Below, one piece after another: positions 1 through 38,975 of a stretch of 38,975 nucleotides of DNA (positions are counted from its first letter, which is position 1; the number at the start of each line of letters is the position of its first letter). The DNA comes from an uncultured Gammaproteobacteria bacterium (GTDB lineage: Bacteria; Pseudomonadota; Gammaproteobacteria; Poriferisulfidales; GCA-002705445). The translations under genes were made by a program, and so were the position numbers. Below the pieces are notes generated by a model that worked only from the letters and a program-made list of their open reading frames with translations, was not told the DNA's origin and did not search any database. Where the stretch lies: contig CAJXAV010000010.1 in assembly GCA_913050095.1 (NCBI GenBank), positions 1-38,975 of the forward strand. The letters run 5' to 3'.

Positions 1-64
1 TCGAAAGAAATACTCTTGCTGTAGATTCTTTTCTTCTTCCTGTTGAGTAAAAAACATTATCCAT
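1..64 (-). CDS. rpsI: 30S ribosomal protein S9, N-terminal fragment (window edge)
   Basis: Small-subunit ribosomal protein at the decoding side of the 30S subunit. Only the first 21 codons lie in the window. The minus-strand reading from an ATG at 64 gives MDNVFYSTGRRKESTARVFL, which carries the S9 N-terminal signature (YxTGRRKxxxARVFL). The start follows the rplM stop by 2 bases, and rplM-rpsI is the near-universal order in bacteria. The gene is cut by the window edge, not truncated in nature as far as can be seen. Confidence 0.93.
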   Translation of the reverse strand, partial: MDNVFYSTGRRKESTARVFLS

Positions 65-66
65 CT

Positions 67-501
67 TTATATTTCCTTGGCTATTGGTTTTTGTGCATGA
101 TGATTATGTTCTGAACCTTTATAAACATGAAGTTTTTTAATCATTGCACTTCCTAATCTATTTTTTGGCATCATTCCTTTTACAGCTTTTTCAATAATAC
201 TTTCAGGCTTTTTTGCTTGGAGCTTAGCGAAATTTGTTGATTTTAAATTTCCAATATATCCAGTATGTCTGTAGTACATTTTATCTTCAAATTTATTTCC
301 TGTAACCCTTACTTTTTCAGCATTAATTACAACAACATGATCTCCTGTATCGCAATGTGGAGTATAACAAGGTTTATTCTTACCTCGCAAAGTATCAGCT
401 ATTTCTGTTGAAAGACGTCCAAGGACTTTATCAGTTGCATCAATTACATACCAATTTCTCTCAACTGTCTCTTTCTTAGCGCTAATTGTTGTTTTTGTCA
501 T
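67..501 (-). CDS. rplM: 50S ribosomal protein L13
   Basis: Large-subunit protein that binds 23S rRNA early in assembly. The 144-residue product keeps the L13 landmarks in order: [19 protein letters not shown] near the N-terminus, [49 protein letters not shown], and the C-terminal [14 protein letters not shown] start it at the ATG at 501, the second of two adjacent ATG codons (504 and 501). An upstream extension to 540 would add a tail not seen in the family, and the usual length is about 142 residues. A purine-rich GAAAGAG lies upstream of the start. Co-transcribed with rpsI. Confidence 0.97.
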
Positions 502-583
502 CATAATATTTACTCTTTCAAGGATGTGAATAATACCCAAGAATCATGATATATACAACTTATAATCTTTATTTATAAGGGTT

Positions 584-1240
584 TTATGTTAATTTTTCGA
601 TATTAGCTGTTATTTGTGACTGTATGTCGTCAATACCGCCTATTCCGTTAATTTCTATATAGCTGCATGATTTATTGTTAGTCGATAAATTTTTGTAAAA
701 CTCGACTAATGGGTAAGTTTGCTCGTGATATATAGTTAGTCTCTTTTTTACTGTTTCTTCATTATCATCAGGTCTTTGAATTAAAGCCTCGCTGGTTTCG
801 TCATCCAAACCCTCTTGTTTAGGTGGGTTATGAGTAATATGATACGTTCTTCCAGAGGCTGAATGAACTCTCCTACCGCTCATTCTTTTAACAATTTCAT
901 CATCATCAACCATAATTTCAATTACACAATCAATTTCCACGCCTCTATTTTTAAGAGCGGTAGCTTGGTCTAAAGTTCTTGGAAATCCATCAAATAAAAA
1001 GCCATTACAACAATCATTCTCTGTTATTCTATCTTTTACTAAGTCTAGTATTAGATCATCAGGAACAAGTTCGCCTTTTTCCATTATGTCTTTTGCTTTT
1101 AAACCAAGATCCGATTTATTAGCTACAGCTGCTCTAAGCATATCGCCAGTAGATATCTGTGGAATATTTAAATGTTCAGAAATAAATTGTGCTTGTGTGC
1201 CTTTACCAGCTCCCGGAGCACCTAGTAAGATAATCTTCAT
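584..1240 (-). CDS. adk: Adenylate kinase
   Basis: Catalyses ATP + AMP to 2 ADP in the cytoplasm and sets the adenylate balance. At 218 residues it is a long-form enzyme. It begins with the P-loop [10 protein letters not shown] (residues 7-16), followed by the AMP-binding STGDMLR and GFPRT segments. The LID begins at GRRVH around residue 122 and continues through [15 protein letters not shown] and [16 protein letters not shown], as in the E. coli type without zinc cysteines. It lies upstream of rplM on the same strand, 82 bases from that gene's start, and is divergent from the phosphofructokinase gene across a 181-base gap. Confidence 0.97.
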
Positions 1241-1421
1241 GCGAAGTCCCCTTAATTGTGATTTTTATTATTTTTAATAAATCCAATATAACCTCACGAT
1301 TATTAATTATCAAATAAGTAACTTGTATAAACCTATAAAAAACATCGAGCGAGTTTGCTTTCAACGTCATTTTACTATGCTAAAATGTCATTATAATTAA
1401 AATATAATCTTAATTGTTATT

Positions 1422-2675
1422 ATGAAAAATAAAAAAAAGAATGCTTTTTATGCTCAGTCTGGGGGAGTAACTTCTGTTATAAATGCGAGCGCATGTGGTG
1501 TTATAGAATCTGCAAGAAAACATAAAAAATTTATTAATAGGCTTTATGCTGGAAAAAATGGGATATTGGGAGCTATTAATCAAGATTTAATAGATACATC
1601 TTATGAAAGCAAGTCTGCCATAGCAAAACTAAAATATACTCCAGGTGGCATTTTTGGGTCTTGCAGATATAAACTTGAAGATTATAAGAAAAACGAGAAT
1701 GATTACGAGAAACTTGTAAAAGTTTTCAAAGCTCATGATATTGGTTATTTTTTTTATAATGGTGGTGGTGATTCCCAAGATACAACTAATAAAATTTCAG
1801 AGTATTGTTTAAAAAAAGGATTAGATATTAAATGTATTGGAATTCCAAAAACAGTCGATAACGATCTCCCTCTAACAGACTGTTCACCTGGTTTTGGTTC
1901 TGTAGGAAAGTATACGGCCATATCAACCTTGGAGGCAGGTCTGGATGTGAAGTCAATGTGCGAGACATCAACTAAAGTTTTTATTTTAGAAGTAATGGGA
2001 AGACATGCTGGTTGGATTGCTGCATCATCTGCACTGGCAAGCGACACAAGACATAGCCCGCCACATATTATCTTATTTCCAGAAGTAGTTTTTAATGAAA
2101 AATTATTTTTAACTAAAGTTAAAGAAACAATATCAAAGTATGGCTACTGCGTTGTAGTAGCTTCAGAAGGAACGAAAAATAAAAATGGAAAATTTTTGTC
2201 AGATAGTGGCATTAAAGATGCTTTTGGGCATGCACAATTAGGTGGTGTTGCGCCTTATCTTTCAGAACTAATAAAGAATAAAAACAGCTTCAAATGTCAT
2301 TGGGCTGTCGCTGATTATCTTCAAAGGTCTGCAAGACACATAGCTTCAAAAACTGACGTAGAACAAGCATATGCTTTAGGATCTTATGCGGTGGATTTGG
2401 CAGTAGCTGGGAAAAACGCTGTAATGACAAGTATTAATAGAGTTTCAAATAAACCATATAAATGGAAGTTAACAACTGTACCCCTCAAAAAAGTCGCAAA
2501 TATAGAAAAAAAGATGCCAAAGAATTTTATAAGTGCAGATGGATATCATATTACTAGCGCGTGCAGAAAATATATGGCTCCACTAATAGACGGGGAAGAT
2601 TTTCCATCTTATAAAAATGGGTTACCTGAATACACGTCTTTCAAAAACAAAAAAGTAAAAAAAATAAAAATATAG
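1422..2675 (+). CDS. 6-phosphofructokinase, pyrophosphate-dependent type
   Basis: Phosphorylates fructose 6-phosphate at C1, probably using PPi rather than ATP, which would make the step reversible. The 417-residue protein has the PFK N-terminal AQSGGVTSVIN, a donor-site GGGDS (residues 114-118, with Asp117 where ATP enzymes have Gly), PKTVDND (142-148, with Lys143 where ATP enzymes have Gly), and the substrate motif MGRHAGW. The Asp/Lys pair is the established marker of PPi use in this family; choice of donor is inferred from it. It is the first gene of the long plus-strand train, with cmoA 4 bases downstream. AT-rich promoter-like sequence lies between it and adk, but I cannot pick one -35/-10 pair with confidence. 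Confidence 0.9.
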   Translation: MKNKKKNAFYAQSGGVTSVINASACGVIESARKHKKFINRLYAGKNGILGAINQDLIDTSYESKSAIAKLKYTPGGIFGSCRYKLEDYKKNENDYEKLVKVFKAHDIGYFFYNGGGDSQDTTNKISEYCLKKGLDIKCIGIPKTVDNDLPLTDCSPGFGSVGKYTAISTLEAGLDVKSMCETSTKVFILEVMGRHAGWIAASSALASDTRHSPPHIILFPEVVFNEKLFLTKVKETISKYGYCVVVASEGTKNKNGKFLSDSGIKDAFGHAQLGGVAPYLSELIKNKNSFKCHWAVADYLQRSARHIASKTDVEQAYALGSYAVDLAVAGKNAVMTSINRVSNKPYKWKLTTVPLKKVANIEKKMPKNFISADGYHITSACRKYMAPLIDGEDFPSYKNGLPEYTSFKNKKVKKIKI

Positions 2676-2679
2676 ATAA

Positions 2680-3402
2680 ATGAAAGAGCTTAAAAAAGAT
2701 AAGTTATATAAAAAAAAATTTCCGCATAATCACAAATTTACATTTAATAATGAAGTGGCCAATGTGTTCGAAGATATGGTTAATAGATCGGTTCCTGGTT
2801 ATGATTTTTTAGTAGATAACATAGGTGTACTCTCAAAAAATTTCTATCAGGCAAATACAAATATATTTGATTTAGGATCATCATTATGTTCTTGCTCATT
2901 ATCAGCACTCGAAAAAATAGATCATTTTAATGGTAAGATATTTGCTGTTGATTCGTCAAAGGCAATGATTGATATATGTAAAAAAAATATTAATAGAGAG
3001 GAAATTAAATTTATTAATTCAGATGTCTGCGAAATAGATATAAATAATGCATCAATAGTTATTTTAAACTTAACATTGCAATTTATTGACATAAAAAAAA
3101 GAGAAAATCTTCTAAAGAAGTTATTTTTACAGTTAAATAAAAATGGTGTAATAATAATTACAGAAAAAATAACCTTGGAAAAAGAATCAGATGATATTTT
3201 CTTTAAAAAGTTTCATGATTTTTATAAAGAAAATAACGGGTACACAAAAGAAGAAATTGATAGAAAAAAAATAGCTCTTGAAAAGACTATGATAATTGAA
3301 AGCGAACAAATACATGAGAATAGGTTTTTGAATATAGGTTGTGAAAATTTTTATAAATGGTTTCAGTGCTATAACTTTGTATCATGGATATTAATAAAAT
3401 AA
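2680..3402 (+). CDS. cmoA: Carboxy-S-adenosyl-L-methionine synthase
   Basis: Converts SAM plus prephenate into carboxy-SAM, the cofactor CmoB uses on tRNA. The 240-residue class I methyltransferase-like protein closely follows E. coli CmoA: EVANVFEDMVNRSVPGYD, the SAM loop FDLGSSLCSCSLS, AVDSSKAMIDICKKNI, VILNLTLQFID, and the C-terminal EN(F)YKWFQCYNF segment. The SAM loop reads DLGSSL where E. coli has DLGCSL. The ATG lies 4 bases after the phosphofructokinase stop, and the 3' end overlaps cmoB by 19 bases, which fits translational coupling of the two steps. Confidence 0.95.
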   Translation: MKELKKDKLYKKKFPHNHKFTFNNEVANVFEDMVNRSVPGYDFLVDNIGVLSKNFYQANTNIFDLGSSLCSCSLSALEKIDHFNGKIFAVDSSKAMIDICKKNINREEIKFINSDVCEIDINNASIVILNLTLQFIDIKKRENLLKKLFLQLNKNGVIIITEKITLEKESDDIFFKKFHDFYKENNGYTKEEIDRKKIALEKTMIIESEQIHENRFLNIGCENFYKWFQCYNFVSWILIK

Positions 3403-4373
3403 ATATATTATCTTATATTAAAAATAAAAATTTATACTCAAGAGAAACTTTTAAAGAGTATGATTCTCTTTTTCAAATATTTTTGGAGAATGAAAAATTT
3501 TGCAATCACGGAAATTTAAAAAAATGGAAAGATATATTAAATTTACTCCCTGACTCTAACTCTAATTATACGGACTATTCTGGCTCTCATATTGAACTTG
3601 GTGAAAAATCTTCACTTGGAAGCGATGACAAAAAAAAATTGCAAGACTTACTTTTAAATCTAAGCCCTTGGAGAAAAGGCCCTTTTAATATTTGTGGTGT
3701 CAACGTTGACTCAGAATGGAGGTCTGATTACAAATGGGAAAGACTAAAAAGTTTCTTACCAAACATAACTAATATGAGAGTGGGCGACTTAGGATGCAGT
3801 AATGGCTATTACAGTTATAAATTGTTAGGTCTAAATCCTGAATTAGTCGTAGGTATGGATAAAACTGCTTTATATGTATTTCAGTTCCTAGCAACAAAAC
3901 ATTTTGCAAAGCAAATCCAAAAATTATTAATATTACCTTGCTCAGCAGAAGAATTTGATTCAAAGAATATGGATTTTAATCTTATACTTTCGATGGGAAT
4001 ATTATACCACACAAAAGATTATGCTAAGCACATGGAAGCAGTTAAAAAATTAATGAAAAAAAATGGCTATTTAATTTTAGAGACTATTATTTCATCCTCA
4101 AAAAAAAATATAAATATCGATAAAGGCCAAACTTATGCTGGAATGAAAAATATAGGGACCATCTTTGGCAAAGATAATCTAATCAAAATTTTAAAAAATA
4201 AAGGTTTTCACAATATAGAGTGTGTTAATGAAAGTTTTACATCTTCAATCGAGCAAAGAACTACAAAATGGATGCAAGGAAGGAGTTTAAAAGATTTTTT
4301 ATTACCAAATGGAAATACAATTGAAGGGTACCCCCCAGTTTGTAGAGCTATATTTGTAGCTCAAAAAAAATGA
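3384..4373 (+). CDS. cmoB: tRNA U34 carboxymethyltransferase
   Basis: Transfers the carboxymethyl group of carboxy-SAM to 5-hydroxyuridine 34 of tRNAs, making the cmo5U wobble base. The 329-residue protein (E. coli about 323) has the family-specific WRKGPFNICGVNVDSEWRSD segment at about residues 95-114, followed by a Rossmann core with VGDLGCSNGYYSYKLL and LSMGILYHTKDYAKH, and a C-terminal RSLKDFLLPNGNTIEGYPPV. The start lies inside the cmoA 3' end. The pair is followed closely by metK and ahcY, placing SAM consumers next to SAM supply and SAH removal. Confidence 0.95.
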   Translation: MDINKINILSYIKNKNLYSRETFKEYDSLFQIFLENEKFCNHGNLKKWKDILNLLPDSNSNYTDYSGSHIELGEKSSLGSDDKKKLQDLLLNLSPWRKGPFNICGVNVDSEWRSDYKWERLKSFLPNITNMRVGDLGCSNGYYSYKLLGLNPELVVGMDKTALYVFQFLATKHFAKQIQKLLILPCSAEEFDSKNMDFNLILSMGILYHTKDYAKHMEAVKKLMKKNGYLILETIISSSKKNINIDKGQTYAGMKNIGTIFGKDNLIKILKNKGFHNIECVNESFTSSIEQRTTKWMQGRSLKDFLLPNGNTIEGYPPVCRAIFVAQKK

Positions 4374-4412
4374 TTGTGATACTATTTGCTTAAAATCAAT
4401 TTAGGAAAAATC

Positions 4413-5579
4413 ATGGCAGAAAAAGTATTTACCTCTGAATCAGTTTCCGAAGGTCATCCAGACAAGCTTTGTGACCAAGTATCTGACGCTATATTAGATT
4501 CAGCACTTGCTGAAGATAAAAATGCGAGAGTTGCTTGTGAGACTTTAGTAAAGTCTGAAATTGGATCTTTAGGTGTGGTAGTTCTTGGCGGTGAAATTAC
4601 AACTTCTGCAAATATAAATTATGAAGACATTGTAAGAAAAACTATAAGTGAAATTGGTTATGATTCAGAAGACCTCGGTTTTGATTTTAAAACCGTAGAG
4701 TTTATAAATAAAATAGGATTACAATCTACTGATATAGCGCAAGGTGTTGATAGAGATAACAATGAGGATCAAGGCGCTGGAGACCAAGGTTTAATGTTTG
4801 GATATGCCAATAATGAAACTGATGTTTTAATGCCGGCACCAATAACTTATTCGCATAGATTAGTTCATAAGCTTGCAACTCTTAGAAAAAGTAAAGATGT
4901 TAATTGGTTGAGACCAGATGCAAAAAGCCAAATAACTTTTAAATATGACTCTGGCAAGGTTAAGTCAGTAGATACCATTGTAATATCAACCCAACATTCA
5001 CCAGATATTAGTCAAAATGAGATAAAAGATTATATTAATGATTGTGTTATTAAAGATGTAATTCCGCCTGAATATATGACAAATAAAACGATAATTCATG
5101 TCAATCCTACTGGATCATTTGAGATTGGTGGGCCAGTTGGAGATTGTGGTTTGACAGGTCGTAAAATTATAGTAGACACATATGGCGGTATGGCGAGGCA
5201 CGGAGGTGGTGCTTTTTCAGGAAAAGACCCTTCAAAAGTAGATAGGTCAGCAGCTTATGCTGCAAGATATGTAGCAAAAAACATTGTTGCAGCAGGATTA
5301 GCTGATAAATGTGAGATTCAAGTATCTTATGCGATTGGTGTTGCAAAACCGACCTCTATAAGTGTTGATACATTTGGAACGTCAAAAATTGATGAATCAA
5401 AAATTGTACATATTATTAATGAGGTTTTTGACTTGCGTCCTTGGGGTATAACCAATATGCTTAATTTATTACATCCTATATATAGAGATACTGCTTCATA
5501 TGGACATTTTGGAAGAAGCGATTTAGATCTTTCTTGGGAAAAAACAGATAAAATTGAAATAATTAAAAGTTTAATGTAA
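4413..5579 (+). CDS. metK: S-adenosylmethionine synthetase
   Basis: Makes SAM from methionine and ATP. The 388-residue protein (E. coli 384) opens with [18 protein letters not shown] and has the ATP and metal motifs [12 protein letters not shown] and [20 protein letters not shown] use the ATG at 4413 because the homologous N-terminus starts there and GGA sits just upstream; a TTG at 4386 in frame would add nine unrelated residues. Only 39 bases separate it from cmoB, too few for a SAM aptamer, so any direct SAM control here would have to act elsewhere; such an aptamer is in fact found upstream of metX. Confidence 0.97.
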
Positions 5580-5591
5580 CGGAGCTTAACT

Positions 5592-6902
5592 ATGAGTAAG
5601 GTAGTAGAAAAAATTGGACCAGATTACAAAATAGCAGACATTTCTCTAGCTGACTGGGGCCATAAAGAAATGAGAATTGCAGAAACAGAAATGCCTGGTT
5701 TAATGGCATTAAGAGATAAGTATAGTAATGAAAAACCTCTTGAAGGCGCAAACATTGTAGGATGTCTGCATATGACGATCCAAACAGCTGTTCTTATTGA
5801 TACTTTAGTAAGCCTTGGCGCAAGCGTTAGATGGTCTTCATGCAACATATATTCTACTCAAGATCATGCAGCAGCAGCTATTGCCGAAAAAGGAATACCA
5901 GTTTTTGCCTGGAAAGGTGAAACTGAAGAAGAATATCTATGGTGTATCGACCAAACAATAATTGGAGAACCATCATGGAAACCAAATATGATATTAGATG
6001 ACGGCGGTGATCTTACATCAATAATGCATGAGAAATACCCAGAATTATTAATGGGTGTAAAAGGGTTATCTGAAGAAACAACCACAGGTGTTCACCGTTT
6101 ATACGAGATGGTAAAAAAAGATGAGCTAAAAGTCCCAGCTTTTAATGTAAATGATTCAGTTACAAAATCTAAGTTTGATAATTTGTATGGTTGTAGAGAG
6201 TCATTAGTGGACGGAATTAAAAGAGCTACAGATGTAATGATATCCGGCAAAACAGCATTAGTTTGTGGATTTGGCGATGTCGGTAAAGGATCAGCTCAAT
6301 CTTTAAGAAATGCTGGAGCGATTGTATGGGTTACCGAAGTTGATCCCATTTGTGCATTACAGGCTGCAATGGAAGGTTTCAAAGTTGTAACAATTGAAGA
6401 TGTTATAAAAGATGTTGATATATTTGTGACAGCAACTGGAAACGCATCTGTTATTAATTATGACCATATGAGTAACATGAAAGATCAAGCCATAGTTTGC
6501 AATATCGGCCATTTTGATAATGAAATTGACGTTGAAGCAATCAAGAAATGTAAATGGGATAATATTAAAGCCCAAGTTGATCATGTTGAATTCCCAGACG
6601 GAAAAAAAATAATTTTACTAGCGGAAGGAAGACTAATTAATCTTGGATGTGCTACAGGCCACCCAAGTTATGTAATGTCAGCTTCATTTACAAATCAGGT
6701 ATTAGCTCAAATAGAATTATGGAAAAATGCCAAAGATTATAAAAATCAAGTTTATGTTCTACCAAAATTTTTAGATGAGGAAGTTGCTAGATTACATTTA
6801 GAAAAAGTTGGTGCAAAGTTAACAAAATTAACAAAGGAACAAGCCGATTACATTAGTGTAGAACAAGACGGACCTTATAAAAACGACACATATAGATATT
6901 AA
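5592..6902 (+). CDS. ahcY: Adenosylhomocysteinase (SAH hydrolase)
   Basis: Splits S-adenosylhomocysteine into adenosine and homocysteine using tightly bound NAD, relieving product inhibition of methyltransferases. The 436-residue protein has [15 protein letters not shown] at the N-terminus, the substrate segments [16 protein letters not shown] and [15 protein letters not shown], the NAD fold [12 protein letters not shown] at about 217, and the C-terminal dyad [10 protein letters not shown] good ribosome site (GGAG) precedes the ATG, 12 bases after metK. The metK-ahcY pair closes the SAM cycle. No SAH riboswitch can fit in the spacer. Confidence 0.97.
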
Positions 6903-6909
6903 ATAAATT

Positions 6910-7647
6910 GTGCGAACTATTCGATTATATACCGAAGAACCAATGCAAGTTGGTGATTCGGTTTCTCTAAATAAAAATTCACATCATTATCTTTCCAAAG
7001 TACTAAGAGTAAAAAAAGACCAGCAAGTCATATTATTTAATGGCTCTGGTAATAATTATTATGGCAATGTAAAAAGTTTTACAAATAAAAGTTTTAATAT
7101 TCTTATAGAAAAAAAAATATTTATTGAAGATAAAAGTTCTAACTTGGAAGTTGCTTTTAGTATATGCAAAAATCCCTGCTCAGATTTAATTATACAAAAA
7201 TTAACCGAGCTTGGAGTTAAATCAGTACAACCATTAATTTCAACAAACTCAATTTTCAGTAAAAGAAAGATAGATTACGATAAAAAAAAATTACATTGGA
7301 AAAATATTTCAATAAGTGCTAGCGAACAATCAGAACGAAGTTATTTACCAAATATAAAAAGTATAATATCTTTTCAAGACTACCTTGAAAATTGCTTATT
7401 TGATCAAAAAATTATTTTAGATACAAGAACAGAAAAAATGTTAACAAGCATTCATACTAAGCATAATAAATCTTGCACCTTATTAGTTGGACCTGAAGGA
7501 GACTTTACGAATGAGGAATATGAGTATGCCAAAAAGTTAGATTTTTCATCTGTAAGTTTAGGTGATAATATTTTAAGAGTTGAAACAGCTGCAATATCAG
7601 CATTTTCATATTTAAATTTAATGAGAAATAGTAAAAATAATGCGTAA
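6910..7647 (+). CDS. rsmE: 16S rRNA (uracil1498-N3)-methyltransferase
   Basis: SPOUT-class methyltransferase that makes m3U1498 in 16S rRNA. The 245-residue protein has the N-terminal PUA-like segment NSHHYLSKVLRVKKDQQVI, the KLTELGVKSVQPL turn, SEQSERSYLP, and the SAM-binding knot LLVGPEGDFTNEE ... SLGDNILRVETAA. The start is a GTG, 7 bases after ahcY. The 3' end overlaps gshB by 8 bases; rsmE-gshB is a conserved gammaproteobacterial neighbourhood. Confidence 0.93.
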   Translation: MRTIRLYTEEPMQVGDSVSLNKNSHHYLSKVLRVKKDQQVILFNGSGNNYYGNVKSFTNKSFNILIEKKIFIEDKSSNLEVAFSICKNPCSDLIIQKLTELGVKSVQPLISTNSIFSKRKIDYDKKKLHWKNISISASEQSERSYLPNIKSIISFQDYLENCLFDQKIILDTRTEKMLTSIHTKHNKSCTLLVGPEGDFTNEEYEYAKKLDFSSVSLGDNILRVETAAISAFSYLNLMRNSKNNA

Positions 7648-8575
7648 AAAAGTTCTGGTAATAATGAATTCAATAGAAACTATTGATATTTCAAAAGATA
7701 GTACCTACCAACTTATGGTTGCCGCTCAGAAAATGGGACATGATTTATATTATGTAATGCCTGGGTCATTAAGTATAAGCTCTTCTAGCGCGAAAGGACA
7801 TATTGGAAATATAAAATTATATGAAAATAAAGAAGATTTTTACGAGATCTCAAATATATCAGAATCAATAATTAAAAAATTTGATTATGTTTTAATGAGA
7901 TTAGATCCCCCAGTAGATGATAATTATATGTATATAACTTATATTTTAGATATCATACAAAAAAATAATATAAAAGTAATAAACCCTGGTAATTCTATAA
8001 GAAACAATAACGAAAAATTAATAACATTAAATTTTCCAAAACATATACCTGAGACAATAGTAACTTGCAGTACAAAAGAACTAAAAAATTTTTTACTTAA
8101 ATATAAAAAAATAATTTTAAAACCATTGAATTTAATGGGAGGAAGGTCAATATATCTTTTAGATGAAAATGATAAAAATGCTAACGTAATTTTTGAGGAT
8201 ATGACAAAATTAGACAGCAAATACATAATGGCGCAAGAATATTTGCCTGAGTCAGAAAAAGGCGACAAAAGAATTATTATTATTAACGGAAAAGTTTTTA
8301 AAGAAGCGGTTATTAGAGTTCCTTCATCTGATGATCATAGAGGAAACATTGCTTCAGGAGGAACTATAAGAAAATATATTTTAAATAAAAAAGAAATTTC
8401 TATTTGTGAAGAAGTAGCTTTGTACTTAAAAAAAGAAAGAATAATATTTGCTGGCATAGATATGATCGGGGAAAAAATAACGGAAGTTAATATTACTTCT
8501 CCTACATGCATTGCTGAAATAAATAAATTTCATAATTTAAATTTAGGAGAAATATTTTGGAAAGAGGTTCTATGA
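7640..8575 (+). CDS. gshB: Glutathione synthetase
   Basis: ATP-grasp ligase joining gamma-glutamylcysteine to glycine, the second step of glutathione synthesis. The 311-residue product (E. coli 316) has VLMRLDPPVDDNYMYITYIL, FPKHIPETIV, the ATP-grasp lysine strand KKIILKPLNLMGGRSIY, EYLPESEKGDKRIII, HRGNIASGG, and VNITSPTCIAEIN near the C-terminus. It overlaps rsmE by 8 bases and ruvX by 4 (ATGA). The usual neighbour yqgE (algH), which sits between gshB and ruvX in E. coli and Pseudomonas, is absent. Confidence 0.95.
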   Translation: MRKKVLVIMNSIETIDISKDSTYQLMVAAQKMGHDLYYVMPGSLSISSSSAKGHIGNIKLYENKEDFYEISNISESIIKKFDYVLMRLDPPVDDNYMYITYILDIIQKNNIKVINPGNSIRNNNEKLITLNFPKHIPETIVTCSTKELKNFLLKYKKIILKPLNLMGGRSIYLLDENDKNANVIFEDMTKLDSKYIMAQEYLPESEKGDKRIIIINGKVFKEAVIRVPSSDDHRGNIASGGTIRKYILNKKEISICEEVALYLKKERIIFAGIDMIGEKITEVNITSPTCIAEINKFHNLNLGEIFWKEVL

Positions 8576-9030
8576 GTGATATCAAAATTCTTGCTATTGA
8601 TTTTGGTGAAAGAAGAATAGGGCTTGCCATTGGTGATTTAGAAAATAAAATTGCTACACCGCTAAAAACTATAAAAAATATTAGTTACGAAAGTATACTC
8701 AAAGAAATATCTTTAATTGTGGAAGAATGGGAAATAAATCAAATAGTAATAGGTATTCCAGAATCATATCCAGACCAAAATATAAATAAACAAATTACAA
8801 ATTTTAGTAAAATTCTCAGAAAAAAATTAAAAATAGATGTTATTTTATTCAATGAAGATTTTTCATCAAATTATGCTCAATCGGACCTAGCTAGCCAAAT
8901 GAAGGCAGGTAGAAAAAAAAAGATAAATAAGGAAGAAATAGATAGAATTGCTGCCACAATAATATTACAATCTTATTTTGAAAATGAAATATTCAAAAGA
9001 GCAAACACAGGCATTACTTCTAAAGATTGA
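8572..9030 (+). CDS. ruvX: Putative pre-16S rRNA nuclease / Holliday-junction resolvase-like protein YqgF
   Basis: RNase H-fold nuclease implicated in trimming the 5' end of pre-16S rRNA and formerly called a Holliday-junction resolvase. The 152-residue protein begins MSDIKILAIDFGERRIGLAI, with the first catalytic Asp in AIDFG, then IVIGIPESYPD, FNEDFSS (second acidic site) and EIDRIAATIILQSY (the last Asp). The start at 8572 shares an ATGA with the gshB stop and has AAAGAGG just upstream; a longer form from 8557 is less likely. Its 3' end overlaps pyrR by 47 bases. Confidence 0.92.
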   Translation: MSDIKILAIDFGERRIGLAIGDLENKIATPLKTIKNISYESILKEISLIVEEWEINQIVIGIPESYPDQNINKQITNFSKILRKKLKIDVILFNEDFSSNYAQSDLASQMKAGRKKKINKEEIDRIAATIILQSYFENEIFKRANTGITSKD

Positions 9031-9496
9031 GAATTCTCTAAGGGAATATCTATCAAAAAATAAAATCCAAAATCCAATTATTATCGGTGTCCATACTGGT
9101 GGAACATGGATTGCCGACTGGCTCCAATGCAAATTAGGATATGAAGGCAAAGCGGCATCTTTAAATATAAGTTTTTACAGAGATGACTTTAGTAGAGCCG
9201 GGGTTAACCCAAGAGTAGAGCCAACTGAAATGCCAGTATCAATTGATGATAAACATATAATTTTAGTTGACGATGTGCTTTTTACTGGGAGAACAACAAG
9301 AGCCGCTATAAATGAAATATTTGATTTTGGAAGACCTCTTACAGTCACATTGGTTGTTTTGATAGAAAGAAATGGTAAAGAGCTTCCTATATCTGCAGAT
9401 ATTGTTGGGGAAAAAATGCAACTTGAGAATAATAAGAATGTAAAATTACTGGGGCCTGACCCACTAATAATAGAAATAATTGATAAAGATCATTAA
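8984..9496 (+). CDS. pyrR: PyrR-type regulator / uracil phosphoribosyltransferase
   Basis: Type I phosphoribosyltransferase-fold protein that in other bacteria regulates pyr genes and may have uracil phosphoribosyltransferase activity. About 170 residues, with IGVHTGGTWIADWL, SFYRDDFSRAGVNPRVEPTEMP, and the PRPP loop IILVDDVLFTGRTTRA, all typical of Pseudomonas-like PyrR. I prefer the ATG at 8984; a TTG at 8978 gives two more residues. It overlaps ruvX by 47 bases and is 13 bases from pyrB. I see no PyrR-style attenuator hairpin in that 13-base space, so the mode of regulation here is open. Confidence 0.9.
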   Translation: MKYSKEQTQALLLKIENSLREYLSKNKIQNPIIIGVHTGGTWIADWLQCKLGYEGKAASLNISFYRDDFSRAGVNPRVEPTEMPVSIDDKHIILVDDVLFTGRTTRAAINEIFDFGRPLTVTLVVLIERNGKELPISADIVGEKMQLENNKNVKLLGPDPLIIEIIDKDH

Positions 9497-9509
9497 GAGG
9501 TAAATAAAT

Positions 9510-10502
9510 GTGAATGACGAAAATAAAGATTTAAATAACGAAAACAAAAATAATAATATTGTTTCTCAAAAACATCTTCGTCATTTTTTAGATATAGAAT
9601 ATTTACCCAAGTCACTTATTTTAGATATCCTAGATCTTGCAGAATCTTTTGCTGGAGTTTCTGGTCAGCCAGTAAAAAAAGTTCCATTATTAAGAGGTAA
9701 AACTATAGTAAATTTATTTTTTGAGGCCAGCACAAGAACAAGAACAACTTTTGAATTAGCTGCCAAAAGATTATCAGCAGATTTTTTAAATATTAATGTT
9801 GACTTCAGTGCAACCAAAAAAGGAGAATCACTTCTTGATACACTTAGAAACCTAGAAGCAATGCATTGTGATATGTTTATTGTTAGACACCCTTTATCTG
9901 GAGCTGCCGAATTTATATCTAAGAATGTTTCGCAAAATATTAGTGTAATAAACGCAGGTGATGGAAGACACGCCCACCCCACCCAGGCGATGTTAGATGT
10001 TTTTACTATAAGAAAATATTTTAAGGATTTTAAAAAAATCAAAGTAGCAATTGTTGGAGATATACTTCATTCAAGAGTTGCTAGATCTTTAATACATGCG
10101 CTTAGAATACTTGAGGTGCCAGACATAAGAGTAATTGGTCCAAAAACACTTTTGCCAAATGGGATTGAACATATGGGAGTAACATCTTATGTAGATATGG
10201 ATGCTGGCATTAAGGACTGCAATGTTGTGATAATGCTAAGATTGCAAAATGAAAGAATGAATTCTAGTTTTATACCTGATGAACATGAATATTATAATTT
10301 ATATGGTTTTACTCCAGATAGATTACAACTGCTTTCTAAAAATGGCATAGTCATGCATCCTGGCCCAGTTAATCGAGGTATAGAAATAAGTTCAGAAGTA
10401 GCAGATGGTGATAGATCGGTAATTCTCCAACAAGTATCAAATGGCATAGCAGTTAGAATGGCTATATTGTCATTATCTATGCAACCTCAACCGGATAATT
10501 AG
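9510..10502 (+). CDS. pyrB: Aspartate carbamoyltransferase, catalytic chain
   Basis: Joins carbamoyl phosphate and aspartate, the first committed step of pyrimidine synthesis. The 330-residue chain has the carbamoyl-phosphate motif [19 protein letters not shown] at about residue 70, [14 protein letters not shown], and [11 protein letters not shown]. It starts at a GTG with AGAGG nine bases upstream; the ATG two bases earlier runs straight into a stop. The first 20 or so residues are an Asn/Asp/Lys-rich tail. No pyrI regulatory gene follows; instead the dihydroorotase-like pyrC' starts on the next base. This fits the class A holoenzyme known from Pseudomonas. Confidence 0.96.
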
Positions 10503-11780
10503 ATGAAAGATATAATAATAAAGTCAGGAAATATTATAAATCCGGGAGGTGAAGTTTCTGGTTATCATGATATTTATATAAAGGATGGAATTATTATTGG
10601 AATTGATGAAGATAATACAAAACTAAATTCCCCAATTATTATTGATGCAGAAAATTGTATTATATGCCCTGGCTTAGTTGATTTATCTGTAAGATTTAGA
10701 CAACCCGGATTAGAAAAAGAAGCAACTATTTTAAGTGAATCAATGGCGGCAGTATCCTCAGGTGTTACCACAGTATGTTATATGCCTGATACACAACCTG
10801 TTATAGATACACCAGCTCAAATAAAGCTTGTCGAAGAAATATTTAAAAATGTAAATTTATGCAAAGTAAAGGTTTTAGCATCACTTACAAAAGATCTTGA
10901 TGGAAATAGATTAAGCCCAATGATGGAATTAAAGCAAGCCGGTGCTGTTGGATTGACAAATTGCTTAAATCCTATTCAAGATTTATTAGTTTTAAGAAGA
11001 GCAATGGAATATGCTTCTGGGCAGAATATGACAATTTTTTATCAACCTCAAAATAAATATCTAGCTAACAATGGTTGTGTGCATGAGGGAAAAATTTCAA
11101 ATAAATTAGGGTTGCCTGGTATTCCATCTGCAGCGGAATCTATTGCTGTAGCTGAGGCTTTATCATTGAGTAAATTAACAGGTGTAAAATTACATTTGTG
11201 TAGAATATCATGTCTTGAGTCAATAGCATTAATACAAAATGCACATTCATCTGGATTAGAAGTAACTTGTGATGTAGCTATTCATCAATTATTTTTTGAT
11301 GAGGAAGCTATAAATAATTTTAATAGTGATTATCATGTTATGCCACCTTTTAGATCAAATGAAGATCTGTTGGCCTTAAAAAAGGCAATTAATGACAAGA
11401 CTATAACTGCAATATGTTCAGACCATCAACCTCATAATGAAGATGCAAAACAAGCGCCATTTTCAAATACACAGCCTGGAATATCATCAATTGAATTATT
11501 ATTACCATTATTAATGGAGCTTGTTGATAAAAATATTTTAGATTTAGAAACAGCCGTATCAAAAGTTACATCTAACCCAGCAAGCATTTTAGGAATTAAT
11601 TCTGGAGTTATTTCTAAAGGATCACCTGCGGATTTATGTATACTAAAAAATAAAGAATGGAAATACGAAAAATCAAAAATTATTAGCTCTGGAAAGAACA
11701 GTCCATTTATTAATAAAAATTTCAAAACAGTTGTTGAAAAAACTATATGTGATGGAAAGTTAGTCTATGAAAGAAAATAA
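10503..11780 (+). CDS. pyrC': Dihydroorotase-like non-catalytic subunit of aspartate carbamoyltransferase (PyrC')
   Basis: A dihydroorotase homologue that should be enzymatically dead. The metal-binding DxHxH of active enzymes is DLSVRFRQPG here (Asp60, Ser62, Arg64), so both His ligands are gone. The region where active enzymes carry a His before the barrel loop reads HLCRIS. SDHQPH is kept. The same DLSV replacement occurs in the Pseudomonas pyrC' product, which scaffolds PyrB rather than catalysing. The ATG directly follows the pyrB stop with no gap, suiting equimolar production. A catalytic pyrC must be elsewhere in the genome. 425 residues. The structural role is inferred from the family. 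Confidence 0.9.
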   Translation: MKDIIIKSGNIINPGGEVSGYHDIYIKDGIIIGIDEDNTKLNSPIIIDAENCIICPGLVDLSVRFRQPGLEKEATILSESMAAVSSGVTTVCYMPDTQPVIDTPAQIKLVEEIFKNVNLCKVKVLASLTKDLDGNRLSPMMELKQAGAVGLTNCLNPIQDLLVLRRAMEYASGQNMTIFYQPQNKYLANNGCVHEGKISNKLGLPGIPSAAESIAVAEALSLSKLTGVKLHLCRISCLESIALIQNAHSSGLEVTCDVAIHQLFFDEEAINNFNSDYHVMPPFRSNEDLLALKKAINDKTITAICSDHQPHNEDAKQAPFSNTQPGISSIELLLPLLMELVDKNILDLETAVSKVTSNPASILGINSGVISKGSPADLCILKNKEWKYEKSKIISSGKNSPFINKNFKTVVEKTICDGKLVYERK

Positions 11781-11789
11781 TTCCGTAAT

Positions 11790-12476
11790 ATGAATGAAAT
11801 CCAAAAAAATGTCATTGAATTAAAAAATAAAATTTTAGAATTAGAGTCTAAATCGAGCCGTGCTGCAGATAGCGTAACTTTAATGGCAGTAAGTAAAACA
11901 CATTCTGCTCAGAAAATTAGAGAAGCATATTCGTGTGGACATAAAGACTTTGGAGAGAATTACTTACAAGAGTCAATTCAAAAAATTAATGAATTAAAAG
12001 ATCTGGATATTACATGGCATTTTATAGGAAAAATACAAAGCAACAAATCAAAACAAATTGCTGAAAATTTTAGTTGGGCTCACAGTATAGATAAAATTTC
12101 TACTTTAAAAAAAATTAATGAATATAGAAAAATATTGAAAAATAATTTGAACGTTTGTATTCAAATTAATGTTGACCAAGAGGCTACAAAATCTGGGATA
12201 TGTGAAAATGAAGTAGAACAATTTATTAAAGAAGCTCAGAAATTAGAAAAAATAAATGTTAGGGGTTTAATGGCTATTCCAAAACATAATGATGATTATA
12301 ATATTCAATATGAAACTTTTATGCGTATTAAGAATTTATTTGATACTCTAGTGAATAAAGGATATAAGTTAGATACTTTATCAATAGGAATGAGCTCAGA
12401 TTTTCATGCAGCAATTGCTGCTGGCTCTACTATAGTCAGAATAGGAACTTCAATTTTTGGTGAAAGAAAAAAATGA
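11790..12476 (+). CDS. yggS: PLP homeostasis protein, YggS/PROSC family
   Basis: Binds pyridoxal phosphate and helps keep its free level in check; no enzymatic activity is known for the family. The 228-residue TIM-barrel protein has the PLP lysine in LMAVSKTHSAQKI, then FGENYLQES, WHFIGKIQSNKSK, INVDQEATKSGI, RGLMAIPKHND, and LSIGMSSDFHAAIAAGSTIVRIGTSIFG. It follows pyrC' by 9 bases and overlaps proC by 4. yggS-proC-yggT is a conserved gammaproteobacterial order. Confidence 0.95.
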   Translation: MNEIQKNVIELKNKILELESKSSRAADSVTLMAVSKTHSAQKIREAYSCGHKDFGENYLQESIQKINELKDLDITWHFIGKIQSNKSKQIAENFSWAHSIDKISTLKKINEYRKILKNNLNVCIQINVDQEATKSGICENEVEQFIKEAQKLEKINVRGLMAIPKHNDDYNIQYETFMRIKNLFDTLVNKGYKLDTLSIGMSSDFHAAIAAGSTIVRIGTSIFGERKK

Positions 12477-13273
12477 ATATAGCATTTATAGGTTTTGGAA
12501 ATATGGCAAATGCTCTGGTAAGAGGAATACTGTCAGCTGATAATATTACATTAGCCGATAACTTATACATATTTCATAATAAAACAAAAAATGATTATAG
12601 TTTAGATAAATGTACTTTTTTAAATTCTAGCGAAGAATGTAATAATAGTTTTGATATTATATTTTTATGTGTGAAACCAGTAGATCTAGAAAAAGCAATT
12701 TTAGAGAACAGTAAAATTTTTAAAGATAATCAAATAATAGTTTCTGTAGTAGCAGGCATAACAATAGATTCAATTAAAAAAAACATAAATAAAAATATTG
12801 CTGTAGTGAGAGCAATGCCAAATTTATGCGCAATTTTCAATGAAAGTATTACAGGTTTATGTGCTGAAAACACAATAAATGAAGCTAGCAAAGATTATGT
12901 AGAAAATATTTTTAAATGTGTTGGCCATATTAGAAATATAGATGAGGATGAAATGCATTTATTTACCGCTTTATATGGAAGCGGACCTGCATATATAATG
13001 TATTTTATAGAATCATTAGTGGATTGCGATGATTTTAAAAATATAACAAAAGAGGACAAATCTTTACTAATTTTACATATGTTAAACAGTACTTCAAAAA
13101 TGTTATTTGTCACCGAAAATATAAATGATTTAAGATCTAAAGTTACATCAAAAAAAGGCACGACTGAAGCAGCTTTGAAAATTTTTGAAAAAAATAATTT
13201 TAATAAAATTATAAAAGATGCTATTAAAGGCGCAAAAAATAAATCTATAGATATAGCAAATAAGAAAAAATAA
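12473..13273 (+). CDS. proC: Pyrroline-5-carboxylate reductase
   Basis: Last step of proline synthesis: NAD(P)H reduction of pyrroline-5-carboxylate. The 266-residue protein starts with the dinucleotide fold IAFIGFGNMANALVRGIL. It then has IIFLCVKPVDLEKAI, VSVVAGITID, VRAMPNLCAIFNES (family usually PN(T/L)P, so Cys replaces Pro), and ALYGSGPAYIMYFIESL. The C-terminal SKKGTTEAAL corresponds to the family's SPGGTT motif but has lost Pro-Gly-Gly to Lys-Lys-Gly. Overlaps yggS (ATGA) and yggT (TAATG). The motif changes may be lineage drift; the fold is clear. Confidence 0.92.
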   Translation: MNIAFIGFGNMANALVRGILSADNITLADNLYIFHNKTKNDYSLDKCTFLNSSEECNNSFDIIFLCVKPVDLEKAILENSKIFKDNQIIVSVVAGITIDSIKKNINKNIAVVRAMPNLCAIFNESITGLCAENTINEASKDYVENIFKCVGHIRNIDEDEMHLFTALYGSGPAYIMYFIESLVDCDDFKNITKEDKSLLILHMLNSTSKMLFVTENINDLRSKVTSKKGTTEAALKIFEKNNFNKIIKDAIKGAKNKSIDIANKKK

Positions 13274-13830
13274 TGTCAAATACATTCCCAGAATTAGGAT
13301 TTTTTATAATTGATTTAATTTTATCATTTTTAGTATTGATTTTTACTTTAAGAATTCTTTTGGCTTTATTTAGTACTAATACAAATAATCCTATCACGCA
13401 ATCAATAATAAAAATATCTAAGCCAATTAGATCTTTATTTATTTTTATACCAAATTTAGGGAAATTTGAGTTATCTAGTTTGACAGTTATTTTTCTATGT
13501 CACTTATCGGGCATTTATTTACAAACTAGTATGTTAGGAAGTAGTATTTTAATTGAAAAATTAATAATATTTTCTTTTAAAAGTTCTTTATTTAGCTTAT
13601 TGAATGCTTTGACAATAATTTTTATAATTCTGGCAGTTTCTAGTTGGTTTACTCAATCATTTCAAGCCAATAGAAATCCTGCTATAGATATTGTTTTTCA
13701 AATATCTAACCCAATCTTATTGTTTATAAAAAGATTTATTCCAACGTCAGTTGGGGTTATAGATTTTTCAGTCATTATAGCCCTTGTTCTAATACATTTT
13801 TTACAAAATTTTTTAAATATTATTTTGTAA
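13273..13830 (+). CDS. yggT: YggT family membrane protein
   Basis: Small integral membrane protein of unproven function; the family has been linked to osmotic or cation tolerance in E. coli. The 185 residues hold two copies of the YGGT module: a hydrophobic helix, then a segment like LLALFSTNTNNPITQSIIKISKPIRSLF, repeated as SWFTQSFQANRNPAIDIVFQISNPILLFIKRFIP. Four to five membrane helices are visible. The start shares a base with the proC stop. Last gene before the metX promoter. Confidence 0.88.
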   Translation: MSNTFPELGFFIIDLILSFLVLIFTLRILLALFSTNTNNPITQSIIKISKPIRSLFIFIPNLGKFELSSLTVIFLCHLSGIYLQTSMLGSSILIEKLIIFSFKSSLFSLLNALTIIFIILAVSSWFTQSFQANRNPAIDIVFQISNPILLFIKRFIPTSVGVIDFSVIIALVLIHFLQNFLNIIL

Positions 13831-13836
13831 CCAAAT

Positions 13837-13865
13837 TTGTATATTTATATAAAATAAAGTATATT
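13837..13865 (+). promoter_or_regulatory. Probable sigma-70 promoter of the metX-metW unit
   Basis: TTGTAT (13837-13842) and TATATT (13860-13865) are separated by 17 bases, matching four of six and five of six consensus positions. Transcription would begin near 13872, just before the riboswitch P1 stem, which makes the assignment more convincing than the hexamers alone. Confidence 0.6.
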
Positions 13866-13871
13866 GCATAA

Positions 13872-13919
13872 AACACCGATTTGAAGTCAGCTTGCGGGTG
13901 GGAAAATACAGCTAAAGCG
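13872..13919 (+). promoter_or_regulatory. SAM-II/SAM-V-type riboswitch aptamer upstream of metX
   Basis: The segment has the H-type pseudoknot layout of the SAM-II/SAM-V superfamily. P1 is CACC (13874-13877) with GGTG (13897-13900). Its loop begins GATTTGA and ends CTTGC, both family hallmarks. The 3' tail GGAAAATACAGCTAAAGCG carries the conserved GCTAAA, and its AAGC (13915-13918) can pair back to GCTT (13890-13893) in the loop. SAM-V is known from abundant marine bacteria ahead of methionine genes, and the next gene is metX. I recognise it from memory of the consensus, not from a covariance search; SAM-V rather than SAM-II is the better guess from the habitat. Confidence 0.78.
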
Positions 13920-13929
13920 AATATATTAA

Positions 13930-13989
13930 AAGCACAGCTTAATTCCCTTCATATAAAAAAATGATTTCAAATTTGAAATTTTTGGAATT
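13930..13989 (+). promoter_or_regulatory. Putative translational expression platform sequestering the metX ribosome-binding site
   Basis: AATTCC (13941-13946) can pair with GGAATT (13984-13989), which contains the GGA Shine-Dalgarno 7 bases before the ATG at 13994. Inside it sits a perfect 16-base palindrome (13964-13979), able to form a 6-bp hairpin with an AATT loop. Just upstream, AAGC (13930-13933) and GCTT (13937-13940) form a small hairpin. That GCTT could also compete with the aptamer loop for AAGC 13915-13918. The pairings are seen; the switching mechanism is inferred. Confidence 0.5.
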
Positions 13990-13993
13990 TTAT

Positions 13994-15127
13994 ATGACAA
14001 ATAAATTTAATAAAAATTCTGTTGGCATTGTAGAACCTAAGACTGTTGAGATAAAACAAAGTCTTAAGCTAGATTGTGGAAAAACTTTAGATAACTTTTC
14101 ATTAGTATATGAAACTTATGGAAAATTAAATGAAAAAAAAAATAACGCTATATTAATTTGTCATGCTTTATCTGGAGATCATCATGCTGCAGGTTATCAC
14201 AAGGAAGATGATAAGAAGCCTGGTTGGTGGGATTCATGTATTGGACCAGGAAAACCGTTTGACACAAATAAGTTCTTTATTGTTTCTTTGAATAATCTTG
14301 GAGGCTGTCAAGGGTCGACGGGGCCAAATACAATTGATAAAAAAACAAAAAAAGAATACGGGCCTGATTTTCCAATTGTAACTGTTAAAGATTGGGTAAA
14401 TAGTCAAAAACTTTTAGCAGATTTTTTAGAAATTGATATATGGGCTTGTGTTATTGGCGGCAGTCTTGGAGGCATGCAAGCATTGCAATGGTCAATAAGT
14501 TATCCTAACAAAATTAAAAACTCTATTGTAGTCGCAGCCGCAGCAAAACTATCAGCGCAAAACATTGCTTTTAATGAAGTCGCAAGACAAGCAATCATTA
14601 CAGATCCTGACTTTCATGACGGTAGATACAATAATTTCGGCGTAATACCAAAAAGAGGTCTTAGTATTGCAAGAATGTTGGGACATATTACATATTTATC
14701 AGATGACTCAATGAGACAAAAATTTGGAAGAGATCTTAGAGAAGGCAAGCTTCATTTTGGATATGACGTAGATTTTCAAGTTGAGAGTTACCTAAGATAT
14801 CAGGCGCAAGCATTTGTAGAAAGATTTGATGCAAATACATATTTGTTAATGACAAAGGCTTTAGACTATTTTGATCCTGCAGAAGAATTTGAAGGTGATC
14901 TTTCAAAAGCATTTGAAAAAACAGATTCTAAATTTTTAGTCATATCTTTTACTAGTGATTGGAGATTTTCATCAACAAAGTCACGCGAAATTGTTAAATC
15001 ACTCGTGAAAGCTAGAAAGAAAGTATCGTACTCAGAAATTGAGGCAAATCAGGGGCATGACGCTTTTTTAATGCCTATACCTCAGTATCTAGATGTTTTG
15101 AAAAACTTTATGGATAACATAAATTAA
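13994..15127 (+). CDS. metX: Homoserine O-acyltransferase (succinyl- or acetyl-)
   Basis: Acylates homoserine at the start of methionine synthesis. Alpha/beta-hydrolase fold: [46 protein letters not shown], nucleophile elbow [12 protein letters not shown], the Asp in FTSDWRFS, and the His in [12 protein letters not shown]. With the ATG at 13994 it is 377 residues, matching Pseudomonas MetX, with GGA at the right distance. An ATG at 13961 would add 11 residues and lie inside the palindromic leader, so it is less likely. In gammaproteobacteria with metW next door, such enzymes are often succinyltransferases; the acyl donor cannot be fixed here. Likely controlled by the riboswitch. Confidence 0.94.
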
Positions 15128-15143
15128 ATACTGGTAATAATAT

Positions 15144-15743
15144 ATGGATAGAAAAGATTTTAAAATAATATCTAATTGGATAAAAAAAGATTCAACTGTA
15201 CTTGATTTAGGATGCGGGGATTCTACATTATTAGATTTCTTAACATCAACTAAAAATATAACAGGCTATGGTTTTGAGAAAGATCTAGAAAAAGTAAAGG
15301 AATCTATAAAAAAAAATATTAGCGTAATACAGTCAGATTTCTACACTGGGCTCGGAGAATATTTCGAAAGTAGTTTTTTTGATTATGCTGTTATGACTCA
15401 TGCTCTTCAAGAAAATAAGAATCCTGATAAGATTTTAAAAGAAATGTTGAGAGTTGCAAATGAAGGTATTGTAACATTTCCAAATATGGGTTTTTGGAAA
15501 AACAGGGTAGAACTAGGATTTCTAGGACGTATGCCAATATCAAAGTCATTGCCAAACAAATGGTTTGATACTCCAAATATTCATTTGTGTACTTTTAAAG
15601 ATTTTGAAGATTTATGTAAAGATCTAGAAATTAAAATTCTTGAAAAAAAGGTTTTAGATAATAGTTATTCAAGTAATTTTTTATGTAAACTCTCACCAAA
15701 TTTTTTTGGAGAAATTGCATTATATCGATTTAAAAAGGATTAG
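15144..15743 (+). CDS. metW: Methionine biosynthesis protein MetW
   Basis: Methyltransferase-fold protein that accompanies MetX in many proteobacteria and is reported to be needed for activity of some MetX enzymes. 199 residues with VLDLGCGDSTLLDFL, YAVMTHALQENKNPDKILKE, VTFPNMGFWKNRVELGF LGRMP, and PNKWFDTPNIHLCTFKDFEDLC. It lies 16 bases after metX and should share its promoter and riboswitch. The 3' end overlaps the stop of the opposing TerB-like gene by 4 bases. Confidence 0.94.
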   Translation: MDRKDFKIISNWIKKDSTVLDLGCGDSTLLDFLTSTKNITGYGFEKDLEKVKESIKKNISVIQSDFYTGLGEYFESSFFDYAVMTHALQENKNPDKILKEMLRVANEGIVTFPNMGFWKNRVELGFLGRMPISKSLPNKWFDTPNIHLCTFKDFEDLCKDLEIKILEKKVLDNSYSSNFLCKLSPNFFGEIALYRFKKD

Positions 15744-16177
15744 TCTTTAGTTTCAATTTTAGATTGTATAAAATCTGCATGATTAAGATGAAGAAGCTCT
15801 GCAAATCTCCTAATTCTATGCTCCTCATGTTTGTCGATTATATTATCAGCTCTTGCAACAAGCCACGCCATATTTAATAAATTCTTTTTTTGAGTATTTG
15901 TATAATTTGAATTTATTAGTTTTATATATTTTCTTAAGCAATTTACGTCCTTATGTAAATTAAGGGCCTCATCACTTAACCATTGAGCTTTTTTTTCAGT
16001 AAGATTAAATTCTTTTTTAAAAATTTCGATAATTGAGCTAATTTCAGTATTGTCTATTGAGAAATCTGAATAACTTACTTCTATAAGAAGTATTGCACAA
16101 GCAAGATTTACATCGCTAATACTGTCTTCTTCTTTAATTTTGTTTTTTGAAAATATTTTTTTTATAAAAGATATCAT
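15740..16177 (-). CDS. TerB-like domain protein
   Basis: 145-residue, mostly helical acidic protein resembling the TerB (tellurite-resistance B) domain: LACAILLIEVSYSDFSIDN, IIEIFKKEFNLTEKKAQWL, and a second half with LLNMAWLVARADNIIDKHEEHRIRRFAELLHL. The paired segments (S-D-F and A-R-A-D-N-I-I-D-K-H-E) are the acidic metal-binding positions of the fold. A basic N-terminus (ISFIKKIFSKNKIKEE) might associate with the membrane. No other ter genes are near, so tellurite resistance should not be assumed. It is convergent with metW and divergent from the antitoxin-like gene. Confidence 0.72.
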   Translation of the reverse strand: MISFIKKIFSKNKIKEEDSISDVNLACAILLIEVSYSDFSIDNTEISSIIEIFKKEFNLTEKKAQWLSDEALNLHKDVNCLRKYIKLINSNYTNTQKKNLLNMAWLVARADNIIDKHEEHRIRRFAELLHLNHADFIQSKIETKD

Positions 16178-16302
16178 AATTTATTCCTGAACAACTATTA
16201 TGATATTAAATAACTATTTTCCTTTGTCAATTGTACATAACAAAGATGTATTGATAAATTTTTTGTTAAGATATAAAGTAACAGAAATTTTTTTGGTAAA
16301 TT

Positions 16303-16701
16303 ATGGCTGATTATACAGAAGAAGAGTTTATGTTTATAACAAAAACTGTTATGAAAGTTTTAGACGCTTGGAATCTTACTACTGAACAGACCGTTCAGGT
16401 GCTTGGTCTGCCCGAGCAGACAAAAAAGCGTCAGCTAGACAAATATAGAAGCTTAAAAGCATTCCCTAAAAATGATGTAACAATCAGAAGATTGAGCCAT
16501 ATTGTTGGAATATCTGACGCGTTAAGGACTACATTCCCTAGAAATATAAACATGGCAGAAAAATGGATGAAAACTGAGCACAGAAGGTTTAATAATAATA
16601 CACCTTTACATATAATTCTTGAAGAAGGCGTTAATGGATTATGTAAAGTAAGATCAGAATTAGATTGCACTTTTGCTTGGAATTCTTCATCTACAAATTA
16701 A
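16303..16701 (+). CDS. Xre/MbcA/ParS-family (DUF2384) antitoxin-like protein, orphan
   Basis: 132 residues. The N-terminal helices (VMKVLDAWNLTTEQTVQVLG) suit the helical DNA-binding region of Xre/ParS proteins. The C-terminal half (RLSHIVGISDALRTTF, NTPLHIILEEGVNGLCKVRSELD) matches the toxin-binding domain pattern of Xre/MbcA/ParS antitoxins. Their usual partner is a RES-domain toxin next door. None is present: the gene 9 bases downstream encodes a SET methyltransferase, and the upstream neighbour is the divergent TerB-like gene. It may therefore be a stand-alone regulator. Domain call is from sequence pattern; role is open. An imperfect inverted repeat (CTTTGT...ACAAAG, about 16222-16245) lies in the divergent spacer and could be an operator. 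Confidence 0.72.
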   Translation: MADYTEEEFMFITKTVMKVLDAWNLTTEQTVQVLGLPEQTKKRQLDKYRSLKAFPKNDVTIRRLSHIVGISDALRTTFPRNINMAEKWMKTEHRRFNNNTPLHIILEEGVNGLCKVRSELDCTFAWNSSSTN

Positions 16702-16710
16702 AAAATATTT

Positions 16711-17223
16711 ATGAAAAAATTATATACAATTAAAAATTCAAAGTTACACGGAAAAGGATTATTTGCTAAACAAAATATTAAAGCAGGTACGAATGTAGTT
16801 GAATACGTTGGAGAGAAGATTACTAAAGCACAATCCGATAAGATTGCAGAAGCTCAGTTAGAAAAATCTCAAAAAAATGTAGACGAAGGACAAGTTTATA
16901 TTTTTACTTTAGATAATAAATACGATATCAATGGAAATGTTAGTTACAATAATGCAAGATTAATGAATCACTCCTGTAATCCAAATTGTGACACTGATAT
17001 TGTAGATGGAAAAATTTGGATTAGATCATTCAGAGATATAAAAAAAGGAGATGAATTAACCTATGATTATGGTTTTGTTTTTGATGTTGATGATTTTAGA
17101 GATCATGTATGTAAATGTGGTTCAAGAAAGTGTGTAGGCTTTATAGTTACAGAAACTGATTGGAAAAAACTAAGAAAATATTTGTTAAGGCTTGCAAAAA
17201 ATTGCACAAAGGCTAATCAATAA
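16711..17223 (+). CDS. SET-domain protein-lysine methyltransferase
   Basis: 170-residue single-domain SET protein, predicted to methylate lysines with SAM. Seen in order: SKLHGKGLFAKQNIKAG (cofactor loop), VEYVGEKIT, the pseudoknot motif LMNHSCNPNC (Asn86-His87-Ser88-Cys89), GDELTYDYGF (catalytic-site Tyr118/Tyr120), and a post-SET CKCGSRKC (Cys134, 136, 141) which with Cys89 can bind zinc. All key residues are intact, so it is probably active. The target is unknown; ribosomal or DNA-binding proteins are candidates. The tail overlaps the opposing yrfG-like gene by 11 bases. It appears to form a two-gene unit with the preceding antitoxin-like gene. Confidence 0.88.
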   Translation: MKKLYTIKNSKLHGKGLFAKQNIKAGTNVVEYVGEKITKAQSDKIAEAQLEKSQKNVDEGQVYIFTLDNKYDINGNVSYNNARLMNHSCNPNCDTDIVDGKIWIRSFRDIKKGDELTYDYGFVFDVDDFRDHVCKCGSRKCVGFIVTETDWKKLRKYLLRLAKNCTKANQ

Positions 17224-17872
17224 TTATATTCTCTATTAAATCAATACTATCCAAAGGGTTAAAATTTTTAATTATTTGTCCCTCCTTATTTGAATCAGGA
17301 AACTTTATATAGAAAATACTCTTGATACCATTTCTAGATGCGCAATTAAGAACATTTTCACTGTCATCAACGAATAAAGTGTTCATTTTATTAAAATCTA
17401 TTGCAGTATTTAGATTATGCCAAAATCTATCATCTTCTTTTGAAAACCCATAATCTTCTGATGAAATTACTTTATCAAAGAATCCCCATAGCTGCGTTTG
17501 TGTTAATTTTATATCTAACATATCTCTTGGGCAATTTGTTAATAATATAATTCTTATTTTTCTTTTTTTTAAGTTTGTTAATAAATTGTGAGCATTTGGA
17601 AATATTTTAATTTTATTTTTTGTTTTTAAAACTTCATTTTTTAAATCAATTTCAAAAATTTTACTCCAGTAATCGAGAGAGTACCATTCAATTGTATTTT
17701 GTTTACTCTTATATATATTTTCAAATTCAATTTTTACTTTTTCAAAAGGTAATTTATTTTTTTTTGCAATTAAATTAGGTATGTGATCATGCCAAAAATA
17801 GTTATCATATGCTAAGTCTAGCAGTGTTCCATCAAGGTCTAAAAAAATCGTATCTATTGAGCTACATTTCAT
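17213..17872 (-). CDS. yrfG: HAD-family nucleotidase, YrfG-like (GMP/IMP nucleotidase)
   Basis: HAD hydrolase that dephosphorylates purine nucleoside monophosphates in the characterised E. coli relative. 219 residues with motif I FLDLDGTLLDLAYDNYFWHD, the cap segment TIEWYSLDYWSKIF, motif II IILLTNCPRD, a lysine in GFSKEDDRFWHNL, and the acidic motif TLFVDDSENVLNCA. The YFW and WYxLDYW segments are specific to the YrfG branch. Substrate preference is inferred. It is monocistronic on the minus strand, divergent from the MFS gene with 39 bases between starts. Confidence 0.85.
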   Translation of the reverse strand: MKCSSIDTIFLDLDGTLLDLAYDNYFWHDHIPNLIAKKNKLPFEKVKIEFENIYKSKQNTIEWYSLDYWSKIFEIDLKNEVLKTKNKIKIFPNAHNLLTNLKKRKIRIILLTNCPRDMLDIKLTQTQLWGFFDKVISSEDYGFSKEDDRFWHNLNTAIDFNKMNTLFVDDSENVLNCASRNGIKSIFYIKFPDSNKEGQIIKNFNPLDSIDLIENIIID

Positions 17873-17911
17873 TTAATCTATATTTATATTGTTTTATATT
17901 TTCAGGATATT

Positions 17912-19096
17912 ATGATTACAGAAAAAAAATATTCACTACTGGTTAACTTGTTATTACAAGTAATGTTCGTTGGAATATTACTTGGATTATTTAGAACAGC
18001 TCTTCCAGCATTATCTGAAAGTATATTCAATGTTCCAAAGAATTCATTTATTTTTTTAAGTACATTTATAATAGCATTTGGAATCATTAAAGGTATAGCT
18101 AATTATTATGCTGGTGTGCTTGCAGACGCCCTGAATAGAAAATTTGTTTTATTGGCGGGATGGGTAGTTGCTTTGCCAGTGCCATTTATAATTTATTTTG
18201 CATCTAATTGGTATTTCATAATATTTGCAACATTTATTATTGGTATAAACCAAGGTTTAACCTGGTCTGTTACACAAATAGCAAGTGTTGATATAACTAG
18301 AAGTGATAAAAGGGGTTTCGCAGTAGGTTTGAATGAATTTTCAGGATATTTTGGTGTGGCTATTGGCGGAATTTTAGTTAGTTACATGACTTATATTCTA
18401 CCAGTTAAAGCTGCTTTATTTTCTTTTAGTATTATATTTATATCGCTAGCATTAATATATTGTATTTTCTTAGTCGAGGATACAAAAAAGTATGCAAATA
18501 TATATTCAAATGATAGTCCAGAAAATATTTTCTATTATGTTTCATGGAAAAATAAAAAATTATTTGCATATTCTCAAGCAGGGCATGTAGAAAAGTTCTT
18601 AGATTCCTGTATATGGATCTTCTTTCCAATATATTTATTTAATAATGGTATTACATTATTACAAATAAGTTATATTGTTGGAACGTATACAATTACCTGG
18701 GGTATTTTGCAAATATTTACTGGATTATATTCTGATTATATTGGGAGAAATCTTTTAATTATTACTGGCATGCTAATATGTTCAATAGCTCTTCCACTTT
18801 GTCTATTAAGCCTAGATTTTAGTTGGTGGATTTCATGCAGTTTTTTTCTAGGTGTTGGAATGTCTTTTTTATATCCATCTATTAGCTCAGCAGTCAACGA
18901 TAATTGTGAAGATAGTTGGAGAGCTTCAGCTATAGGTATATATAGGTTCTGGCGTGATACTGGATACGCAACAGGAGCACTTGGTTTAGGCATAGTGACT
19001 AGTTTAACTAATGTAGAATTTGGGTTTGTATTTGTTTCGTTTAGTATGTTGGTATCAACTCTAATTTTAATATTAACATTGAGGAAGTATGGGTAA
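17912..19096 (+). CDS. MFS transporter
   Basis: 394-residue inner-membrane carrier with about twelve hydrophobic helices. The first half has the loop 2-3 signature GVLADALNRKFVLLAGW (motif A type, GxxADxxxRK) and TRSDKRGFAVGLNEFSGYFG; the second half has the matching GLYSDYIGRNLLIITG. It starts at an ATG with AGGAT upstream. The last 8 bases overlap the DUF2237 gene. Substrate cannot be told from the sequence; sugar-phosphate, drug and metabolite carriers all share these motifs. Confidence 0.88.
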   Translation: MITEKKYSLLVNLLLQVMFVGILLGLFRTALPALSESIFNVPKNSFIFLSTFIIAFGIIKGIANYYAGVLADALNRKFVLLAGWVVALPVPFIIYFASNWYFIIFATFIIGINQGLTWSVTQIASVDITRSDKRGFAVGLNEFSGYFGVAIGGILVSYMTYILPVKAALFSFSIIFISLALIYCIFLVEDTKKYANIYSNDSPENIFYYVSWKNKKLFAYSQAGHVEKFLDSCIWIFFPIYLFNNGITLLQISYIVGTYTITWGILQIFTGLYSDYIGRNLLIITGMLICSIALPLCLLSLDFSWWISCSFFLGVGMSFLYPSISSAVNDNCEDSWRASAIGIYRFWRDTGYATGALGLGIVTSLTNVEFGFVFVSFSMLVSTLILILTLRKYG

Positions 19097-19469
19097 TAAT
19101 AAATTTAACAAAAATGTTTACGGTGAAGCCATAGAAGTTTGCTGTGAAGAAACAATGACAGGCTATTTAAGAAATGGACTATGTGAAACATCTGATGATG
19201 ATGTTGGAAGTCATACAGTTTGTGCAAAAGTTACAAAAGAATTTTTAGATTATTCTAAGAACAAAGGAAATGATTTAATAACTCCCAGACCGGAGTTTAA
19301 TTTTCCAGGACTTAAAGAAGGTGATAAATGGTGTGTCTGCGCAGGAAGGTGGTTAGAAGCATTAAATGATGGTGTTGCTCCTCCAATATTAATAAAAAGT
19401 ACAAATGCCAAAGCATTGGAAATAATAAGTATCGAATTATTAAGGAAATATGCTATAGATCTACTTTAA
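19089..19469 (+). CDS. DUF2237 family protein
   Basis: 126-residue soluble protein of unknown function. It has the full family pattern: MTGYLRNGLCETSDDDVGSH, VCAKVTKEFLDYSKNKGNDL, TPRPEFNFPGLKEGDKWCVC, AGRWLEAL, and a C-terminal helix. Conserved Cys residues (in VCCEE, NGLCET, HTVCAK, WCVC) hint at metal or redox chemistry but prove nothing. Translationally coupled to the MFS gene by an 8-base overlap, so the two may act together. Confidence 0.85.
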   Translation: MGNNKFNKNVYGEAIEVCCEETMTGYLRNGLCETSDDDVGSHTVCAKVTKEFLDYSKNKGNDLITPRPEFNFPGLKEGDKWCVCAGRWLEALNDGVAPPILIKSTNAKALEIISIELLRKYAIDLL

Positions 19470-19510
19470 TAGAATTTAGAAATAATAGAAATTAAATAGT
19501 ATATAGATGA

Positions 19511-19586
19511 TGGTGGCTCGGGGCAGAATCGAACTGCCGACACGAGGATTTTCAGTCCACTGCTCTACCAACTGAGCTACCAAGCC
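19511..19586 (-). tRNA. tRNA-Phe (GAA), CCA encoded
   Basis: The minus strand folds into a 76-base cloverleaf. The acceptor stem is GGCTTGG with CCGAGCC (one G-U pair), the D stem GCTC/GAGC, the anticodon loop CTGAAAA with GAA, and the T stem GGCAG/CTGCC around TTCGATT, then A and CCA. The anticodon stem GTGGA/TCCTC has a U28-U42 mismatch (window bases 19559 and 19545), where relatives usually have a Watson-Crick pair. Confidence 0.96.
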
Positions 19587-19891
19587 TTCAATCATTTATA
19601 AAATTTTTTAGAAAAAAGTGAGTATACACTAATAGGCTAGTAGATGAAGTTTAGTTTCATAAAAATATTTGTGAAAAAATGCTTGGCTTTGTTAAATATT
19701 AGTCTATTATTATATTTAAATAAATAATAATGCTTATCATTCACATAAAAAAAATGAATATAATCAATTACTTATTTTACGTAAAATGTACAGATTTTGC
19801 ATACAATTAAGGGTTTATTTTTTAAATTAATTGACTAGAATGACTAATGTACAAAAAATATATTTTAATAATAACTCGAGGAAAAAACGAT
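19587..19891 (+). promoter_or_regulatory. Long AT-rich leader/promoter region of the proteorhodopsin gene
   Basis: 305 bases between tRNA-Phe and the rhodopsin start, unusually long for this compact sequence. No convincing ORF. Promoter-like pieces include TACAAT at 19802-19807 and TTGACT at 19831-19836, but neither has an ideal partner. A ribosome site GAGGA (19877-19881) sits 10 bases before the ATG at 19892. The minus-strand promoter of tRNA-Phe should lie at the left end. A perfect palindrome at 19774-19787 is listed separately. Confidence 0.6.
19774..19787. repeat. 14-bp perfect palindrome upstream of proteorhodopsin
   Basis: ATTTTACGTAAAAT is its own reverse complement and lies about 15 bases upstream of the TACAAT -10-like element, where an operator or activator site would sit. 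The symmetric ACGT core suits a dimeric DNA-binding protein. AT-richness makes chance palindromes common, so function is only suggested. Confidence 0.4.
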
Positions 19892-20668
19892 ATGATTAAA
19901 TTATTAGATTTTAGCAAAAAACTTTTTGCAACACTTCTAGTAGTAATCTCTTTGCCAGCAATATCACTAGCAGGTGGTCACAGCAGTGGCTTAAGTCCTG
20001 ATGATACGGTTGGGGTTACTTTCTGGATAATTTCCATTGCTATGGTCGCATCTACTGTATTCTTTCTTATTGAAAGAGACAGAGTAAGCGCTAAATGGAA
20101 AACATCATTAACAGTTGTAGGTTTGGTTACATTAATCGCTGCAGTGCACTACTTCTACATGAGAGAAGTTTGGGTATCTACAGGAGATTCACCAACAGTT
20201 TTAAGATACATAGATTGGTTATTAACTGTACCTCTACAAATGATTGAATTCTACTTGATTCTAGCAGCTGTCACAGTTGTTTCTGCAGGAGTCTTCTGGA
20301 GACTATTAATAGGTACATTAGTAATGCTTGTTGGTGGTTTCGCTGGAGAAGCAGGAATGATGTCTGCAATGACAGGTTTTATCATAGGGATGATCGGTTG
20401 GTTATACATTCTTTATGAGATCTTTGCTGGTGAAGCAAGTAAAGCTAACGCAGCTAGCGGAAGTGCAGCATGTCAAACAGCTTTCGGCGCTATGCGTTTA
20501 ATTGTTACAGTAGGTTGGGCTATTTATCCTCTAGGCTACTTCTTAGGCTACTTAGCAGGTGGAACAGACCCAGCAACAGTAAACATTGTTTACAACTTAG
20601 CTGACTTTGTTAATAAAATCGCATTCGGTGTGATTATTTGGGCAGCAGCTGTAAAAGAATCTGCGTAA
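19892..20668 (+). CDS. Proteorhodopsin, blue-tuned light-driven proton pump
   Basis: Seven-helix retinal protein that pumps protons out of the cell in light. 258 residues from the ATG at 19892, which has GAGGA upstream; the ATG at 19847 would put 15 odd residues before the signal peptide. Signal peptide about residues 1-27 (ending PAISLA). Key residues, with standard proteorhodopsin numbers in brackets: His86 (75), counter-ion Asp108 (97) in RYIDWLLTVPL, Gln116 (105) which tunes to blue, donor Glu119 (108), Schiff-base Lys242 (231) in DFVNKIAFG. The residue set D/Q/E is that of a proton pump, not a sodium or chloride pump. Followed by a strong terminator, then the retinal-synthesis genes. Confidence 0.98.
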   Translation: MIKLLDFSKKLFATLLVVISLPAISLAGGHSSGLSPDDTVGVTFWIISIAMVASTVFFLIERDRVSAKWKTSLTVVGLVTLIAAVHYFYMREVWVSTGDSPTVLRYIDWLLTVPLQMIEFYLILAAVTVVSAGVFWRLLIGTLVMLVGGFAGEAGMMSAMTGFIIGMIGWLYILYEIFAGEASKANAASGSAACQTAFGAMRLIVTVGWAIYPLGYFLGYLAGGTDPATVNIVYNLADFVNKIAFGVIIWAAAVKESA

Positions 20669-20690
20669 GTAGTTTCTATATGTTTTATAA

Positions 20691-20721
20691 AAGGCTCACT
20701 ATTTTAGTGAGCCTTTTTTTT
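20691..20721 (+). terminator. Rho-independent terminator after proteorhodopsin
   Basis: Perfect 11-bp stem AAGGCTCACTA (20691-20701) with TAGTGAGCCTT (20705-20715), a TTT loop, and a run of eight T. It stands between proteorhodopsin and crtI, which lies on the same strand only 20 bases further. The chromophore genes therefore need read-through or their own promoter. Confidence 0.93.
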
Positions 20722-20741
20722 ATTTCTAGTATTATACTTAT

Positions 20742-22214
20742 ATGAAAAAAATTATTGTTATTGGATCTGGATTTGGTGGGCTTTCAATTGCAGCAAGACT
20801 AAAAAGTAAAGGGTTTGATGTAAAACTTCTTGAAAAGCAGGCCGATTTAGGTGGAAGAGCAAGAACCTTCATTCATAATGGCTATAAATATGATGCAGGT
20901 CCAACTGTAATAACAGCGCCCTATTTGATAGAGGAGCTGTTTGCTATGAATCAAGAAAAATTAAGCGATTATGTAAATTTACTACCTGTAAAACCGTGGT
21001 ATAGATTTTTATTTGATAACGGCGAATATTTGGACTATGGAGAAAAATTAGGTCTTACAGTAAAGGAAATAAAGTCGAAATACGGTTATCAAAACGCAGT
21101 TTCTTATATAAAATTATTAAAACATAGTAAGAGAATATTTAATAAAGCTTACACAGAGTTATCTGACCAACCTTTCGAAACAATTGGTAGCATGTTGAAA
21201 CATTTGCCAGAGCTAATAAGAATTAGATTTGATAGATCTGTTTACCAATCAGTAGATAAATTTATTGGTAATAAGAATTTAAACCAAGCTTTAAGCATGC
21301 ATCCTCTATTAGTTGGGGGAAATCCTTATAGTACAACTTCTATATATCTTTTAATTCAATATTTAGAATGGAAATGGGGTGTTTTTTATTCAGAGGGCGG
21401 AACAGGAAAAATAGTTGATGGTCTAGAAAGAATTTTGGAAAAAAATAGTGTAGATATAAAAAAAAATACAGAAGCAAAAAAAATTATTTATAAAAAAAAT
21501 AGAGTTGTAGGTGTTGAGACAGATAAAGAAGTCTTGCATTGTGATGGAGTAGTTTGTAACTCTGATCCTACATATACATATGAGAAACTTCTAGGTTTTA
21601 AGCCGAAGAAAGTATCAAATAGATTTAATTTAAAGCATTCAATGAGTCTTTTCGTATTGTATTTTTCAACAAAAAAAATATATAAAGACGTGCAACACCA
21701 TACGATAATTTTTAGTAGAAGACACCATGATTTGCTAAATGACATATTTAATAAAAAAATATTTATTAATGACCCTAGTCTATATTTGCACAGACCTGGC
21801 GCAACAGATCCAAGTATGATACAAAATAATAACGATACTTTTTATGTTCTGGCACCAGTGCCAAATAATCTTGGAAATGTGAATTGGTCAGAAAGAGCCG
21901 AAGAATTCTCAAATATAATAATAAAAACTCTTCAAGAAAAAATTATGCCAGAATTATCAGAAAATATTGTTGATAGTTTTTACATAACACCAGATTATTT
22001 TGAGCACGAGTTAAATACATATGCAGGAAGTGGTTTTGGAATTCAACCTGTTTTCACTCAGTCGGCATACTTTAGATACGGAAATAAATCGTTGGAAACA
22101 GGTGGCCTGTATTTTGTCGGCGCAAGTACTCATCCAGGAGCCGGCATACCAGGAGTATTATCAACATCAAAAGTAACAGAAAAATTAATACTACGAGATT
22201 ATGGAAATAATTGA
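20742..22214 (+). CDS. crtI: Phytoene desaturase (phytoene to lycopene)
   Basis: FAD enzyme that introduces the double bonds turning phytoene into lycopene. 490 residues. N-terminal dinucleotide fold IVIGSGFGGLSIAARL and LLEKQADLGGRARTF; middle YDAGPTVITAPYLIEELF and GGNPYSTTSIYLLIQYLEWKWG; C-terminal TYAGSGFGIQPVFTQSAYFR and LYFVGASTHPGAGIPGVLSTSKV, the bacterial carotenoid dehydrogenase signature. The start is 20 bases past the terminator T-run. Its end overlaps crtB by 14 bases. Confidence 0.96.
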   Translation: MKKIIVIGSGFGGLSIAARLKSKGFDVKLLEKQADLGGRARTFIHNGYKYDAGPTVITAPYLIEELFAMNQEKLSDYVNLLPVKPWYRFLFDNGEYLDYGEKLGLTVKEIKSKYGYQNAVSYIKLLKHSKRIFNKAYTELSDQPFETIGSMLKHLPELIRIRFDRSVYQSVDKFIGNKNLNQALSMHPLLVGGNPYSTTSIYLLIQYLEWKWGVFYSEGGTGKIVDGLERILEKNSVDIKKNTEAKKIIYKKNRVVGVETDKEVLHCDGVVCNSDPTYTYEKLLGFKPKKVSNRFNLKHSMSLFVLYFSTKKIYKDVQHHTIIFSRRHHDLLNDIFNKKIFINDPSLYLHRPGATDPSMIQNNNDTFYVLAPVPNNLGNVNWSERAEEFSNIIIKTLQEKIMPELSENIVDSFYITPDYFEHELNTYAGSGFGIQPVFTQSAYFRYGNKSLETGGLYFVGASTHPGAGIPGVLSTSKVTEKLILRDYGNN

Positions 22215-23052
22215 TAATAAAAATATAATATATAAAAATAGCAAATCCTTCTTTTGGGCTAGCAAGTTTCTTCCTAGTAAGATTTTAGAAAAAGTAATAA
22301 ATATATATTCATTTTGCAGAACGCAAGATGACAGAGTTGACGAAGGAATAGATTTTGAAGATCCTAGCGAAATTATTAAATTACAAGAATTATTAAAATC
22401 TTATGGCATAGGAGATAATTTATTAAACGAATTAATATCTGGAGTTAATTCAGACAAAGACTTTATAAGATACGAAAATAATTCAGAATTACTTAGATAC
22501 TGCTATAAAGTAGCAGGAGTTGTCGGACTAATGATGACTAATGCTTTAGAAATAGATAATAAAGAGGCCAAATACTTTGCAATAGACTTAGGTATTGCAA
22601 TGCAACTTACAAATATATCTAGGGACGTCATGCAGGACTATAAAAAAAATAGAATATATTTGCCAAAGAATACAAGAATTGATAGTAGTATTTTTGAGGA
22701 TATGAATAAAAAAAATGAAGTAAAAATAAATAAAAATGTAAGAGGTTTATTAATAAAAGCTGATATATATTATAAAAGCTCATTAAATGGAATTAGATAT
22801 ATACCTGTTAAATCACGAATAGCAATTCTTGTTGCATTAAGAATATATCAAGCAATAGGGCTAAAAATAAAAAAAACAGGAACAAAATTTTTATATGAAA
22901 ACATATATGTTACAAGAGCTGAAAAAATTATTATAGTATTTAAAGCAATAATAGAGTTTTTAATTTTTTTTATTTTCCCTGTACATAGAGAAAAACATAA
23001 CGCAAAACTACATGAATCGTTATTAGGATTGTCAGATGTCAATACAAGATAA
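22201..23052 (+). CDS. crtB: Phytoene synthase
   Basis: Condenses two geranylgeranyl diphosphates head to head into phytoene. 283 residues. The N-terminal SKSFFWASKFLP is followed by the first Asp-rich motif in FCRTQDDRVDEG, then VAGVVGLMMTNAL, and the second motif in QLTNISRDVMQDYKKNRIYL PK. The metal-binding Asp residues are all present. Overlaps crtI by 14 bases and crtY by 17. The GGPP it needs must come from a prenyltransferase outside the window, since no crtE is here. Confidence 0.96.
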   Translation: MEIIDNKNIIYKNSKSFFWASKFLPSKILEKVINIYSFCRTQDDRVDEGIDFEDPSEIIKLQELLKSYGIGDNLLNELISGVNSDKDFIRYENNSELLRYCYKVAGVVGLMMTNALEIDNKEAKYFAIDLGIAMQLTNISRDVMQDYKKNRIYLPKNTRIDSSIFEDMNKKNEVKINKNVRGLLIKADIYYKSSLNGIRYIPVKSRIAILVALRIYQAIGLKIKKTGTKFLYENIYVTRAEKIIIVFKAIIEFLIFFIFPVHREKHNAKLHESLLGLSDVNTR

Positions 23053-24172
23053 GTACGATTTTATTATTATAGGCGCAGGGTGTGCGGGATTAAGCTTAGC
23101 ATATAGACTTATAGACAAAAAATTTAAAGTATGTATTTTAGAATCATCTTCAGATATATATAAAAAAAATAAATTATGGTCTTTTTGGGATATTTATAAA
23201 ACACCATTTAATCACCTAATACAAAAAAAGTGGAATTACTTATTAATAAAAAATTGTTCTGATACCGTAAAAATAAATTGTAACAATTATAAATATCAAA
23301 GTATAAATTCACATGATTTCAATAATTATATTTTAAAAAAAATAAAAAAAAATAAAAACATTAATATAGAATATTCGTCTAAAGTAGAGAAAATTTCTCA
23401 AAGGAATAAAATAGTATACGTCAAGACAGATAAAAAAGAATTAAAATGTAATCATGTTTTTGATAGTAGGCCAGAAAATAAAAAAATTTACATGACACAG
23501 CAATTTTTCGGTGCATATATTAGATCAGATAATGAAATTTTTGATGATAATTATCCAATATTAATGGAATTTTCTAACACTAAAAATAACTTCCATTTTA
23601 TGTATTTTCTTCCTTTTTCAAAAAAAACAGCCTTAATAGAATCGACTTATTTTTCATCAAACAAGGAAAGTAAGAATTTAGACGAAAATTATATTAACAA
23701 ATATATGGAAAATAACTATAAAAATGAAGGATTTGTGATCGAGAAAAAAGAATTTGGCATGATACCAATGGACGTAAATATAAATGGAGAATCTTATAAT
23801 TACATAACAAAAATTGGATCAAACTCAGGAGTTACAAGAGCAAGTACAGGGTATACATTTATTAATATACAGAAACAATGTGATGGTTTGATAAAAAAAA
23901 TACTTAAAAATGATAAAAATATAAGAACACGTAAAAATTTTCATTCACTTCTATTACGTAAAATGGACAGTGTATATCTAAATATAGTAAAAGATGATCC
24001 TGCATACATGAAGAGCGCATTAATAAAATTATTTAAAACAAAACACCATAATGCACAAATAAGATTTTTATCAGATATACCAAGTATTCTTGACATTATT
24101 AAAATAATATTTTATTTGCCGAAAAAAAAATTTTTACTATATGCCATCGGAATAAAAGAAAAAAATGATTAA
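23036..24172 (+). CDS. crtY: Lycopene beta-cyclase
   Basis: Closes both ends of lycopene to give beta-carotene. 378 residues of the CrtY type. FAD fold DFIIIGAGCAGLSLAYRL, KLWSFWDIY (family pattern W-x-F-W/H), FDSRPENKK, QQFFGAYI, FMYFLPFSKKTALIESTYFS, and GSNSGVTRASTGYTFINIQK, matching the family's G-x-x-G-x-x-x-P/A-S/T-G-Y run. Very AT-rich and Lys/Asn-rich even by local standards. Overlaps crtB by 17 bases and blh by 8. Confidence 0.94.
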   Translation: MSIQDKYDFIIIGAGCAGLSLAYRLIDKKFKVCILESSSDIYKKNKLWSFWDIYKTPFNHLIQKKWNYLLIKNCSDTVKINCNNYKYQSINSHDFNNYILKKIKKNKNINIEYSSKVEKISQRNKIVYVKTDKKELKCNHVFDSRPENKKIYMTQQFFGAYIRSDNEIFDDNYPILMEFSNTKNNFHFMYFLPFSKKTALIESTYFSSNKESKNLDENYINKYMENNYKNEGFVIEKKEFGMIPMDVNINGESYNYITKIGSNSGVTRASTGYTFINIQKQCDGLIKKILKNDKNIRTRKNFHSLLLRKMDSVYLNIVKDDPAYMKSALIKLFKTKHHNAQIRFLSDIPSILDIIKIIFYLPKKKFLLYAIGIKEKND

Positions 24173-25064
24173 TAAAATTGATTTAATACATAAAAAATTT
24201 TTTATATCTTTAAGTACAGTTTGTATATTATTTAGCTATTTTTTTTCAGGAAGTATATCAATAAATGGCATACAAACTTACATTCTTTTTTTCTTTGTCT
24301 CAATTATAGGCATACCGCATGGTTTTTTTGATTTTTCTATCGGAAGAAAAATTTTTAAAAAATTTACAACTAAGTGGTTTATATACTTTTCTTTATCTTA
24401 TATATTAATATTATTAATATATTTAGTTGCATGGGTATATGCACCAGGCATATCGCTTCTATTTTTTTTGCTATTGGCAGCCTATCATTTTGGTTATGAG
24501 GATAATAATTATCTTTTTGAAAAAAAACATATATATATAAATTTAAATATTTTTATAAAAGGAATAATAATTGTATTCACACCAATAATATTTCATTTTG
24601 AGCAAGTTTCTGAATTGTTTTCTTTACTAATAAATAGTCCTGTGAAGAACATAGAGTTTACTATGACTCAAAAAATGTTATTTATTACTTTATCAGTTTT
24701 TCATATTCTATTAGAAAGAAATAGAAATTATTTATTCAAAATTGAGGCACTTATATGTTTTTGTAATTTTATTATTTTGCCGCCACTTATATCTTTTACA
24801 ATTTATTTTTGTTTTCTACACTCTATTAGGCACTTTATTGAGTCAATATATATTTCAAATCTAGTACCTAACAATTTTACTATTAAAAAATTTTTAGTCA
24901 CAATAATTTTATTTTCTTTAGTTATTTCTTTTTTATTGACAATATTGCTTTCTAACTATCTTAAAATTACAGTTTACGATGCAATAATAAAATATGTGTT
25001 TATATCATTGGCATGCCTAACTTTGCCACACATGATTTTTAATATGATCCCATATAAAAAATAA
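24165..25064 (+). CDS. blh: Beta-carotene 15,15'-dioxygenase, Brp/Blh family
   Basis: Cleaves beta-carotene into two retinals, the rhodopsin chromophore. 299-residue integral membrane protein with about seven to eight helices. Expected iron-ligand His motifs are seen: IIGIPHGFFDFSIGR, AAYHFGYEDNN, FLHSIRHFIESIY, and LTLPHMIFNMI near the C-terminus. Last gene of the carotenoid set; the stop is 3 bases from that of the opposing yggX. No terminator hairpin is evident in the gap. Confidence 0.94.
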   Translation: MINKIDLIHKKFFISLSTVCILFSYFFSGSISINGIQTYILFFFVSIIGIPHGFFDFSIGRKIFKKFTTKWFIYFSLSYILILLIYLVAWVYAPGISLLFFLLLAAYHFGYEDNNYLFEKKHIYINLNIFIKGIIIVFTPIIFHFEQVSELFSLLINSPVKNIEFTMTQKMLFITLSVFHILLERNRNYLFKIEALICFCNFIILPPLISFTIYFCFLHSIRHFIESIYISNLVPNNFTIKKFLVTIILFSLVISFLLTILLSNYLKITVYDAIIKYVFISLACLTLPHMIFNMIPYKK

Positions 25065-25067
25065 TAT

Positions 25068-25331
25068 CTATTCAGGCTTAAATTCTTTTGGAACATCAGA
25101 GCCATCACCAAATAAAAATTTCTCCATTTCCTCTTCTAAAAATGTGCGGGCTTTTGGCTCAATGGGTGTAAGCCTATATTCATTTATTAACATTGTCATA
25201 TGTTTTAACCATAATGCCCAAGCTTCTTTTGATATATTTTCATATATCTTTTTACCTATATCACCAGGATAATTAGGCCTATCTAAGCCTTCAAGCTCTT
25301 TTTTTAATTTTGAGCACATTACTTTTCTCAT
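25068..25331 (-). CDS. yggX: YggX-type Fe(2+)-trafficking / oxidative-damage protection protein
   Basis: Small cytoplasmic protein linked to iron handling and protection of Fe-S clusters. 87 residues (E. coli 91) with MCSKLKKELEGLDRPNYPGD (Cys6 matches the conserved Cys), GKKIYENISKEAWALWLKHM, TMLINEYRL, and LEEEMEKFLFG. The start ATG lies 41 bases inside the mutY 3' end with AGAGG about 10 bases upstream. mutY-yggX adjacency is standard in gammaproteobacteria and logical, since MutY is an Fe-S enzyme. Confidence 0.95.
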   Translation of the reverse strand: MRKVMCSKLKKELEGLDRPNYPGDIGKKIYENISKEAWALWLKHMTMLINEYRLTPIEPKARTFLEEEMEKFLFGDGSDVPKEFKPE

Positions 25332-26385
25332 TATTTATATCCTCTTTTAATTTTTTAATAACTTTAATAATCGGTTTTGAAACACCAATAATATCATAAA
25401 TATTTTTCCAGTTATAATTATTGAATTTATTGCTCATTTTTGCATCAACTTTATATATTATGATATCTAATTTTAAGTGCGTTAGGTCATGTGCAAAATT
25501 TAAGTAAATTATTTTTTTACTTTCAATTTGGTTATTTTTTAAAAATTCTTTATAATTTTTTTCTTTTTCAAATAGTGGTAAAGACCATAAATTTGCCCAT
25601 AAACCTTTGTTATCATTTTTTTTCATTAGTATTAAATTTTTATCATTAGGATGCTGGATTAAAAAAAAGAATAATTTTTTATTTTTTCGTTTAATTTTTT
25701 CTATTTTTTCAGGTATAACATTTGTTAAGCCAAGCTCGAAGGATTTGCATTTTAATTTTATAGGACATTTTTCGCATAATGGATTATTTTTCATGCATAT
25801 TTTTGAACCTAAATCCATAATAGATTGTGTATAAATATTATTATTTTTTTTTGGGAGCAAATATTCTGATATTTCCCATAAATTTTTTTCATTATTTTGA
25901 TCTCCTCTAATTGCAAAATATCTTTTTATTACTCTTTTTACATTCCCGTCTAAAATAGGAAATTTCTTATTGTACGCAAGTGATAGGATTGCTCCTGCAG
26001 TTGATTTTCCAACACCTGGTAGCTGAATTAATTCTTCATATGTTTCAGGAAAAATATAATTATGTTTTTCTTTTATAATTTGCGATGTTTTGAAAATATA
26101 TTCTGCTCTTCTGTAGTATCCTAATCCTGACCATAATTCTAAAACATTTTCTAATCTAGAACTTGATAGGTCCTTAATTGTTGGATATTTCTTAATAAAC
26201 TTTTCGTAATATTGCAAAACTGTACTTACTTGCGTTTGTTGAAGCATGATTTCGGAAATCCAGATTTCATATGGATTTGTATTAGCTTGCCAAGGAAGAT
26301 TATGTCTGCCATGAAGTTTATGCCATGAAATTAATTTTTTAGAAAAACTCTTTTCTTGGAAATTATTTTCCTCTGTTCCACTCAC
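25291..26385 (-). CDS. mutY: A/G-specific adenine DNA glycosylase
   Basis: Removes adenine opposite 8-oxoguanine. HhH-GPD domain with ISEIMLQQTQVSTV (catalytic Glu), LWSGLGYYRRAEYI, the hairpin LPGVGKSTAGAILSL, FPILDGNVKRV (catalytic Asp), the 4Fe-4S set C-x6-C-x2-C-x5-C in KICMKNNPLCEKCPIKLKC, and a MutT-like C-terminal domain. No ATG exists near the expected start. GTG at 26397, 26394 and 26385 are in frame; I favour 26385 because AAAGGTGG lies about 9 bases upstream and it is closest to the family N-terminus. All choices overlap the end of moaC. 364 residues from 26385. Confidence 0.93.
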   Translation of the reverse strand: MSGTEENNFQEKSFSKKLISWHKLHGRHNLPWQANTNPYEIWISEIMLQQTQVSTVLQYYEKFIKKYPTIKDLSSSRLENVLELWSGLGYYRRAEYIFKTSQIIKEKHNYIFPETYEELIQLPGVGKSTAGAILSLAYNKKFPILDGNVKRVIKRYFAIRGDQNNEKNLWEISEYLLPKKNNNIYTQSIMDLGSKICMKNNPLCEKCPIKLKCKSFELGLTNVIPEKIEKIKRKNKKLFFFLIQHPNDKNLILMKKNDNKGLWANLWSLPLFEKEKNYKEFLKNNQIESKKIIYLNFAHDLTHLKLDIIIYKVDAKMSNKFNNYNWKNIYDIIGVSKPIIKVIKKLKEDINNEKSNVLKIKKRA

Positions 26386-26845
26386 CAGAGGCACCACCTT
26401 TTTTTGATTCTAGTTGAATCTCTGAAATTATCATGCTTTTATCTATTGCTTTACACATATCATAGATTGTTAATAAACCAATTTGAACTGATGTTAATGC
26501 TTCCATTTCAACGCCAGTTTTACCAGATGTCTTCACTTCAGCTTTACAAAAGACATATTTTTTAGATAAATTAATCTTAAAATCTACTGTGACAGAGGAC
26601 AAATTAATATTATGACAGAGTGGTATAAGGTCAGATGTTTTTTTCGAAGCTGTTATTGCCGCAATTCTTGCAATCCCTAAGACATCACCTTTTTTGTGGT
26701 TGCCTTCCTTGATTTTCTTTATAGAATCTTTAGACATAAATATCTTGCCGCTAGCAACAGCTATCCTATCTGTGATATTCTTATTTTTAATATCAACCAT
26801 ATGGGCTTCGCCAGATTTTGTGAAATGTGTTAAGTTCTTTTTCAT
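26363..26845 (-). CDS. moaC: Cyclic pyranopterin monophosphate synthase
   Basis: With MoaA, converts GTP to cyclic pyranopterin monophosphate, the first molybdenum-cofactor intermediate. 160 residues (E. coli 161): LTHFTKSGEAHMVDIKNK, AVASGKIFM, GNHKKGDVLGIARIAAI, SDLIPLCHNINLS, VKTSGKTGVEMEALTSVQIG LLTIYDMCKAIDK, and KKGGASGEW at the end. ATG at 26845; a TTG at 26857 would add four residues. Divergent from moaD with 35 bases between starts. Confidence 0.95.
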   Translation of the reverse strand: MKKNLTHFTKSGEAHMVDIKNKNITDRIAVASGKIFMSKDSIKKIKEGNHKKGDVLGIARIAAITASKKTSDLIPLCHNINLSSVTVDFKINLSKKYVFCKAEVKTSGKTGVEMEALTSVQIGLLTIYDMCKAIDKSMIISEIQLESKKGGASGEWNRGK

Positions 26846-26880
26846 TATAAAATTCAATTTTTTTAATAGTGTAACAAATT

Positions 26881-27114
26881 ATGAAAATAAAAGTAGTTTA
26901 CTTGGCAAGATTAGCTGAGGATATGGGTAAGCATGAGGAATTTATAGAAATGCTGGACCCAAAATCAACAATTAATGATGTTTTTTTAAGATGTAAATTA
27001 GATAAAGTTAATTATAAAATTTACTCTGCGAGAAATTTTGAGCATTCTGATTTTAAAACTAATATAAAAAATAATGATGAAATTGCTTTTTTTCCAACAA
27101 TAACTGGAGGTTAG
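26881..27114 (+). CDS. moaD: Molybdopterin synthase sulfur-carrier subunit
   Basis: Ubiquitin-fold protein whose C-terminal Gly-Gly thiocarboxylate gives sulfur to MoaE for molybdopterin. 77 residues starting MKIKVVYLARLAEDMGKHEE and ending IAFFPTITGG, the canonical tail; PPVAGG is the E. coli equivalent. Alone on the plus strand between moaC and the protease gene. moaA, moaE and moeA/B are not in the window, so the pathway must be completed elsewhere. Confidence 0.9.
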   Translation: MKIKVVYLARLAEDMGKHEEFIEMLDPKSTINDVFLRCKLDKVNYKIYSARNFEHSDFKTNIKNNDEIAFFPTITGG

Positions 27115-27120
27115 ATTAAT

Positions 27121-28482
27121 TTATTTTAGTAGTAAAAATGCCGTTCTATTCCTTCTTTGCACATGTACTACAAGTTCAGAATCATTAACACCAGCAACAA
27201 TTTCAAGATCTTTAATTTTCTTAACAGGAATATTATTTATTGATAGTAAAATATCATTTTTTCTTATCCCGATATAATAAGCTTTACTATCTTTTGAAAT
27301 TTTTAAAACTTTTATACCAGATACTTTTCCATACTCAGGCATATTCTTTTTTATTTCACTAAAAACAATTCCTTGTAATCTTGGGTTTATTTTTATTTTA
27401 TTTTTTTTAGAAATTTTTGGCTCTAATATTTTTACTTTAGTTGAAATTATTTTTCCTTTTCTATTAATTTCCATGGTGATGCTGCTATTAATTTTTAGCA
27501 GACCTATTTTATTTCTCATGCTGGATGCGTTTTCTATATTTTCATTATTTATTTTTGTCACAACGTCGCCTATTTTTATTCCTGCTTTATCAGCAGGGGA
27601 ACCTTTTGTAACTCGCGTAATTATAGCTCCTTTGTATGTATTTATCCCAAATGCCTTAGATAGGTCTGTTGTTAAATCTTGTGCTGAAACACCCAAATAG
27701 CCCCTCTTTACTTTACCGTACTTAAGAAGTTGTTCTGTGATATCTAGAGCCATATTTACAGGTATTGCGAGGCCTATACCAACACTACCCGAAACTCCTT
27801 TTGATCCGATAATGGCCGTATTTATGCCTACAAGCTCGCCTCTTAAATTTACTAATGCTCCCCCTGAGTTACCAGGATTTATTGAGGCATCTGTTTGTAT
27901 AAAATTTTCATATGCCTCTATTCCTAAACCAGATCTACCCAAAGCGCTTATTATCCCAGATGTAACGGTTTGACCTATACCAAAAGGATTTCCTATTGCA
28001 ACAACAAAATCACCAACTCTTAATTTGTCAGAGTTCGCAAATTTTAAAGATTTTAATTTTTTGGCTTTTATCTTTATAACAGCGATATCTGACGCAGGAT
28101 CAGAGCCAACTAGAGTTGCTTTAAATTCTCTACCATCTTGTAGCTTAACTTTTATATCCTTGGCTTTTGCTATTACATGATTATTTGTAATTATATAACC
28201 TTTATTTTTATTTATAATTACACCTGACCCAAGTCCTGACCTATTTCTTTTTCTAGTTTCTTGTTTGCCAGGTATATTAAAAAATTTTCTATATAATAAA
28301 TCATCAATTTGATTATTTTTTTCTTCAACCTCATTGATTGTGTAAATATTAACTACGGCAGGAGTTACATTTTCTAACATTGGTGCAAGAGAAGGTAATC
28401 CAGAACTTAAAAGATTAGATTTGTTTGAAAAAGAAACAGAACTAAATAGTAATAATATTATTAAAAGTATTCTTTTTTGCAT
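27121..28482 (-). CDS. Periplasmic serine protease of the DegP/DegQ (Do/HtrA) family
   Basis: Envelope quality-control protease and chaperone. 453 residues from the ATG at 28482, which has AAGAGGATAATT before it; extension to 28512 would run into the upstream gene. Signal peptide residues 1-19 (RILLIILLLFSSVSFS). Catalytic triad His102 in ITNNHVIAK, Asp132 in ASDIAVIKI, Ser206 in INPGNSGGAL. Two PDZ domains follow (about 255-340, with RGYLGVSAQ, and 360-450). The protease loop between signal and core is short, more like DegQ or MucD than DegP. Follows the asparaginase-like gene by 13 bases. Confidence 0.93.
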   Translation of the reverse strand: MQKRILLIILLLFSSVSFSNKSNLLSSGLPSLAPMLENVTPAVVNIYTINEVEEKNNQIDDLLYRKFFNIPGKQETRKRNRSGLGSGVIINKNKGYIITNNHVIAKAKDIKVKLQDGREFKATLVGSDPASDIAVIKIKAKKLKSLKFANSDKLRVGDFVVAIGNPFGIGQTVTSGIISALGRSGLGIEAYENFIQTDASINPGNSGGALVNLRGELVGINTAIIGSKGVSGSVGIGLAIPVNMALDITEQLLKYGKVKRGYLGVSAQDLTTDLSKAFGINTYKGAIITRVTKGSPADKAGIKIGDVVTKINNENIENASSMRNKIGLLKINSSITMEINRKGKIISTKVKILEPKISKKNKIKINPRLQGIVFSEIKKNMPEYGKVSGIKVLKISKDSKAYYIGIRKNDILLSINNIPVKKIKDLEIVAGVNDSELVVHVQRRNRTAFLLLK

Positions 28483-28495
28483 AATTATCCTCTTA

Positions 28496-28981
28496 CTAAT
28501 CTTTTGTTTCAAATTTTCCTAAATCTATATTTTTTTTAACGTTATTCGAATTAAATATTTGACCACTCATTGCTATGTAAATACCATTTTCCAGAGTTAA
28601 AGCTGCAGAATACGCAAAGCCCGAATTAAAAATAGCATCTGTTTTTCTAAATCTAGCTGGTTGCATAGCACCTGTTAATACGATTGTTTTTTCTTTTATG
28701 TCTTCTAAAAATTTAGCTGTCTCAACCATAGTATCAGTTCCGTGCGTGATTATTATCCTATCTTCATCACATTCTAATACAGCTTCTTTGATAATTTTTC
28801 TTTCATCTTGGGTAATATCTAGACTATCTTTTTTTAAGATAGATTTTACTCTGTAATCTGATGTAACGTTACCCTCATCGAGAATAGAGGATATGCAAGG
28901 TTCTCCAATGCTATATTCGCTATTAGCGTCAAAATAAACTTTATCAAAAGTTCCGCCTGTTGTTAGTATTGCAATTGTCAT
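28496..28981 (-). CDS. Asparaginase-like N-terminal-domain protein
   Basis: 161 residues corresponding to only the N-terminal domain of L-asparaginase. Seen: ILTTGGTFDKVYFD (first catalytic Thr region), SDYRVKSILKKDSLDIT, IITHGTDTMVETAKFL (the Thr-Asp pair), TIVLTGAMQPARFRKTDA, and NGIYIAMSGQIF. The C-terminal domain of about 130 residues is missing and the reading frame ends cleanly, so this is a one-domain form rather than a recent frameshift. Whether it hydrolyses asparagine is unknown; part of the classic active site comes from the missing domain of a neighbouring subunit. Probably co-transcribed with the protease gene. Confidence 0.82.
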   Translation of the reverse strand: MTIAILTTGGTFDKVYFDANSEYSIGEPCISSILDEGNVTSDYRVKSILKKDSLDITQDERKIIKEAVLECDEDRIIITHGTDTMVETAKFLEDIKEKTIVLTGAMQPARFRKTDAIFNSGFAYSAALTLENGIYIAMSGQIFNSNNVKKNIDLGKFETKD

Positions 28982-29097
28982 AATTTCTAGTTCTCCAATA
29001 TTTATAATACTATGATATCATTCAGAAACTGTAATTCTTCATAAAAACAAAAAATAAGCAAATTTATTTATTTTACAATATACCGAGAGTAATAAAT

Positions 29098-29817
29098 ATG
29101 AGAAAAAATGGAAGAAGATCTGACCAATTAAGAGACATAAAGATAACAAAAAACTACGTATCACACCCAGAAGGTTCAGTCTTAGTTGAGTTTGGTGAAA
29201 CAAAAGTTATATGTAATGCGACAATAGAAAACAACGTTCCTCGTTTCCTTAAGGGTAAAAATATGGGGTGGGTAACAGCAGAATACGGCATGCTTCCTAG
29301 ATCTACAAATGACAGAATGAGAAGAGAAGCAAAAAGTAAGCAAAGTGGAAGAACCATGGAGATTCAAAGACTCATAGGCAGATCTTTAAGGTCTTCAGTA
29401 GATTTGGAAAAATTAGGGGATAGGTCAGTTACAATAGACTGCGATGTGATACAGGCAGATGGTGGCACAAGAACAGCATCTATTACTGGTGGATTTGTTG
29501 CTTTATGTTTAGCATTGAGAAGTCAAGATAGCGAGGAATTTAATTCTACTGAAGCAATAAAGTCATATACAGGTTCAGTATCTATTGGAAAAGTGAATGG
29601 TGAAATTATATTAGATCTTGACTATGATGAAGATTCAAGCGCAGAAACAGATATGAATTTCATAATGAACGATGAAGGAAATTTTATAGAAATACAAGGT
29701 ACGGCAGAAGAAGGTGCGTTCTCTAAAGAAGAGTTAGATAAAATGATCAATTTGGCAACAAGTGGTATTAAATCTATCATTGATATACAAAAAAATGCTT
29801 TAAATAGTTATGAGTAA
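29098..29817 (+). CDS. rph: Ribonuclease PH
   Basis: Phosphorolytic 3'-5' exoribonuclease trimming tRNA 3' ends. 239 residues (E. coli 238) starting [20 protein letters not shown], then [71 protein letters not shown], and [15 protein letters not shown]. Divergent from the asparaginase-like gene across 116 bases and overlapping rdgB by 8. The rph-rdgB pair is common in this class. Confidence 0.97.
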
Positions 29818-30424
29818 AATTGTTCTAGCTTCAAATAATAATCATAAAATAAAGGAATTTACGAAGATCTTAAATCAAGAAGATTTTCATTTAATACCTC
29901 AGGGTCAATTAAATATTTCTGAAGTAGAAGAAACTGGGCTAACATTTATTGAAAATGCTATTTTAAAAGCAAGGAATGCTGCAAATATAGCAAAAATGCC
30001 ATCAATTTCGGACGATTCTGGAATTGAAGTTGATGCTCTATCAGGAAGGCCAGGAATCTATTCCGCAAGATATGCAGGCGAGGAATGTGATGATAAAAAA
30101 AATAATCAATTACTTTTGAAAGAGCTTAAGAATGTACCTTTTGAAAAAAGAACAGCTAGATATCATTGCGCAATAGTTTTTATGCCTACACATGATCATC
30201 CTGACCCAAAAATATATAAAGGCACCTGGGAAGGTATAATTGGGCTTAAAGAAACAGGGGAAAATGGCTTTGGATATGATCCATTATTCTTTTTGCCCGA
30301 TAGAAAATGCACATCTGCGGAGTTATCAGAAGAACTAAAAAATGAAATTAGCCATAGAGGAAAAGCATTAAAATTGTTCGAAAAAGATTTTTTAGAAATT
30401 ATAAAAAATAGCCAATATTTTTAA
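29810..30424 (+). CDS. rdgB: dITP/XTP pyrophosphatase (RdgB/HAM1)
   Basis: Hydrolyses non-canonical purine triphosphates (dITP, XTP) so they are not put into DNA. 204 residues with [84 protein letters not shown], and [18 protein letters not shown]. All nucleotide and metal residues of the family look intact. Its end is followed by a 428-base non-coding gap. Confidence 0.96.
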
Positions 30425-30661
30425 CTAAAAATACGAAATTTCGCTTGATTTTCTCTTTTTTTTACTAATTTATTTGTATTTACAGTGTTTTATTCACAGA
30501 TAATGTTTTTGTCAACTTTTTTTACATATTTTTTAAAAATAAATTGATATATAAATTTTTATTTAAAATCAATTACTTATATTGTGCAAAATTTGAACAA
30601 TTTAATTAAGTTGAAAGAATATTTGGTGAGTATTAAAAAAAATAACTTTTTTACACAGACT

Positions 30662-30682
30662 TATCCACAATTATTGTGGATA
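30662..30682. repeat. Perfect 10-bp inverted repeat built on the DnaA-box sequence
   Basis: TATCCACAAT (30662-30671), one spacer T, then ATTGTGGATA (30673-30682). The arms are exact reverse complements, so two DnaA-like sites face each other. It could be bound by DnaA or by another dimeric regulator. Confidence 0.7.
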
Positions 30683-30756
30683 TAAAAAATATGTCTAGAA
30701 AACAGTAATTTATGCAGTTAAATTAAAATTTATAACTAAATAATCATTTAAGTGTG

Positions 30757-30814
30757 CCCTATTAAGTTCTAATTTTACCAGAATTTTCCCTTGTAGCAGG
30801 GTTGTTCTTTAGGT
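30757..30814 (+). promoter_or_regulatory. Possible structured 5' leader of rpmE2
   Basis: About 40 bases before the L31 start the RNA can fold as a closed multi-branch element. Outer stem CCTA (30758-30761) with TAGG (30810-30813), continued after a TT bulge by AAG (30764-30766) with CTT (30807-30809). Hairpin 1 is TTCT (30767-30770) with AGAA (30780-30783). Hairpin 2 is CCCT (30788-30791) with AGGG (30798-30801). Ribosomal-protein leaders for L31 are known in gammaproteobacteria, but I cannot match this one to a family; stems are short. Confidence 0.35.
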
Positions 30815-30852
30815 ATCATTCAGATTCTTAAATTTAATGATAATATAGTATT

Positions 30853-31098
30853 ATGAAAAAAGACATTCATCCTGAATACCGAGATGTGCTATTCCACGAT
30901 ACCAGCGCGGACACATACTTTTTGATAGGTTCAACTATAAAAACAGACAAAACAAAAGAATGGGAAGATGGAAAAACTTATCCCTACTGCAGTTTAGACA
31001 TATCTTCTGTTTCTCACCCTTTCTATACTGGTAAACAGAAAATTATTGACACTGCTGGTCAGGTTGATAAGTTTAAGAAAAGATACAAAAAATCTTAA
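30853..31098 (+). CDS. rpmE2: 50S ribosomal protein L31, type B (zinc-free form)
   Basis: Large-subunit protein at the inter-subunit bridge. 81 residues beginning [20 protein letters not shown], then [12 protein letters not shown], and [27 protein letters not shown]. It lacks the CxxC zinc ligands of classic L31, so it is the B paralogue, which replaces L31 under zinc shortage in E. coli. In a streamlined genome it may be the only copy, giving permanent zinc saving. Preceded by the AT-rich gap with a foldable leader; no clear Zur site seen. Confidence 0.95.
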
Positions 31099-31150
31099 TT
31101 TACATCTAATATCTCTTTTAATCTAAAGCTTTTTTGGGCAATATTAGATT

Positions 31151-32617
31151 ATGGATAGACGATCATTTTTAAAAGCTTCAACACTATTATCATTAGCTGG
31201 GACATTACCTTCTTGTGCAACAAATCCAGTAACTGGTGAAAATGATCTCATATTATTATCAGAAGATGAAGAGGCAGAACTAGGAAGATCTTCACATAAA
31301 CAGGTTATGCAATCTTATAGTAAATATTACAACCCTGAGTTGCTCAAGTATGTTACAAATCTTGGAGAAAAGCTTGCAGAAGTAAGTCACAGGAAGGAGT
31401 TGATATATCATTTTACAATTTTGGACAGCCCTCAAGTAAATGCTTTTGCTATACCTGGTGGTTATGTCTATATAACTAGAGGAATGCTAGCATACCTTGG
31501 TAGTGAAGCAGAATTATGTGGAGTTCTTGGTCATGAGTTAGGCCATATAACTGCAAGACATGGTGTGAAACAGTATTCAAAAAACCAAGTTACAAATATT
31601 TTTTCAACCGTGGTTGCTGTTTTAGTAGGTAATAGAACTTTGGCAAATCTAGGCCAGCTTGCAACTGCTGCTATTTTAAGAGGATTTGGAAGAGAGGCAG
31701 AACTAGAGGCAGATAGAGTTGGAGCAGAATACATAGCAAAATTAGGTTATGATCCGGATGCTTTGAAAAATGTTATCGGAGTGCTTAAAAACCAAGAAGA
31801 ATTTGATAAAGTTCTTGCCGAAGAGGAAAATAGAGATCCATATGCTTACCATGGTGTCTTCGCAACGCACCCAGATAATGATAAGAGGTTGCAAGAAGTC
31901 ATAAAAGCTGCAAAAGCAAATATAAATCCAATAAAAATCGATGATAATGAAAAAAAATATTTAGATATAATAGAGGGGTTACCGTTTGGTCCCGGTGAGG
32001 GCCAAGGCTCATCAAGAGGATCGAAGTTTTATCATGCAGAATTAGATTTTAAGATAAAATTTCCAGAAGATTGGAAAATTGAAAATTTACCAACATCTGT
32101 TTTAGGAACTTCAAAAAATAGAGAAGTTTTATTAGAATTAACGATGAGAGATTTGAATAGAAAGATTACAGCACAGAATTTAATAGAGAGATTGTATGGT
32201 GATGATTATAAAAATGGTAAAGAAATAAATAAATCAGAATACAAAGGATATGCTGCAACAGTTAAACTTGATACAAGTTTTGGAAGTAATCATAAATGTA
32301 GAGTTGCCATATTATATAAAAATAAGAAAGAAGCCTTTCAGTTTATTGGAACAACAAAAGACAACGATGACTTCGAAAGAAATGTTAAAGTATTTGATAA
32401 AACAATAGAATCATTAAGAAAGCTTAAAGAGTCTGAAAAAGAGTTAGCTCAACCAAAAAGAATAGTGCTTTATAAAGTAAAAAAAGGTGATACTTTAAAA
32501 AAATTAGCTTTAAAAACCGCTTTTTCCACACACGCAGAAAATAGATTAAGAGTTATAAATAACATGTTCCCTAAAGGTGAACCAGAAGTTGGTAGTACTA
32601 TTAAATTAATTTATTAA
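31151..32617 (+). CDS. M48-family metalloprotease lipoprotein with C-terminal LysM-like segment
   Basis: 488 residues. The N-terminus MDRRSFLKASTLLS has a twin-arginine motif, followed by a lipobox ending at Cys22 (LPSC), so a Tat-exported lipoprotein is likely. The zincin site is GHELGHITARHG (His128, Glu129, His132), and the third ligand Glu lies in GREAELEADRVGAEY. The C-terminal YKVKKGDTLKKLALK looks like the start of a LysM peptidoglycan-binding module. This resembles envelope quality-control proteases of the BepA/LoiP group but the LysM end sets it apart. Substrate unknown. dsbD starts 4 bases after its stop. Confidence 0.88.
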   Translation: MDRRSFLKASTLLSLAGTLPSCATNPVTGENDLILLSEDEEAELGRSSHKQVMQSYSKYYNPELLKYVTNLGEKLAEVSHRKELIYHFTILDSPQVNAFAIPGGYVYITRGMLAYLGSEAELCGVLGHELGHITARHGVKQYSKNQVTNIFSTVVAVLVGNRTLANLGQLATAAILRGFGREAELEADRVGAEYIAKLGYDPDALKNVIGVLKNQEEFDKVLAEEENRDPYAYHGVFATHPDNDKRLQEVIKAAKANINPIKIDDNEKKYLDIIEGLPFGPGEGQGSSRGSKFYHAELDFKIKFPEDWKIENLPTSVLGTSKNREVLLELTMRDLNRKITAQNLIERLYGDDYKNGKEINKSEYKGYAATVKLDTSFGSNHKCRVAILYKNKKEAFQFIGTTKDNDDFERNVKVFDKTIESLRKLKESEKELAQPKRIVLYKVKKGDTLKKLALKTAFSTHAENRLRVINNMFPKGEPEVGSTIKLIY

Positions 32618-32621
32618 GTTC

Positions 32622-34187
32622 ATGATCATAAAAAAAAAATTTTTCAATATCTTTATCCTATTTTTTATCTTATTTAATAATTCTAGTGCAGATGGATTAT
32701 TCTCAAATACTAATTCTAAAAAATTCTTAAAAGTTGATGAGGCTTTTCAAGCTAGCGCAGAAATTAAGCCGGAAAAAAAAATAATAATAAATTTTAAAAT
32801 TGAAAAAAACTACTATCTTTATAAAGATAAAATAAAAATATATGTGAATGAAAAAGAAGTAAAAAATTTAATATTTCCTAAGGCAAAAACTAAAGAAGAT
32901 GAATTTTTTGGATTAAGCTATATATATGATGATGATTTCGTAATTTCAAATTCTAATAATATTGTCAATATCAATAGTATTACTGTTTTATTTCAAGGAT
33001 GTGCTAACCAAGGTCTTTGCTACCCACCGATAAAAAGAAATATATTTAAAATCAATGAATATGATAAAAATACGTTTGAAGCAAAAGAGTCAGCTTCTGA
33101 AAAAATATATAAAAAATTATTATCAAATAATATAATTACTAATTTGTTATTGTTCATTGGCTTTGGATTACTTTTATCATTTACGCCATGCGTTCTTCCA
33201 ATGATACCAATTTTATCAGGCTTAATATTGCAGTCTGGCTCTCAAAATAAAAAGAAACCATTTTTTTTGTCCCTAAGCTATATTTTAGGAATGTGTTTTT
33301 TATATTTTACAGTTGGTTTGTTCTTTGGATATTCAACAAACGTATACAATATTCAGAGCGCATTTCAAAATCCAATTTATTTGATAGCTTTTTCTATAAT
33401 TTTATTAATTTTATCTTTATCTATGTTTGGTTTGTATGAAATAAGAATTTTTAATATTTTTAATAACTTTATTTCAAAATTCGGATATAACAAAAACACA
33501 ACTAGTTACAGTGGTACATTTTTTATGGGTTTTGTTTCAGCACTTATAGTTGGACCGTGTGTTGCACCACCACTTGCAGGAATTTTCATATATGTAAGTT
33601 CTGTAAACCCTGGACCGCTACACACAGGATTTTTATTTTTAAGCTTAGCAATAGGTATGAGTATTCCTTTGTTAGCATATGGAACATTTGTCGGAAAATT
33701 GGTCCCCAAAACTGGGAAATGGATGAAATATGTTAATTACTTTTTTGGAGTATTACTAATATTTGTAGCATTAACATTTATTGACAGAATAGTTCCAATT
33801 TTTAATATTGGCACAAATGAATCAAACCTAATTTTTAAAAAAGTTAACAATGTTAGCGAACTTAATAGATTTTTATCATATAAAGATGATAAGATTACGT
33901 TCCTAGATGTTTACGCAGACTGGTGTATTGAATGTAAACTTATGGAGAAAAAAACGTTTAAAGATAAAAACGTAGAAGCTCGATTAAAAAATTTTAGATT
34001 AATAAAAATTGATGTCACTGATAATACTGATCAAGATCTTGAGCTTTTAAAATACTTAAATATTATTGGGCCTCCATCATATAAATTTTTTGATAAAGAT
34101 GGTTTGGAAATCAAAGGCTTTGGGATACAGGGATATATGAACCCAGAAAATTTTTTAAAACACCTGAATGAAATAGAAAAAAATTGA
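32622..34187 (+). CDS. dsbD: Thiol:disulfide interchange protein DsbD
   Basis: Carries reducing power from cytoplasmic thioredoxin to the periplasm. 521 residues. Signal peptide about 1-23; N-terminal domain with the redox pair Cys127/Cys133 in FQGCANQGLCYPP; membrane domain with the paired Cys in LSFTPCVLPMIPILSG and IVGPCVAPPLAG; C-terminal thioredoxin domain with YADWCIECKLMEK. I count about six clear membrane helices against eight in E. coli DsbD (565 residues), so the membrane part may be trimmed. Close to the M48 gene, both envelope functions. Confidence 0.94.
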   Translation: MIIKKKFFNIFILFFILFNNSSADGLFSNTNSKKFLKVDEAFQASAEIKPEKKIIINFKIEKNYYLYKDKIKIYVNEKEVKNLIFPKAKTKEDEFFGLSYIYDDDFVISNSNNIVNINSITVLFQGCANQGLCYPPIKRNIFKINEYDKNTFEAKESASEKIYKKLLSNNIITNLLLFIGFGLLLSFTPCVLPMIPILSGLILQSGSQNKKKPFFLSLSYILGMCFLYFTVGLFFGYSTNVYNIQSAFQNPIYLIAFSIILLILSLSMFGLYEIRIFNIFNNFISKFGYNKNTTSYSGTFFMGFVSALIVGPCVAPPLAGIFIYVSSVNPGPLHTGFLFLSLAIGMSIPLLAYGTFVGKLVPKTGKWMKYVNYFFGVLLIFVALTFIDRIVPIFNIGTNESNLIFKKVNNVSELNRFLSYKDDKITFLDVYADWCIECKLMEKKTFKDKNVEARLKNFRLIKIDVTDNTDQDLELLKYLNIIGPPSYKFFDKDGLEIKGFGIQGYMNPENFLKHLNEIEKN

Positions 34188-34251
34188 AAATAATAGCATT
34201 TAGTGTTATTTTGATGAATATCGAAGAATTTAAACGAATTTAAAAGAAATT

Positions 34252-34701
34252 ATGAGCAATATATTAATATTAAATGGTCCAAATTTAAATCTTCTAGGCG
34301 AACGAGAGCCGGAGATATATGGTTACGAATCTCTTGATGATATTTCAGCAAGCCTTGATGATGTTGCCAAGGAGATAAAAGTTGACCTAAGTCATCAGCA
34401 ATTTAATTCTGAAGCAGAATTAATTGAGGAAATTCATAGAGCTAAGAAAGAAAAAATAGATTTTATAATTTTTAACCCCGGTGCTTTTACTCATACAAGT
34501 ATAGCATTAAGAGATGCACTATTAGGTGTTTCCATACCTTTCATTGAAGTCCATATTTCTAATGTTTTTTCAAGGGAAGATTTTAGAAAGAAGTCCTATT
34601 TGTCTGATATAGCAGTAGGCGTGATTTCAGGACATGGTATTTTTGGATATGAGTTAGCTTTGATGTCAGCTTTTAATATTTTAAATAATAAAGGGAAATA
34701 A
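34252..34701 (+). CDS. aroQ: 3-dehydroquinate dehydratase, type II
   Basis: Third step of the shikimate pathway. 149 residues: [21 protein letters not shown] (catalytic Tyr in the lid), [66 protein letters not shown], and [14 protein letters not shown] (catalytic His). aroQ-accB-accC is the standard order in proteobacteria. The 64-base spacer upstream holds a short direct repeat (GAATTTAAA twice) and probably the operon promoter. Confidence 0.97.
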
Positions 34702-34702
34702 T

Positions 34703-35167
34703 GTGGATATACGAAAAGTAAAAAAATTAATGGAAATGCTTGAAGAATCAACATTGGCAGAAATGGAGATTATCGAGGGTGAAGAATCTATTAGATTGAG
34801 CAAATCTTCAAATGTACCTATACAAGACGCAGTTCATCATATTCCAGAACAAATAAATAATGTTGAATTAAACAATAATAATAAAAAAGAAAATGTAATT
34901 GATGAAAAAAATGATAGAAAAATTGATATAACCGGTCATGAAGTTAAATCACCTATGGTTGGAACATTTTACGAAGCTCCGTCTCCTGGATCTAAGCCAT
35001 TCGTAACAATTGGCGATACAGTTAAAGCTGGAGACACTTTATGTATTATTGAAGCTATGAAAATGCTTAATCAAATAGAGTCCGATAAATCAGGTGTAAT
35101 AAAAGCAATCCTTTCTGAAAATGCTCAGCCAGTAGAATTTAATCAAGTTTTATTCATAATAGAGTAG
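34703..35167 (+). CDS. accB: Biotin carboxyl carrier protein of acetyl-CoA carboxylase
   Basis: Carries biotin for malonyl-CoA synthesis. 154 residues: N-terminal helix [20 protein letters not shown] with EESIRLSK, an Asn/Lys-rich linker at about 45-75 in place of the usual Pro/Ala linker, and the biotinyl domain [18 protein letters not shown] ... [13 protein letters not shown] with the biotin on Lys120. It starts at a GTG with AGGGA upstream, 1 base after aroQ. The Asn-rich linker fits the AT-rich genome. Confidence 0.96.
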
Positions 35168-35170
35168 ATA

Positions 35171-36526
35171 ATGATTAAGAAGTTATTGATAGCAAATAGA
35201 GGAGAAATAGCACTACGCATATTAAGAGCATGTAAAGACTTAGGTATTAAAACAGTCGCAGTACACTCAGTTGTAGATAGAGATTTAATGCATGTACGAC
35301 TAGCTGATGAATCAGTTTGTATTGGCCCGGCTGATTCAAGAGAAAGCTATCTTCTTCCGTCTTCAATAATAAGCGCTGCAGAAATAACAAATGCAGACGC
35401 AATCCACCCAGGTTTTGGTTTCTTATCAGAAAATGCTGATTTTGCAGAGCAAGTAACACAATCAGACTTTATTTTTGTTGGCCCTAAATCTGAAACAATA
35501 AAATTAATGGGGGATAAAATTTTAGCAAAAAAGGCAATGAATGATGTTGGTATAACCGGAATACCTGGTTCAAAAGGCGAGGTATCAAAAGATATTTCTA
35601 AAAATAAAAAATTAGTAAAAGAAATAGGTTATCCAGTATTAGTAAAAGCTGCTCATGGTGGCGGCGGTCGTGGTATGAGGACAGTTGAAAAAGAAGACGA
35701 TTTAGAAGAGGCGATAAAACTTACAAAAAATGAAGCAAAACTTGCATTTGGAAATGACACAGTATTTATAGAAAAATTTTTGCAAAATCCTAGGCATATT
35801 GAATTTCAAGTACTCTGTGATAATTTTGGAAACGCTATATGCCTTGGTGAAAGAGATTGTTCTATGCAAAGAAAACATCAGAAAGTTATCGAAGAAGCAC
35901 CAGCACCAGATATTTCTGAAGAAATTAGAAAAAAGATGACTAAGTTAGTTACAGATGCTTGCAAAAAAATAAATTATATTGGCGCAGGTACTTTCGAGTT
36001 TCTATATCAGGATGGAGAATTTTATTTTATAGAAATGAATACAAGAATACAGGTTGAACATCCAGTGACAGAGATGATTACAGGAATAGATATTGTTAGG
36101 CAGCAACTACTAATAGCTTCTGGAGAGAAAGTAGGCTACACACAAGACCAGGTTGAAATTAGAGGTCATGCAATCGAGTGCAGAATAAATGCTGAAAATT
36201 CAGAAACTTTTATACCTTGTCCAGGAACAATAGAACAATTTCATGCTCCAGGAGGCCCTGGAGTAAGAATGGACACACATATATATAACGGATATAAAGT
36301 ACCGCCAAATTATGATTCAATGATAGGCAAATTAATATCTTATGGTAATAACAGAGACGCAGCTATAAGAAGAATGAGCAATGCTCTTAATGAAATTGTT
36401 ATAGATGGGATTGATACAAATATAAATCTTCAAAAAAAATTAATTCTAGATTCTGTATTTCAAAAAGGATCATTTAGTATAAATTATTTAGAAAATAAAT
36501 TTAAAGAAGAAAATGGATCAAAATAA
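35171..36526 (+). CDS. accC: Biotin carboxylase of acetyl-CoA carboxylase
   Basis: ATP-dependent carboxylation of the biotin on AccB. 451 residues (E. coli 449): [35 protein letters not shown], the Gly-rich loop [51 protein letters not shown], and [20 protein letters not shown] with the catalytic Arg. Directly follows accB and overlaps fis by 14 bases. In most relatives prmA and dusB come before fis; here they are missing. Confidence 0.97.
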
Positions 36527-36758
36527 AAAAACAACATTACTAAAAGAATTTGTAAAAGACGTTATGCAAGATTATTTTGAAAAAATAGATGGTTACCCGA
36601 TAGACAATATTTACAATTTAGTTATTGGTGAGGTAGAAAAACCTTTGATAGAAGAAACTATAAAATATTGTAAAGGTAATCAATCTAAGGCATCTGAATT
36701 ATTAGGTTTAAGTAGAGGTACATTGAGAAAAAAAATGAAACAATACAATATTTTATAA
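36513..36758 (+). CDS. fis: Fis-family DNA-binding protein
   Basis: Nucleoid-associated regulator in enterobacteria. 81 residues (E. coli 98), with the C-terminal helix-turn-helix [25 protein letters not shown] matching the Fis recognition helix almost residue for residue. The N-terminal hairpin arms used for recombinase contact are shortened. The start lies 14 bases inside accC, so its translation is probably coupled to fatty-acid synthesis genes. It is followed 13 bases later by purH, as fis-purH-purD in many gammaproteobacteria. It could act like the small Fis-like proteins outside enterobacteria. Confidence 0.92.
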
Positions 36759-36771
36759 AACGGATCATAAA

Positions 36772-38328
36772 TTGAGTACAAAAAAAAAATATGCATTAAT
36801 AAGTGTCTCAGACAAAAAAAACCTAGAAGACATTTCACGCTTTTTAATTAATAATAATTTTCATATTATTTCTACGGGTGGGACATATACCACATTAAAA
36901 GAAATGAATATTCCTGTAATACAAATATCAGACATAACAAATTTTCCAGAAATAATGGACGGTAGGGTAAAAACACTGCATCCAAACGTTCATGCAGCAC
37001 TACTTGCAAGAAAAGTAGATCAAGAAATATTAAATAAATTAAAAATAGATAGAATAGATGTCCTTATAGTGAATTTTTATCCATTTGAAAGTGTGATAAA
37101 GAAAGGCAATACAAGTTTTGAGGATGCTATAGAAAATATTGATATTGGCGGTCCTGCAATGGTTAGAGCAGCAGCAAAAAATTATGAAAACTGTTGTGTT
37201 TTAACTGATGTAGAAAGTTATGAAGAATTTATGAAAGATTTTAATACAAATTTGAATTCCAACAAAAATTTTAATAAAAAAATGTCACTAAAAGCATTTG
37301 AATATGTAGCAAGTTATGATGTTTGTATTGCAAATTATTTAAATAGTGAAATTAATAAAGATATTTTTCCAAAATTTTATTCACTAAAAAAAATAAATAC
37401 TTTAAGATACGGGGAAAACCCTCACCAAAAATCTTCTCTATATCAGATTAAATCCAAAGACCGAAATACCAGTATAGTTAACTCATATCAACATCAGGGA
37501 AAAGAACTCTCATATAATAATATAGTTGATGGAGAGGCGGCTTTAACATGCGCTATAAACTTTAATGAACCTGCATGTGTAATTGTTAAACATGCAAATC
37601 CATGCGGTGTTTCAATAAGCAATAATCTTGAAGAGTCATACATAAATGCATATGCAACGGACCCAGTATCTGCCTTTGGCGGAGTGATAGCATTTAATAA
37701 AGAAGTTGACATCCGCTTGGTAAAAAATATTTATGAAAAACAATTTGTTGAACTAATTATTGCACCAAAATTTTCTGAGGAAGCATTAAATTTTTCTAAA
37801 AGCAAAGAAAATGTTCGAATACTGGAATATGATATGCAAAATAATATGGATGTTAAAAATTGTAGTGGTATTAAATCACTTAACGATGGAATTTTGATTC
37901 AAAGTGAAGATTTTTCAGAAAAAGATATTTTTGAAAATTATAAAATTGTTTCAAAAAAAATTCCTAGTAAAAAAGAATTAGAGGATTTACATTTCGCTTG
38001 GACCGTATCTAAGTATGTGAAATCAAATGCCATTGTATTTTGCAAAAATAAAAATACTCTTGGAATTGGTGCAGGACAAATGAGTAGAATAGATTCAACA
38101 TTTATTGCTGCAAAAAAAGCAAAAGAACAAGAATTTGATCTAAAAAACTCAGTAATGGCATCTGACGCATTTTTTCCATTCACTGATAATGTTGATAAAG
38201 CCGGAGAATTAAAAGTATCATCAATAATTCAACCAGGTGGTTCTCAAAATGATAGTAAAGTCATTGATAGAGCAAATGAATTAAATATAAGTCTAGTATT
38301 CACAGGCATAAGACATTTTAGGCATTAG
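36772..38328 (+). CDS. purH: Bifunctional AICAR transformylase / IMP cyclohydrolase
   Basis: Last two steps of IMP synthesis. 518 residues (E. coli 529). N-terminal cyclohydrolase: YALISVSDKKNLEDI, IISTGGTYTTLKE, FPEIMDGRVKTLHPNVHAAL, NFYPFE, IDIGGPAMVRAAAKNY. C-terminal transformylase: LRYGENPHQKSSLYQ, LSYNNIVDGEAAL, VIVKHANPCGVSI, YATDPVSAFGGVIAFN, GIGAGQMSRIDST, and AFFPFTDNVDKAGELKV. The start is a TTG with GGA about 9 bases upstream; no ATG fits the family N-terminus. Confidence 0.96.
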   Translation: MSTKKKYALISVSDKKNLEDISRFLINNNFHIISTGGTYTTLKEMNIPVIQISDITNFPEIMDGRVKTLHPNVHAALLARKVDQEILNKLKIDRIDVLIVNFYPFESVIKKGNTSFEDAIENIDIGGPAMVRAAAKNYENCCVLTDVESYEEFMKDFNTNLNSNKNFNKKMSLKAFEYVASYDVCIANYLNSEINKDIFPKFYSLKKINTLRYGENPHQKSSLYQIKSKDRNTSIVNSYQHQGKELSYNNIVDGEAALTCAINFNEPACVIVKHANPCGVSISNNLEESYINAYATDPVSAFGGVIAFNKEVDIRLVKNIYEKQFVELIIAPKFSEEALNFSKSKENVRILEYDMQNNMDVKNCSGIKSLNDGILIQSEDFSEKDIFENYKIVSKKIPSKKELEDLHFAWTVSKYVKSNAIVFCKNKNTLGIGAGQMSRIDSTFIAAKKAKEQEFDLKNSVMASDAFFPFTDNVDKAGELKVSSIIQPGGSQNDSKVIDRANELNISLVFTGIRHFRH

Positions 38329-38331
38329 ATT

Positions 38332-38975
38332 ATGAATCTATTAGTTATTGGCGGCGGCGGAAGAGAACATGCAATAGTCTGGAAAGCATCGCATTCGGAA
38401 AAAGTCAAAAAAATATATGTAATTCCTGGCAACCCAGGAATGGAAAAAGAAGACAAAGTGATTTTGGCCAATATAAAAAATCCAAGCAACCAGAATTATG
38501 TCAAATTTGCTAAAGATCATGATGTTGATTTAACAATAATTGGCCCAGAGGCTCCTTTGGTAGACGGTATAGTTGATGATTTTGAAAAAAACAATTTAGC
38601 AATATTCGGACCAAACAAGTCTGCAGCTCAACTTGAAGGCTCAAAAGATTTTTGTAAAAAAATCCTAAACTCTGGCAACATTCTTACAGCAAAACACAAA
38701 TCCTTTGACAATTCTATATCCGCAATAAATTTTATAAAAAAACAAAATATGCCTATAGTAATTAAAGCTGATGGCCTAGCTGCTGGTAAAGGTGTGTTTA
38801 TTTTGGAAGATAAAGAAAAAAGTTATAAATTAATAAATGACTTATTCACCGGTAGAATTGATGGAGTAAAGCCTGCAAAAATAATTATAGAAGAATTTTT
38901 AAAAGGTGAGGAGGCAAGTTTCATTTGCTTAGTATCAGGAGATCAAGTTCTTCCGTTAGCCTCATCAAAAGATCA
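38332..38975 (+). CDS. purD: Phosphoribosylamine-glycine ligase, N-terminal part (window edge)
   Basis: ATP-grasp ligase making glycinamide ribonucleotide in purine synthesis. 214 codons are visible before the window ends: MNLLVIGGGGREHAIVWKAS, VIPGNPGME, VDLTIIGPEAPLVDGIVDDF, FGPNKSAAQLEGSKDFCK, IKADGLAAGKGV, and IIEEFLKGEEASFICLV. The ATG at 38332 is 3 bases after the purH stop, the usual purH-purD order. Incomplete only because of the window edge. Confidence 0.96.
   Translation, partial: MNLLVIGGGGREHAIVWKASHSEKVKKIYVIPGNPGMEKEDKVILANIKNPSNQNYVKFAKDHDVDLTIIGPEAPLVDGIVDDFEKNNLAIFGPNKSAAQLEGSKDFCKKILNSGNILTAKHKSFDNSISAINFIKKQNMPIVIKADGLAAGKGVFILEDKEKSYKLINDLFTGRIDGVKPAKIIIEEFLKGEEASFICLVSGDQVLPLASSKD

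Follow-up and report, generated by a model that had tools for sequence, protein, structure and literature searches.

A SAM-II-type riboswitch before metX-metW in a streamlined marine gammaproteobacterium and its predicted translational output

The metX-metW genes in the 38,975-nucleotide stretch of DNA analysed here (the window) are preceded by a compact pseudoknot, and this raises the questions of which RNA class the pseudoknot belongs to and how it might act on genes that begin at some distance from it. The element is flanked by the end of yggT (13830) and by metX, in the order aptamer core (13874-13920), metX start (13994) and metW. Since the metX product (13994-15127, +) matches NF047916 MetX_succinyl with 648.6 bits (cut-off 560), it is an enzyme of the homoserine O-succinyltransferase type, and metW (15144-15743, +) matches TIGR02081 with 228.4 bits (cut-off 189.5). 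Comparison of leaders showed that the ATG at 13994 is the metX start kept among congeners; the ATG at 13961, chosen by the ORF finder, is not conserved in congeners and was rejected. On the basis of the sequence and the congeners, a putative Shine-Dalgarno sequence, GGA (13984-13986, +), is located 7 nt 5' of the ATG. The initial annotation took the host to be a proteorhodopsin-bearing gammaproteobacterium, in agreement with a bacteriorhodopsin-like gene within the window (Bac_rhodopsin domain at 20009-20656, 158.7 bits).

Two further observations concern other genes. A second, distant MetX-like protein (37% identity) is encoded in this genome (G000:C19:7526-8572) and also in most congeners, and no SAM-II element was seen at this second locus. 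Moreover, a SET-domain protein (16711-17223; PF00856, 89.8 bits), here in a small marine bacterial genome, is encoded directly 3' of a gene with an Xre/MbcA/ParS-type antitoxin domain (16303-16701), beside which no toxin gene was recognised.

Aptamer core and family assignment

The core at 13874-13920 (+) reads CACC-GATTTGA-AGT-CAGCTTGC-G-GGTG-GGAAAATACA-GCTAAAGC-GA, and the compact pseudoknot with P1 CACC/GGTG, GATTTGA and CTTGC that had been described 5' of metX is present in the sequence as stated. Specifically, the P1 5' strand CACC (13874-13877, +) forms 4 bp with the P1 3' strand GGTG (13897-13900, +). L1, GATTTGAAGTC (13878-13888, +), consists of GATTTGA (13878-13884), the third strand of the SAM pocket, plus the linker, and C13888 is common to linker and P2. 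The P2 5' strand CAGCTTGC (13888-13895, +), which includes CTTGC (13891-13895), forms the pseudoknot with the P2 3' strand GCTAAAGC (13911-13918, +), the latter being invariant across congeners. The CACC/GGTG and CAGCTTGC/GCTAAAGC pairings follow each other in the correct order for an H-type topology. SAM-II aptamers contact their ligand through the pocket segments GATTTGA, CTTGC and GCTAAA, and all three are identical in the window and in the congeners. The contact roles of these segments have been described, and T13913 takes the place of the bulged U whose partner in the SAM-V and SAM-II structures is the adenine of SAM (PMC6061858).

A bit score above an Rfam gathering cut-off, to which the initial annotation had looked for support, was not obtained: the best family was RF00521 (SAM_alpha) with 15.4 bits against a cut-off of 36. 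In a control, one of 18 gammaproteobacterial loci that carry the same core outside the own family passed this cut-off, most other clear SAM-II copies tested scored 27-36 bits with RF00521, and five SAR11/HIMB59-type SAM-II loci fell short of E 1. The shortfall is due to the detection threshold and does not describe the RNA itself; the Rfam SAM_alpha model fails to recognise most SAM-II copies from lineages other than the one it was trained on.

A covariance model (R1) was therefore of interest that had been built from 36 outgroup elements (mixed gammaproteobacteria, SAR86, SAR11 and HIMB59), none of them from the own family. R1 matched the window at 13871-13922 with 59.2 bits (E 1.9e-15; runner-up in the window 9.3 bits), and the metX-leader element had an E-value of 5.2e-14 in the whole genome, values that are optimistic because the training set was chosen by its core pattern. 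P1 and the extra P2a pairs are conserved outside the core pattern and are, together with the link to metX, independent of the choice of training set. Two P1 pairs show two-sided changes in the outgroup elements; the second pair is A-U here and G-C in most gammaproteobacteria, with two-sided changes in 17 of the 36 outgroup elements, a difference that was found with a pattern leaving P1 unfixed. The P2 core pairs are invariant, partly since the sets were picked by pattern, which makes P2 covariation uninformative. The lack of a hit to any SAM model, together with a lack of covariation in the two helices of homologous leaders, had been named as an argument against a SAM riboswitch; homologous leaders do exist, and P1 has changed on both sides across lineages.

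The initial annotation had left the class open between SAM-II and SAM-V. Its SAM-II part, a SAM-II-type aptamer before metX-metW, is retained, and its SAM-V part is not: the SAM-V model RF01826 gave no match at the metX-leader site, the metX start codon is located 76 nt past GCTAAAGC and 74 nt past the core end (13920), no Shine-Dalgarno sequence or start codon was found inside or near P2 or P2a, and the element has the extra 3' pairs (C-G, G-C) beyond the core that SAM-V is described as lacking and SAM-II as having (PMC2704228). A SAM-V riboswitch would cover the Shine-Dalgarno sequence directly inside P2a, and the shared pseudoknot core, the AT-rich marine host and translational control would all suit it; given the four observations above, we rejected this identity as very improbable. 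We regard it as equally improbable that a pseudoknot of the same fold senses another ligand, e.g. SAH or a SAM relative: SAM aptamer variants can switch ligand, and the spermidine class uses one (PMC10853860), but GATTTGA, CTTGC and GCTAAA are intact here and the gene is that of methionine entry. The least probable reading is that the conserved motif, in DNA or RNA, is something else altogether, such as a protein site or a chance occurrence. It would fit the lack of an Rfam match above gathering and the local minimum-energy folding of the isolated element, which is no better than that of shuffles (z 0.63) in a model that cannot form pseudoknots; it is opposed by the 59-bit match to the outgroup model, the strict link to metX and the two-sided P1 changes. 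By homology, we consider the leader element of metX to be a genuine SAM-II riboswitch, with S-adenosylmethionine (SAM) as its presumed ligand. Methionine synthesis in this streamlined marine gammaproteobacterium would thereby come under direct control by SAM at its first committed step.

Distribution and promoter

The 1.08-Mb genome contains a single match to the pattern GATTTGA-N3-10-CTTGC-N10-30-GCTAAA. With wider gaps, the core pattern was found in 148 of the 369 genomes of the class (40%), and a reversed control pattern gave about 9 single matches; the occurrence of the core is not due to chance, and SAM-II is common in Gammaproteobacteria. The element is present 5' of metX in all ten metX-keeping genomes of the genus (this one included) and in one genome of a second (sister) genus, and R1 scores for the ten genomes and the second genus range between 53 and 61 bits. 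R1 gave background only, and no element, in a congener that is 98% complete and has no metX ortholog (G004), and likewise background only in the other two families; no copies were found in viral contigs. SAM-II elements outside Alphaproteobacteria have been known since 2005-2007 (PMC1273637, PMC2258182), and in 2007 their occurrence in Gammaproteobacteria was described as sporadic (PMC2258182). In 2014, a survey of regulons based on Rfam models reported no SAM_alpha regulons in Gammaproteobacteria, and a new metXZ element in Betaproteobacteria (PMC4239095). The novelty that had been attached to the locus was overrated, as SAM-II before metX is already known in SAR11 (PMC2704228) and the class is as widespread in Gammaproteobacteria as the above count indicates.

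The putative promoter (13837-13865, +) consists of TTGTAT (13837-13842), a 17-nt spacer and TATATT (13860-13865). What had been called a good -35/-10 pair was overstated with respect to its strength, with 8 of 12 consensus matches (it is not listed in a scan with a threshold of 9 of 12) and a -35 box that is weak, having 3 of 6 matches in most of the genus's genomes; what stands is the conserved -10 box and its spacing. The -10 box (TATATT; TATTAT in G010) is located 7-8 nt 5' of P1 in 10 of 10 genomes of the genus, and in the second genus 9 nt before CACC. Transcription would start at the first base of P1, fitting the conserved -10 spacing, and a promoter just 5' of P1 is typical of SAM-II (PMC1273637).

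Predicted output stage of the metX leader

Our preferred reading, in which we have reasonable confidence, is that the metX-metW mRNA begins with a SAM-II riboswitch that works as a translational OFF switch. SAM as ligand, the OFF direction and translation as the controlled step are what we infer, and the alternative helix and the changed access to the ribosome site are predictions of the folding models. When SAM is scarce, L1 and the adjoining GGGAA (13900-13904, +; end of P1 and start of L3) would pair downstream with GATTTCAAATT (13963-13973, +) and TTCCC (13943-13947, +), respectively, and these pairings would keep the ribosome-binding site and the start codon open, such that MetX is made. 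When SAM is plentiful, the aptamer would be locked into the pseudoknot and its downstream complement set free, and the part of the leader from this complement to the start codon would fold over the ribosome-binding site or the start codon. This output stage is an addition to the initial annotation, which gave no output mechanism.

Access to the ribosome site was estimated as the cost of opening positions -16 to +6, once with the aptamer strands free to pair and once with them withheld, the latter as a proxy for SAM binding, in a nested-only energy model that cannot form the pseudoknot. Withholding the aptamer raised the opening cost in all 11 leaders, which are related such that their tests are not independent, by a mean of 5.0 kcal/mol; the shuffled-spacer control gave 1.13±0.45, with a maximum of 2.40 in 100. 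For the leader in the window the cost rose from 3.7 to 8.8 kcal/mol. Outgroup leaders without terminators showed no mean effect (0.47 vs 0.28), and thus the procedure by itself does not produce the effect. The rise in opening cost was small in three leaders (G001, G005 and G006) at 15°C, a temperature closer to that of the sea. In the window, TCATATAAAA (13949-13958, +) is the proposed sequestor; it can pair without mismatch over 10 bp with the start region TTTTATATGA (13988-13997), and this pairing was seen in the aptamer-blocked minimum-energy fold at 15°C. GGA is not more paired in the window species when the aptamer is blocked, the effect coming from the start region. Different stretches pair with the Shine-Dalgarno sequence in other congeners, and in G007, G008 and G011 it is predicted to be paired in both states by the nested-only model.

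With respect to the alternative helix, the RNAalifold consensus fold of ten leaders contains an 11-bp helix between L1 and GATTTCAAATT, which lies at -31 to -21 of metX and also forms the 5' side of a local hairpin next to the ribosome-binding site. The dG of this duplex is -9.5 (p 0.023 vs shuffles). In all 11 leaders, including that of the sister genus with its different linker, the best L1 complement falls between -29 and -35, and its energy averages -9.6 kcal/mol for the ten in the genus compared with -5.1±0.43 kcal/mol for shuffled sequences. In the helix 92% of the cells are paired, against 60% at best when it is slid. No two-sided changes relative to the commonest pair were found in the L1 helix, because SAM binding, i.e. 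the ligand pocket, fixes its 5' strand; pairing-keeping changes on the free side are mostly transitions, so that the support is mostly one-sided, and one variable position of the linker shows G-U, G-C as well as A-U. The 5-bp complementarity GGGAA/TTCCC is present, by eye, in 10 of 10 genomes of the genus, with a one-base shift in G006 and compensating bases in G010 (AGGAA/TTCCT); it is not countable on the MAFFT alignment, in which the copies stand one or two columns out of register. In the predicted SAM-free folds of most leaders (15°C), the L1 helix is formed with GGGAA/TTCCC-type pairs nested inside. TTCCC as a general anti-Shine-Dalgarno sequence was rejected, since in most congeners, as judged by eye, it makes no more than 2-3 pairs with GGA.

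These data suggest, tentatively and with odds that we put slightly below even, that L1, the strand that wraps around SAM, doubles as an anti-sequestor by pairing, over 9-11 bp, with an element some 30 nt 5' of the start codon, such that ligand binding competes with the opening of a distant ribosome-binding site. A description of an L1-strand anti-sequestor was not found in the literature searched, which was largely without subscription journals, and its generality in SAR11/HIMB59 received no overall support.

The main competing explanation is a transcriptional SAM-II riboswitch, in which SAM triggers premature termination upstream of metX, by an intrinsic terminator or through Rho. Transcription is the step that most SAM-II elements control (PMC2258182, PMC6061858), and in canonical gammaproteobacterial copies a T-run follows P2 by 26-43 nt in 21 of 24; most of these T-runs precede a gene that reads as metZ (a reading of the sequence, with no family search), and in 13 of the 24 copies a complement of at least 6 nt to the P2 3' strand is a possible antiterminator. 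T-runs are also present in the leaders of some congeners (G003, G007). Against this explanation, no terminator-like site was found between the aptamer and metX in the window, where the only such site is upstream, inside the yggT gene, and an intrinsic terminator was rejected; the T-runs are moreover not conserved among congeners, and four leaders (G000, G002, G010 and G011) lack a usable one. We consider termination before metX to be unlikely, although a Rho-dependent form of it may escape judgement by sequence.

In the preferred reading, that of a translational OFF switch, the expression platform is probably unusual; a few SAM-II outputs at the level of translation have been described (PMC6061858, PMC9373788, PMC9481103). 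If the output holds, one aptamer would serve different outputs in related lineages, with terminators in SAR86 and most gammaproteobacteria and a distal translational switch here, and the L1 anti-sequestor, if true, would add a third mode of SAM-II output to terminators and to the burial of the Shine-Dalgarno sequence in P2a. The metX leader adds a member to the known SAM-II class, with the unusual translational output as a computed case.

Related elements and known systems

Several related elements were noted elsewhere. RF02424 (Bp2_287, listed as an 'sRNA' of Burkholderia) gives matches on the strand opposite to SAM-II elements, in the window at 13877-13939 (-) and at L043:1462-1601 (-) with 40.3 bits; the consensus printed for it looks like a SAM-II aptamer in reverse complement, and the family may therefore represent a mis-stranded SAM-II riboswitch. 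In SAR86-type genomes a SAM-II element is followed by a SAM-I/IV riboswitch (L116:5734-5923 and L084:5368-5549 (-); SAM-I/IV scores 51.6 and 54 bits, above the cut-off), and the tandem precedes a gene for what, from its sequence, looks to be an OmpW-like outer membrane protein, an unusual target; seven examples of SAM-II plus SAM-I/IV tandems are known (PMC9481103). SAM-V-like elements in the congeners G007 and G006 (L192:1695-1765 (-) and L193:177-247 (+); 33.5 and 26.1 bits, cut-off 41) end in a Shine-Dalgarno sequence right 5' of a conserved 70-aa ORF with no family assigned, which is absent from the genome studied here. Finally, a SAM_alpha-like element in G003 (30 bits; L191:1031-1105 (-)) is located before a fatty-acid desaturase/alkane-hydroxylase-like gene and is possibly due to bin contamination.

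Compared with the SAM-II type as defined by RF00521 (SAM_alpha; Corbino 2005, PMC1273637), the metX element is alike in its H-type pseudoknot, GATTTGA/CTTGC/GCTAAA core, promoter just 5' of P1 and downstream methionine gene; it differs in scoring below the Rfam cut-off, in having a 4-bp P1 and no long P2a, and apparently in using a distal translational output in place of a terminator. The metXZ element of Betaproteobacteria (Leyn 2014, PMC4239095) is likewise a pseudoknot leader, of metXW/metZ, with an alternative fold, but it was described as a new element and is followed by terminators; the comparison was made by description, so that its SAM-II identity is a lead only, and a search of plasmid records for Burkholderiales metX, made for this comparison, found none. 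SAM-II before metX in SAR11 (Meyer 2009, PMC2704228) is close in sequence, many SAR11-labelled loci having an identical ACCGATTTGA...CAGCTTGCGGGT core, whereas the host here is gammaproteobacterial, the leaders differ after the aptamer, and SAR11/HIMB59 leaders taken together gave no positive result in the access test. The SAM-II elements of SAR86 and other gammaproteobacteria share the aptamer and the pathway, mostly with metZ-like genes and in some SAR86 with metX-like genes; unlike here, most have a terminator within ~45 nt of P2, and in many a complement of the P2 3' strand is a possible antiterminator.

Translational control and the ligand pocket are shared with the Sargasso Sea metX SAM-II and with SAM-V (PMC6061858), where the Shine-Dalgarno sequence is buried directly in P2a, a position in which this leader has none. 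The Sinorhizobium meliloti metA SAM-II (PMC9373788) is alike in acting on translation and in a start codon 74 nt away, but there the controlled Shine-Dalgarno sequence lies inside the riboswitch, whereas here the proposed switch is a long-range helix beside the start codon.
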